A DNA stretch of 64,000 nt from Massariosphaeria phaeospora (lineage: Eukaryota; Ascomycota; Dothideomycetes; Pleosporales). Of the stretch, positions 1-64,000 are shown one piece after another. How positions within the stretch are numbered: position 1 is the stretch's first letter; every line of letters begins with the position of its first letter. The stretch spans positions 372,001 through 436,000 of the forward strand of contig JAADJZ010000019.1 of the NCBI GenBank assembly GCA_011032825.1. The letters run 5' to 3'. The notes below the pieces were generated by a model, which was not told where the DNA came from, made no database searches, and saw nothing but the letters and a program-made list of their open reading frames with translations. The position numbers were made by a program, and so were the translations under genes.

Positions 1-1129
1 CTTTTCGCAAGTCGCCATGGGCGTGTACCTCAAGCTGCATCTGGAACAGGGAATCAACGGGCAAATACGCAAGGTCGTTGTTAAGGCGCATGGCGTAGTC
101 GGCAAGATGATGCCAGTCGTAGTCTGGGTCCAGTTCGTTTTTGGTGGCTTTACGGCACTCGGCTTCTGCCGCGGTGACCACACCGGGCAGTGTGCAGCGC
201 ACTTCATCATGGGCAGCGCATTCATCGGCTATGGCATCATCCTGACTATCCTGCTCCTAGTGGGGCAACTCTGGCTGCGGAGGTCCGGACGAAGCCAGGA
301 ATTTTTCGACTCGCTCGTAATCGCAGCATGGGGCTGTGTCAACACCTTCACCGAACATCGATGGGGCGGCCCTTGGGCCCACAACGACTTGCAGCACACG
401 TCTATGGGTATCATCTGGTGGGCCGCTGGGCTAGTCGGCGTTTGGCTGAGTCGCAAGAGAGACGGCAGGCCGAAGCGGAATCTAATCCCTGGAATCGTCA
501 TTTTGCTAACTGGTTGGGGTATGTCGGCTCACGCGCAGTCATTGCCACTGTCAAATATGGTCCATTCTATATTTGGCTACACACTAATGGCCGCTGGTCT
601 CTGTCGAATCATCGAAATCTCATTCGTACTCAGGGACCACAGTGCAACGACGAGCGACGGCTCCGACCCAAACAGCTTCCAGTACCTTACTCCGTTCCTG
701 CTCTACGCCTCGGGGTTTTTGTTCATGGGTGCAACCGAGGAACAGATGCAGCTTCTATCCGATTCTCACGTGACCCACGTCTCCTACGTCCTCATTCTCT
801 ACAGTATCGCATTCCTACTTTTCCTCTGTAAGTTACAAGACTCACTCCATAACGCAGTCATCCTAACAATATGACTAGTTGTCAACATGCTCCTCCATCT
901 CTATGCAGTACATGTCTGGGGCGAAACCTCCAAGTCCGACTCTGAGGCACCACGTGCTAACGGATACGCGGGCGCAAACGGGAGACCTAATGGCCATGCC
1001 GTGGCCCCAGGTGAGCGGAGAGTGCGCGATGCAGAAGAGTTTGAGCTCGACGGCCTTGTTTCCGATGATGAGGATGGAGAAAGTCCTATAGAAAGTAAAG
1101 AAAGACGGCCACTGATGTCTCAACATTAA
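1..1129 (+). CDS. YTP1: YTP1-like polytopic membrane protein, 3' part
   Basis: Exons <1..827 and 879..1129; the 51-bp intron has GTAAGT, a CTAAC branch point and TAG. The frame is open to base 1, so the true start lies outside the window (family members usually exceed 450 residues; about 355 codons are seen here). The protein has several hydrophobic segments and a conserved central block reading EHRWGGPWAHNDLQHT, then GIIWWAAGLVGVW and GWGMSAHAQ, which I recognise as the Ytp1 C-terminal domain. After the last membrane segment comes a hydrophilic, acidic cytosolic tail of about 70 residues. YTP1 is a fungal membrane protein whose biochemical role is not established. The downstream precursor gene is convergent, so the two do not share a promoter. 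Family assignment is from memory of the motif; the truncation is seen directly. Confidence 0.82.
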
Positions 1130-1594
1130 TGCGCGCTTCTCTTTTTTCACACTACCATCAAGTTTAGGGTTTGGCGCAATAATTAACAGTATCAACCGTT
1201 ATTGGAAGGGCCAGTTTGGAAACTTCAAGCGATTATTGGAGCGTTCATGCAGTAATATACCACCTAAGTTTTTTCTCTTTGGCGCAATATAATTTCTGCA
1301 CTGTTCATATTCCAAGGTCTCATTTGCATATCTGCGACTCGAATTGGCTTTTCCATGCTTTTTCCAGCCTCATTTGAATCAAGGACAGGACATAAAAACA
1401 AGTGGTAATACGTCCATTCCTACATCGAACCTACGTCTACCATCATCATACGCGCAACCTCATACCTATCTAGTCCTCCTTTCCCACCACTCTACATATA
1501 CCCCAGCTTGCTAAGCTAAACCACCCCCTTTAACCAACTGACTGCAGATTCCAGCACCCCCTCCCACCTCCGCTTTTCTCCAATCCAATCCCCT
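1130..1594. other. Intergenic, between convergent genes
   Basis: About 465 bp between the stop codons of the YTP1-like gene and the minus-strand precursor gene. It should hold both 3' untranslated regions. I see no convincing reading frame, RNA gene or repeat. Confidence 0.6.
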
Positions 1595-2366
1595 CTAGCC
1601 AAGCACATCCTCTGGATGCGCCTCCGCCTCCTCAACAAACGCCGCATACGCGCCTTTCACCGCGGGCGCGGGCTCGCGCGCCGTCTTGGAAAGGCCTTAG
1701 AGAGTTGGTGAGCTGAGCTGGGGTGCGCTAGCTGAAGCAAGTGGTTCATGCTTACCGTCGCGCTTCGAGGCTACGCCGATGAGCACGGTGGCGACGTCGG
1801 CGGTTGAGGGTGGGGCTGCTGGATGTGGGAGGTGGCGTTAGTCGATTCGTTCTTGGTGTGCCTTGGGGGGAAGAGAGAAAAGGAAGAGCGGGGACAGGGT
1901 AGGAGCGCATACCATGCCGTTTCTCGTCTGCGATGCCCAGGAGCACGGTTGCCACGTCCGCGGTAGAGGCGGAGTCGGAGTTGGAGGCTTCGACTGCTAA
2001 TCGTTTTATCAACACTGAACGAATCCGACACTGAGTGAATCCGACACCGCCGCCCAAAATATCAGGGAGCAGTAGCGTAGGAGTGGCGAGCGAGGCAGCA
2101 CAGCACAGCACAGCACTTACAGTCTCTCTTGTTCTTCTCCGCTACGCCGATGAGCACTGTGGCTACGTCCGCGACATCGACGTCGACGCCGTGCCAGGGA
2201 CCTGGGGGTGGGTGAGTGAGTGAGTAGGATGATGGGATGATGAGGGAAGGGGGATCGTACCGACGTCGGCGGTGTCGCTTGTTGCTGCCGGGCTAGATAT
2301 AGGGGCTGCGAGGGTGGGGAGCGCGGCGAAGAGGGCGGCGAGGAGGCGGAGGGAGAGGGTCTTCAT
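1595..2366 (-). CDS. Secreted Kex2-processed repeat protein (candidate RiPP precursor)
   Basis: Exons on the minus strand: 2366..2261, 2201..2121, 1993..1913, 1818..1756, 1695..1595; 432 nt, 143 aa. The donors are GTACGA, GTAAGT, GTATGC and GTAAGC and every intron is phase 1, so the frame closes exactly at TAG. Residues 1-21 form a signal peptide (MKTLSLRLLAALFAALP then TLAA). Three repeats follow, with ADVATVLIGVA, ADVATVLLGIA and ADVATVLIGVA, each followed within 2-5 residues by Lys-Arg. The C-terminal tail (KGAYAAFVEEAEAHPEDVLG) has no repeat. Signal peptide plus repeats ending in KR is the layout of fungal Kex2-processed precursors such as ustiloxin, phomopsin and victorin precursors. The head-to-head neighbour is a UstYa-family gene, whose enzymes modify such precursors. 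The repeats contain no Tyr, so the modified residues would differ from classic dikaritins. An alpha-pheromone precursor is less likely because no Trp/Cys-rich decapeptide is present. Gene structure is inferred; no transcript is available. Confidence 0.72.
1756..2201 (-). repeat. Three symmetric repeat exons, one core repeat each
   Basis: Exons 2201..2121 (81 nt), 1993..1913 (81 nt) and 1818..1756 (63 nt) each begin and end in phase 1 and each carry one copy of the ADVATVL-type repeat plus one Lys-Arg. The last two have tandem CAG acceptors (TTAGCAG at 2000-1994, CAGCAG at 1821-1816), so one residue may be optional. Copies could be added or lost as whole exons without breaking the frame. Confidence 0.7.
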
Positions 2367-3639
2367 GGTGATGGGAGGGTGGGGGGTTTGAGAGGTTGGT
2401 GAGGGGTGTGTGGGATAGATGGGTGGATGGATGAGTGAATGGATGGATGGACGAGAGAAAGAGAGGCAAGTTGGGGTTATATATAGGAGGAACGAACTAT
2501 TCCTTTCGGTCAGAGTTTTGCAGGACTGGTTTGCTTTGGTTTCCTTTGGTTGATCCGCTACCCATTTGCCGCATTCAGGAGGTGGGAGGCGCTGCACTGC
2601 AGATGCTATCTGGTCGCAGGGCCTGAGGGGGCAGGTCACAGGAGGTGGGGTGTACGTACGTGGGTGGGTGAGTTGCGTGCTGGATCAGGAGGGGGACGGG
2701 GAAGTGGATGGAGAGATGCGGTGCTTGCTAACTGAAAAACAGCGCGTGATCGATTATTGAGCATGCATATTTGCATGATAGGTAGGCATGTAGTCCAAAC
2801 GCTTTGATCCTTCGGTCTATCTATTTCGTTGCTATGGTGTTGAGCTGTGACGGAGGACGTCTGAGCGGGCTGAGTTGTTTCCACACCCGTTTAAGCCGTT
2901 TACTGAGTACACATCACAGCATATTCTCTGTGAAGAATCTTCACCGTCATCCATTGTTTGTCTTTCAACTGCGAAGAATAGTTCGCGGTGTTGAGGTCGC
3001 TGTTGCTGCAGTGTGGTTCAAGCGTAGCGTCGTGTGTCGTTGCTGGCGTCAGCATATCGCGTACTACCCCACACTGCACTATACACATGTACGGTGGTAG
3101 GCTGGATCCGCCTATGCGGAGGATAGGATATGCTACTAACGTATGCATGTATACATGTATGCAGCGTATCCTCCATCCCTATAGGTAATTCCCGGAATCA
3201 TGCAAGCAAGCCGATGTGGTAAGTCTTGGCTCGACCACCTACATGAGGAGATCTACTACTGCTGCATGCGCGAGGTATGTGCTTACGAGAGTGCGGAAGA
3301 GGTGGTTGTGTTGTGTACATCGGAGGTGGTGGGGCTGTTGTCTTCGGTGACTAACGACTGCTTGCATGCGTCGTGGTTTGCTTCGTGCATTCTGGAATGT
3401 TAACATTGACTTGAAGGGGAAAATGGTGCTTGTTGATGTCGGCATATCGTAGTTGTGTGAAGCGGGGTAGAGTGGGTGACAGCGATATATGCGCGTTGTT
3501 CTGGATCTGTCCGAGGGTAGATGGGTAGAGAAGAGGGTCGACTCTTTGGCGTCTGCACATTTCCTTCTCCCCCTCCCTTTTCTTTTCCAGCTCGGACACT
3601 GGGTTTCCTCTTGAATATCTCCTTGTCTCGTCACTTGAG
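2367..3639. other. Divergent promoter region of precursor and UstYa genes
   Basis: 1.27 kb between two head-to-head start codons. Several 60-100-codon frames exist here but none has recognisable motifs or plausible splicing, so I call no gene. It is the expected place for shared control of the two genes. GGAT/GTGA simple repeats lie at 2400-2450. No specific operator can be named from sequence alone. Confidence 0.5.
2477..2485 (-). promoter_or_regulatory. TATA box of the precursor gene
   Basis: TATATATAA on the minus strand, 111 bases before the proposed ATG at 2366. The distance suits a short fungal 5' leader and supports the chosen start. The sequence between holds GGAT-rich simple repeats (about 2410-2450). 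Confidence 0.5.
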
Positions 3640-4682
3640 ATGTTCTCCAAGACATTGAGCATGTTCCGCTCCAAAACAGTCTCTCAACACTACGCGCCTC
3701 TGGACGCTGAAGCCCTTCTCAAGACGCGGGACAGCTCTGAAGCTGACTCGGATGTCTACGTCCCATCGAGCCGTCACAGCAAGCTATACTCGTTAGCAAT
3801 GACTGCTGCTCTGTTTTTCTTTATGGCACTTTCGTTGCTGCTTGGAGTTGCGTCTATCTACGAAGATCCGTCAGTGGCGGAGTGTGTGGACAAGACGAGT
3901 ATCTGGTGTAAGTCCTCACTCTCAGGACAATACAACTCGGTCCATGCTGATTGTGGAATTCAATAGCGCCCGCAAATGCTGTCGTCAAGTACGAAGAGTT
4001 CGATTTCGACAATGAGTTTGGGCACAAGACGAAATATCGAGGGCCGCCGACGCCTGAGTTGGAAAAGGAGTGGGAGAAGTTGTGGTGGTGTAAGTGGTTA
4101 TACCCTTTTGATTCTTTCTGTTCGTTGCGTAATCTAATGCTGATGGGAGTTGCGAATTAGTTAACGGCGTACGCTTCCCAGCAGACAAGCTGAATTTGCT
4201 CAACCGTACCACAGATCTGGGAGCAGGTCGCAAGCCCCGCGAAGCTCTTGATGGCAAAGGCGGCTACCACGTCATGATTGACGTCTTCCACCAACTGCAC
4301 TGTCTTGTCAGTACAATCCAGTATATCCTCCCATTCCGGCAACGCCTAACTCATCCTCCAGAATCTCCTCCGCCAAGCGACATGGCTCCCCTACTACCGC
4401 ACACATACACACATCGTGCGCACGCCCGCTCCATTCTCCGACAGCGACGTCGGTATCCGGCTGCATCTGGATCATTGCATCGAGACTTTGAGGCTGACGC
4501 TCATGTGCCATGGAGACACGACGCCAAGTCTCATGATGGAGGATCCGGAGAGTCCGTTAGGAGTGAGCACGGATTTTAGCAGCCATCGCATGTGCAGGAA
4601 CTTCGAGGGGATTAGGGAGTGGACGAGGGAGAATCAGATTGTGGGGACGAAGGCGATGGAGTGGGAACCTGAGAAGAACTAA
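3640..4682 (+). CDS. UstYa-family oxidase (DUF3328)
   Basis: Exons 3640..3907, 3967..4089, 4161..4306 and 4362..4682, 285 aa. Donors are GTAAGT, GTAAGT and GTCAGT; all joins keep the frame. The protein has a cytosolic N-terminus of about 50 residues, one membrane segment near residues 52-72 (LAMTAALFFFMALSLLLGVA), then a lumenal domain. The two defining metal-binding motifs are intact: HQLHC near residues 175-179 and HLDHCIETLR about 40 residues later. The exon-1/2 join reads WSPANAVVKYEEFDF, matching the family's conserved block. UstYa proteins (UstYa/UstYb of ustiloxin, PhomY of phomopsin, CctP2/CctR of cyclochlorotine) oxidise, cyclise, hydroxylate or chlorinate secreted peptides. It lies head to head with the Lys-Arg repeat precursor, which makes that precursor the likely substrate (inference). 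No second UstYa, P450, methyltransferase or peptidase gene is seen beside it, so the set is minimal. Confidence 0.9.
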
Positions 4683-4825
4683 AGTTGAAATAGCCGTGTA
4701 GGTAGCACGTGCCTCGAACAATAACGGAATGAAATTAACTTTCTCATGGTAGATTGTTATTGTGTGTTACCGAATAGGCCTAGTATTCGTAGCTTCATGA
4801 CAACGCCTTGGCGTCACCGCACATA

Positions 4826-4991
4826 CAAAGGGCAAACTCCATAACTCTGGCGGTCACGTGCAGATAGGGGTAGGAACATCAAACTTTTTCGCACCAAAAT
4901 AAACGAGGGGCAGTTAATGCAGCACATCTGATTCGTCAGCGTCTCCGCTTGGCACGCACGTGAACGCCAGAGTTATTGAGCTTGCCCTTTG
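4826..4991. mobile_element. MITE-like element, 35-bp inverted repeats, TA target sites
   Basis: The left arm 4826-4860 and the right arm 4957-4991 are inverted repeats with 3 mismatches in 35 bases, starting CAAAGGGCAA. Each outer end is flanked by TA (4824-4825 and 4992-4993), the target duplication of Tc1/mariner elements. The 96-bp interior has no coding capacity. Each arm ends internally at a CACGTG palindrome (4855-4860, 4957-4962). The element is 166 bp, a typical MITE size, and sits in the promoter of the next gene, with a TATA-like TATATAA starting 4 bp after the right TA. Confidence 0.72.
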
Positions 4992-4996
4992 TATCA

Positions 4997-5003
4997 TATA
5001 TAA
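4997..5003 (+). promoter_or_regulatory. TATA-like box beside the MITE end
   Basis: TATATAA about 165 bases before the start codon at 5166. It lies just outside the right end of the inverted-repeat element, so the element forms the proximal promoter. Two to three copies of CACCTTG follow at about 5091-5108. Confidence 0.35.
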
Positions 5004-5165
5004 CGCATTCCCTGCGATCATGACGTATCCACTACAGAGTTTCTGATCAGTTCCGTCGGCTTTCAATTGACCAGCGAGAGAACTTTGCTGCACCTTGCAC
5101 CTTGCACCTTATACACTCACACTATCTCACCTCACGCTTTCCGTCCCAAACCCTACAGCAACCAA

Positions 5166-5950
5166 ATGGCTTCAAATACGAGCACCGATTTGCTATGCCC
5201 CGACTGGATATTCTCCAATAACAGCAATGTCCAGTGAGTTATTAAGCCATAGTCACGAAGAACAATACTAATCAATCCAGCGCATGCAAAGACCGCGGAT
5301 GGTTCACCGATTACACTCCATTCGAGTCTCTCGCAGGCTTCATCTATGGCGATAGTACCATGCCGGTCGCGGGAGTCGGTAATGTTGTACTTCCTGTGAA
5401 AAGGTCACCCAACGCATCCGGTCCCAATGCCCATGGAACGCTCCTTCTCAAAAATGTTCTCCATTGCCCATCTTCTATCTGCAACATCCTCGGATACAAT
5501 GAAGAGTTCGAATCGGATTATAGCGTCATGACAGGTCAGTCTACAAATGGGAGCTCTAAAGGATCAATCCGTGACTACCAGGGACGAAACGTAGCGTATT
5601 TCGATCCCAATCATCGCATGTTCAACATCAAGCTGAGCGGGCCACCTGTCGGACCAGTTACTGGACCAAGTACGTTATCAGCAGGCGGTTTGTACATGAT
5701 CAATGTGCTTTGGGCTGACACGGAGCGCCACCGTTGGGATACACATCAACAGAGCGTAGCCCGGGAACCTTCAAACGGACAACATTCCCAGTCTTGTGCG
5801 TCGTATACTACTGAGGAGAAACAATGGCTTAAGGACAACTATAGTGACGAGTACCACTTTCTTCAGCAGCATGGTCTAAGCATTTACAAGGAGGAAGACC
5901 GCGACGATGGACGAGCTATAGTCCGCCAGATTATGGCCCAGATGGAGTAA
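5166..5950 (+). CDS. Domesticated Pol-type beta-barrel domain protein, copy A
   Basis: Exons 5166..5233 and 5281..5950 (47-bp intron, GTGAGT and CCAG), 245 aa. The N-terminus reads LCPDWIFSNNSNVHACKDRGWF, then YGDSTMPVAGVGNVVLPVK and LKNVLHCPSSICNILG. This follows the beta-barrel domain found next to the protease of TNT1-94/copia-type Pol proteins (WI-D-SGA..H..CxDR..F, xGDG..LPV.G.GTV, L.NVLxVPSL..NLLS). The catalytic Asp-Ser-Gly is replaced by Ser-Asn-Asn, and no integrase or reverse transcriptase follows, so this is not an active element. The C-terminus (KQWLKDNYSDEYHFLQQHGL) is shared with the next gene, and the two are tandem paralogues. Function is unknown; an adopted host gene is an inference from the intact frame and conserved intron position. 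Confidence 0.7.
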
Positions 5951-6228
5951 GATTAGTAGAGGACAGATCAGCAACCCGCTGGACGCCCGGACTGGACACA
6001 TTGCCCAAAGGTTTGTATACCTCTTGCAATGGGCTTCATTTGTTTTCAGTATGTGTTGAGTGGTCTTGGTTTTGTGGGGCTTTGAGCTACCAGAACTATG
6101 GTTCGTCTAAATAGCCACATATACAATTTGTCTCCCACCTTCCCTTTCGCAAATATACCACCGTCACTCTCTCCTCAACATATGAAGCCTACTCTCCATT
6201 TCAAGTCCAACAGCAACTAACGATATAT

Positions 6229-7304
6229 ATGGCTTCAAGCTCATCCGATCGGCTATGCCCAGATTGGGTCTTCGCCAAATTGAGCAATGTCCAGTAAGAT
6301 CCCGTCCAAAGACTTATTAGAGACTGTTTAACATGAACGGCAGTCTATGCAAGGACCGCGGTTGGTTCACCGACTACATCCCCTTTCACTCTTTCGTCAT
6401 GTCAACCAATGCCAAAAATTCAGTCTTTATCGGAGATGAAGAAAGACAGTGGGTTGCGGGCATAGGTACTGTGGCTCTGCCCGTGAAGAAGTCCCCAGGC
6501 CGCACAGGATCCGGTACCAACGTACACCTTGTTCTCCACAACGTCGTTCACTGTCCATCCCTCATATGTAATGTCTTTAGCAACGCTGCTGCATCCGGCC
6601 AAGGCTATAGTATCGACCTCACCGAAACCGGAAAGACCAGAGGCAAGATCACGGATACAGAAGGGCATACCATGGCACACTTCGGTCCAAACAAGGCCTA
6701 CCACCAGATCCTGCTGAGTGGGCACACACCTGGTCCACTCGTAGAAAACAGATTCCTAATGAGCGGCTTGATGGCAGTGGTACACTGGCCACCACGAGAA
6801 TATGTACGCTTGAAAGCATACAAACAGGGTCATCCTGTTTCCCCTCCAAATCTCTCTTTGTCAACAAGGAATCTGGAAATAAAGTATTACGAAAGTAAAA
6901 AGTTTAAGGAGATCGGTATGCCATACGCGGAATACGTGAAATCGCGGGTTCAGCCTTACAAAAGGGATGTATACCACCTTCTACGGGACCGTGAATTGAA
7001 CCTTTTCAAGGAAGACGACCGCGCCAAAGCTAGGGCTGTGATCCGAGAATTCATAGACTCTCAAAATCAAAAGATCGTCGGGGCATTGAAGGTGGAGCCC
7101 ATTACACCTACTATCGAGCATGCATCTTCAGCATCCGGCGGAAACCAGACGAAGAACTTGGCCGATTGTCTCTTCATCGGAAATACCGTACGCATGGTCA
7201 AGGAACATTTCGGCACTGCGGACAACTTCCTGCACGAGTTTGGGCTGGATCCTTCTGAGCTCGACCAATGGAAAATGGCGCGGCGATCGCAGGAGGAATG
7301 TTGA
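6229..7304 (+). CDS. Domesticated Pol-type beta-barrel domain protein, copy B
   Basis: Exons 6229..6293 and 6344..7304; the intron sits at the same codon (Val-His junction) and phase as in copy A. About 341 aa. It shares LCPDW(V/I)F, SNVH.CKDRGWFTDY, the GIGTVALPVKK block, the NVVHCPSLICN block and a C-terminal KRDVYHLLRDRELNLFKEDDR segment with copy A. Positions equivalent to the protease Asp-Ser-Gly read Ala-Lys-Leu. It has an extra C-terminal region of about 90 residues. Identity to copy A is clear but not high, so the duplication is old. The stop at 7302-7304 is followed in the +1 frame by a D/S/C-rich repeat ending at 7498, so a single-base difference may have cut off an acidic tail. The 278-bp gap from copy A holds nothing else I can name. 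Confidence 0.68.
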
Positions 7305-7333
7305 AGGATGAGAAGGAGTTGACAAGCGATTTG

Positions 7334-7426
7334 GATGACTGCGACGATTACTCTGATAGCAGTTGTGATGGCGACTGCGACGATGACTCTAATAGCAGTC
7401 CTGATGGCGACTGCGAAGAGTACTCC
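7334..7426 (+). repeat. In-phase acidic minisatellite
   Basis: Units of 33, 36 and about 24 nt (7334-7366, 7367-7402, 7403-7426) encode D-D/G-D-C-D-D-x-S-D/N-S-S in the frame one base off from copy B. Unit lengths are multiples of three and third-base changes are conservative, as expected of a coding repeat. The frame runs on to a stop at 7496-7498 through DEEDSDEEDED. Confidence 0.55.
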
Positions 7427-7609
7427 AAGCACGGCTCTGAAAACGGTTCTGGAAACGGCTTTGATGAGGAAGATAGCGACGAGGAAGACGAAGACTAGGA
7501 AGATGACCATGTTCAAATGCCTTTATGTCGTTAATGCCCGAGGGAACACACCACTGTAGGATGCTACGGTCCCATGATATTGAAGAGATAGCATCAACGC
7601 ATCACCGCA

Positions 7610-10338
7610 TCACCGCACCCCCTCGTCCTGCGCAAGCTGATCATCCGTAAACCCACCCTTCAACCGCGTCGAATACGCATCGAATTTACTTGCGACCTCC
7701 ATAACAATTTTCAAATACGCGTAATTCATCTTCTCGCCCTTCCACTCGGCATACTGTCTCGCCGTGGTAATCACATTGCGAATCTGCCGCCCATTCATCT
7801 CCACCTTCTGTAAGTCCTCCAGATGGCCCCGCAGATCGCGGATATCGACCGTGTCGTCCTTAAACGAGTCGAGCCGGTCGATGAAGTTGTTCCAGATCTG
7901 GAGGCGCTGGAAGGCGCCCAGCGCGGGGTAGTGAATGGCGATTTGGATGCGCGAGCGGAAGGCTTCGTCGAAGGTGCCCACGCGATTGCTTGTAAGGATG
8001 AGGATGCCCTCGTGGTATTCCAGGACGCGCAGGAAGACGGAGACGAGGGCATTGCGTTGGAGATTGTCGAGGGTGCGCTGCTCGAGGAAGACTTCGGCTT
8101 CGTCCAGTAGGACGACGCAGTTCCAAATCTTTCCCAGGTGTAGCACGGAATCTAGATATTTCTCTACGTCCTCCGCCTTTAATTTTTAGTAAGGTAGCTG
8201 TATTTAATAGAGAAGTTGAACTAGTACCTTCGTCCCAACATCTCCGCAAGTTACACGATAAAGCGGTTTACCGGCGATTTCGGCCACGGACTCGGCGGTT
8301 AGAGTCTTGCCGGTTCCTGGACCACCATGGAGGAGCATAATAAGGCCGTTGCCTTTGCCGGCGATGAGGTCCGTCGACTTCTGAGACGCGATTTGCTTGC
8401 TGACAAGAGCTTCGACCAGCTCTTTAGTCTCGAAATCTAGAACCAGTGTGTCAAATGCCTTCTTGTTCCAAGTATTTGGGTATACGCGGTCCATATTCAA
8501 GTCGTGCCATTTCTTGGTACGAAGATTGTAGCCCTTGATTTGAGTCGGCACGAGGTACTGGAATAGCTCTTTATTTGGGGGCTCTGCCTTGTCTAGACTC
8601 TTCCCAGTGATGTCGAATTCAGGCATGTCGGATCTGAGGTAATCTAATCCTGAGGGATGAAGACTACGGTAAGTCTTGATATCAGTCATATAACGTTCGT
8701 CTGCCTAAGTGTATAGTCAGTTTATGAACTTCTCGTAGAGGGGGGTTTATATCCAAAGACTGTGCAACTGACCTGATAATCAGACCCATCATTGTTTTCT
8801 CGATACGCGACCAGGCAACGTTTACGGCATTTCCAAAACATCTCACCCCTGCGCTGCAATTTTTCCACGAGTTCTTCAGAGGCGTATTTAATGGGGTAGA
8901 TGTTTAGATCCACAATGTCGAATATGTTTTGTTCCGAGTTGACTGGCTCAACTTGCGGCAATTTGAGCGTCATACCGTGTCCAGTTGCTACGAAGGTACC
9001 GTCGAACGAGAAATCCCAGGCCTCGACAGCGCACTGAGGTGCAGGCGGAACCGGATTATCTTGTCGATTATCGGTTATCTGAGAACGAGGCCCAAAGTTC
9101 CTGGGGAATCTATGATTGACGTGTTGTCGCAACTGTTGGAAGGCGTGTTCCCCTTCATGCTCGCCCTCAATTGCAGCGTCTTGGTAGTTCTTATCCAACG
9201 CCAAATCCGGCCAGGATTGTGCAACACAACCTCGATGCTCCTTATCTTTGGCCGCACGATACACAAGTATATCGCCTGGTTTAAAAAGGTAGTTGATAAA
9301 CTTGGGTGACATCTTGCCCTTGTCCAGAAGAGCATCGGCTGTTGAGTAGTCCATACCATAGGTGTCCAGCACATAGTCAACGACATAGCCCAGTTGTTCT
9401 TTCTCCGATTCTGAAAGTTCTAGAACCATGTCATCCCAACAGTGACGATTGTGGTAGAACAGTAGATAAGGCGTCCTGAGTTCTCTTGTCCCTGCGGACT
9501 CGACAAGCAAAGAAGCGTATTCGGGGCGAGAAGAAAGCATATATTGCACCGCGTCCCAAAGCTCTTCGGAGACTACGTATATGCTTTCCTGTACGTGTTT
9601 TGGCTCGTATAGCGTATCGCAGTCGCCAGTTTGAAATAAACTGAAATCTCGGTATATGATGAAGGAAATGCTCTTGTTTCTTTCCAAATAGAGATCGAAG
9701 TTGTGTATCGGTCTACGCGATTTCAACGATTGACCTCCTTCTATCCATTCCGGATGGTCAAGATAGGTTATCGCACCCTTCTTGCCTGTTATGCGATACA
9801 GTATTTGATAACTCGAGGATATCTCAGTTTGTTGGGCCGTTTCTAGTCTCTTCGCTTTCTCTTGGAGCACCCCAATGTAACTCTTTAGCTCCTTGAGATC
9901 CATGTCTACGGATGATGCGTTTCTAGGGAATGAGCGCCCAATGTCCGCCTGCTCGCCAGATAAGGAGTCTGATGAGTAACCTGAATGATGAGACGGGTAT
10001 TCTGGAACAGGAGGTGACTGATAGGCCCCCAGGGGATGTGGAGATGAAGGCTGATAGCCTCCCGGAGGAGGTGGAGGAAAACCTGGGTCCCCTGGAGGCG
10101 GAGGAAGCGGAGGCGGAAGATCGGTTTCCCTTTCCCGCCGTGCCTTCTTCTTCTTCTTCCCCGATTTAGCTGGGCCAAAGGACCCCCACTCGTCCTCGGG
10201 TTGCGGTAAGCTACTGTTGCCACGTAACGCAAGAAGCTTTCTCAGTTCCAAATCACCGCCCGCACTTTGGTCGTCGGAGATAGTTAAATGTCGAAAACTG
10301 GTGTCTGGGAAAAAGGGTGGGATTCCCAGCTCGTCCAT
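7610..10338 (-). CDS. AAA+ ATPase with DUF7025-type N-terminal region
   Basis: Exons on minus: 10338..8773, 8704..8228, 8176..7610; 869 aa. Introns of 68 and 51 bp have GTCAGT and GTACTA donors. The first 100 residues are disordered, with a KKKKKARRER basic patch and a proline-rich stretch. A short coiled coil follows (LKELKSYIGVLQEKAKRLE). The middle 350 residues match the fungal domain that precedes AAA modules in this family (DUF7025). The AAA module near residue 620 onward has Walker A GGPGTGKT, Walker B NCVVLLDEAE, and sensor/arginine-finger region TSNRVGTFDEAFRSRI. It is a single-module ATPase of a large, poorly studied fungal family; substrate unknown. No transmembrane helix or BCS1 leader is seen, so it is not BCS1. 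It is convergent with copy B (305 bp from its stop, 111 bp from the acidic frame). Confidence 0.85.
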
Positions 10339-10910
10339 TAGATTGTTGAACCGTGTTTACACAATCGCCCAGTGCTGTCCAACATCTACGCCTAACACAA
10401 GAGACCTAAACGACTTTTACGTTTATAGCTTTTTTGCACCAGCGACGACTGCCCCGGACGTAATGTATTGATAAGAGGCACGTTTTTGTTGGATTTGGTC
10501 TCGAATTCGGTCAGCCTTGTGTCTATTTCAATTATGCACAGCCATGTGCCCACTTACCGCTCCGCCGCGACTAACCCATCTGACGGTGCGTGAGAGCGCG
10601 AGCCGTCAATCGCAGCAACACGGTTGTGTACTTCAGTGTTCCAGTTGATGGAATAGGAGAGGGGAGTGAGTGTGTGTAGGCGATGTTGTCACGGCTGAAG
10701 CGCAGCAACACAACGCAGCCCGAGGCTGTGGCGCGCCATGCATATTGCAGCGAAGCCTTATTGGTCAGGCGTGGATCAGCCCTCAATCAGCTCGGAGGTG
10801 CCTTTCATCCTGGAGCCTGAGCTGAATACCTTTTGCTCGCGATTTGAGTGTTCTGGGAAGGTAACAGCGTTGTTGACGTTCCTTAGCGGAAAACGTAGCT
10901 ACTGCCCCTG
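10339..10910. other. Divergent intergenic region
   Basis: About 570 bp between the start of the AAA ATPase (minus) and the likely start of the DUF7708 gene (plus). No motif or gene is recognised. Confidence 0.5.
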
Positions 10911-12690
10911 ATGACGTCACTGTGGTATCTAGCCTCGTGAGTCGAACCGTCCGATCTACTTTGTAAACCACCAGAGAACTGACCTCGAAACGGCCAAATG
11001 CGCACAATGTCGCTGCGACAGCGTTTGAAGAAGGCCTCCGAGTCTTCAAGACAAAGTTGACTGCGGACCCGAAGAAGCGTGAATATCTCGACGACCTCAA
11101 AGCCGCAACACTTCACGAAGTTCTCGTTGAAGTCTCCAAGGCTCAAGCTGTGTATGACGCTAAGCGCGGAAGCTCGCAGGTCCGAGAATGCATTCTTGCG
11201 TTTTCGAAGCGAGTTCATCACTATGGTACAGTTATGGATGTAATGGTTCAGCACCATCCTGAATACGCCTCGTTGGCATGGGGTGCCATGAAAATTGTCT
11301 TTGGTGTAAGCGACTCCCGAAGATGCAAGATGGAACATACACGGAGAAACTAAAACTTAGACAGTCCATAGTCGAGCATGAACGACTGGGTTCAACCATA
11401 GTCACCGCGATGTGCGACATTGCAGACGCACTGCCACGCATTGAACTTGCGGAAGTGTTATACCCCACGACTATGATGAAGCAAACCATCGCCCTGCTCT
11501 ACTCCTACATCATCAAGTTTCTGCTCCGTGCTTTGGCGTGGTATGAAACAAGCACTGCGTCTCGAGCTATTCAGTCTTTCACAAGGCCGTCAGCTCTACG
11601 GTACACCGACCTCATCCAAGACATCTACAAAGCAACTGGCAAAGTCAACGAGCTCTCGGTCGCTGGCAGCCAAGCAGAACAGCGTGATATGCACAACAAA
11701 CTACGAGACATTCACGCCGAGCAAAAGGAGTTGAGGGACCAGCTTCAAGAACACCTCGAGGAGGTGCAAAGGCAACTGCAAAGCCTGACAACACTAGTAC
11801 AGCAAACGAACCAAGGCCAACAGTGGACTGAAAGTACACTTTCGCTACATATACAGGACACAGTCGTCATGAACCAGAACATCATGGCATCGCAAGTCGA
11901 CATCCGACACCAACTGTCCGATGTGCAGCTCACTCAGGCGCTCACTTTCATATCGTCATCCTGCTCCATCGACCACAAAACGACCTATCAGCAGGCTCTC
12001 CTCTTTCGCCAGGCTCGCAAGCTCTCCATGACCTCAAAATGTACTCCGTTTTGGGATTCCAATCTTCTTCGCACATGGAACACGTCTTCATCCTCGTCCC
12101 GCATTACACTGAAAGCGACTTTCCGAGACCGACTCAACGTCCGTGATTTCAGCACCAACGTTATTGAACAACTCATGAAATCCAGTGTCGCTATATTCTG
12201 GGTCCTCAAGACTCAAGATGCGTCGTACTCTACTTTCGACGTGCTAAAGAGTCTGATATATCAAGCTCTGACCCGAGACTACGTCTCTCATACAGACACC
12301 GTCTTCTCCTTCAACCTGCGCAAGTTCCAAGCTGCACACTCACTAGACGACTATCTGAACCTCCTCGGAGACCTACTGGAGCACTTGAAGCTTGTATACA
12401 TCATCATCGACTTGGATGCTGTTTCAGCGGAAGGTGTCGACGACTGCCGAAAAGCCTTCAACGCCTTTTCCAGAAATCTAGCGCTCCGAGACGCGAAGAC
12501 GGTGCTGAAGGCGATGTATCTTGAATATAGGCCGGGAGTCGGCCAAGAGAAGGCGGACGATGAACTGCTGCTGAGGATTGCGAGGGCTCCTCAGCGTCAA
12601 AGCAAAAGGATCCCAAATGTGCCGCTGCGGGGGAGGTTAAAGTTGGCAATGCGGAAACTACCGGATCGGGCAGGCGCAATAGCGATGTAG
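10911..12690 (+). CDS. DUF7708-type protein without NACHT module
   Basis: The firm exons are 10975..11305 and 11365..12690 (59-bp intron, GTAAGC and ACAG). The start is uncertain: an in-frame stop lies at 10964-10966 and no ATG follows. The best solution is a 26-nt first exon 10911..10936 joined by a 38-bp intron (GTGAGT and CCAG), which is unusually short. The product is about 560 aa. The N-terminal 130 residues (AAWGAMKIVFG-type block, LPRIELAEVLYPT, IIKFLLRALAWYE) match the domain found before NACHT or ankyrin repeats in fungal STAND-like proteins. A coiled coil follows (KELRDQLQEHLEEVQRQLQ). The C-terminal 250 residues (KATFRDRLNVRDFSTNVIEQL, VIFWVLK-type, VYIIIDLDAV) resemble the region after it in the family. 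There is no P-loop, so it is unlikely to be a nucleotide switch by itself. Role unknown. Confidence 0.65.
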
Positions 12691-13035
12691 GAAATTAACA
12701 TGAAGTCTGGGACGAGGATGTTGATGAATGCAGGAAAGCGTTCCCCCCTGGGCCCTGGCAAAATTCATTGCCGATGCGAACGGTTCAAGATCATCACTAG
12801 TGGGTAGTCTACCTTTGTCTTTATAGAGCTCTGTTGTATAGAGCATAATGAGTATTGTACGTGTGGTGTAGCTAGTAAAAAACAAATGAGGTTCCGCTTG
12901 AGCGATCTGGGTCTTGGCGGCTGACTAAGGCACACATCCTACCATACCTAGTCTAGCTTAGTGTTGAACCACGCGCATCTCCAAAAGTTCACCACCAACT
13001 TCTTTCGCCAACAACCCACACACAAACCGCCCACC

Positions 13036-14241
13036 ATGGAACCCCCGACCGCCGCAGACCAGTCGCTCGTCCCCATCACCACCGAGCAAACCCTCATAAC
13101 CACCAACGCCGAAGGCAAGAAAATCAAGAAGATCATACGCCGAAAACGACGGCCTGCGCGCCCACAAGTCGACGCCGCCACCTTCAAACCCGAAGAAGCC
13201 GCTCCAACTGGCACAATATACAACATCTATTACAACCTCTGGAGCGGCGGCGACAGAGAAGATGTATCCCAGACTGCCGCTTCCGGCCGTTGCGTGGTGG
13301 CTCGCGACTCGGGCTACACGCAAGCCGACAGAACGCCTGGCGCCTACTTCTGCCTGTTCTTCGCAAAGGGCATCTGCCCCAAGGGAGTCGACTGCGATTA
13401 CCTACACAGATTGCCCGGGACTACGGACATATTTCCCTCTAACGTCGACTGCTTCGGGCGCGACAAGCAGGCGGACTACCGCGATGACATGGGTGGGACT
13501 GGATCGTTCCAAAGACAGAACCGCACGCTGTACATTGGGCGCATCCACGTGACGGACGATATCGAGGAGATTGTGGCGCGGCACTTCCAGGAGTGGGGCC
13601 AGATCGAGCGCACGCGCGTGCTAACGGCGCGCGGCGTCGCCTTCGTGACGTACCTGAACGAGGCGAACTCGCAGTTCGCCAAAGAGGCCATGGCCCACCA
13701 GCCGCTCGACCACGGCGAGATCATCAACGTGCGCTGGGCGACTGTCGACCCGAACCCCGCGGCCGCGAAGCGCGAGGCCCACCGCATCGAGGAGCAGGCC
13801 GCCGAGGCCATCCGCAAAGCCCTGCCCGCCGCCTACGTCGCCGAGATCGAGGGCCGCGACCCGGAGCTGCGCAAGCGCCGCAAAATCGACGGCACTTTCG
13901 GCCTGCAGGGCTACGAGGCGCCCGACGACGTGTGGTTTGCAAAGGAGAAGGCCGAGGCTGGCGCTGGCGCGCGGCGTCTTGATGCGCCCGAGGAGCAGCT
14001 GCTGATTGAGAAGGCGCACGCTGAGGGCGATGACGCGGCGTACGGTGGGCTGGTGCCGGTGCAAGCGGCTGCTATTGCGGAAGCGGGAGCGCGGAATGGG
14101 AGTGGCAATACCGGCGGCATTTTCTCAAATTCAACGCTGGCTGCGCTGAAGGGGTACACAACGGCGAGTACGGCGCATAGACCGCCTGTTGCAACGGGGC
14201 CGCTGGTCGGGTACGGCAGCGACGACGACGACAGCGATTGA
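13036..14241 (+). CDS. CWC2: Pre-mRNA splicing factor Cwc2
   Basis: Single exon, 401 aa. The start at 13036 has a good context (CCACCATGG); an upstream in-frame ATG at 12961 is less likely. It has a Torus/CCCH zinc finger near residues 105-125 (C-LFFAKGI-C-PKGVD-C-DYL-H), then an RRM at about 160-230 with NRTLYIGRIHV and GVAFVTYL, and an Arg/Lys-rich C-terminal half ending in an acidic SDDDDSD tail. Cwc2 is a member of the Prp19 (NTC) complex that contacts U6 snRNA and helps form the catalytic spliceosome. The 345-bp gap from the previous gene contains nothing recognisable. Codon use in the second half is strongly GC-biased. Family length is usually 340-420 residues, so it is complete. Confidence 0.93.
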   Translation: MEPPTAADQSLVPITTEQTLITTNAEGKKIKKIIRRKRRPARPQVDAATFKPEEAAPTGTIYNIYYNLWSGGDREDVSQTAASGRCVVARDSGYTQADRTPGAYFCLFFAKGICPKGVDCDYLHRLPGTTDIFPSNVDCFGRDKQADYRDDMGGTGSFQRQNRTLYIGRIHVTDDIEEIVARHFQEWGQIERTRVLTARGVAFVTYLNEANSQFAKEAMAHQPLDHGEIINVRWATVDPNPAAAKREAHRIEEQAAEAIRKALPAAYVAEIEGRDPELRKRRKIDGTFGLQGYEAPDDVWFAKEKAEAGAGARRLDAPEEQLLIEKAHAEGDDAAYGGLVPVQAAAIAEAGARNGSGNTGGIFSNSTLAALKGYTTASTAHRPPVATGPLVGYGSDDDDSD

Positions 14242-16428
14242 AGGCCGATCTTGATTTTGAGCGACGAGCGGGGATGAGATGAGATGGGATGATACCGAGT
14301 ACGAGATATTGTAAATTACATTGGGCGGACTTGCATCACGCTTGGTTTCTTCGGAGGGACAACAGCACGCATAAGTAGTCTATACCTTTTTTTTTTTTAA
14401 ACAGCAGCTTAGTCGAACTGAGGAAAACAGAACCGCAAAACCGGCATGAATACATACCATGGATACTTAGGGTGGTACCCCTGTGGATGCTTTCACTTCC
14501 AAGTCTGACCGGTAGCAGATATATAATCGATAGATACCCAGATTTCTGAACTTGAACAACATGATGATACATGGTAGTAGTAGATTACATGAAAGCATGT
14601 ATGTATGTAGACAGCTGCACCAGTGGTGTTTGGTAGAGTTAAGTTGCGTTGCGTTGCGTTTCCGATATGTCCATGCCATATCTAAGTCAGAAAGTTATAT
14701 GTAACTTGACTCCACTCCACTCCACTCTCACTCACCATACCTCCCTGAACATGCATACATAAACACCACCCACCACCACCCACCATGCAACCAGTCGACC
14801 CAAACCCAACCCAAGTCCCGCCAACATAACTTAGAAAAAAACGTAACAAAGCGCCACCCCTAAACCAACGCACAGCGACGAAAGCTAAACATGAAACGAG
14901 TGCTGCAAGAAATGAAATGGAAAACCTATTAGGTATAGCGGGCACTACGTCCTCCATGTGATATGTCTATCATGGGTCCATGTCCAAGATGCTCTTTCAA
15001 CGACCTGTTGAACCGACCGGTTCACGTGGACATGGTGCTCACCTCTTTCTGTTTTGGGCGAGCAGGAGCAGGATGCTTATAAGAAAGTAACGAGGATAGT
15101 GTGAGCCTAATAATAATGAAGGAGGTGTGCTTTTCCGCGTAGAGTTAGGTAGAGACGCAGGAATGGTGGTGTTGTAGGGTTAGGATCTAGTGTATAATAT
15201 CTGTCCACCGGGAATCTTTTGGAGCTAACATGTGGTAGATTGTGTAGAGTATGCTCGATTGCTGGCTGCTGGCCAGATACCGCGAGGCTCCGGTCATACC
15301 CTACCTATTGGAGGAGCAGATTAGGTAGCTGCAAGCCAGCAATGCGGGCGCTATTCCCATCCCAACCCTTCGACGAACTTAACAACACCCGTTCTGTGGC
15401 ACGGAGAGTCGGTAGAACGGTTGCCGGTAAAAGTCTAAGGCTAGGTAGAAGGCCGAATTGCTGTTACAAGAGTAGTTCGTGTAAAGCCCATGGCCACGAC
15501 GGACCTGCGCGGAAATGCACCAGCTCAACGCGACCCACGCGGGACAGCAAGCTGCGATAAGCGAGCGGTTCTGGCCTCGGGGCGCGAGTAGCCGAGCGTA
15601 TAGGTGTAGCTGTAGCTTTGTTGTTGTACAGCTGCTGTGGTGTAAATATCGTGGGCGCCACCACTACAGCTAGACAGACGACGTTGCTGGCAGCCAATGG
15701 GTTTAGCTATGCGCATCCACCACGCCGTGCCGATGCGTGTTTACTTGATCGCCCGATAAAATAATGATTGCACCCACTCCTGCTCAGTAGCTCAGGCGCT
15801 GCCGGACTTCGGAGCGTCCTGGTCGGGGAAGCCGGCGAGCCAGTTGCGCGATTCCGCTGCTGCGACGGCACTGAGACGCGCCGTCTGGTGGGTGAGCTGG
15901 GAGCACTGGACGAGGGGCGGTCGTCGAGCTCACGATGGCCGCGATGAAAGGCACAAGGCGTGTGAAGGGGAAGGGGGTTGCAGGCGGGCGCGGGCCAGGT
16001 CCAGTCCATGGCGGGGTCGTCCGCAACGGACGGGGATTGTAGGCGGCGCCGCTCGGCTTTAGTAAACAAAAACTCCAAAGCGCGGAGACGGCAACGACAG
16101 TGCTGAACAAGACGCGGCAGCAGCTTATTCATGATTGTGTATGCCTGCACCGTTTAAAGCACTAGACGCCCCTCTGCAACGCGCTCCCACTGTTATCTCG
16201 TCCCCTCGCCCGTCTCCTGTCGCAGCAACTGCAGCAGCTTAGCCCACGTCACGACCGGCTGCCCCACCACGCACTGCAGCACTTCCCACCGGCACCAGCG
16301 ACCACCACTCGCTATCCGCTACCTCCCGCGCACCCATTGTTTATCTCTACTCGCAGCAGCTCGACTCCTTTCGAATTGGCCTTCGCACGGTCGTTTGACC
16401 ACTCACTCTTGCACACACAGCGAGCACA
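14242..16428. other. Long intergenic region before G6PD gene
   Basis: 2.2 kb with no supportable gene. Frames of up to 147 codons exist on the minus strand (for example 15707-16150) but show only low-complexity Pro/Ser/Arg translation and no family motif. A T13 run lies near 14386-14398. CT-rich sequence before 16429 is probably the 5' leader and core promoter of the next gene. Confidence 0.5.
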
Positions 16429-18518
<2,090 letters not shown>

Positions 18519-19282
18519 AACAACTCTGGGAGGTTGTGGTGCCCTTATCCGCATAAAAGTGCGGAACCATGACGACGGTTTCGCCTGCGATTTGATTGGT
18601 GGATTTTGGGATGATGAATGATACTCATAGATAGTGAATGCAAACGGCATTTGGCCTCCTGGAGAGCAGTACATGGCGGTGCTCGCCTCCAGGTACCAAA
18701 CTTTCATATCACAGCTGGCTCTCTTATTGTGATCCCTTTGTGCTTCTGAGGTCGCTTTCATGAGTATTTTTAAGAATAGCTATGTCAGATGCCAGAGAAT
18801 GGGTGACGTTGTGCTTTCACCGAAGTCGCCGAAAGCGGAGGAGCCAAAGTGTGGCTGGTGCGTGTGTGCGCCACAATTGCGGGATGGAGGGGAAGGGTCG
18901 GGATTGCATCATGCGGGAGGTCAGGATTTTTTTTTAAACTTAGAGCTGAGTTAAGTAAGCGTTAGAGTCATGATGGAATCAAGTTGATATAATAAGACTA
19001 ACCTCTGCCTGACGAACTAACTACATTGTAGCTACTGTTGTCTTTACAACCTAGGGATTGTCCTCGCCTCCATTGAGTCATCTTAACCAACTATAGTTCT
19101 CTATAACGCGCTTCACAAAACGAACCACCTACTCAACTCACGCTGAAGCAAACGAGTCTCGTCGCAAGAGCACGCGAATAATCTTGTATCTCGTCTCGGA
19201 TTCATTGGCACTGCTGTGGCCAAACTCTCTACACTTACCCTGGCCTACCTAGTACTGCTAACAGCTCGAACACCGCGCCACC
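18519..19282. other. Intergenic
   Basis: 764 bp between two plus-strand genes. Holds the 3' end of the G6PD gene and the promoter of the next gene; a T9 run at about 18927. No gene seen. Confidence 0.5.
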
Positions 19283-20909
19283 ATGACACCTCCGAAAGAC
19301 ATCGTCGGTACCCTCGCGAGGTCAGTGTCGAACAGTTTGAACAGCAGCCCGTCCCTCGCATTCCATAGCCCACCCTCAAGCTTCAGGAACGCTCCGCCAG
19401 GCAGTTTCACGGATGGTCGCACTGGCAGTTACGCTGGAAGCTCCCCGGCTGCTTCGAAGCAGCTGAAGCCTTTCAATACCAAGGATATCAAAGTACTGCT
19501 GTTGGAGAATGTAAATCAGACTGGTGTGGAAATTCTCAAGAAGCAGGGCTACCAAGTCGAAACGTTCAAGGGCAGTCTGCCGGAAGACCAACTCATCGAG
19601 AAGATTCGCGACGTGCAGGTCATTGGTATCCGGTCAAAGACAAAGCTCACCGAGAGGGTGTTGAAGGAGGCCCAGAATCTTATTGTCATCGGCTGCTTCT
19701 GTATAGGAACGAACCAGGTCGACCTACAATATGCGGCTCAGCAGGGCATCGCCGTCTTCAACTCGCCATTTAGCAATTCGCGCAGCGTCGCCGAGCTCGT
19801 CATCGGAGAGATCATTGCCCTCGCACGCCAATTGACGGACCGGAGCATGGAGCTACACCAAGGTGTGTGGAACAAGGTCAGCAAAGGCTGCTGGGAGATT
19901 CGCGGAAAGACGCTCGGCATCGTGGGATACGGACACATTGGAAGTCAGCTGTCAGTGCTAGCAGAGTCTATGGGCATGAGCGTCATCTACTACGACGTCG
20001 TGGCCATGATGGGCTTGGGCATTGCGCGGCAAGTTGCCAACCTGGACGAATTGCTGGACCAAGCAGATTTCGTCTCTTTGCATGTGCCGGAGAAGCCGGA
20101 GACGAAGAATCTCATCGGCAAGAAGGAGCTCGAGAAGATGAAGGACGGGAGCTATCTCATCAACAATGCCCGCGGCCAGGTCGTCGACCTCGCGGCCCTC
20201 GTCGAAGCCATGCGCAGCGGTAAGATCGCCGGCGCAGCCATCGACGTCTACCCCAACGAGCCCGCCGGCAACGGCGACTACTTCAACAACGAGCTGAACA
20301 CGTGGACCAAGGACCTGCAGAGCCTCAAGAACATCATCCTGACGCCGCACATTGGCGGCAGCACCGAGGAAGCGCAGAGCGCCATCGGCATCGAGGTCAG
20401 CCAGTCGCTGGTCCGCTATGTGAACGAGGGCGCGACTGTCGGCGCCGTCAACATGCCTGAAGTCAACGCGCGCAGCCTGGCCCTCGACGAGAACTTTGTG
20501 CGCGTCGTCTACATCCACAGGAACGTCCCCGGCGTGCTGCGCCAGGTCAACACGCTCACGCACCAGCACAACATCGAGTCGCAGAACGTGACGTCGAAAG
20601 GAGAGGTATGTTGTGCACACCCACCTTCCCCCTACATTACATCTCAAACTTACCGCAACCAGGTCGCCTACCTGCTTACCGACATTAGCGACGTCAAAGA
20701 AGAGGAAATCAAAGACCTCTTCCAGAGCCTCGAAGACCTGCCCTGTAAGTCCGACTCACCCCAATCCCATTCCATCCACGCGCATCACGCCAGAGGAAGC
20801 GATTCGCGGCTCTCGTACTTTGTTACCTATCGTGATTTTATTTTATATGTACACGAGATTCTTGCTGACGGTGAGCACAGCGCGCATCCGGACTAGAGTG
20901 CTGTATTAA
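19283..20909 (+). CDS. SER3: D-3-phosphoglycerate dehydrogenase
   Basis: Exons 19283..20605, 20663..20744 and 20881..20909; 477 aa. It oxidises 3-phosphoglycerate to 3-phosphohydroxypyruvate with NAD, the first step of serine synthesis. After a Ser-rich N-terminal extension of about 65 residues come the substrate domain, the NAD-binding GIVGYGHIGSQ near residue 215, the catalytic NNARGQVVD and LTPHIGGST blocks, and a C-terminal ACT domain (RNVPGVLRQVNTLTHQHNIE, VAYLLTDISDV). The last exon is 29 nt and supplies the family's RIRTRVLY ending, which fixes the 136-bp last intron. The ACT domain suggests serine feedback control (known for the family). Start chosen at the first ATG with context CCACCATGA. 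Confidence 0.94.
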
Positions 20910-21995
20910 GCTTCCCACTACCTACTTCGGCCAATGGCGTGCAGGTTCTGTGTGGTGAAACGCGGGTAATAGATTTTCAAAATTCAACTCATCGGAGCCG
21001 AGGAAGGGGTGGGGGAGGGAGGGGCTGGGGAAAAATTACGAAGGCATGCATTCAACATGGCGTTGGAGAAAAGTACAGTGATATACGATACGGAGTATGT
21101 TTTGTTGCGAGAGCGATGGCGAGGGTTAGATATGCGTTAAATGTTTGAAATACTTCTCTATCTATGGCATGCATTTATTTGTTGAAGTGATAAAATTTGT
21201 TTCTATCTGATTCATGGCAACGCATGAATGACTGTCGGCGGAATTACGGAGTATTCATATCCGCCTTCGAAGCAAAGCATAGCACGCAATGTTTACTAAG
21301 GGCCCTGCTTGCACCGGGGCAACCGTTCGGAGCTTGATGTGGCTGATGTGTTTGGTTTTGGTTTTTCCCGATAGGCCTCTCCCGGATAGTTTTCCTGGTG
21401 AATCTTCTTGGTGGATTTTCTGGATACGTTCGATCTATCGTTGGCGTGATGACGAGGCGAGGTTTGACAGGTTGCGCCCCTGGGTGGGTGGCTACTGTAG
21501 ATAGGCGGACGGTGAGAGGCTCGCGGGCTGCAGGTCGAAGGGGAGGTGCATGCTGGTGAGACGGCGTCAAGCGGTTTGGATGCTGCACGCTCTCGCCAGG
21601 TGGTCCTTGGCGCGCCCGGTTGGCGCAGCAGGGGGCCCGTGCAGCGCGGGCGGTGAAGACGGTCAAAGGCGCTAGCGACCCCGGGCGCGGAAAGTTAGTC
21701 TGGTGAATTGACCGTCTGCGTTCCAACATCCACCTCCGCTCCCTATCTCCACGCCCCGAGCAACGACCTCCTTCTCTGCGGGATGCTTTCGGCACTGTGA
21801 CGCAGCGACACTGATCACTAGGCACGAGCTGACGGACCGCCGCACCGCTGCACCGCTGCACCGCCGCACCGCACGTTGGCAAGCTGGAGCTGCGAGAGGC
21901 ACTTTATTGACCGCTCGTGAACGCTGAAAGAGAGGCTCGGGCCCTGACGACCACGCAGCAGCGCGGAGCACCACGACGGCACGAGATCGGGCACC
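20910..21995. other. Intergenic
   Basis: 1.09 kb before the myosin start. A short (GCACCGCT/C)-type array lies at about 21838-21873. Frames on the minus strand at 21244-22004 are low-complexity and unsupported. Confidence 0.5.
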
Positions 21996-24900
21996 ATGGC
22001 ACACATCTTCGATATCGGAACGCGGGCATGGCAGCCAGACGCAGCCGAGGGCTGGGTAGCCTCCGAGGTTACGGACAAGCAGATCAACGGAGACAAAGTC
22101 AAGCTAGTTTTCAAGGTTGAGAATGGCGAGGTACACGGCCGCCCTCTCATGGACAGCGGGGGACCGCAGAGAGGAAACGACGCTGACAGCACATCTACAG
22201 ACCAAGACGGTGGAGACAACGCTCGTCGCGATCCAAGACGGCAACGATGTTAATCTTCCGCCCTTGATGAATCCGGCCATGCTCGAGGCCAGCGACGACC
22301 TCACGAACCTGTCACATTTGAATGAGCCCGCTGGTGCGACCCCTGCTATGCAATTTCCGAGACTCATACTGACGAGTCTGCAGTGCTCCAAGCAATCAAG
22401 CTGCGGTACGCGCAGAAGGAAATCTATACGTACTCTGGTATTGTCCTGATCGCAACAAATCCCTTCGCGCGGGTGGATTCGTTGTATGTACCTGGAATGG
22501 TGCAGGCCTATGCCGGAAAACAGAGATCTTATGGCGCGCCGCATTTGTTCGCTATCGCTGAAGAAGCGTTTGCGTAAGTATACCCACTTTGGTAGCCGCC
22601 CAATGAGCAACGCATACATGAGAGAAGGTGATCCTGTCCCAGATCCAGAGTCTGACGAACATACAGAGACATGTTGCGGGACCAAAAGAACCAGACGATT
22701 GTCGTCTCCGGAGAGTCTGGAGCCGGCAAAACCGTCAGCGCCAAATACATTATGCGATATTTCGCAACACGAGAATCACCCGATAACCCCGGCAAGCGGA
22801 GAGGCAGAATCGACTCCATGAGCGAAACCGAGGAGCAGATTCTGGCTACCAACCCCATCATGGAAGCCTTCGGCAACGCCAAAACTACTCGAAATGACAA
22901 CTCGTCCCGTTTCGGTAAATACATTGAGATCTTGTTCAACAAACAGACCGACATTATTGGTGCGAAGATTAGGACATACCTGCTCGAGCGCTCAAGATTA
23001 GTTTTCCAGCCGCTGAAAGAAAGGAATTACCACATTTTCTATCAGATCGTCCAAGGTGCCACGGACGCCGAGCGGGAAGAATGGGGATTGAAGCCAGTCG
23101 AAGAAATCACTTATCTCAACCAGGGTAGTGCTCCGGTGATCGATGGTGTTGACGACAAGGCCGAGTTTGACGCTACACGATCTTCACTGACCACAATCGG
23201 CGTACCGCCAGATATTCAGGCACATATCTTCCGCCTCCTCGCTGCTCTTTTGCATCTCGGAAACGTAAAGATTACTGCCTCTCGGACGGACTCCAATCTT
23301 GCGTCTGACGACCCCGACCTTGTCAAAGCCTGTAATCTGCTAGGAATCAATGCCGCCAATTTCGCCAGATGGACGGTGAAGAAACAACTGATTACAAGAG
23401 GCGAGAAGATTGTGTCTAACTTGACTCTGCAGCAAGCCATAGTCGTGAGGGACTCCGTCGCGAAGTTCATCTATTCGAGCTTGTTCGATTGGCTGGTGGA
23501 ACGTATCAACGAGAGCCTGGCAACAGAAGAAGTCCTGTCTCACGCTCATACATTCATTGGAGTCCTCGATATCTACGGTTTTGAACATTTCGCGAAGAAC
23601 TCCTTCGAGCAATTCTGTATCAACTATGCCAACGAGAAGTTGCAACAAGAATTCAACCAGCACGTGTTCAAGCTTGAGCAGGAAGAATATCTTCGGGAAC
23701 AGATCGACTGGACGTTTATCGATTTCGCCGACAATCAGCTCTGCATCGACCTCATCGAGGGCAAACTAGGTGTCTTGTCGTTACTTGATGAAGAATCACG
23801 CTTACCTATGGGTTCGGACGAGCAGTTTGTGACTAAGTTGCACCACAACTTCTCCGGCGACAAGCACAAGTTTTACAAGAAGCCTCGATTTGGCAAGTCT
23901 GCCTTCACCGTCTGTCATTATGCCATCGATGTCACTTATGAATCCGACGGCTTCATAGAAAAGAATAGGGACACCGTTCCAGATGAGCACATGGAGGTGC
24001 TCAAATCGTCAAGCAACAAGTTCTTGTGCGAGGTACTGGAAATCGCCGCTCAGATTCGGGAGAAAGAAACTGCTGCTACCGCATCATCAAAGGCTGGTGC
24101 CGCCATGTCTGCTGGGCGAAGGATAGCCGTCAACCGGAAACCCACACTCGGCGGTATCTTCAAGTCCTCTCTCATCGAGCTCATGAACACCATTAACTCT
24201 ACCGACGTGCACTACATTCGATGTATCAAGCCGAACGAAGCTAAACAGTCCTGGAAGTTCGAGGGTCCCATGGTCCTGAGTCAGCTACGAGCCTGTGGTG
24301 TTCTTGAAACCGTTCGAATTAGCTGCGCAGGGTACCCCACTAGGTGGACGTACGAAGAATTCGCTCTACGCTACTACATGTTGGTACCATCGAATTCATG
24401 GACTCCCGAGATCCGCAGTATGGCGACTCAGATCTTGAAGAAGGCATTGGGAGCAGGCAAGAATGACGGGACCGACAAATACCAAATGGGTCTAACCAAG
24501 ATCTTCTTCCGCGCAGGCATGCTCGCATTCCTCGAGAACTTGCGGACAGCCAGGCTTCATGATGCTGCTGTCATGATTCAAAAGAACCTTCGAGCCAAAT
24601 ATTACAGACGTGTGTATCTGGAGACCCGTGAGTCTATCATCACACTCCAGGCTTTGGCAAGGGGGTACATTACCCGCGAGCGTGCCGAGGAAGCGAGGCA
24701 GGTCAAAGCCGCTACCACCATCCAACGCTTCTGGCGCGGCTCCAAAGATAGGAAACAGTACAATCTGGTCCGAAATTCTGTTATCCTCTTCGAGGCTACT
24801 GCGAAAGGATTTTTGCTTCGTAAGAATCTCTTGGATACCCGCCTGGGTAATGCTGCCAGAATTATTCAGCGCAATTGGCGATCGCAAAAGTCGATGCAGG

Positions 24901-27023
24901 CCTGGAGGCAGTACAGGAAGAAGATCGTCATTATTCAAAAGTTATGGCGAGGAAAACAAGCTCGACGGGACTACAAAACTCTCCGTGCAGAAGCACGCGA
25001 TCTCAAGAATATCTCGTACAAGTTGGAGAACAAGGTGGTCGAGCTCACACAATCCTTGGGTACGATGAAGAAGCATAACAAAGAGTTACAAACACAAGTA
25101 GAGAACTACGAAAGCCAAATCAAGTCCTACAAGGAGCGGAGCCGTAATCTCGAGACCCGTCAAAAGGAGCTTCAAGCCGAGGCCAATCAGGCTGGTATCA
25201 CCGCCGCCAAGCTGAGCGCGATGGAGACCGAATACAAGAAACTACAGACCAACTACGATGAGAGCACCGCTAAGATGCGTCATCTGCAGGAAGAGGAGAG
25301 GCAGCTGCGCGCTTCGCTAAAGCAGACTACTGATGACCTCGACTCGGCTAAGAGGAGGAGCAACGTCACGGAGTCAGAGAAGTTATCTCTCCGCCAGCAG
25401 CTAATCGATTTGCAAGAACAGGTCGAAGTGATGAAGCGCTCTGAGCCACTCGCTGGCGAACTCACTAACGGTCACACTGCATTGGGTGGAGCAAGCGGCC
25501 TCATCAAATTGGTGTCTTCGAAGAAGCCCAAGAGACGGAGTGCTGGTCCTGATACCCGCGAAATCGACCGCTTGAGCCAGACATACAATCCAAGGCCTGT
25601 GTCTATGGCGGTTGGCTCCACTGTGCACCGACAAAACCTTTCTGGATCAACCTTCGTTCCTAATCTAGACAATGTCGAGCTCGAATTGGAGAATATCCTT
25701 GCTGATGAGGATATGTTGAATGATGAAGTCACCCTCGGCCTCATCAAGAACCTCAAGATACCCTCCCCAGCGACTACACCGCCGCCTACCGACAAGGAGG
25801 TTCTCTTCCCTGCCTACCTCATAAACCTGGTTACGTCCGAAATGTGGAACAACGGTTTTGTCAAGGAATCAGAACGCTTCCTGGCCAATGTTATGCAGTC
25901 CATTCAGCAGGAAGTCATGAAGCACGATGGTGATGAAGCCATCAACACCGGTGCCTTCTGGCTGTCTAACGTTCACGAGATGCTCTCATTCGTCTTCCTT
26001 GCTGAGGACTGGTACGAACAACAGAAGACCGACAATTACGAGTATGACCGGTTACTGGAGATTGTTAAGCACGATCTCGAGAATCTCGAGTTCAATATTT
26101 ATCATACCTGGATGAAGGTGCTCAAGAAGAAGTTGTACAAGATGATCATTCCTGCCATCATCGAATCGCAGTCACTCCCTGGCTTCGTTACGAATGAGAA
26201 CAACCGCTTCCTTGGCAAGCTCCTCCAAAGCAACAGTGCGCCGGCTTTCAGTATGGACAATCTACTCAGCCTGCTCAACAACGTCTACAGGGCTATGAAA
26301 GCATACTACCTTGAGGACGCAATCCTCACTCAAACAGTCACGGAGATGTTAAGACTCGTCGGTGTCACCGCATTCAACGATCTTTTGATGAGAAGAAACT
26401 TCCTGTCGTGGAAGCGCGGTCTACAGATCAACTACAACATCACCCGTATCGAGGAGTGGTGTAAGTCCCATGACATGCCCGAGGGTACTCTCCAGCTTGA
26501 GCACTTGATGCAAGCTACCAAACTGCTTCAACTGAAGAAGGCCACCCTGAACGACATCGAGATCATCCAGGACATTTGCTGGATGTTGTCCCCCAGTCAG
26601 ATCCAGAAACTACTCAACCAGTACTTAGTCGCGGATTACGAGCAGCCGATTAACGGCGAAATCATGAAGGCAGTGGCATCAAGAGTGACTGAGAAGAGCG
26701 ATGTGCTCCTGCTAACAGCAGTTGATATGGAGGATTCAGGCCCGTACGAGATTGCGGAGCCCAGGGTCATCACGGCGTTGGAAACATACACGCCTTCTTG
26801 TGAGTGGATACCCGCGTTGTCACACCCGGTCAGGATGTGCGCTAACCGCTGGGTTGCAGGGCTGCAAACTCCCCGTCTTAAGCGCCTTGCCGAGATAGTG
26901 TCTCAGCAGGCCATGGCGCAGCAGGAGAAACTGGAGTTTGATCATGACGAGCCCAACGGTGGTGACGGCTTGATGAATAACAACGGCACGACGCCTCTTA
27001 TCGAGGAGGAGGTGGCTGCGTAG
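21996..27023 (+). CDS. MYO2: Class V myosin heavy chain
   Basis: Exons 21996..22130, 22201..22333, 22384..22573, 22667..26799 and 26860..27023; 1584 aa. The SH3-like N-terminus comes first, then the motor with P-loop GESGAGKT (about residues 168-175), switch-2 DIYGFEHF, and the actin-binding region with HYIRCIKPNE. About six IQ motifs lie at residues 775-930 (for example AARIIQRNWR), then coiled coil at about 930-1080, and the DIL cargo-binding domain at about 1200-1470. It is a processive actin motor that carries secretory vesicles and organelles to the hyphal tip. Introns cluster at the 5' end, with one short intron (60 bp) at the 3' end whose removal gives SWLQTPRLKRLAEIVSQQ. Everything expected is present; no truncation. 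Confidence 0.96.
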
Positions 27024-27973
27024 AACGTGGCTGCGTCCGCTGCCTACATGATCAGGTTTAGGTCCTCTTCGGCGGTGATGATGAGAGACGATCAACAGCA
27101 ACAGCAGCAATTTGTCGTTGTAGAGGGCTGTGGTGTGTCGGTCGGTTTGTTCTCCTCCCAATAAAACCCCCCGGTTTCTAGCTAGGCGTATGCGAATGTT
27201 TGGGTATGTAATGTGGAAATCTTTTTTTCTGCTTCTTCTTCTTCTTCTTTTTTACGGCTTGCGCGATGCATGATTGATGATGCGACGCGGAGCGGTTCCA
27301 ACCAGGATGGTGCAGCGCGCTGCGCTTCGTTGATGGCGCACGTGAATGCGTGAATGCGTGCTGTAGCTTCGCAGGGATTTGCACCAAGGTATCTTTCAAA
27401 AACTGGGTTGAAAAGTGCTGTTCTTTGTGCATATGATGGTTACGGGTAGTAGGATTGCGTTTAAATAACATTGCGAGTAGTTCTTGGTAATTGAGAGTGT
27501 GTAGAAAGTCTTGGCGGCGTAGCGTAGCGTTGGTTGCGGTTACCTATTTCGGCCGTGCTCTTCACCTCTCACCAGCCTTCAATCACGTACGGCGCGTGGG
27601 CCCACACCATCTCTGACGAACAGCTGGGGCTTCGCCCTCAGTCGCTTCTGCGGTCTAGAAACGTCCGCATCAGTATGCGTCGTCATCAATAAGGTAGTGT
27701 GCACTGCTCAATAATAGCTCGGACCTGGTACGTTGCGTTGGTGCTAAGCCACGACTGACAATCCCGCAGCAGCACAAACAGACTGTTACATAAAGCTGAG
27801 CTGAGCTGAGCTGGAGGTGAGGCGTGATCCAGACGTCTGTCTGTTCGGAAATCTATTGCGGCTGAGTGAACGGATCGGAACTGAACTGAACTGAACTGGA
27901 CAACTGAACTGTCGTACCAACGATTTCGACCGTTTGTGACGACAGCGTTGACCGCTACTTTCTTTCCTGGACC
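27024..27973. other. Intergenic with simple repeats
   Basis: 950 bp. Contains a pyrimidine tract with CTT repeats at about 27220-27252, a GAGCT(GAGCT) run at about 27797-27812, and GAACT pentamers at about 27879-27910 just before the next gene. No gene seen. Confidence 0.5.
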
Positions 27974-29728
27974 ATGGCGACCACCGCGCTGCTGGAGTGT
28001 CCGATCTGCGACTTCACTGTTCTGCCCGATAGCGAATATGTGCTGCAACTGCACTTTGAACAGGTGCATACTACGGATTCGCCTTTCCGAATCGAAGGGG
28101 AGGAGGTGTTGCCGCCGCCGTTGCCTCCAAGACCTTCACCTTCCATAACACAACTAAACGACGACAGCGCAGCTTCTTCAGAAGAAGAGGAGGATACGGT
28201 CTTGCCACCGCTTCCACCTAGGCCTTCCTCCAAGTCCAAGCAGCCAAAACACGACGGAGACACGCCTTCCTCACGCGAGGACCAAGGCACGGTCTTGTGC
28301 CCCGAACTCAACTGCGGCGAGCTTGTTCTTCTCACCGACTTCAACGACCATCTCGATTATCACTCCGCAGAAACATTATCATTTGACGAGTCTACCGGAA
28401 AGTATCATTCTCATCAGCCAGCCAATATGCCCGGCGCTACCGCGGATCCCAAGGGATCATCGAAACCCTCATTCCTAGAGCGGAAGTCCAGTCCTGGCCT
28501 GCCGGATGCTTCGCACAGAAATGAGGATGCAAATCGCAAGCTCAAGAAGAAGGCCCATCGGGGCAGGGGTGACTCTATGAGCAGCGAGAAGAGCACACTG
28601 TCCCGCAGCATCCTCAGCTTCAATCCGTTTGCGAAGGCAAACAAGATGGTCAAACCACCACCAGGCAGCGTAAGACTTGGTGTAAGTCAGCGTCCCTGCT
28701 GTGGCGATGTGGTGCTAACGGCTGCTAGAAAGATGAACTCGGTCCGCACGCCTGGGAAGATCGCATGCCAAAGTGGTTACACGAACAGCTCGCTGCTGGG
28801 CCCAAGATCACCAACGTCAACCGGATCGGCCGAGACGGACGCCTCATCAAGCAGGAGCAAGTGCAAAACGAGACTCCAGGCATCATCCCGATTCTCGCTC
28901 AGCTCTCTGCCATAGATCACACCGTCAAGGAGGCCTATTACTGCCACCCATCTACCCTTCACATTGGCAAAACGCCCAAGGAAGGTGGCTTCTGCGGTTA
29001 TAGAAATATCCAGATGCTCGTCTCCTACATCCAAGGTGCTAAAGCGCAAGGCTTTGAGGAGTTCCCTGGACGTACGCCAGGCATTCTGAAGGTCCAGGAC
29101 CTCATTGAGAGTGCATGGGACAAGGGTATCAACGAGATTGGCCGAGCGCAGACGGGCGGTATCAAGGGCACCCGGAAGTATATCGGTACTCCAGAGGTAG
29201 GGAGCCCAATCTTCCATGTTGTGCTTCACTGACACATGCCCAGGCTCAAGCATTTTTCCTCGGCACGCAGATTGACTGCGCCGTCGAGTTGTTCACCGAC
29301 TCGCCCGACGGGCAAATCGAAGCGCACGAACAGCTCTTCTCCGCCATTGAACAGTACTTCGCACAAGCCGCTTTCAAGGACGACTCGAATGTCTACAAAA
29401 CCCTTCTACCACCCATCTATCTTCAACAACCAGGACACTCGACTACTATTGTCGGATTCGAGCGCCGTATCAACGGCTCTTGCAATCTCATAGTTCATGA
29501 CCCTATGTATCATACTAGTCCCGCCATGCACCGATTGCTCGGACGAAGGAATATCAGGACGGCCAGACCAGAGGTTCTGCACGCCTATCGGAGGGGGGCT
29601 AAGCAACTGAAAAAGCATGCCGCTTTTGAAGTTCTCATGTGAGTCTGTTGATACTTTGAACTGACCTACTTACTGATAACTGTAGGCTTACGGCTCACCC
29701 GCCTCTGTTTCCCGCTTGGGATGTATGA
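27974..29728 (+). CDS. ZUFSP/ZUP1-type deubiquitinase (peptidase C78)
   Basis: Exons 27974..28681, 28729..29196, 29244..29638, 29686..29728; 537 aa if it stops at TGA 29726. Two C2H2-like fingers lie at the N-terminus (CPICDF...LQLHFEQVH, and CPELNCGEL...FNDHLDYH), then a disordered basic linker, then the C78 domain. The catalytic Cys is in EGGFCGYRNIQ (near residue 324), the His in GHSTTIVGFE (near 455) and the Asp in LIVHDPM (near 477). Family members cleave K63-linked polyubiquitin in genome maintenance. The protein ends soon after the domain (LTAHPPLFPAWDV). The GTATGA that overlaps the stop could also act as a splice donor into the next frame, making a longer protein; see the following entry. 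Confidence 0.88.
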
Positions 29729-29776
29729 TACATCCACTTGCACACATCTCCGTTTCATGTTTCTTCACTTGCATAG

Positions 29777-31462
29777 ATACCCAGTACCCCTTATCTAGTC
29801 ACACATAGTCCGAATGAAAGCATCTACCACAGGCTACGCCGTTCACTCCAACTCTTCCTCCTCTACTTGTCCTCGATCTCAAAACCTTACAATTATGCTA
29901 AGTTTATCCTACAGGTCCTTCGTCAGTTTCCGGATTGCCGCTATATCTATGCCTTCTTCCGTTCTCGCACGCTCGGTTACGACGTTTACCCCGAAGACCA
30001 CTTCCTGCGCAACTTTCCCTGGACGCAATACGGCGGTCTCTGGATCGTGGATGATGCCCGTTTTGCCAGGTCGGAGCCTATTAATCCACTTGTTGCTCAA
30101 GCACTTCGACGTATCACCGGGGAGGGTTCATCGCCTGGATCTGGAAACCACAGCATGCAATCTTTTAGCAGCGGATCATCACACCATAAATTAGCGAGCA
30201 TGTCATCTCTCAGCTTAGAAGCACTGCCAAGCGTGGCCTCGACACGGGTCACCTCGTTTACCTCATCGTATGATGGATCATTTGGTCCCCAGGCAAACAC
30301 TAAACAGTGGAATGCCATCGACTCCGTTTTGAACATGACTGGGATGCACACTGCGCTATCCCAACCAGTTCCCTTCAAGCAGCATCAACAGAATCTGTCT
30401 CTTTTGACGGAAGTAGGACGGAAGTATCCGGGCTATCCAACTCCACTGTCGCCGACTTTTGATGCCAAGAACGTCTTCCCATCTCCTGCCTCGGAAGCTG
30501 GAAGCGGAGTGCCCACTCCCCGCGCAGGCAGTCCCTTCCAACGTGGTTCCACTCCCATGAGCGTCGACGGCTCGGAAATGTGCGGTCCATCTCGTCGTTG
30601 CGAGTCGCACGGCTACGACCATTTCAATTTCCGGAACACTCGACACGACAGTATGAATTCTTGTGGAGAGGGAAATCCCAGTGTGCCCGGTACGGTCATG
30701 TATGGTAACTTCGCATGCTGCCCACCGGACAGCAAAACTCGAGCTCTCAGCCCAAATCCCGTCCGCAGTCCCCCACCACGCTCCCCGTCAGCGCTTTCAA
30801 ACAGTCCAACCAGCCCTCCACCGATGACGTCCCCCCGCACGGCAATGCTGAAGAGCATGTTCGGCAAACAGGCTCTGCAAAGCCTCTCGCACAACCCGCA
30901 CCTCTTCCCCGCAACGGCCACGACCACGCCCCCACAGCAAGCCTGGTCCGACCCCTCATGTCCCAGCCTCACAACCTCGACGTCGACGTACCCGGGCGGC
31001 CCACCCCCGAGCTTCGCGTCCCTTCTCCCCACGCCTCCCACGACAGCCTCCCCTCCGCCCTCGATCCGCATCGCCACGGGCACAGAAACACACCTCTCGT
31101 CGCCCATCTCGCCCTCGGGCACCATGCTCAGCTTCACGTCCAACCGCAGCGTCGACAACGGCCTGCTGGCCGTGCGTCCGCTGTCCGAGGCCCAGGTCGC
31201 GGAATACAGGTTCTGGCGGCCGTGCGGGCGCCGCGCTTGCGCGTTTGGCTGCGGCGAGAAGGATGGGGGGGAGTTGCAGGCCGCTAAGCGGCTGTTTAGA
31301 GAGGAGGAGCAAGTGCTGGAGGAGGACTTCCCTGGGGATGAGGATGAGGAGGAGGAAGACGAGGATGAAGGCGAGGGGTATATGGCGGGGTATGGGGGCG
31401 GTATTGGAGGGCGCGTTTGGCGCGTGGGGAGTGGGAGGTGTGAGAGCGTGGCGCGGTATTGA
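29777..31462 (+). CDS. Ser/Pro-rich protein of unknown function; start unresolved
   Basis: An open frame runs from the acceptor-like CATAG ending at 29776 to the stop at 31460-31462, but no in-frame ATG precedes the conserved-looking block QFPDCRYIYAFFRSRTLGYD ... FPWTQYGGLWIVDDARF (29921-30068). A second acceptor, CCTACAG ending at 29914 with a GCTAAG before it, is in the same frame. Both are in phase with a GTATGA donor at 29723 in the preceding gene. So this is either the 3' part of one long C78 protein or a separate gene whose first exon I cannot place. The middle 350 residues are Ser/Pro/Thr-rich and disordered. The C-terminus has a Cys-containing block (EYRFWRPCGRRACAFGCGEK) and an acidic DEDEEEEDEDEGEG run. 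I do not recognise the family. Confidence 0.5.
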   Translation: MPSTPYLVTHSPNESIYHRLRRSLQLFLLYLSSISKPYNYAKFILQVLRQFPDCRYIYAFFRSRTLGYDVYPEDHFLRNFPWTQYGGLWIVDDARFARSEPINPLVAQALRRITGEGSSPGSGNHSMQSFSSGSSHHKLASMSSLSLEALPSVASTRVTSFTSSYDGSFGPQANTKQWNAIDSVLNMTGMHTALSQPVPFKQHQQNLSLLTEVGRKYPGYPTPLSPTFDAKNVFPSPASEAGSGVPTPRAGSPFQRGSTPMSVDGSEMCGPSRRCESHGYDHFNFRNTRHDSMNSCGEGNPSVPGTVMYGNFACCPPDSKTRALSPNPVRSPPPRSPSALSNSPTSPPPMTSPRTAMLKSMFGKQALQSLSHNPHLFPATATTTPPQQAWSDPSCPSLTTSTSTYPGGPPPSFASLLPTPPTTASPPPSIRIATGTETHLSSPISPSGTMLSFTSNRSVDNGLLAVRPLSEAQVAEYRFWRPCGRRACAFGCGEKDGGELQAAKRLFREEEQVLEEDFPGDEDEEEEDEDEGEGYMAGYGGGIGGRVWRVGSGRCESVARY

Positions 31463-32168
31463 GGGTGGTGGTGTGCTGGCGTTGATTGATTGTTTGTTTG
31501 TTTGCAACTGATACGATGATACGACGATACGACGATGATGGGCGGCGCATTTATACGGGCAGCGAGCGAGAGGCTTCTGCCTGGTTGGTTGACGAGGCGG
31601 GATTTTTTTTTCCCTTGACATGGTGTTTCTGGAGTTTATTTCACATTACTTGCTTTTTCGTTATGTCACGTAGGAGAGAGAGCGAGAGGAACAGCGATTC
31701 TAGACTATTCTTGTGTGCAGATTCTTTTGGCCGGGGTTTCCATTCTTTTTCTTTTCTTTTCTTTGACTTGCTTGCAGTAGGTAAGTAAGTAAGTAAGGTC
31801 TTGTCTACGCACGCAACCGGTTTCGTATTGAGCGAGCGTTCGCTGAAGTGCTGTGTTTGTTGCCTAACTTGAACTTGAACTTGGGTTGGGTTGGCTGGAC
31901 GGGACGGGACTGGGTTGGACTTCACGGGACTGGACTGGACTTGCTTGTATGGTGGGTGGGTGGGAGGTGGTGTTATTTATTCGTCTATTATCCATCGTCT
32001 ATAGTACATACCTACTCCCCTCCTGCGTGTTATCTGCACACTGCTTCTCCTTCTCCTTCCCCTTCTCCTCTCTCTTCTCCTCTCTCCTCTCCTTCTCCTC
32101 TCTCTTCTCCTTCTCCTTCTCCTCCCCCCCTTTCCCTTATCCTTATCCTCCCTCTTCCCCCCTACCCC
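31463..32168. other. Intergenic between convergent genes
   Basis: 706 bp holding two 3' ends. Simple repeats: CTTTT runs near 31744-31764, GTAA repeats near 31780-31797, GGGAC/TGGAC repeats near 31899-31941, and the long pyrimidine tract listed separately. No gene supported. Confidence 0.5.
32044..32138. repeat. 95-base uninterrupted pyrimidine tract
   Basis: All bases from 32044 to 32138 are C or T, built from CTTCTC/CTCTCC units with partial mirror symmetry. It lies 31 bp past the LAS21 stop codon, so the LAS21 transcript would carry it as polypurine in its 3' end. Confidence 0.75.
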
Positions 32169-35100
32169 CTACAGCATCCCCGCCCCCCACACCACCGCGC
32201 CCCCCATGCCCCCAACCCCCAAATGCCACCCCACCGCCCAAGCCCCCGCATACAAAAACTTCGGACTAAACACACTCCACACAAACAAATGCGCCCGCAT
32301 CACCGCACACGCCCCCATGACCGCCGTCCCCGCCGCCGCTTGCCCAACCGTCAACCTCGCCACATGCTCGCGCCACGCCGTCCACCCTTTCCTCCTCGCT
32401 TCCGCCTGCGTCTCCTTGCGCGCCAACCCGAGCACGTGCTCGCGCTCCTCGCGGATCCAGTCGCGCGCGTCGAGTTCGCCGACGGCGACGTTGCGCGGGG
32501 AGGTGCCGTGTGCGCCGAGGAGGAGCAGGGGGGCGAGCGTCCAGTAGATGGGGCCGGCCCAGTTGCAGAGGAAGAGCAGGGTGGCGACGGGGAGGGGGGA
32601 GTACGTGGAGAGGCCGTTGTAGGCGGTGGAGAGGGAGAGGGAGGAGAGGGCGTTGGTGTTGGAGAGGGCGAAGAAGGCGGTTTGGGTGGTGAGGAGGGTG
32701 GTTAGAGTTAGGGCGGCGGGGGAGAGGGAGAGGAGGGCTGAGGGGGAGAGGGTTAGCGTAGGTTTGCGTGGATGGAGTTGGGTTTTTGGTTGTTTGATTG
32801 GTTGTATGGAGAAGGGGAAGGAGAGGGCGGGCTTACAGAGAAAGAAGAATTGCGTGCGGAAGATGAGGAAGAGTGGGATGTTGTGGGCTTTTGTCTGCGT
32901 GATGAGCAGCACGGTAAGCAGGTCGAAGAGCGCAACGGCGAGATCTATATTCCTTCAAGTCAGCGCGGCCGTTCGTTCGTTCGTCTCGTCTCGTCTCGTC
33001 TCGTCGCCGGAGTGCATAAAAGGGATTCACCTACCACCTCGTCCCTTCCTCCCACGTCTCCCCCTCGCACGCTTCCAGTCCGCAAACGCAATCCACACCC
33101 CACTCAACACCAGCCCACCGAACACCATGCGCGCCATGTCCACGAGACTCACGCCGACGATCCACTGCAACAAGCCAATGTTGATACCCGCCGTCAGCTC
33201 CGGGGCATCGAGCGCCGTGAACGCGAGCTTGAAGACGAAGGCTGTGGCGCCGAGGGGCAGCACCGCCAGCGTGGCGAGGAAGCGATTCGCATCCGTGGCG
33301 TCGTCGTCGTCGGCGGGCGCCTTAGTCGAGTCGTCAAATGTGGCTATCGACCGCGCGACGTGGCGCGACAGGCGCAGCGTGACGTCCATGTAGGTAGCGC
33401 CGACCAGCGTCCACAGCACCACGGAGTTGCTTCCAGAGAAGATGCCCGAGTGCACGATGTCGGGGGCGCCGGCGTATTTCTGGCCCGTCTGGTTCCAGCG
33501 GCGGATGATGCGGTGCAGGAAGAGCAGCATGATGGCCGGGTGGAAGAGGAACGTCGACTGCCATTCTTTGCGCGAGGCGCGGATGAAGAGGTAGAAGTAC
33601 CAGGCGGACGTGGCCCAGTACCAGAAGTTGTGTTCTTCTTCGACGTAGGAGGATGCGAACATGAGGATGCTGTAGAGGATCAGAGTGGCGGTGTAGAAGA
33701 TGCCGGTTGAGGTGATGGGGGTGAGAGGTGGGAGGGCGAGGAAGGCTAGAATGAAGGAGACGAAGCCTAGAGAGGTTCCGAGGACGAGGCGGGAGACGTC
33801 GTAATTAGAGGCAGTACTGCTCATTGTTTCTTGAGCTTCATGTAGAAACTATAGTCTTGTCAGTATCAAACGTCTACTTGTTGTGAGGAGACTTACACTG
33901 TAGATAGCGTCGACTCTCATCTTGGGGTGGATAGTAGCAACCGACGACATGATCTGCACCACGCGCTGCCATTTGCAAGCCAGCGTCTCCCCGTCCGTCA
34001 GCGACTTCTCGCAGTCCATTTCCTGCACTTCATCGCTGAAGCTCAATCCGGGATGCGTTGCCTCCACAATTTTCTTCACCTGTCTCGCGTTGCGTAGTAG
34101 CAGCTGAATACGATCGGCACCTGCACCTATCAGCTCAACATGCACGAACCCCACCGGAGAACATACCATCATCCCAGAAATGCAGAAACTCTTCAACAAA
34201 GACCCCTAAGTTGTTCCTCGGAACCGGGAACCCCATCAGTCCCGCAAGCGTGGGCGCTATGTCGTTCTGCTCAATCTTCCTGTAGTACTCAAACTCTCCT
34301 TTGGGATCCACTGGAGACTTTCTGTCCATGAATTCGGTAATCTTCTTGAGCTTCGGGGACATGAACACTAGAGCGGGCGACGTCTCTCCGGGCGCAGAAC
34401 CGCCGTGATTCCCGCCATCGTTCATGCCGTGGTCGCCGCAGAGGACGAAGAGCGTGTTCTCATGATGGTCTTCGTTGTCAATGGCGTCGTATATCGTGCG
34501 CACCATATTATCCATTTCGATTTGCTTGGGGATCATGTTCGGGCTGTACAACTGTCAGCATGCTTCTCCTCTCACACCCACGGGCCAAGAGTGCAGCGAA
34601 CCTCCGAGGACCAGCCTTGTGCCCAATATGATCCAACCCCAGGTAATGCAGAATCATAGCATTCCAATCACTGTTCAGCAACTCCTCGGGCACGTGCCTC
34701 GTCACATTATCATCGACCTCGGTGAAATCCTGAGAAGTTGATCAACAAGCTGCATTCTTCTATCTAGACATGCTCGCGTACTGACCGACACGAAGAAGCT
34801 GCTCGTCCCATCGGCGCGCGCGAAGAAATCCGGAAACAGCTTCAACCACGTGTCGTCGCCGTACATGACCAGTTTCCCGCCCTGCTTGGCCTTTAGCTGC
34901 GCGAGCCACGTGTCCTGCGTTGCGAGCGTCGACGAGGTGTCGGACTCGGCGAAGTTGAGGATGACGTCGAGGAAGGAGGGGATGGAGCCCGTGGTTATGG
35001 CTTTGACGCGGGGCATGGTGATGGTGGGCGAGGTTGCGTGCGCGGTGAAGGGGAGGGCTGTTCCGTCTCGGATCAGACTGCATCTATGGTCAGTATTCTG

Positions 35101-35413
35101 TCCTATAGCCGTATCTGGAGGGCCCCAAAGGGAATTCTAGAACACAAAGTACATACCTCTGCACAAAGCGCATCCCACTCTGATCCCCAAACACGAAGTC
35201 ACTCCTTAGCGCATCCACCACCATAAACACTACCTTGTCAAACGGCGCCGCGGGCACATCTTTCCAGCCCATAGTATCCCGCCAGCCCAATTCCTCATAA
35301 GTCGCCAGTCCAGGCATAAAGGGCTTATATGGGAAGAAGCCCGTCGCGAAGACCATCATTGCGACGGGGATCAGCAGATTCGCGAGCGCGAGGAAGACCG
35401 TTTTGCGCGCCAT
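32169..35413 (-). CDS. LAS21: GPI ethanolamine phosphotransferase 2
   Basis: Eight exons on minus: 35413..35157, 35077..34786, 34729..34602, 34543..34167, 34126..33897, 33848..33035, 32944..32837, 32737..32169; 924 aa. It adds ethanolamine phosphate to the second mannose of GPI anchors in the ER. The N-terminal signal anchor is followed by the alkaline-phosphatase-like catalytic fold: FMVVDALRSDFVFG (metal site and nucleophile region), HYLGLDHIGHKAGP, and VLCGDHGMNDGGNHGG. The C-terminal half has about ten membrane helices. The fourth intron is only 40 bp (GTATGT to GATAG). All donors are GT. The join at the fifth intron gives AIYSFLHEAQETMSS, as in relatives. The last exon is very GC-rich with strong third-position bias. 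Complete. Confidence 0.93.
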
Positions 35414-35946
35414 CGTAGATCAATCCGTCTCTTGCTGGATGGAAGGAGTAGTTGGGTATCTAAGGAGGATGATTGGACATCATGGGGCCAGTCGAGCGCG
35501 TGAGAGAAGGAGTTATGGGCGCGACAGGATGGTTTGCAGGTGTTGAGACTCCAGATGAGACGAAGCCGCAGACCGCACCGCCGCACATCAAACGCAGGGT
35601 CCAAGCTCTACATAACCCCCAAAGTGCCTAGTAAAATGCGCCCGTCAAGAGCCAATGACATCAGCACCTGCACTTCGTCTTGCTTACCATCCATCCTCGT
35701 CCTTGCAACCTCACGATCCAGACGCCATCGGAGTTGCACACGTTGTGAAGCATTGTAAGAGCACCTTCACACTTCCCACGGCTTCCTCAGAAATCCAAGT
35801 CATTCAATCTCACCCCCGCGACAGCTATCCGGCCCCGCCATACACAACCGCGTACCTCCACTCCACAATACATCCCAGGCCACGAACGAGGATCCAACAA
35901 CCAAACAAAACACACCACTTCCCCGGCCCATCCATCCCTCAGCAAC
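35414..35946. other. Divergent promoter region
   Basis: 533 bp between LAS21 (minus) and the FUN14-family gene (plus). No named element is visible. Confidence 0.5.
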
Positions 35947-36601
35947 ATGACGTTCCTAGCCCCCGGCCTCCGCCGCAGCCTCCTCCTCTCCACCCCCCTC
36001 GCCCTAGCCACCCCATTCGCAATGCACCGCTACCAACGCCCAATCCTCTGCGACGCGCCCGACCCGCTCACAAAGATAACATCGGACCTGTCGAGCGCGT
36101 ACGCGCAAGCCCCCACCCTCAAGACCTCGGGCGCGGCACCGAGCCCCAAAGTCGTGCGGCAGATCAGCATGGGGTCGATACTGGGGGTGTTCGGGGGACT
36201 GGGCGTGTCGGTATTCAGCAAGCCGTTGGCCGTGTTGATTGGGCTGGGCGTTGTGCTTGTGCAGGTACGTGTGGTGTGGCAATGGCTGGCCATTCATTGA
36301 TTCTCGGGATATCTGCGGACTGGCATGTCGCTATGCTATGCTATGCAACCCTTCCACCCCCCTTCTATATGCACACGTACCCGACCCGACCCGACCCTAG
36401 TCACAAGATGCGAGAATTGGACACCGCAGAATTCGCTGACAGACACAGCTCCTCGAATCTCGCGGCATCCACATCGTCCCTTACTCGTTCCTACAACGCC
36501 GATTCAAGCAGACGAATTTTACCTCGCTGATACAGAAAAACGTTGCCCTTAAGCTGTCCTTCGGCGCAACCTTTGCTCTCGCTGCCTTTGCTGAACTGTA
36601 G
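35947..36601 (+). CDS. FUN14-family mitochondrial membrane protein
   Basis: Exons 35947..36264 and 36449..36601 (184-bp intron, GTACGT and CACAG); 156 aa. The N-terminus is Arg-rich without acidic residues (FLAPGLRRSLLLS), suggesting mitochondrial import. The FUN14 core has Gly-rich membrane segments (MGSILGVFGGLGVSVFSKPL, then LIGLGVVLVQ) and, after splicing, LLESRGIHIVPYSFLQRRF and a last hydrophobic segment (LSFGATFALAAFAEL). The animal relative FUNDC1 is an outer-membrane mitophagy receptor; I see no LC3-interacting motif (YxxL) near the N-terminus, so that role is not supported here. The stop codon is 41 bases from that of the convergent KAP122 gene. Confidence 0.85.
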
Positions 36602-36642
36602 AATGGAGAATTGAAGTCGTGTCATGTACTATCGTAGACGGA

Positions 36643-39600
36643 TTACTGCCCAGCACCGCCTGGTAGTCCATGAGCGAACCGGTGACCAGGATGTACCATA
36701 TGTGGGGCGAATTGCATTTGCATCTGTTTGCAGCTCTGCCAAAAAGCCTTGACGACTTCTTTGAAAGCCGAAGAGGACTTGGCGTTTCTGTGCACGAGTT
36801 AGTAGCCAAACTGCTAATACCTGCCAACAATGCTACTTACCTCATCAGACTCTCGATGAACTTTCTCACAAAGTCCTGAATAGCCGGGTCCGCGTTGGCT
36901 TGCTGTATCAAAGGCTGCGCAGCTAAAGCAGATGTGATGTATGTCCGCGCATTCCGGTCAAAGGTAATGAGCTTCCGGAGCGGGATAAGCACATGCTCGA
37001 GGCTGGTGTAATCTACCTCACCACAGACGTTGTAGACCAGCGCAAACGTCACCGCTGCGCCGAAGTGGTTTACGATTTCCTGGCAGGTGGTCCGGTGATG
37101 GCTCCTGGTACTGCCTGACAATTCGAATATGTCCCTCCACAACTGGGCCGCTGCTCGTTTCGGTAACACTTCCGGCGATTTGATACACTCGATCGAAAAG
37201 TCAAACACGCCCTTCAGTATGTCAGGATGCTCGCTAGTAAGGATTCGAGCGTCTGTGTTGATGAACTTTTGGATGAGCTCGATGCAGCCAACTGAAACCT
37301 CGGGGTCGTTGCGAGGATCTTGAAGGGCTTGCATGATTGCAACAACGTGGTGTAAGAGGCGTTGAGACTGCGTCTGGAAGGCCCCGGATTTATCATGCTT
37401 GTTCGAGGATATCCAGCAAGAAGCCGTCTCCAGTACGAATGGTAGCCGCGGAGTCTGTAAGGTGGTTTTGACCACGTAGTCGACGGCAGCAGAAGGAGGG
37501 AGAACGAACGGACCTGGGACGGTTTCCCTGAAACCTGCGCGAAACACATGGCATGCCGACTCGATGATTTCGTCGTTGGCAGGGAACACCTGTGTCAGGT
37601 AGTTAACGAAGTTGATAATCTGATTCTGGATTTCCTTTCCAGGGCCTTGGCTCCAGAACGTAGAAGGTTCGTGTTCGATTTCGAGATCGATTATGTCTTC
37701 GTCCGAAGCCTGGAGCGCTCGGCCAATGCTTGCAAGGCATTTGAGTGTTGACAAAGCATACACTTGCCCCTGCTCGGCGTCGTTGCCTTCTTTCGTGACA
37801 TTGATGGCTTGCATGGCATCGTGACCAATGTATTGAAAGAGCTGGCGAACTCCGACCAGTTGTGTCTCGTCGGATCCTTGAGCTTGGACTATTGCGGCGA
37901 TTCCCTCAAGCACTTTGCTCTTTGTAAACTCTTCAGCGGTCTGGTATGCGAGGAATTGTTCGTACATCTGGAAGAAGGAGGTGAGCTCGCCAGTGAGTGA
38001 CTTCCGGCACGCAGAGCAGAGCGATGCAAATGACTTGGCGGCTCCATGTGCTAGGGATGGCTGGGCCAAGGCACTCAGTAAGAAGGGAAGTACTTGCGGC
38101 AGTAAAAGTGGGTTGTTGAGGAAGAAAGCGTTAAAGGCTGCCACTAACTCGACCGTGGTTCTTCGCGTAATAGCTGGAATGTCAGTATTCTCAGACATAA
38201 CCGAGAATATGGGCTGTTCGAACAAGCGGTTCAAGGAGGGATCAGACCGTCCTTCAGTTAGAATATCTGCGATAGAAACGAGGCAAAACAGTCCAGCCTC
38301 CAGTTCCAGCCAGCTGCTTGTCTCAAGTGCTCGAAGACTGAAGTCAATGAACTGGTCAAGCATAGTATCGCGGAGAGACTCATAAGCTTCGATGATGATG
38401 TCTTTGACATCGATACGAAAGACTTTGAAGGTTTTCTTCGAGTCTTGATCCCAGGATTTTGTAACGGTCGCAGAGGGGTAGATGATCTTCTGCAAAAGTT
38501 CCGAGACAACAAGTAGAACATTGATCTTAGCGCTCTCCATCCATGATGGCCGCTCGTCCTCGATATATTGGAAGTTCATTTCAGCGACGGTACTAACGTA
38601 GTTGTTCCAGAAATCCAGGACGATCGGGGCGACCTCGTCGTCCTCCCCTACTGAGTCGGGGTATTTGAGTAGATCATGGAGGTAAGCTGTATCATCGGTC
38701 AGCTTTGCTTAGCAGGTACTCAAGTTGATGATGACTAATAGTGAATGGCTATCGTCTTCTGGCATGCAGCATAGCGAGAGGATTGGACTTACACATTACT
38801 TGCTGGTGATGAGCACTATCAGGTTTCGTGTAGAGCTCCTTTGATTCTAGCAGCACTTGGCCATATGCCACAATAATTCTAGCCAGCGATACTGTCTCAG
38901 CATCAAGGTTTTTGAGGATCTCGAGGCCCCATTCACTGGTGACTGCCGACCAAAGCATCTCTCGATGCGTTGGCTCAAAAAAGTTGGGGTAGTTCTCGAG
39001 AACTTCGGCCACTAGCTCCATTGCATCGTCGACATGATACTCCAGACACGTCAAGGCTAGTTCAGTGACGGACCGAAGATAACGTAGCTTTTCAGGGAAT
39101 TCTTTAAACTCAGATTGTGCGTAGAAAATCCAACCCTTGTCATATTAGCGGAGAAATCATGTCGGCATCTGGGACCTACGATGAAACATTTCAAAGATGC
39201 AGTGCAAATTTTCTCTCCATGTTGAACAGATTGATCGTATTGAGGGTCTTGAATCGGTGTAGAAAGATACTTGATTCCACGACTAAACGCAACCTGTAAT
39301 AGCACTTCAATGCTTTCTACGTTTGCGATCATACGCCCATGAGGCTTACGACTACAATGATCGTTAGTAGCTGGTGGAGTGCATGACCTTGTGTACTTAC
39401 TTGGGACCATTAGACAGTTTCTTAGTCTCGTCAGCGAGATTCATCGCGAACTCTAACAGCACTAGAAGTTGTTGGTCTGATAATTGAGGTAACACATCCC
39501 ACGTGGACGAATGTCCGTCAATTGCGTCGTCTAGGACAGGTTGCTGCAGGGCGAACGAAACCACAAGGGTCCGTATACACTGAGTCCAGACAGAGATTGG

Positions 39601-40072
39601 CTTAGTGAAATATTGAGCAAGCGTTGAGCACAGCTTGCGAGTTGCCACAGATGCTGCTGGGTGTGCGACAAGATGGTGCTGCCACATGTAAGCCAAAGTT
39701 AGAAGAGCGCAATGATATTGCACTAACGACAAGCTTCAAAAGAAGTTGCTCCGACTCCTGCTCGTTCAAGGTAGATCTAACACACAGTCAGAAGGTTGAT
39801 TGTACAATCGATAAGACTATGACTTACGCATCTGCGTTAAGCTTTATCGTAAGAGTGAGAGCGCCAAAGAACCGAGTATTCTCATCGGTGCTGTTCAGAA
39901 GGGCGTCACCAATCTCCCAGCCTTGCGGTGAGCGTTGCAGGATCCTAAGAGTGGCTTCTGTTTCCGCCATCTTCTTCGCTTGGCCGGGGTCATACAACGA
40001 CCTGACTAGCCGTTCAATCTCATCAAGAGCGAGCGGAAAAGCCTGTGGCGGCTGGGGTAGATGGTCTGCCAT
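36643..40072 (-). CDS. KAP122: Importin-13/Kap122-type karyopherin
   Basis: Seven exons on minus: 40072..39828, 39776..39728, 39678..39401, 39351..39180, 39108..38793, 38686..36841, 36787..36643; 1016 aa. It is a HEAT-repeat nuclear transport receptor. The N-terminus (LVRSLYDPGQAKK, LQRSP-type QGWEIGDALL, NTRFFGALTLTIK) matches the Ran-binding N-terminal repeat of the importin-13 group. In yeast Kap122/Pdr6 imports TFIIA and other cargo. The last intron begins exactly at a frame-terminating GTAAGT; splicing it replaces a stop after ESLMR with NAKSSSAFKEVVKAFWQSCKQ and 27 more residues, ending at TAA 36643. Without that splice the protein would end at 36837. Introns cluster in the 5' third. 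Family call is firm at the superfamily level and good at subfamily level. Confidence 0.87.
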
Positions 40073-40833
40073 TGTGACGAAGCAGACAGGATATGGTGTT
40101 GTCGGCTAGTAGGTTGCGAATTAGCAAATGAACTGAGGAGGACAGAAAGTGCTTTTTTGGTGTAGCCGTATTCAGTATATTGGTGCAAGTTCCGAGTTGC
40201 TTAGACCATCGGTCCCAGTAGGTGGTAATTTGGCTGATAGTGAAGCCATGCCAACGGGAATTGCTCAGAAGGAGAGGTATAGGCGAGACAAGCGCAATGA
40301 CAAGAGAGGAAAGGGATACCAATATTGAGAGAGCACCTGAAAGCGAGGCCGTTGTGGGCGACTTACCTCTCGAATGGTGGTGTGGTGGATTTTTCCCGAT
40401 GGTTGTTAGCTCGCGCACAGCCTATGTGTTGTTGCAGGTTATCAGTCAGATAGTTCGGAGTAACACACTCGCGCGATGACGGCGAGGCTGCCTGTGATGT
40501 AGAGCTTCGCCTCTGGCCTGATCTAAAGCAGTCCACGAGTCCTAATCTACCTGTCACCCGCCGGAGTTAGACGTACGGGAAACGCATCAGGGCTTGGTTG
40601 CATATTCCCTGGATTGGGCCAGGCGTTTGGGTAGTACAGCCAGGACCGTGCTCCGGACGTGGCCAGGCGCCAGAGGTTGACGCAGGGTGGAGGTGCAGGT
40701 GGTGGTGGGGGTTGTGGTTGTCTTGGCGAGGCTGGTTTCCAAGTCCGGCAACGTTACGCGCGCCCGACAATGCAGGTGCGGCCAGCACCGGGACGACTGG
40801 CGATTGCAGCAGTTGCGGGGTGCATGCGATCTA
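40073..40833. other. Divergent promoter region
   Basis: 761 bp between KAP122 (minus) and the aminopeptidase P gene (plus). Frames here are open on both strands for 60-90 codons but none is convincing. Confidence 0.5.
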
Positions 40834-42958
40834 ATGCTTCTTCGGCGCTTCCTCCAGCGCACCCACGCGACAGCTCCCGCACATGTAGGCGCCAGGGCCT
40901 CGTCTCTTCTCCTCCCTTTCCGAGCCTTCCACTCGTCCCCCGCCCTTCAATCTGCTCTAGATATGGAGAAGGTCAACACCACCGAGCGGCTCGCCGAGCT
41001 CCGCAAGCTCATGAAGGAGCACCAGATAGACGTCTACAGTATCTGCTCCTCACCCAAGTCCCCCAGAAGCAAAGGCTGACCAATTGACAGTGGTGCCATC
41101 TGAAGACAGCCATCAATCCGAGTACATTGCGCCTTGCGATGCCCGAAGAGGTCTGCCTCTGAAGCCGTGAGCAGCTGCCTGGATATTGACAGCCAGCAGC
41201 ATACATTAGCGGGTTTACGGGGTCTGCTGGCTACGCTGTCATCACGCATGAAAAGGCGGCGCTCTCGACCGATGGACGATACTTCAACCAGGCCGAGAAG
41301 CAGCTCGACAGCAACTGGGAGCTCCTCAAGCAAGGACTGCAGGACGTCCCCACGATCCAAGAGTGGACTGTAGACCAGGTCGAGGGCGGGAAAGTTGTCG
41401 GCGTTGATCCAAGTGTTGTCACCGCTGCCGATGCACGCAAGCTTGCAGAGAAGATCACCAAGAAGGGCGCTGAGTACAAGGCTGTTGCTGAGAATCTTGT
41501 CGATTTGGTTTGGGGTGACCAGAGGCCGTCTCGGCCAAGTGAACCCGTACGCGTACAAGCTCTCGACTACTCGGGCAAGAGCTTCGAAGACAAGCTGGAG
41601 GAGCTGAGAAAAGAACTCGAGAAGCGAAAGAGCCTGGGATTCGTTGTCTCTATGCTAGACGAGGTTGCATGGCTGTACAATCTACGCGGCAACGAGTACG
41701 CTTATACCCACAAGAATGTGCAAGCATACGACTGACTGTGTACAGCATTCCTTACAACCCCGTGTTCTTCTCATACGCTGTGGTAACCCCCACGACTGCC
41801 ACCCTCTATGTTGACGACAGCAAGCTACCCCAAGATGTCAAAGTCTATATCGGAGACAAGATCACCGTCAGGCCCTACAGCGCCATTTTCGAAGACGTTA
41901 CGGCTCTGAGTGCGAACGCATTCGGAACTTCAGACGAACCCGATACGAAGAACAAATTCTGGACGTCTAACAGAGCCTCGTGGGCTCTGGTTAAGGCCCT
42001 TGGTGGTGAGGAACGTGTGGAGGAGACGCGCAGTCCTATCGGAGACGCCAAAGCTGTCAAGAACGAGGTGGAGCTCGAGGGCATGAGACAATGTCACATA
42101 CGGGATGGTGCAGCTCTGACGCAATATTTCGCCTGGTTAGAAGACCAATTACTCAACAAAAAAACGACACTCGACGAGGTGGATGGTGCTGATAAACTCG
42201 AGGAAATCCGGTCCAAACAAGATCTATTCAAGGGCCTGTCGTTCGACACCATCTCATCAACAGGGGCTAATGCTGCTGTAATTCATTACAAGCCGGAAAA
42301 GGGAGCATGCTCTATCATCGACGCTAAGGCCATCTATCTTTGCGATTCGGGCGGACAATACCAAGACGGCACAACAGACACCACCCGCACCCTACATTTC
42401 GGCGAACCTACTGAGATGGAGCGAAAGGCGTATACGCTTGTACTAAAGGGCAATATCGCACTCGAACGCGTGCGATTCCCCAAGGGCACTACGGGCTTCG
42501 CAATTGACGCCATGGCCCGTCAGTTTCTGTGGGCTGAGGGTCTCGATTTCCGACATGGTACGGGACATGGTGTTGGCTCGTACCTGAACGTACACGAGGG
42601 TCCGATCGGCATTGGTACACGCGTTCAGTACTCGGAAGTGCCTCTGGCAGTTGGCAATGTGCTATCCGACGAGCCCGGGTACTACGAGGACGGCAAGTTC
42701 GGCATCCGCATAGAGAATATGATCATGGTCAAGGAGGTCAAGACGACGCACCAATTCGGCGACAAACCATATCTCGGATTCGAGCACGTTACCCTCACGC
42801 CGCACTGCAGGAACCTAGTCGACATGAGTCTGCTCACGGCCGATGAAAAGACTTTCATCAACGAGTACCACAAAGAGGTGTTTGACAAGACGAGCAAATA
42901 CTTCGAAAAGGACAGGTTGACTTTGGAGTGGTTAAAGCGCGAGACGGCTCCATACTGA
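40834..42958 (+). CDS. Xaa-Pro aminopeptidase P, with mitochondrial leader
   Basis: Exons 40834..41038, 41091..41150, 41200..41695, 41746..42958; 657 aa. It is a peptidase M24B that removes N-terminal residues preceding proline. Two creatinase-like N-terminal domains ([53 protein letters not shown]) precede the metal-binding C-terminal domain with [36 protein letters not shown] and [17 protein letters not shown]. Relatives usually start at [10 protein letters not shown] (here 40963). Forty-three more in-frame codons back to 40834 give an Arg-rich leader ending in RAFHSSPAL, a typical mitochondrial presequence. Both starts may be used. The third exon has tandem CAG acceptors (41195-41199). Complete and intact. 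Confidence 0.94.
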
Positions 42959-43597
42959 CTGTCGCTTTACCGACTTGGTCCTTCGGGATGTTTTTGGGCT
43001 GGGACGTTTGTTAGGCATCGGCGGCCCTCCATTGGGCATATTCGCGGTATTGCACGGCTGGTTTAGCATGGTGCTGCGGGCATTCAACTGCATTCTTACT
43101 CCGGGACTGAACAATTGCATCAACCAACAGAGGCAGCCTGTAATACAATAATCACTCTCACCCAGGCACCACAGTAAGTTGGATCAGCGCATTGTCCCGA
43201 GGTCGACTGCACGACGGCAATTCGCGGCTCTTCGGCGTGGACTAACCACATGTGGCCTCCTCGTTAACACCGCAAGCACCGAAGGGCGCGGGGTTCTGGC
43301 CCCGCGGCTGGCGGTATGCCGGTCATCGGGCAGTTTTTTGCAACGGGAAGAAAAACGTAGCGGCACGCCATCAACGTGTGCAGGTAATAGATTCTTGAGT
43401 CACTTCTTTTCTTGCTTGGCTCCTTCTCTTCTCGGTGTATATTTACTCTCTAATTCTCTCACTTCTATCACTCCTATACTCTCTCACAGGAGACCCGCTG
43501 CCACTGTATCCTGCCACCTCACCTCCAATCCTCAACGTTCACCGGCTACTACTAGTAAAGAGGCGAAGAATCAATCACACGACTCGACCGCACAGCA
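42959..43597. other. Intergenic
   Basis: 639 bp between two plus-strand genes; CT-rich sequence before 43598 looks like a fungal core promoter. No gene or RNA recognised. Confidence 0.5.
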
Positions 43598-44741
43598 ATG
43601 GCGACCGAACTCCCCACGACGAACGGCCAGGGCGCCCTGGATGGCGAGCACAACTTTGCGGTCAAGGCGGGGCTGGCGCGCATGTTGAAGGGCGGCGTTA
43701 TCATGGATGTGATCAACGCGGAACAGGTACGCACCTACCGCTCGCTGTGCTCATATACTGCTCTTCTACTCTCTGCTTCGAGGGACTGGCTTGGCTTTGG
43801 CTAACGCAATCAATGCTGCAGGCTCGCATAGCAGAGGAAGCCGGCGCCTGCGCCGTCATGGCGCTCGAGCGCGTGCCCGCCGATATTCGAGCCCAGGGCG
43901 GCGTGGCCCGCATGAGCGACCCGCAGATGATCAAGGAGATCATGGACACGGTAACGATTCCTGTCATGGCGAAGGCGCGCATCGGACACTTTGTCGAGTG
44001 CCAGGTACGTCCGCTTCTCTGCCTCTGCTCTGCCAGAAGGCCTCTCCTACACTACTACGCTGTGCCACCACAACCCCCATCCATCCATCCATTCAACTGT
44101 CGACCCTGTCACTGACCCCCACCCCCCAGATCCTCGAAGCCCTCGGCGTAGACTACATCGACGAATCCGAAGTCCTCACCCCGGCCGACGCCACCCACCA
44201 CGTAACCAAGCACCCCTTCCGCATCCCCTTCGTATGCGGCTGCCGCAACCTCGGCGAAGCCCTCCGCCGCATCAGCGAAGGCGCCGCCATGATCCGCACC
44301 AAAGGCGAAGCCGGCACGGGCGACGTCGTCGAAGCAGTCCGCCACATGCGCACCGTAAACGCGGAGATCGCGCGCGCGCGCGGCATGTCGGACGCGGAGC
44401 TGCGCGTCTACGCGAAGGATCTCGGCGCGCCGTTCGACCTGCTGCGCGAGACGGCGAAGCTGGGACGGCTGCCCGTGGTGAATTTCGCGGCGGGCGGGGT
44501 GGCGACGCCGGCGGATGCGGCGCTGATGATGCAGTTGGGCTGTGATGGCGTGTTTGTGGGCAGCGGCATCTTCAAGTCCGGGGATGCGGCGAAGCGCGCG
44601 AAGGCGATTGTGCAGGCGGTGACGCACTTTAGGGATCCGAAGGTGTTGGTCGAGGTGTCGATGAATTTGGGAGAGGCGATGGTGGGGATCAATACGGGGG
44701 CTATGCATGAGGGTGAGAGGCTGGCGAAGAGGGGATGGTAG
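43598..44741 (+). CDS. SNZ1: Pyridoxal 5'-phosphate synthase, PdxS/SNZ subunit
   Basis: Exons 43598..43726, 43822..44004 and 44130..44741, all phase 0; 307 aa. It builds pyridoxal 5'-phosphate from ribose 5-phosphate, glyceraldehyde 3-phosphate and ammonia supplied by a PdxT/SNO glutaminase. It is one of the most conserved proteins known: [45 protein letters not shown] (catalytic Lys region), [14 protein letters not shown], and the phosphate-binding [19 protein letters not shown] and GVFVGSGIF. The glutaminase partner is not in this window. Called pyroA in Aspergillus and PDX1 in plants and Cercospora. Complete. Confidence 0.96.
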
Positions 44742-45420
44742 GGTAGGGGCGGTTAGGGCAGTGCAGTGCAGTGTAGTACAGCATCTATATTGACACTACT
44801 ATACTATTGGACATCAGTGTATATGTGGTTCAGCTTCTTCATAAAATACGAGTGCGACTCAAGACCCTACTTCAACTAAGATATACCGGAATTGTGATGG
44901 CTAACATGCACGGGTTGTAACGATGTGTCCTCGGTGAACTGCAGCGATGGGTACTAGAATATTTCCATGGCATCAGTGTGATCAAAGGGAACTATGGGTT
45001 CTGTGGGGTTAATGTGGATTACTTAGACGATATCTATAGGTAGACATTCAGGCTGTGGGCAATCATGCAGCCAATGCGTGGAGAGTGATTTGAGTTTAGA
45101 AAGTTTTTTCATTGAGCGAATGCCAGTACCGACCCAATACCGCCCATAACCCCTCATGCCTCTCCCTATGAGCGTGCGCTATGCGAGGGCCGGCGTCACG
45201 CACACCCCGACCGTGGCGAGCCGCTGTTGCCAGGTCGAGGTCCTGCCTATCGTGAAAGGAAGAATAGACAAAGAAAAAACCGTCGACGAGAATAGAACCG
45301 GAACACCAGCCTGCGAAAAAAATCCCTTTTCATGGTCGGGGAGCTGTGGTGGGGACGCCAGCCAGGTACACCGATGCATTTGTATGTTGGTGTGCGATGG
45401 GGAGGACGCGGAGAGCCGCT
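44742..45420. other. Intergenic between convergent genes
   Basis: 679 bp with 3' ends of SNZ1 and SKP1. No gene seen. Confidence 0.5.
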
Positions 45421-46037
45421 TTAGCGGTCCTCGGCCCACTCGTTCTCCCGGCGGATCTGGTCCTCCTCTTCGGGAGTGAAGTCGTTCTGGATGTTGAACG
45501 TCTTGCGGATCTCATCCGGCGACTTGCCCTTGATCATGTTGGCGACTGTCTTGCAGCCGACGTCGAGCAGAGCCTTGATGTCGAGGTAGTTTGCCGCCTA
45601 GAACAGCGGTTAGCATTGCGTCGAGTCTATGGTGAGAGACGAGGCACGTACGAGGATGATCTCAAAGAGCATCTCTTGGTCGACATGCATAAATTTCTGG
45701 TCCCATTCGTCGATGTCGGTCGACTTCTTCCGCGAGTCGGAGTCATCGTCCTGCGACGCCGGGGGGTCGTTGCGGTGGTGGGTGCACCATTCGAGCACCT
45801 TCTTCATGACGCCCTCGTTGACCTGATGAGGTTAGCAGCCGTCGAGGCAGAGGACGGGGAAGTCGTGTGGGTGAAGCTTACGTTGGGGATGGGAATCGCC
45901 TCTTCGTTGTCACCACCAAGATCCTCGAGCAGGTTCTTGATGAGGATGGAGCGCTCAGCGACCTCTCGCTCGACCTTGATGTCGGCGTTGTCGGAGGTGG
46001 TGAGCATCACCGTCTTCTTCTCTTCTGTGGCGGCCAT
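45421..46037 (-). CDS. SKP1: SCF ubiquitin ligase adaptor Skp1
   Basis: Exons on minus: 46037..45882, 45822..45652, 45597..45421, all phase 0; 167 aa. It links F-box proteins to cullin in SCF ligases. The BTB/POZ-like N-terminal fold ([30 protein letters not shown]) is followed by [16 protein letters not shown] and the dimerisation/F-box-binding tail ([49 protein letters not shown]). Called sconC in Aspergillus nidulans. Typical size, nothing missing. Confidence 0.96.
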
Positions 46038-47215
46038 CGTGACGTTCGTGGGAGGTTAGAGATGGGCGTAAGCGGGGTTGGTGTGCAGTGGAGCGGGCTG
46101 GCGTAGAGCGGTGGGCGTTGGTGGCAGAGTGGGTGGGTGAGTGGGTATTGCAGAAATAGAAGGCGAGGAGCTGCGGGCTGGGGCGGATCTTTATACTCGG
46201 GGAGCAGCGCAGGTTCAGCGTTTGTTCGGTCGGTCGGTGGGTGAAGGCAGAAGGACAAGCAACCACGCCTGCGCCCGCACTGGAGGCGAAGTTCAGGCCC
46301 CAGCGCCCCCGATCCGGGCAAGCGCAAGGCTGCAGCTCCTCTCGACCCAGCAATTGCCCGTTTTCCCTTGCTTCAAGAATCACCAGGCCGTTTTGCAGCC
46401 ACGGGAACCCGGCCATGGCACCATGGCACGTCGACTCTGTGAATATTCTCCATGCTGTGCGCACACTTTTCACCTTCGACCACGGCTACGTGTCGTGTCG
46501 TAGCCGTGGCGCCCTTCTCGAGGCCCTCGGAAACAGAACCGCCCGTGGGAAGCCCCAGGATCCGCACACCGCCGCTGGGAGTCATCGCGTGCTCGCGGCG
46601 ACAGGTCATTTTTCGTCGGCGATTGCCTGCAAAACGCGCACAGAATCATCAATCATAGATAGTTCTGAACCATGACACGCCGCGTTTGGCTTTGTTCACG
46701 CTTCGTCTCCTCTGGTTGCTCAGACTGGCCACTGGGCGCTCGAGGGTGTCGGATGCGCCTCGATATACTGTGGATATACTCCGTACACGCAGGTAAAGCC
46801 ACTGCAGGTGTTTGATGTAGAGCGAGGTCTGGTGGAGGCACTCGGCACGTGACTGTGTCTGCCAAGCAAGCCGCGCAGTGCATCCAAACCGCTCGAAGCA
46901 GCGCCGGATGGTCGTTTGCGGCTATATCCTGTCTTACCAAGCTGGCTGACAGATGGCCTCTCCTGCTCTTATACCACGCCAACATGTAGCGGAGCTTCTC
47001 CCGCCTGCTCGTCGTCGAACTCACGCGAATCGCCCGTCCACGTCCACCCCCTTTCCCGCGTGGTCGTAGCAACGTCAGCGACTGGTGTTTGATCACGCTT
47101 GCAACGGCCTGCCCAGCCAGGGCAGACAGCCTGCTTGCTCGACTCTTCGACTCTTCTCGAAGATGCGCCTGTGTCACGTCCGTCACCCTCACGTCGGACT
47201 CCATCTGCAGGCAGC
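46038..47215. other. Divergent promoter region of SKP1 and SMP3
   Basis: 1.18 kb between head-to-head start codons. One perfect hairpin is listed separately. Frames of up to 183 codons on either strand translate to Arg/Pro/Ser-rich sequence and are unsupported. Confidence 0.5.
46480..46509. repeat. Perfect 11-bp inverted repeat
   Basis: CCACGGCTACG at 46480-46490 and its complement at 46499-46509, with 8 bases between. About 440 bp before the SKP1 start and 710 bp before SMP3. It could be a dimeric factor site; no factor can be named. Confidence 0.55.
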
Positions 47216-48946
47216 ATGTGGCGGAGGATATATTTCTTGCTGATTCTGGTGCGCGTCTACCTCGCCATATCGCCCAGCTACCTGCATCCCGACGAGAACT
47301 TTCAAGGCCCCGAGGTCATAGCTGGCATGTCACCCCGCGCAAACCTCATCTGCGACTGCAGCTAACCGTACTTCTCCATCCTGCAGGGCGCGTCTTCTCG
47401 TACCCGGTGCATCGAACATGGGAGTTCACCTCGGACCGTCCTATCCGCAGCACCTTCCCGCTATGGCTCACCTACGGCTGGCCCATGTACATCCTGCGCT
47501 GGCTCTGGGAAGGCTTGGGCTACCATGACGTTTCGCCGTCGGTCGTATACTGGACGCTGCGCGTGTTGATGCTCACTTTGAGCGTCGTCGTCGAGGACCA
47601 GGCTGTCCAGGAGCTCGTACAGTCGAAGCGCGCGCGACGCGTCGCCGTTCTGCTCATCGCATCCTCGTACGTGACGTGGACCTTCCAGACACACACCTTC
47701 TCGAACAGCGTGGAGACTCTGCTCGTGTGCCTGAGTCTAGTGCTCATACAAAGGATCGTAGACGACAAAGTAGGTTTGCGCAACCAGAGGCAGCCCCGAT
47801 GGTTGAATATGCGGCTAACGCAAGATACAGAAGCGCTCCGGTATCTTGGCGTCGTCCCTTCTGGGCGTCTTGCTCGTCGTCGGTATCTTCAACCGGATTA
47901 CGTTTCCTGCATTCTTGCTTGTTCCCTGCTTGAGCCTGCTCCCCCACTTTCAACGGAAGTGAGTACCATCAGCTTCCTCCAGAAATTCACCCCACTAACT
48001 GAGCGCTAGACCCTTCTCTCTCGTCTTCCTAATCATCTTCACGTTTTTTGCGACTTTGATAGCTATTAGTGTTGACACGGCGTTCTATACCCCCGGCGAG
48101 TTTACCTTCTCGAACCTCTTGCGCAACCCGGTCGTTACACCTTTGAACAATTTCCTATACAACTCGAAACCCGCGAACCTCGCACAGCATGGCGTTCATC
48201 CGTGGCACCAACACTTTCTGGTCAACCTACCACAGCTCCTCGGCCCCGCGTTTCCACTGCTCTTCTTCCTCCGGCGCGCGCATATCAACCGCCCACTCAT
48301 CTCCGCGATATCCGGCGTAGCCCTACTCAGCATCTTCCCCCACCAAGAAGCCCGGTTCCTGCTGCCCGCCGTCCCTTTGACACTCTCTTCGATTCGGCTT
48401 CCGAGAGCGCCCTACATCAAATTCTGGATCTCTGGATGGGTTATCTTCAATGTCGCACTAGGTGCCCTAATGGGCGTGTACCATCAAGGCGGAATCGTGC
48501 CCGTACAAATGCAGATTGCCAAAACCAACGAGACCGTGACCCACGCCTTTTGGTGGAAGACCTACAGCCCGCCTATCTGGCTCCTGAACGGCAAGAACGA
48601 GGAAATGAAGACCATCGACCTGATGGGCATGCCAGGCGAGCAGATGCTGGCCGAAGTAAAGACTTCCCTCCCGCCCTGCCGGACACGCAAACCCCCGAAA
48701 ATTGAGGGCAAAGGAGCTATCTACCTCGTCGCGCCGCGCTCCGCCTACTTCCTCAACCCCTACCACGACCCGAGCTCGCGCGAGGACATCTCGTTGGAAG
48801 AGATCTGGAGCTACCGCCGTCATGTCAATCTCGATGATATGGACTTTGCGGATGACGGGCTCACGAAGACGCTGCGCAGGGTGCTGGGGGATAGGGGGTT
48901 GGTTGTCTGGCGGGTGACGCGGAATTGCTGGGGTGCAGGGCAGTGA
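47216..48946 (+). CDS. SMP3: GPI mannosyltransferase 4 (Smp3, GT22)
   Basis: Exons 47216..47324, 47387..47769, 47831..47958, 48010..48946; 518 aa. It adds the fourth mannose to the GPI core in the ER from dolichol-phosphate mannose. The GT22 first-loop motif [14 protein letters not shown] (catalytic Asp-Glu) is followed by [30 protein letters not shown], and later [20 protein letters not shown] and [13 protein letters not shown]. About nine membrane helices. The first intron must start with GC (GCATGT at 47325): only this donor restores the conserved IAGRVFSYP reading. Together with LAS21 it gives two GPI-anchor genes in one window, 12 kb apart. Complete. Confidence 0.91.
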
Positions 48947-49223
48947 TGATGAACCGTCTTCGAGCTGCCGCTCTAGCTTTGACCTGGGTAAGTGGTTCGA
49001 CTTGGAGGATTGGACTATGTATGCCTGGTCCGCTGATTTGCTAAATCTTTTGGGGATAGACTTCGACACGAGATACCCGCTTTGATATACATACATATGT
49101 AGCTTTTTCGTAATGCTAATACTTGATGTTTTGGATCTACATGGACACTCTGCCGATGACGATAATGTTCTATCTGCCTCTACATAATTACACAATATCA
49201 TACACCGCTCTCCCTTCCTCTAC

Positions 49224-51104
49224 CTACAACGCCCCCCCCAACACCCTCACCAACCACATCGACACCCTTACACTCAACCCGACCCTCCGCTCCGGCTTCT
49301 CAAACTCAGCCTCGTCCACCGCGCGCGCGTGCTCGCCCAGCCAGCGCACCTCGGCGCCCAGCCGCTGCCGCAGCCCCGCGTCCGACGTGCTGATTATCAC
49401 ATTCGCTTCCAGGTCCAGCGAATACGAGCGCTTGGTGTAGTTGCTGGAGCCCAGGACCGTGAGGCTGGGGTCGGGGTCCTGTGCCGCTGCTGCTGCTGCT
49501 GCCGATGCTGCTGGCTCCGATGCTGCTGGCGCAGTAGGAAACGCGACCCACAGCCCCTTGGCATGATACGTCCAGCCGCCCTCCTCGCCCATACGACCTT
49601 TCTTCCACTCGCGCAGCTGCACCGCATCCTCGAGCCCCGCGCGGCGCACCGTGCGCAGGAACTGCTTCGACAGGTGCGTGTAGGCGGCGGGCAGCATGCC
49701 GCTCACGCCCGGCGAGCCGAAGAAGCCGTTCGCGTGCGGGTGCGCCGTCAGGATGGTGCCGGAGGCGGGGCGTGTGGCGAGCAAAAGGCGGCGGAACGCG
49801 GGTGTCATGTTGAAGTAGCCCGCTGTGAAGGTCCAGGTGCTGGGGTGGAAGGGCGGGGAGGAGAGGCGCGTGAGGAGGGTGGTGAGGGCGGGGAGTTCGG
49901 TTGAGGTGGGGAGGAGGGGGACGAGGGAGAAGATCGGGTGGATGGTGGTGGTGGTGGTGGTGGAGGCTGGGGCGCGGGGAGGCGAGTTGGAGGGCGTGAG
50001 GAGTCGCGAGAGGTGTGTGGAGGCGGCGGCTTTGAACTTCGAGGCGGAGACGAGAGGCGAGGGCGCGGGGTTCGTAGCCGGCCACGAGAGCGTGTACCCA
50101 GCTTCGTCGCTGGACGGCTGCACCGCGAACGACAGCGCGCAAACCCCATGATGCACCTCCGCGAAGTAGTCCGCCAGCTCCTTACTCCTAAACAAATGGT
50201 ACCGATCCTGGCGATTGGAGAAGTAGTCCTCCGACAGATTCGCCCCGGACATGATGATCTCGTCGTCGAAGCCGTACAGCTTCATATGCTGCAAACCCCA
50301 GCCCTCATTGATGCGCTTCGGGATGAAGCGTTTGCGCAGCCCCGTCAGGTTCGGCGTGTGGAACATGCGGATTTCGACGCGCTCGGGGCCGAATTCGGCG
50401 ATCAGGGGGGCGAGCAGCGAGGCGCATGATGGGTCGGGCGTTTCGCGCGTGCCGCGGAGGGCGTCGGTTAGGATGGAAAGGTGCAGGGTGGGTGTGCGGC
50501 GGAGGGCGGTGCGCAGCGTGGTGAGGAGCTCGTGCTCGGTTTTGCCGATGTAGAGGGTGCTGAGGTAGATGCGGGATTTGGCGTGGAGGATTTTGGACTG
50601 GGTGGGGGTTAGGGGGGGAGGGGAGGTGGGTTGGTATGAGGGAAGGCATGGAAATGTAGGTATGGTTGGAGTATCACTTTTTTGGTTGAAAGGAAATGAA
50701 CGAGTGATGTAGAGTTTGAAAAGTTGGTGTAGACGGACGGAAGTTAGGAAACCTTTGGAAAAAAAAGGTAGATGGGAGGGCCCAGAAACGGCATAAATTG
50801 AGTATAATCCGGAAGTGCAGATTTAAGGAGATAGACTAACCTTGAGTGTTTCGTAGAACTCACTGGGCGTTTTTAGAATCTCAATCTGGTCGGGCTGGAT
50901 CTCGAAGCGTGGCGCTATCTTGTCCAGATCGGATGTTATTGTAGCAAGCATCGAAGCTTGGGATTGTGGTGCTGATGCTGGCATGGGAGGTGCATTGGCT
51001 GATGAATATCGCCGCGCTGCTCGGAGAGACTGGTGAGACGCTTCAAGGCCGTGTCTTACGCAACGGATGGGAACATGAACTCTTAGGACGCTCCGGATTA
51101 TCAT
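49224..51104 (-). CDS. PGS1: Phosphatidylglycerophosphate synthase, mitochondrial
   Basis: Exons on minus: 51104..50841 and 50597..49224 (243-bp intron, GTTAGT, CTAAC, CAG); 545 aa. It makes phosphatidylglycerophosphate from CDP-diacylglycerol and glycerol-3-phosphate, the first committed step to cardiolipin. The N-terminus is an Arg/Ser-rich mitochondrial leader (IIRSVLRVHVPIRCVRHG ... RRYSSAN). After the intron come SKILHAKSRIYLSTLYIGK, the first HKD motif HMKLYGFDDEIIMSGANLSE, and a second, partial one YHAKGLWVAF ... LGSSNYTKRS. The second lacks the usual Asp, as is common in this family. An Ala-rich linker (SAAAAAAAQDP) lies between its halves. An upstream in-frame ATG at 51224 is less likely because the leader begins at 51104. 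Confidence 0.92.
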
Positions 51105-51266
51105 GGTGAAGTGATGTTGCTCGGCATTAAGATATCGCAGATCTCTTAGGTAGATTTTGAGATTGCAAAGGAGTAAATGGCGCTTAACCATAAGCAGTAA
51201 GTTCTTGGCACTCCGGCATCTCATCGTCGCAGCCAGATCCGACCTCCACCGAACAACGCCGCCGCA
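51105..51266. promoter_or_regulatory. Compact bidirectional promoter of PGS1 and NDUFA12
   Basis: Only 162 bp separate the two start codons, which face away from each other. Both products act in the mitochondrial inner membrane. No TATA box is visible. Confidence 0.6.
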
Positions 51267-52068
51267 ATGTCGACGGTAATGAGGACGTTGCGGAACCTCC
51301 GCAAGGTCGGACTTAAGGTATGTTTCCTCTACGACTCCTACACCTATGTGACTCCCAATTGACCAAACCTCGCAGGACTACTGGCACCAACTCCAGGTAC
51401 AATCCCCGTCCGCCACATACGCGCGCAATCGTCACTGACCGAGGCCACTTGTGGACGTAGAACATCGGTATGCAGCATGCGAAAGCGGAATAAAGAAGAA
51501 GGCTTACACACTGCAGGCGATACCAAAGCCGGGACCTTCATTGGAACCGACAGATACGGAAACAAATTCTACGAGAACTTGGGCGAAGAACTGCCCCGTG
51601 AGTAGACAGGCTGGGCGATTGCGTGGACCCTCGGCTGATATCTGGCGACAGTGAGGACACGATGGGTGGACTACAAGGACCACGAATACGATCCGTAAGT
51701 GCAGCTAGGGCCACGCTCAACTGTGCCGTGCGACTGACCGAATGTGACAGCTCTCAAATTGAACCTGGATGGTACGATATCTTCTTCCCGAGACATCTCC
51801 GCGGCCGTCACGGCTGATCTGATAACTTAGGCATGCGTGGATGTCGTACATGGTGGACAAGCCGCCGCCAAAGGACACCATTATTGGACAAGTGCGCGCA
51901 TGGGAGCCCACTGAGCACCGGCCGGTGCTGACGTGGAGCCGGTCCGGGTACAAGCCATACAACACGTATGTTTGAAGACACTGGGGGAGGGGCGCACTTT
52001 ACTAATATTAGGATAGGGTCAAGAACAAGTACTCTCCGTGGACGCCAGTAGCGAAGCCGCGGCAGTGA
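51267..52068 (+). CDS. Complex I accessory subunit NDUFA12 (B17.2)
   Basis: Eight exons: 51267..51317, 51376..51396, 51461..51467, 51517..51597, 51652..51694, 51751..51771, 51831..51965, 52017..52068; 411 nt, 136 aa. Homologues read D-Y-x-H-Q-L-x-x-IGDTKAGT, then DRYGNKFYEN, LRTRWVDYKDHEYDP, IEPGWHAWMSYMVDKPP and NKYSPWTPVAKPRQ; every one of these is recovered only when all eight exons are joined. Exon 3 is 7 nt (AACATCG) and supplies Asn-Ile plus one base of Gly. Exons 2 and 6 are 21 nt. Introns are 45-70 bp with GT-AG ends. The subunit is an accessory part of the respiratory NADH:ubiquinone oxidoreductase. Very high intron density: seven introns in about 800 bp. Confidence 0.9.
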
Positions 52069-53355
52069 AGGCTGGTTTTTCTTGTATCAGTTATTATACA
52101 TGCAAAGAATCTGCTAAGTTCAATCTTGTTTTATTGTGTCATACACGTGGTTATTTCACAAACAGCATTTTGGGTAGGAAATCCAAACACGTCGGCACCC
52201 GGCTTAAAGGTTTCTGCATCCTCATCAGACTGCGGATTTTCAGCGAGTTACAGACTATAGCGTCCTTGGTACCTGGTTAGTGAAGTGTCAGTACCCCGTT
52301 GCACCCCGGCACCCCCGTTCTGTGCGAGTCCTCATAACATTGCATCGCACCGCGCCAGTAGTGGGATCAGTGCCTCACTCCGATCTAGTCGATATGCGCC
52401 CGATGTCGCAGCTCATCGATCTCCTCCTGCAGCTTACTCCTCTTAAACGCGGGCTGATTGTCAATACGCTGACCGCCTGGGGTACAGTAGCTAGTCGGGT
52501 GCTGCTGTGATCGTATAGAGTAAGCTTGCATTGTGCGCGTGCCCCGCATTTTCCCCGCCAGCCCTCGAGATTCGCCATCCCAAGCCGAACGTGCGGTTGG
52601 CCTCAGAAGAGCATTAGGTATTATCATAGACTTTATCCTGTACCTCAGATGGACTGAGCAAAAGCAACATGACGTTATATGCTTCTGGTGAGATTTCTGA
52701 TGCGTCAGTTATTGTTTTCATGTCTGATAAGGGGGGTTTGATAAGTCCAAATTGTGGAGATGCGCATTATTGCCTGAATATGAACGCTGAGAAGGCGTTT
52801 GCCATGGCGCTGGGGAACGGGAGCTGGATCTGCATCGCGCATGCTAGCCGTGCTGGGGAGTGATAGGATGTGGAGGGCTTGCAGCGTCTTTGCAGCTGGG
52901 GTACAAAGGTAGCTTGGTCATGTGTGAGCTACAGACCGTTGCCGCAACTCAGAGCGGTGTGGGTCGTTGTATGTCTAGCCGGATGCGCTGTGGTAGAGAT
53001 GTGATTGTTTCTCCAGCTTTTCTCGTGTCTTCTCGTGACGGTTCGGGGTGGAGCTGGTCTTATCAGATGCGCACCTAAAAAGAGCTCGGCTAATCGTGAG
53101 TTACGTCATCTGCACCTGCCTGCCGTGAGTGAGTCGCGCGCGAACGTCAATGCGCGCCGCTAACTAAGGAAGCTTCCACTCATCAGGCACGTCTTTGCCC
53201 CCGGGTGTCTTATTTTTTGTTTACTCTGCTTGCGCCCGCGCCCGCAAACTGTCCAGCCTTCAAATGATCCCCGGGAACCCCTCATAATCTATTGCGCGAA
53301 CATCCTCCTGTCAAGAACCTCGCCCTCCGCGGTTCGGAGCTCTCTCGGCTGGCCA
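52069..53355. other. Intergenic before ABC transporter
   Basis: 1.29 kb. A minus-strand frame at 52385-52627 ends in a helical, charged segment (KRSKLQEEIDELRHRAH) that could be the tail of a decayed gene, but no start or domain is clear. A plus-strand frame at 52669-52863 is unsupported. The last 200 bp are probably the leader of the transporter gene. Confidence 0.45.
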
Positions 53356-56300
53356 ATGTTCGCCCACTGCAAAAGCCCGCTCTGGGGCCCCGACGACTTC
53401 TCGCAGTGCTTCGAGCAAGAGTAGGCCTCTCTCCGGTTTTCACTGCGCTCGCGGGGGTGTATAGGCTTCTCTGCGGTAGGCACAGACGGCTGTCGATGCG
53501 ATCAATCGGTCGAGCCAACGTCTATGACGCTCCGCTGCACTGGCACATACCTACGAGTCCCTGTATGCGTTTGACTGATAATGCTAACAAGATCACAGCT
53601 ATCTCCAGACATTATTTCCCCTGGTCGTCTGCGCCGTGTCCCTTCTCTATCTCTCAATACAGATCTATCGCGAAGCCATATCGTCAAAATACTACCATAC
53701 GTACAGTATCCTAACCGACGTCCGCAATGTCTGGTCGATACAGAGCCCCCATTACGATGGCGGCGATGTAACCGACTCCGACTCCGAAGACGAATTCGAT
53801 CGCAATGCGCAACTCGCCATCCACCCGACTATCAGCCGACAGACCCACTCGAGCCTGGTCGTAAACAAACCCCGTGGCGAGATATACGTCGTGGTACTGG
53901 AAGAGACAGCTGTACTTGCGGCATTAGCCCTGCACCTTGCCATATTCTTCACAGGAGCATGGGGCCATAAGGGCAGGGTGGCCGCTATTGCCAACATAGT
54001 AGTGTGGGCCTACATTGCCACGCTCGCGTCGCTGCGCCTTTTGTTCTCTAGTACAAGCAGATGGTCGTTCCCGAGGCTTTGGTATCACACTGCTTTCATC
54101 TATTGCTTCCAATGGTGTTTCACCGTACTTCTTCTCCGGTCTGCCCTAATCCACCCACGGTCGCACCTTGCACAACGATTCACAATCATTGATTTCGCAC
54201 TGACCACCATCCTTACCGTAGTTGCTTTGGCGTCGCGGAAAGGCAACAAGGCGGTCGAGCTAGAGTACGAGGGAGACATCGAACCTTCTCTCGAACCCAT
54301 TGCCAGCGTCTTTTCTCTCGCTACGTTTGGGTGGGTGGACACCATCGTTTGGAGGGGTTACCGGAAAACATACGAGCTTGTTGATGTCTGGAATCTTGCG
54401 CCGAAGGACAAGGCGGGCGCCGTCATCGAGAATTATCGGCAGGTCAGGAAGACATCGGCGCTCGCATGGCACCTTCTGGCACACTTCAAGCGCGGCCTTC
54501 TCATTCAAGCTGCCTGGGCGGCCATGTCCGGATTTCTAACCTTCGCGCCCACATTGCTACTCAAGGCTATTTTAGAGTACATTGAGGCGCCCGACTATAC
54601 CCCAGACAACGCAGCCTGGTTCTACGTGATCCTCCTCTTCGTCTCGGGATGTCTCTCCGCGCTCGCCGATGGGCAAGCACTATGGGTCGGCCGAAGAATC
54701 TGCATTCGAGTCCGCGCGGTCGTCATCGGCGAGATCTATGCGAAGGCATTGAAACGAAGGGCTGCTGCGGGTGCGGACAAGATTCTGGGCAAGGAGAAGA
54801 AAAAGTCGGAAGAGGAAGAACCAAAAGGCATCAAGCGGATGTTGACGTTTGGCCGGAAAAAGAAGAAAGCCACAGAAGGACCTAAACAGGACGAAGACGC
54901 GAAAGATGACGCCGATGCTCAGGTCACCACGGGAGCTATCATCAATCTCATGGCTGTGGATGCCTTTAAAGTCAGCGAGATTTCCGCCTATCTTCATTTC
55001 CTTTGGGCGAACACACCGGTTCAAGTTGTGGTAGCCATCGTGCTACTTTACGGCATTCTTGGCTATAGCTCGATTGCCGGTATTGGAATGATGCTCATAC
55101 TACTTCCTATCAATCTCTACGTTGCCAAACAGTTCGCAAGTATTCAGAAGTTGATATCGGCCGCCACTGATGCCAGAATTCACACTACCAACGAGGTCTT
55201 GAGCAACATACGGATTATCAAATACTTCGCTTGGGAACAACGTTTCATCGGCCTCGTTAACGACAAGAGATATTCGGAGCTTAAATACCTCAGACGGAGA
55301 TACATTCTTTGGGCGGTAGCGGCAACCATTTGGTCTGGGTCTCCCATACTAATCACGTTCCTTTCATTCTTCGTATATACGCAGGTGGAAAAGAAAGATC
55401 TGATCCCCTCCGTTGCATTCACTGCACTTTCCTTGTTTCAAATATTAAGGATTCCGCTAGATCAGCTCGCCGATATGATTGCCCACGTTCAAGAATCGAA
55501 GGTTTCCGTTGACCGTATTGAGGAGTACCTGGCTGAACCGGAAACCGACAAATATACTCAACTGAAAACGCGGGAGAAGGACGAGAACGGACAGCCAGTC
55601 ATAGGATTCGAAGAGGGCACTTTCAGCTGGGGAGGCACAGACATGAAGGACAAAGCCTCAGCTGACGCTTTTAAACTCATGGATCTTGATTTCAAGTTTA
55701 AGGTTGGTGACCTTAATGTCATCGTTGGTCCTACCGGGTCCGGCAAAACGTCGTTGCTCATGGCGTTACTCGGCGAAATGACAAAACTGAAGGGAACTGT
55801 CTACCTACCGGGAGGTTGTAGTCGTGAACTTCTGAAGCCGGACTCTGAGACAGGCTTCACGGAAAGTGTAGCCTACTGCGCACAACAGGCTTGGCTTGTC
55901 AATGGCACCGTGAAAGACAATATCGTATTTGCAAGTCCATGGGATGCAACGAGATATAAAGACGTCATTGCGGCCTGTTCGCTTCAGCGAGATATCGAAA
56001 TCCTCGATGCTGGTGATCAGACGATTGTCGGCGAGAAGGGTGTTACTCTCTCCGGAGGCCAAAAGCAGCGTATATCCCTTGCACGCGCAATGTATAGCAA
56101 AGCGCGTCATGTGCTCTTGGACGATGTACTAAGTGCCGTAGACTCACATACTGCCAAGTGGATCTTCGATGAAGCACTCCTCGGACCACTAATGTCTGGT
56201 CGGACCTGCATTCTCGTCACACACAACGTAAGCCTTTGTTTACCTCAATCGCAATTTGTGGTCGTCCTTGGAAATGGCAGGGTTACTGCGAAGGGAACAG

Positions 56301-58811
56301 CTAGCGAGATCATCTCTTCTGGCAAACTCACCGAAGATCTTTCCAAGTCCCGACCAGCTTCACGGGGAACATCGGCGATTCCTTCTCGCGTTCCATCAGA
56401 CATGGGCGATGAAGGATCAGAAGGAGGTGATGACTATGCTAATGGAGAAGCAAATGGCAACGCCAACGGCTCAGCAGAATCTAAAACGACACCGGCTAGC
56501 AACACTCTCGAGGAAACCAAAGCCGAAGGCGGGGTCAAGTTCAGCATCATCCTTATGTACCTTAAGGCAATGGGCCCTTGGTACTACTGGATAGGCGCGG
56601 CCTTCGCATTTGCTGCACAGCAGATCTCCTCTGTGGCTACCAACGTATGGATTCGGAATTGGTCCGTAGCATACACCAGAGGAGGCGTTCGAGTCATGGG
56701 CCATCACAATCACTCCCCGATCTCCCATGCTCCTACGCTTAATGGGATGGGCACTTGCATGAAAAGTGGTACCTGTAGCTGGAATATGCCCCTATTGTCG
56801 AAGTCTGAACAATATCATTACTCCTACGGCTACCAGCAAACCAGCTTCACCACTGCTGATTCAGAGGTCGACTCAGCATATTATCTTGGAGTCTACGCTA
56901 TTTTAGGGTTGGTGTTCATGTTCGTCACTTTCGTCCGAGAGGGCTTCCTTTTCGGTGGGTCACTGGCAGCGTCTCGGAGATTACACGAGCGATTGATCCA
57001 AAAGATTACGCATGCGAAGTTTCGATTCTTCGATCAGACCCCTCTAGGGCAACTTATGAACCGCTTCTCCAAGGACATTGAAGCGGTTGACCAGGAAGTT
57101 GCTCCGGTGGCAATTGGCGTTGTTCACTGTCTTGCATCCATCATCACGATCGTTATCTTGATCTCTGTCATTACTCCTGGGTTTTTGATTGCCGGCTTCT
57201 TCATAACGGTACTGTATGCCCTGATAGGACGATTCTATCTCAACTCGTCGCGGGACCTGAAGCGTCTAGAGTCAGTCCATCGAAGCCCCTTGTATCAACA
57301 GTTTGGCGAAACTCTATCTGGGATGACTACGATTCGAGCCTACGGCGACGAGGCACGCTTCATGCGTGAGAACCTCCAGAAGATTAATACACAGCATCGG
57401 CCGTTTATCTATCTGTGGGCTGCTAACAGATGGCTCGCCTTTCGTGTAGACGTAGTCGGCGCTATGGTAGCCTTTTTCGCAGGCGTCTTTGTGGTCCGTG
57501 GTGCTGGAACCATCGATGCTGGCGCCGCTGGTCTTGCTCTAACTTACGCGGTTACGTTCACAGAGAATGTGCTGTGGTTTGTCCGGCTTTACTCCGCAAA
57601 TGAGCAGAACATGAACTCTGTGGAGCGTGTCAAGGAATATCTCGATGTTGACCAGGAGGCTGCGACGGTCGTTTCGGAGAATAGGCCACCATCAAATTGG
57701 CCAAGCAAAGGTTCAGTGGAGTTCATCAACTACAGCACAAGATACCGACCGGACTTCGACTTGGTATTAAGAAATGTTACTTTCAAGATTCTCGCCGGCG
57801 AGAAGGTTGGCGTAGTGGGTAGAACAGGCGCGGGCAAGAGCTCTCTTGCTCTAGCCCTTTTTAGAGCTTTGGAAGCCGAGGAAGGAAAGATTATTGTCGA
57901 CGACATCGATGTCGGGCTGATTGGCCTCCAGGATCTGCGGGAGAATATTGTCATGGTACCGCAAGGTAAGCATATCATCTTGAAGATTATTACATGAGAC
58001 TGACTTGACAGATCCGACCCTCTTCACTGGCACGGTCCGCAGCAACCTTGATCCGTTCTCTCTCTTTACTGATGAGGAGATCTTCACCGTACTCCGTGAA
58101 GTACACCTGGTTCCTTCTGCGTCAGCTGCGCCATCGTTACATAACAGCCCAATACAACCGAGTACTCCACAAGCAGTCGAGATACCAAAGCCCACTGCAG
58201 GCGCAGCAGTCGCCGATATCAACACCATCTACTCCGCCTCAACCACGCATCCCAGCTCAATCCTAGCGAATCCAGAATTCCACCACGCCGACGCGAACGA
58301 AGACACCGTGCTAACAATGCCCAACGGCACAGCCCCCACCACCGACGCACCCGTCCACCTAGACAACCACGTCGACAACAAAAACCCCTTCCGCAACCTG
58401 AACTCCCCCGTCGCCGAATCCGGCTCCAACCTCTCCCAAGGCCAGCGCCAACTCCTGTGCCTCGCGCGCGCCCTCCTCAAAGCCCCCAAAGTGCTGCTCA
58501 TGGACGAGGCCACCGCCTCCATCGACTACGCCACCGACGCCAAGATCCAGGACACGATCCGCGAGATCAAAAACACCACCATCACTATCGCCCACCGCCT
58601 GCAGACTATCATCGACTATGACAAGGTGCTCGTCCTCGACCAGGGCGCTGTCATTGAGTACGGCCATCCGTGGGACCTGGTCAGTATGGAGGGCGGCGCG
58701 TTCCGCGGTATGTGCGAGACTAGTGGCGATTTAGAGAATTTGGAGAGGGAGGCGCGGAAGGCGCATGGGGCGCGGATACCGGCTGCGAGCGCGGCGGAGG
58801 GGAGCGAGTAG
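53356..58811 (+). CDS. ABCC-family (MRP-like) full ABC transporter
   Basis: Exons 53356..53420, 53599..57965 and 58012..58811; 1743 aa. The first exon (KSPLWGPDDFSQCFEQ) joins to DYLQTLFPLVVCAVSLLYL, the usual start of this fungal subgroup. An N-terminal membrane domain comes first, then TMD1 (with a Lys/Glu-rich loop KKKKATEGPKQDEDAKDD), NBD1 with GPTGSGKTS (near residue 731) and LSGGQKQR, TMD2, and NBD2 with GRTGAGKSS (near 1429) and a divergent signature LSQGQRQL. NBD2 has a long insert of about 100 residues between Q-loop and signature. This layout suits the Ybt1/Nft1-like branch that exports conjugates or bile-acid-like compounds, vacuolar or plasma membrane. Substrate cannot be told from sequence. 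It is 49 kb from the peptide locus, so a link is not suggested. Confidence 0.92.
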
Positions 58812-59462
58812 AGAGGGAAGAACTTGGTGCCGACTGTGCGGGGCGCGGCAATTGTGGTGTTGATGGTGATTATTAAGGCCCCGTGTTATATATACGCCGA
58901 CCGGCGGCGTCTTCACCAATGGGATCGAGACCATGTCACCTGTCACCTGTCGTCCCTTGCTCTCTCTTCCCTTCTATGTAACAGCTTATACCAGAGGGAC
59001 TGTACTACGCAGCAGGAAGTAGCAAGCCGAAAGTGTGAAAACAGGAGGAAGAGGCGCGCGAGGGTACGGGCGGCTGTCTGGCTGTCTGCATGCATGTGTG
59101 TCTACCATCCATCTGCATCTATCTATCTCATTCTGTTTCTTCGATTTCTTTCTTTCCCTTTTGTCTTTTTGGATTTCTCGATTCGAGTAGCCTGGATGGG
59201 ATTGGATTGCGGAGAGGCATTTTTGTCCGTGTGTGTATCTATGTTATGTTATGTAATTAATTAGGCGTACGGGTGGATTGAGTGGGGGGGTAGTGTCGAT
59301 ATAGCAATTTATGCGTATATACATCTAGATGTATACGTATGTATGTGCGTGTGTTCGTATCACCCATCTGCGACAACATGACCTGGTCCTGTAAGCTCAA
59401 GCATAAGCAGTATCCCACGTGTACCCACAAACGAACCTCCCCTCCAGCACCCCCAGTGCCTT

Positions 59463-59807
59463 CCAGCCCCCACCCATCTCCCTCACCACACCACCGCATA
59501 CCCCATCCAGACGTCTACAACCTCACAACGCACCCATCACGCCATCCCTCCGTCTCACACTCAAAAAGCGCACATCAGTCAACCAAATCCATCGAATTCA
59601 CATATTTATCTAAATGAGCCCCGTTATCCAGGACGCTGCAGCCCACATGCCGCACTCCAGACCCCACCTATCTCCCTCACCACACCACTGCATAGCCCAT
59701 CCAGACGTGCACAACCTCACAATGCGCACGTCGACCTATCCTTTTGGCACACACTCAAAACGCGCACATCAGTCAACTAGTTCGTTGAATTTCAAGTAAT
59801 TTATCTA
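59463..59807. repeat. Tandem pair of about 150-bp direct repeats
   Basis: Copy 1 at 59463-59612 and copy 2 at 59657-59807 share long near-identical stretches (for example ATCTCCCTCACCACACCAC/T, CATCCAGACGT, CACATCAGTCAAC, TTTATCTA) with a divergent middle. A 44-bp spacer separates them. No inverted ends or coding sequence. Confidence 0.7.
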
Positions 59808-59826
59808 GAAGCAGCAGCACACAGTC

Positions 59827-59910
59827 CAGTCCGATATCATATCCAGGCAAGGCCAGCTAAGCTGCAGCCCACAGTCCGATATCCAGGCCAGGTAAGGCAA
59901 GCTGCAGCCA
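59827..59910. repeat. Short tandem direct repeat
   Basis: CAGTCCGATAT ... ATCCAGGC ... AAGG ... GCTGCAGCC(C/A)A occurs at 59827-59871 and again at 59872-59910, with small indels. It follows the larger repeat pair. Confidence 0.6.
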
Positions 59911-59987
59911 ACCCACCGCATTCCAGACTCCCATCATCCCTATTCCTACAAAGCACACATAACCGGTCCTGGCATCCTACACAAGGC

Positions 59988-61720
59988 TTAGATGTCGGCG
60001 ACGAAGTGCATGCGGCCGCTCTCGTCGCGCCACAGCACGCCGGGAGTTGCACCCGTGGTGCCGCCGCTGACGCGCCTCAGCATCTCCCACTGCGTCGTGC
60101 GGTGAGGGTCGAACTGCTCGATGGCGTCGTAGGTGACGGTGGGGCGAACGGGGAGGGGTCGACCGTTCACACCCATGCCCATGCCGTCAGCACCGTTGTT
60201 GTAATTGTTGTCGTTAGCGAAGATAGCGCTGCCGAAGCGGAAGTCGCTGCTCACGCGCGCAGCAAGCGGCATCGGTGCATTCGGATCAAGCGACAGCTCG
60301 CGCGGCGAGGAGGCAGACTGCGTGGCGGTGTTGTAGACGGAGGCGCGCGGCGGCGTGGTCAGCGGGATGCACATGCGCATGCTGGAGTCGCGCAGCAGAG
60401 CGAGGGTTTCGGCATCGAGGCTCTCTGGGCGCGGGGGACGCGGGGGTGGAGTGCGGCGTCGAGCGGCGGATGAGGTGGCCGGAGCGGGCGACGGGGTACG
60501 GAGGAGGGACTTCAGCGAGGGGCGCGAGGTGCGGGCGCGGGCAGCGGAGTTGGAGGTGTGGGACGTGGAGGTTGAGGTTGAGGACGCGGCGCGGAAGAAG
60601 CGGGAGCCTGGTGAGAGTTAGTTAGTCAGAAGGGAAGTGGTTGTATAGAGAGAGAGGAAGACGTACTCTTGCTGCGGAGCGAGCTGAAACTCAGGCGGGG
60701 CTTCACGTCGGCCTCGTCTCTGATGCGCAGACCTGGGGCTGGCTGACCGACGACAGAGACTGCTGCGGAGGCACACTGGGAGGCCGGGATACTGTGCGGT
60801 GCGGGAGGGAACGGTATCATCTCGCCATCGCGGTAGCTAGTGCGTTGGCTGTCGAACGAGGTGCGCCTGTCCCCATCACTCTCACGCTCATAGCTGTCTC
60901 TAGTGACGTTATGGTTGGAGCTGTTCTGAGAAGGAATGAGTTTCTCGTCCCTGTCTCGCTTGATGAAGAACTTGGACACTGATTCCCCGGTAGTTAGCGC
61001 AGCACCGGTTATAAGACAAGAGAAAAGAGTAGCCCGATTTTTGATTCGTTGCCATGTACCTTTTCGTTCCGGGGAGAGGGAGGGGATGATCGGATTGGGG
61101 TTAGTATTGGCGCGATAGTTCTGGACACCAGCTTTGAAGTCGAAGTCAAACTCTGAGAGGCCTGAGGTGGCGGGCTGGGTGTCTGCAGTAGACTTCTTGA
61201 ACCAGGATGCTGCGTCAGATATCAGCCTTGATACATTCCCAATACTTGAGTAGGATGTAGCTCGACACCCATCTGATAACGTACCTTTCTTCTTCAGAGT
61301 GTTGGCATTCGTATCCGCGCCAGCTGGGCCCAGCGGCTGAGCACCAGAGGCAGCATACGGGTCCGCACTTGCAAGCAGCTCAGTTGAACGCGTCGCCCTG
61401 AGGAAACGCGACGCTGTAGCTGTATTAGCTCGTGTGTATAGCAGATAGCGACGGACTTGCATTTCTTCTTGACAACTCCTGCCTGGATACCAGCGTGGAA
61501 GTCCGTTCCATCGTCTCGACCGTCAACTCCAGCGTTGGCCGCGTGCTCATCCTGACTCGGGGCTTCTTTGAAGAAGCGCGAAGCTGTCCAGCGGATTAGC
61601 TTCATTGTGCATAGGCCAAAACGGGTTGTTGCGAAGCACGCCAACGCGCATGCGGAGGCCAGGACTGGAGACGAGGATGAAAACATCGCGTGGCTTACCT
61701 TTATGCTTGAGACGATTCAT
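59988..61720 (-). CDS. Disordered protein built from five repeated exon-edge motifs
   Basis: Six exons on minus: 61720..61699, 61583..61461, 61413..61285, 61209..61060, 60978..60667, 60607..59988; 451 aa. All five introns are phase 1 and each lies in the codon right after a Lys. Across each join the protein reads K-[A/S/V]-S-[R/K/W]-F: KHKASRFFKE, KKKSSRFLRA, KKKASWFKKS, ERKVSKFFIK, RSKSSRFFRA. The second intron uses a GC donor (GCAAGT). Between motifs the chain is Ser/Thr/Gly/Ala-rich and disordered. The last 200 residues include a proline-rich run (RRRTPPPRPPRPESLDAETL) and a better conserved-looking end (PTVTYDAIEQFDPHRTTQWE ... LWRDESGRMHFVADI). I do not recognise the family. The exon repetition suggests internal exon duplication. 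Function unknown; the basic-plus-aromatic repeats could be membrane- or partner-binding motifs (inference). Confidence 0.72.
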
Positions 61721-62740
61721 GTTGTCCGGCGCGGTTGAGCAACAGCTGGTGTTTGCTTGTTGTGCTGTGTAGAGATGGCGGGATACAGAGGTGCACTGTC
61801 ACGAACGTGGGCGGAAGTTTTTCATGAAAACAACAACAAAGTCTGTTGCGTCGCGACCGTGTCAAGAATGACGTACCCACCACGCAAAGTTGTTGCCTAC
61901 CGCGGAAATTTGCTGCTTCACTCCGACACGCATCGATCGGGTCGGAAGATGCGCTTCTTCGGTGCTCCGACAACCTTTCACTGCAAGTTCAAAAGTGCCT
62001 AGCGGGACAGACCTAACGGCTCGGACCCGTCGGCAACAAGGTGAAAGACAGAGTAGACGCATTGTGAGAAACAGCTACCACAGCGCGGAGCCACAAGAAG
62101 GAAATTCTGAAGATAGGTAGAAGCTCTTCAACCAATCACCATCACCAAAAGCAGGAAGGCCGGTATTTGGACAGCAATACTCCTTGCTCCCCAAAAGGAG
62201 TCAAGGTGAGCATCGTGCCCTTATTTTTTCTTATTTTTATTTGAGAGGGGTTTGGTGTAGAGAGATAGTGCTGAGGATTCGGGATTCGAAGTTCGAAGTC
62301 GAGTCCTTCCAGGATCCAGATCATGGATAGAAGAGTATTGGAGAGGGAGCTAGCTTTCACTCTTCGCCGGCTAGCAACAAACCATCAAGAAAAGACGCGA
62401 AGAGATCCGAGGTACCTCAAGTGCCCAAAGCCCTGCCCTTCCACCGCCTGCAGAACCCCGCGAACCTCCATAAACCTTCCAAGCGTAGGTTTGAACAATG
62501 CATCCTCCAAAAACGAAGTCGTACCCAGTCATGACCAACCCCATCAGGTCATGGGACGCCGTCGAACGCCAAGAGATATAAAGAGATGGGTGTCGCCATA
62601 AAAAAAAGAGGACTACTACATAAGAAGGAAGTAAGATATGGACAAAGGTGCAAGGAAACACTTGTGAACTATACCAAACCAAAAGCCCAAGAGCCAGATA
62701 GAGTGAAAGACATTGGAAGATGGCATCGAACTCCAGAAAA
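61721..62740. other. Intergenic
   Basis: 1.02 kb between two minus-strand genes: promoter of the modular gene and 3' end of the next. No gene supported on either strand. Confidence 0.5.
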
Positions 62741-64000
62741 TTAGAGGGCGCCGGTCGTGTTCCCGGACATCTTAACATTGAGCAGACGTTTAAGATCCTG
62801 TTCTAGGGACGTGGTATCTGAAGATTTCGTGGGCAGAGAATGTTGTTTAGCCTGTACAGAAGAAGGTATGAAAGGATTTTTCGTACTCGGCTTCGGCAAT
62901 GGAATGTGACCTCCATTCGCAGCGCCATTGACGTTAGCGTGTGGGTATGATTCCGGTCGGGTATGATGAGATTGTCTCCCCGGAGTCTTGACTTTGCGAC
63001 TATTTGGAAGCTCTCTATATGGCTGGACATATGGCGCAGATCCACGTCGACGATCAACAGGTCCTCCTTGCGTGGCATCGGTGCGGTTTGGAGACATATG
63101 GGGATCCGCTCTAGTCGGGCCATGTGCCGAAGAGAAACCTCCTTGTGCAAAAGCAAAGCCTCCTCCTTGTGGCAGGAGAGGCGAGTCCGCAGTGATTTCA
63201 GTCCGGAGTCCCGAGATAGGTTTTGTTGAGTCTGACTTCGCTGCTTTGAATAAGGGCGATAGGTTACGATTACCATAAAAAAACACAGAGGACTCTTGCG
63301 TTGCCGGAACAGGAGTCGTTGGGTTCGAAGTACTATGAAAAGGGGAGGTGGAATTATGGAGCGGAGATGGAGTCTGATGGCGAGGAGAAGGCTCTGAAGG
63401 CAAATGATGGACGGGTTTAGGCGGAGTTGGGGCTGCAGGTTTCTTCTGTGATAGGGCCACCCTGTTCAACAGGTCCTGTACTACATCCACCTGGTTAGAC
63501 CGGATAGTATCATCTACTTGGGGAATTCTTGAAGGGGCTGTAACAGAACGGTGTCCAAATGGCGAAGCTGCAGAAGGGGAGGGTCGAGGGTTGTTGGTTT
63601 CGGAGTCTAACTCGATTGGGAAGACGGCATTGAGAGAACTATAGGAGTCCTGCTTAGAATGATGCATACCGTCATGTGCCGGAGGTTGAGTCGGAGGACT
63701 CGAGAAGGTAGCCGACAAGGGACTGCGATTGGCGTTCCGGGCCTTCTCCGCTTTGTCGGCCTTGAACAGCATGTCTAGGGGAGAATCTTCCTGGCGCGGC
63801 GGAATAGCAACTGGAGCGCGCGACGGCGACAGCGGTGACGCGGCCGGCGAAGATACTGAGTCGGAACTGTCATCCATGGGAGGAGTAGGAGGACCAGGTA
63901 CAGATTTTGCTGGCATTGATCTGGACAGAAACTTCGGGATAGGTAGAGCAGACGGAGCAGGAGAGGCATGGAAGGTCGGTCCAGCATACGCGCCCTGCGC
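62741..64000 (-). CDS. PNRC/Edc1-like decapping-associated protein, 3' part
   Basis: An open frame runs from 64000 to the stop at 62741-62743, so the start lies beyond the right edge; at least 419 residues are visible. Near the edge the chain reads YAGPTFHASPAPSALPIPKF, which fits the proline-rich motif of PNRC proteins and yeast Edc1/Edc2 (YAGxxFxxxPxPxxLPxP). That motif binds the EVH1 domain of Dcp1 and activates the Dcp2 decapping enzyme. The rest is Ser/Pro-rich and disordered, with short hydrophobic helices (PLDMLFKADKAEKARN; VVQDLLNRVALSQKK; LEQDLKRLLNVK) that may be other binding motifs. The motif is seen; the decapping role is inferred from it. No catalytic domain is present in the visible part. 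Confidence 0.72.
   Translation of the reverse strand, partial: AQGAYAGPTFHASPAPSALPIPKFLSRSMPAKSVPGPPTPPMDDSSDSVSSPAASPLSPSRAPVAIPPRQEDSPLDMLFKADKAEKARNANRSPLSATFSSPPTQPPAHDGMHHSKQDSYSSLNAVFPIELDSETNNPRPSPSAASPFGHRSVTAPSRIPQVDDTIRSNQVDVVQDLLNRVALSQKKPAAPTPPKPVHHLPSEPSPRHQTPSPLHNSTSPFHSTSNPTTPVPATQESSVFFYGNRNLSPLFKAAKSDSTKPISGLRTEITADSPLLPQGGGFAFAQGGFSSAHGPTRADPHMSPNRTDATQGGPVDRRRGSAPYVQPYRELPNSRKVKTPGRQSHHTRPESYPHANVNGAANGGHIPLPKPSTKNPFIPSSVQAKQHSLPTKSSDTTSLEQDLKRLLNVKMSGNTTGAL

What the first reader, a model, noticed from the sequence alone, without database searches (positions are those of the whole stretch)
1595..4682. Candidate undescribed RiPP locus: Lys-Arg repeat precursor head to head with a UstYa oxidase
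A five-exon minus-strand gene encodes a signal peptide, three ADVATVL-type repeats each ending in Lys-Arg, and a tail. Its start codon faces, across 1.27 kb, a complete DUF3328 protein with both HxxHC-type motifs (HQLHC and DHCIETLR). Seen directly: the repeats, KR sites, the motifs and in-phase splice sites. Known: ustiloxin, phomopsin, asperipin and victorin-type pathways pair such precursors with UstYa proteins. Inferred: that the two genes form a biosynthetic unit. The precursor is split into exons of 63-106 nt, so open-reading-frame searches would miss it. No further tailoring gene is obvious, making this a very small locus.
Basis: partly seen in the sequence, partly recalled or inferred. 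Interest (0 to 1): 0.88.

Follow-up and report, generated by a model that had tools for sequence, protein, structure and literature searches.

The report
Repeat peptide gene beside copper oxidase
A fungus carries a gene for a secreted-looking protein built of three near-identical short peptides with cutting sites, next to a gene for a copper enzyme of a family that modifies such peptides elsewhere; the pair is probably a small peptide pathway of a known general type, but that the enzyme acts on these peptides is not shown.

Summary
The minus-strand gene (2366-1595) has five exons joined by four phase-1 introns and encodes a signal-peptide-like start, three ADVATVL(I/L)G(V/I)A repeats each followed by KR, and a tail. 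The plus-strand gene (3640-4682) encodes a complete UstYa/DUF3328 protein (Pfam 4.9e-50) with both HxxHC motifs. The organism is Massariosphaeria phaeospora, whose precursor is already a public hypothetical protein. Lojkania enalia and Westerdykella ornata carry relatives: 9 of 9 repeats keep the core, 8 of 9 are followed by KR, and the tail is conserved. This is a real, conserved Kex2-processed repeat protein (KEP). That the neighbouring UstYa modifies its peptides is plausible, not shown. For: head-to-head adjacency, a pairing common in Ascomycota, and two further KR-repeat genes beside UstYa genes in this genome. Against: the core has no Tyr, Trp, Phe, His or Cys; no UstYa named from the other two species is among the 120 listed homologues; no tyrosinase match on the contig; no oxidative tailoring family among the neighbouring frames scanned. 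New member of a known kind, with a one-peptide-per-exon layout and an aromatic-free core.

The parts
2261..2366 (-). Exon 1 of the precursor: ATG at 2366, signal-peptide-like start MKTLSLRLLAALFAALPTLAAP, then pro-region
   Evidence: model; 99% match to public protein P0001. Signal peptide judged by eye.
2121..2201 (-). Exon 2: repeat 1, ADVATVLIGVA, then EKNKR|D
   Evidence: repeat conserved in P0002 and P0003
1913..1993 (-). Exon 3: repeat 2, ADVATVLLGIA, then DEKR|H. The public model starts it 3 nt earlier, at 1996 (tandem acceptor)
1756..1818 (-). Exon 4: repeat 3, ADVATVLIGVA, then SKR|D
1595..1695 (-). Exon 5: C-terminal tail ending in KGAYAAFVEEAEAHPEDVLG and the TAG stop; conserved across the three species
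2367..3639 (.). 1,273-bp intergenic region between the two start codons; possible shared promoter (inferred)
3640..3907 (+). UstYa gene, exon 1: N-terminus and a single hydrophobic stretch, probably a membrane helix
   Evidence: membrane helix judged by eye
3967..4089 (+). UstYa gene, exon 2
4161..4306 (+). UstYa gene, exon 3; ends just after the HQLHC motif
4362..4682 (+). UstYa gene, exon 4; HLDHC motif and the conserved C228 and C257

Best explanation
The minus-strand gene encodes a Kex2-processed repeat protein. It enters the secretory pathway through its signal peptide, Kex2 cuts after the KR that follows each repeat, and trimming of the basic ends releases peptides that share an ADVATVLIGVA core. 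The membrane-bound UstYa protein encoded head to head, with its catalytic domain in the lumen, then oxidises them with two coppers held by HxxHC(x)nHxxHC. Because the core has no aromatic, His or Cys residue, the likeliest chemistry is C-H oxidation (hydroxylation or a cross-link) at Thr, Val, Leu, Ile or Ala side chains. Shown: gene structures, repeats, KR sites, conservation, enzyme family and motifs. Inferred: secretion, cleavage, trimming, co-expression, that UstYa acts on this peptide, and the chemistry.
For: Repeats and tail conserved in three Pleosporales. Between repeats 1 and 3 all 4 differing codons are synonymous; random placement of 4 changes does this in 0.6% of trials. UstYa at 4.9e-50. 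In 81 aligned sequences (ours and 80 of the 120 listed homologues) H214, H217 and C218 are invariant and H174, H177 and C178 at least 90% conserved. In a model of the closest homologue both motifs lie on helices, as described for CctR (PMC12435403, section 3 read). Umemura 2020 (PMC7329392, section 7 read): 22% of KEP genes, 30.1% in Ascomycota, have a DUF3328 gene within 15 genes, most often the adjacent one. In this genome 3 of 14 UstYa neighbourhoods (240 kb, ours included) hold a KR-repeat triple.
Against: The 9 repeat cores of the three species have no Y, W, F, H or C; 65.6% of repeats of DUF3328-linked KEPs hold Tyr against 38.2% of unlinked ones. The closest homologue's species, Cenococcum geophilum, gave no precursor hit. 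Both absences are weak: the search did not list a M. phaeospora UstYa either. No tyrosinase match on C11 (0 of 29), a single UstYa gene on C11, and mostly housekeeping neighbours.
Confidence: 0.52

Rival explanations
1. The precursor is a KEP that releases linear, unmodified secreted peptides (signalling or antimicrobial), and the UstYa gene is an unrelated neighbour or serves another pathway.
For: The core is conserved across species but free of Tyr, Trp, Phe, His and Cys. No UstYa named from the other two carriers among the 120 listed homologues. No oxidative or transfer enzyme family in the neighbouring frames scanned. By Umemura's count about 70% of Ascomycota KEPs have no DUF3328 gene within 15 genes.
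Against: Chance adjacency is unlikely: about 16 UstYa genes by my grouping of the 26 matches in 42 Mb put a UstYa start within 1.3 kb of a given gene in about 0.1% of cases (my estimate).
Confidence: 0.36
2. The conserved C-terminal tail (KGAYAxFVEEAExHPxD in two species, HGAFAKFVEE... in the third) is the real product or the enzyme's recognition element, and the repeats are spacers or leaders.
For: It is conserved in the three species and is the only strongly conserved part with aromatic residues and His. It follows KKR and two residues in Lojkania and SKR in Westerdykella.
Against: The nine repeats are also conserved, with synonymous drift between copies. The M. phaeospora tail follows AR, not a dibasic site.
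Confidence: 0.09
3. The gene encodes a secreted repeat protein that is not cleaved in vivo, and the KR pairs are incidental.
For: One Lojkania repeat is followed by ADNK instead of KR, and the spacing from repeat to KR varies.
Against: 8 of 9 repeats in three species are followed by KR within a few residues while the spacers around them diverge.
Confidence: 0.03

Closest known systems
Kex2-processed repeat proteins (KEPs), Le Marquer 2019 (PMC6339444; abstract, sections 9, 10, 17 and passages seen) and Umemura 2020 (PMC7329392; abstract, sections 6, 7, 13 seen)
   Same: Signal-like start, three near-identical repeats with KR, small precursor, few relatives, DUF3328 gene adjacent as in many Ascomycota KEPs
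   Different: Each repeat sits in its own phase-1 exon; aromatic-free core; conserved C-terminal tail. The word 'intron' does not occur in the main text of either paper.
Asperipin-2a type pathway (passages of PMC9233826; PMC7329392 section 7)
   Same: Multicore precursor with a single DUF3328 protein
   Different: Asperipin is cyclised through Tyr side chains; the core here has no Tyr. Its reductase (named in a passage of PMC12048977) was not looked for by name here.
Ustiloxin/phomopsin dikaritins
   Same: Repeat precursor, Kex2 sites, UstYa protein with both HxxHC motifs
   Different: No Tyr in the core, no tyrosinase match on the contig, one UstYa gene only. The C49 locus of this genome fits that type much better.
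CctR, copper-dependent DUF3328 hydroxylase (PMC12435403, section 3 read)
   Same: HxxHC(x)nHxxHC and, by eye, a single membrane helix; shows that the family can hydroxylate an aliphatic carbon
   Different: CctR acts on a non-ribosomal cyclic peptide; the substrate here is unknown

Membership tests
UstYa / DUF3328 (PF11807) | Match above the Pfam gathering score | tested here: met
   4.9e-50, 170.8 bits against 25, profile positions 3-220 of 220
UstYa / DUF3328 (PF11807) | Two HxxHC motifs | tested here: met
   HQLHC 174-178 and HLDHC 214-218; conserved in 81 aligned sequences
UstYa / DUF3328 (PF11807) | Copper binding, dimerisation, membrane anchoring | not testable with these tools
   One hydrophobic N-terminal stretch seen by eye; no assay possible
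Kex2-processed repeat protein (KEP) | At least 3 repeats of at least 8 aa with Kex2 sites (Umemura) | tested here: met
   Three repeats, each followed by KR. No dibasic site precedes repeat 1, and Umemura's own repeat-scoring program was not run.
Kex2-processed repeat protein (KEP) | ER signal peptide | tested here: inconclusive
   Typical by eye here and in Lojkania; no SignalP at hand; the annotated Westerdykella N-terminus is not typical
Dikaritin (ustiloxin/phomopsin type) | DUF3328 gene beside a multicore precursor | tested here: met
   1,273 bp head to head
Dikaritin (ustiloxin/phomopsin type) | Tyrosine in the core for the cross-link | tested here: not met
   No Tyr in any of the 9 cores
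Dikaritin (ustiloxin/phomopsin type) | Tyrosinase and several DUF3328 genes in the cluster | tested here: not met
   0 of 29 tyrosinase matches on C11; the three UstYa matches on C11 belong to this one gene
Dikaritin (ustiloxin/phomopsin type) | Methyltransferase, transporter or peptidase genes | tested here: inconclusive
   No methyltransferase or transporter family in the frames; one Peptidase_C78 match at 29109-29639, 24 kb away. The frames were stop-to-stop and not every exon was scanned.
Dikaritin (ustiloxin/phomopsin type) | A cyclised, oxidised peptide product | not testable with these tools
   Needs mass spectrometry

The most novel reading that the evidence does not exclude
A two-gene RiPP pathway in which a copper UstYa enzyme oxidises purely aliphatic, aromatic-free peptides, encoded as one peptide per symmetric phase-1 exon, so that skipping or duplicating an exon changes the number of peptides without breaking the frame.
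Probability: 0.2. Interest if true: 0.68.

Novelty: new member of a known kind. Interest (0 to 1): 0.42.

Why it matters
If the UstYa does act here, this copper family would be seen to modify a ribosomal peptide whose core has no Tyr, beyond the Tyr-based cross-links of ustiloxins, phomopsins and asperipin, in about the smallest possible locus. If it does not, the precursor family is still a conserved, probably secreted peptide of unknown function in Pleosporales. The one-peptide-per-exon layout would give a simple way for copy number to change.

Tried and rejected
Wider family of the precursor: a profile search with the four-row alignment (7,996 candidates scored, a capped set) returned the same three proteins. 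Pfam has nothing for the M. phaeospora or Westerdykella precursor and only sub-threshold hits for Lojkania. Paralogues: a protein search of the own genome found this gene's five exons and one E=0.72 hit.

Literature: the repeat string gave one paper, unrelated by title (listing only). One search was badly worded ('ripp' matched 'ripple') and useless. Searches (20 of 1,670 papers listed; 25 of 44; 20 of 25; 12 of 763; 15 of 19) were seen as listings; none of the rows ties these species to RiPPs or UstYa. I looked for a precedent of introns between repeats in pheromone precursors (17 listed) and checked passages of one paper, which gave none. Le Marquer's motif DADAATxYV[A/V]D looks a little like ADVATVLIGVAD; this was not tested.

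Structure: no PDB relative of the UstYa by sequence at E<=10; 0 of 73 Foldseek matches at E<=0.001.

Not testable here: synteny in Lojkania, Westerdykella or Cenococcum, as no fungal genome other than the window's own was at hand.

KR-repeat scan: the triple criterion (at least 9 matching residues) was set after the looser scan, which also gave two-copy pairs in several regions with and without UstYa genes. Of the 14 regions, nine were 20 kb, one 18 kb, three 10 kb and ours 12 kb. The unshuffled control is only 72 kb against 240 kb, so its zero hits are weak evidence of enrichment (the same rate would predict about 0.9); the 140 shuffled regions test chance composition only.

Full report
What is there. 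The window lies at C11:372001-436000 of a 42.08-Mb genome. The precursor's best match is a hypothetical protein of Massariosphaeria phaeospora (BDV95DRAFT_670464), 99% identical over 100% of the query, on a contig of exactly the length of C11, 797,172 bp; so the organism is that fungus (Pleosporales). The public model differs by a tandem acceptor at exon 3. Exons 2, 3 and 4 each carry one repeat and end one codon and one base after its KR, so each is one peptide module, and leaving out any of the three would keep the frame (follows).

Is it more than chance. Yes. A degenerate pattern for the repeat occurs three times in the whole genome, each time in this gene, against one hit for the reversed pattern. 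Lojkania enalia and Westerdykella ornata have relatives of 138 and 154 aa with three repeats each; they are the only other proteins found (3 of 385 candidates at E<=10; the same 3). In the three species 9 of 9 repeats keep DV(A/G)TVL and 8 of 9 are followed by KR. The tail is conserved too. Repeats 1 and 3 differ at four codons, all synonymous; random placement of four changes leaves the protein unchanged in 0.6% of trials. For the other two pairs, 8 nucleotide differences cause 2 replacements (1.2% and 1.4% of trials do as well or better). This points to selection on the peptide sequence.

The oxidase. The plus-strand gene has four exons and encodes 285 aa, matching PF11807 over nearly the whole profile at 4.9e-50. 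In 81 aligned sequences (ours and 80 of the 120 listed homologues) HLDHC's H214, H217 and C218 are invariant and HQLHC's H174, H177 and C178 at least 90% conserved. The closest homologue, from Cenococcum geophilum (69% identity over 81% of the query), modelled from 65 sequences, gives mean pLDDT 92.3, and its two motifs, at residues 121-125 and 161-165, lie on helices 118-132 and 155-176. This fits the published account of CctR, where such helices hold two coppers (PMC12435403, section 3 read). The solved-structure library has no relative by sequence at E<=10, and Foldseek gave 0 of 73 matches at E<=0.001.

Are the two genes a unit: for. Umemura 2020 reports DUF3328 genes within 15 genes of 22% of KEP genes (30.1% in Ascomycota), with the count highest at the adjacent position (PMC7329392 section 7). 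In this genome the 26 UstYa matches fall, by my grouping, into 14 neighbourhoods with about 16 genes. I scanned all 14 for three KR-bounded repeats: 3 of 14 have them, namely ours, C49 (EV(N/D)YDGIGRGY, KR) and C33 (DEVVGNLWH, KR); 0 of 140 shuffled regions do. The unshuffled control is small (0 in 72 kb against 3 in 240 kb) and by itself proves no enrichment. But with Umemura's average of 5.25 KEPs per Ascomycota strain (abstract) one would expect about 0.03 KEPs in 240 kb of a 42-Mb genome (my estimate); two remain even without ours. The C49 locus is a good yardstick: Tyr in the core, UstYa matches on both sides of the repeats and a tyrosinase about 6 kb away, as in ustiloxin-type clusters.

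Are the two genes a unit: against. None of the 9 cores has Tyr, Trp, Phe, His or Cys, while 65.6% of repeats in DUF3328-linked KEPs contain Tyr; about a third do not, and ours would be among them. Of the 120 listed UstYa homologues (182 found), 104 carry an organism name and none of these is Lojkania or Westerdykella; no row shows the contig lengths of P0002 or P0003. This is weak, because the search did not list a M. phaeospora UstYa either, so missing gene models escape it. Conversely, Cenococcum gave no precursor. No tyrosinase match lies on C11 (0 of 29). I scanned with Pfam all 27 stop-to-stop frames of at least 170 aa listed for 20 kb to the left of the window and window 8-36 kb, plus seven others nearby. 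They show Ytp1, Ras-type GTPase, class II tRNA synthetase, WAPL, Swi5, UPRTase and GTP cyclohydrolase on the left; Pol_BBD, AAA ATPase, DUF7708, Torus/RRM, G6PD, D-2-hydroxyacid dehydrogenase, myosin and Peptidase_C78 on the right; many have no family. Short exons were not scanned.

How it probably works. Shown: gene structures, repeats, KR sites, conservation, enzyme family and motifs. Inferred: secretion, Kex2 cleavage and trimming, and oxidation in the secretory pathway by the membrane-bound UstYa. Cuts after KR alone would give fragments of 25 (26 in the public model) and 19 residues for repeats 2 and 3 here, and of 20 and 14 for the first two repeats of Lojkania, each holding the ADVATVLIGVA-type core; further trimming is possible. 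Since CctR hydroxylates an aliphatic carbon, an aromatic-free substrate is possible for the family. I put the unit at 0.52 and the linear-peptide rival at 0.36.

Filing. KEP: repeats and Kex2 sites met, signal peptide by eye only. UstYa family: met. Ustiloxin/phomopsin-type dikaritin: Tyr core, tyrosinase and multiple UstYa tested and not met, so it is not filed there, though it may work in the same general way. In size it is closest to the asperipin-2a type. No paper on this precursor was found in the listings, within an open-access library only.

Noticed in passing
G000:C49:61514-61724 (in L025+L026): A likely dikaritin-type locus in the same genome: four EV(N/D)YDGIGRGY repeats, three followed by KR, with UstYa matches on both sides and a tyrosinase match about 6 kb away.
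   Followed up: partly
G000:C33:21182-21356 (in L039): Another KR-repeat gene: four DEVVGNLWH repeats, the first three ending in KR, about 2 kb from a UstYa match.
   Followed up: partly
window 4823-4994: MITE-like element downstream of the UstYa gene: 39-nt inverted repeats, 92% complementary, 94 nt apart; four further similar places in the genome at 78-83% identity, one of them partial.
   Followed up: partly
window 5279-5950 and 6321-7304: Two neighbouring similar frames with marginal matches to the retroelement Pol beta-barrel domain (PF22936, 27.5 and 27.4 bits against a cut-off of 27); possibly domesticated element pieces.
   Followed up: no
P0003 (Westerdykella ornata): The annotated N-terminus of the Westerdykella precursor has no typical signal peptide by eye, perhaps a wrong first exon in the public model.
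   Followed up: no
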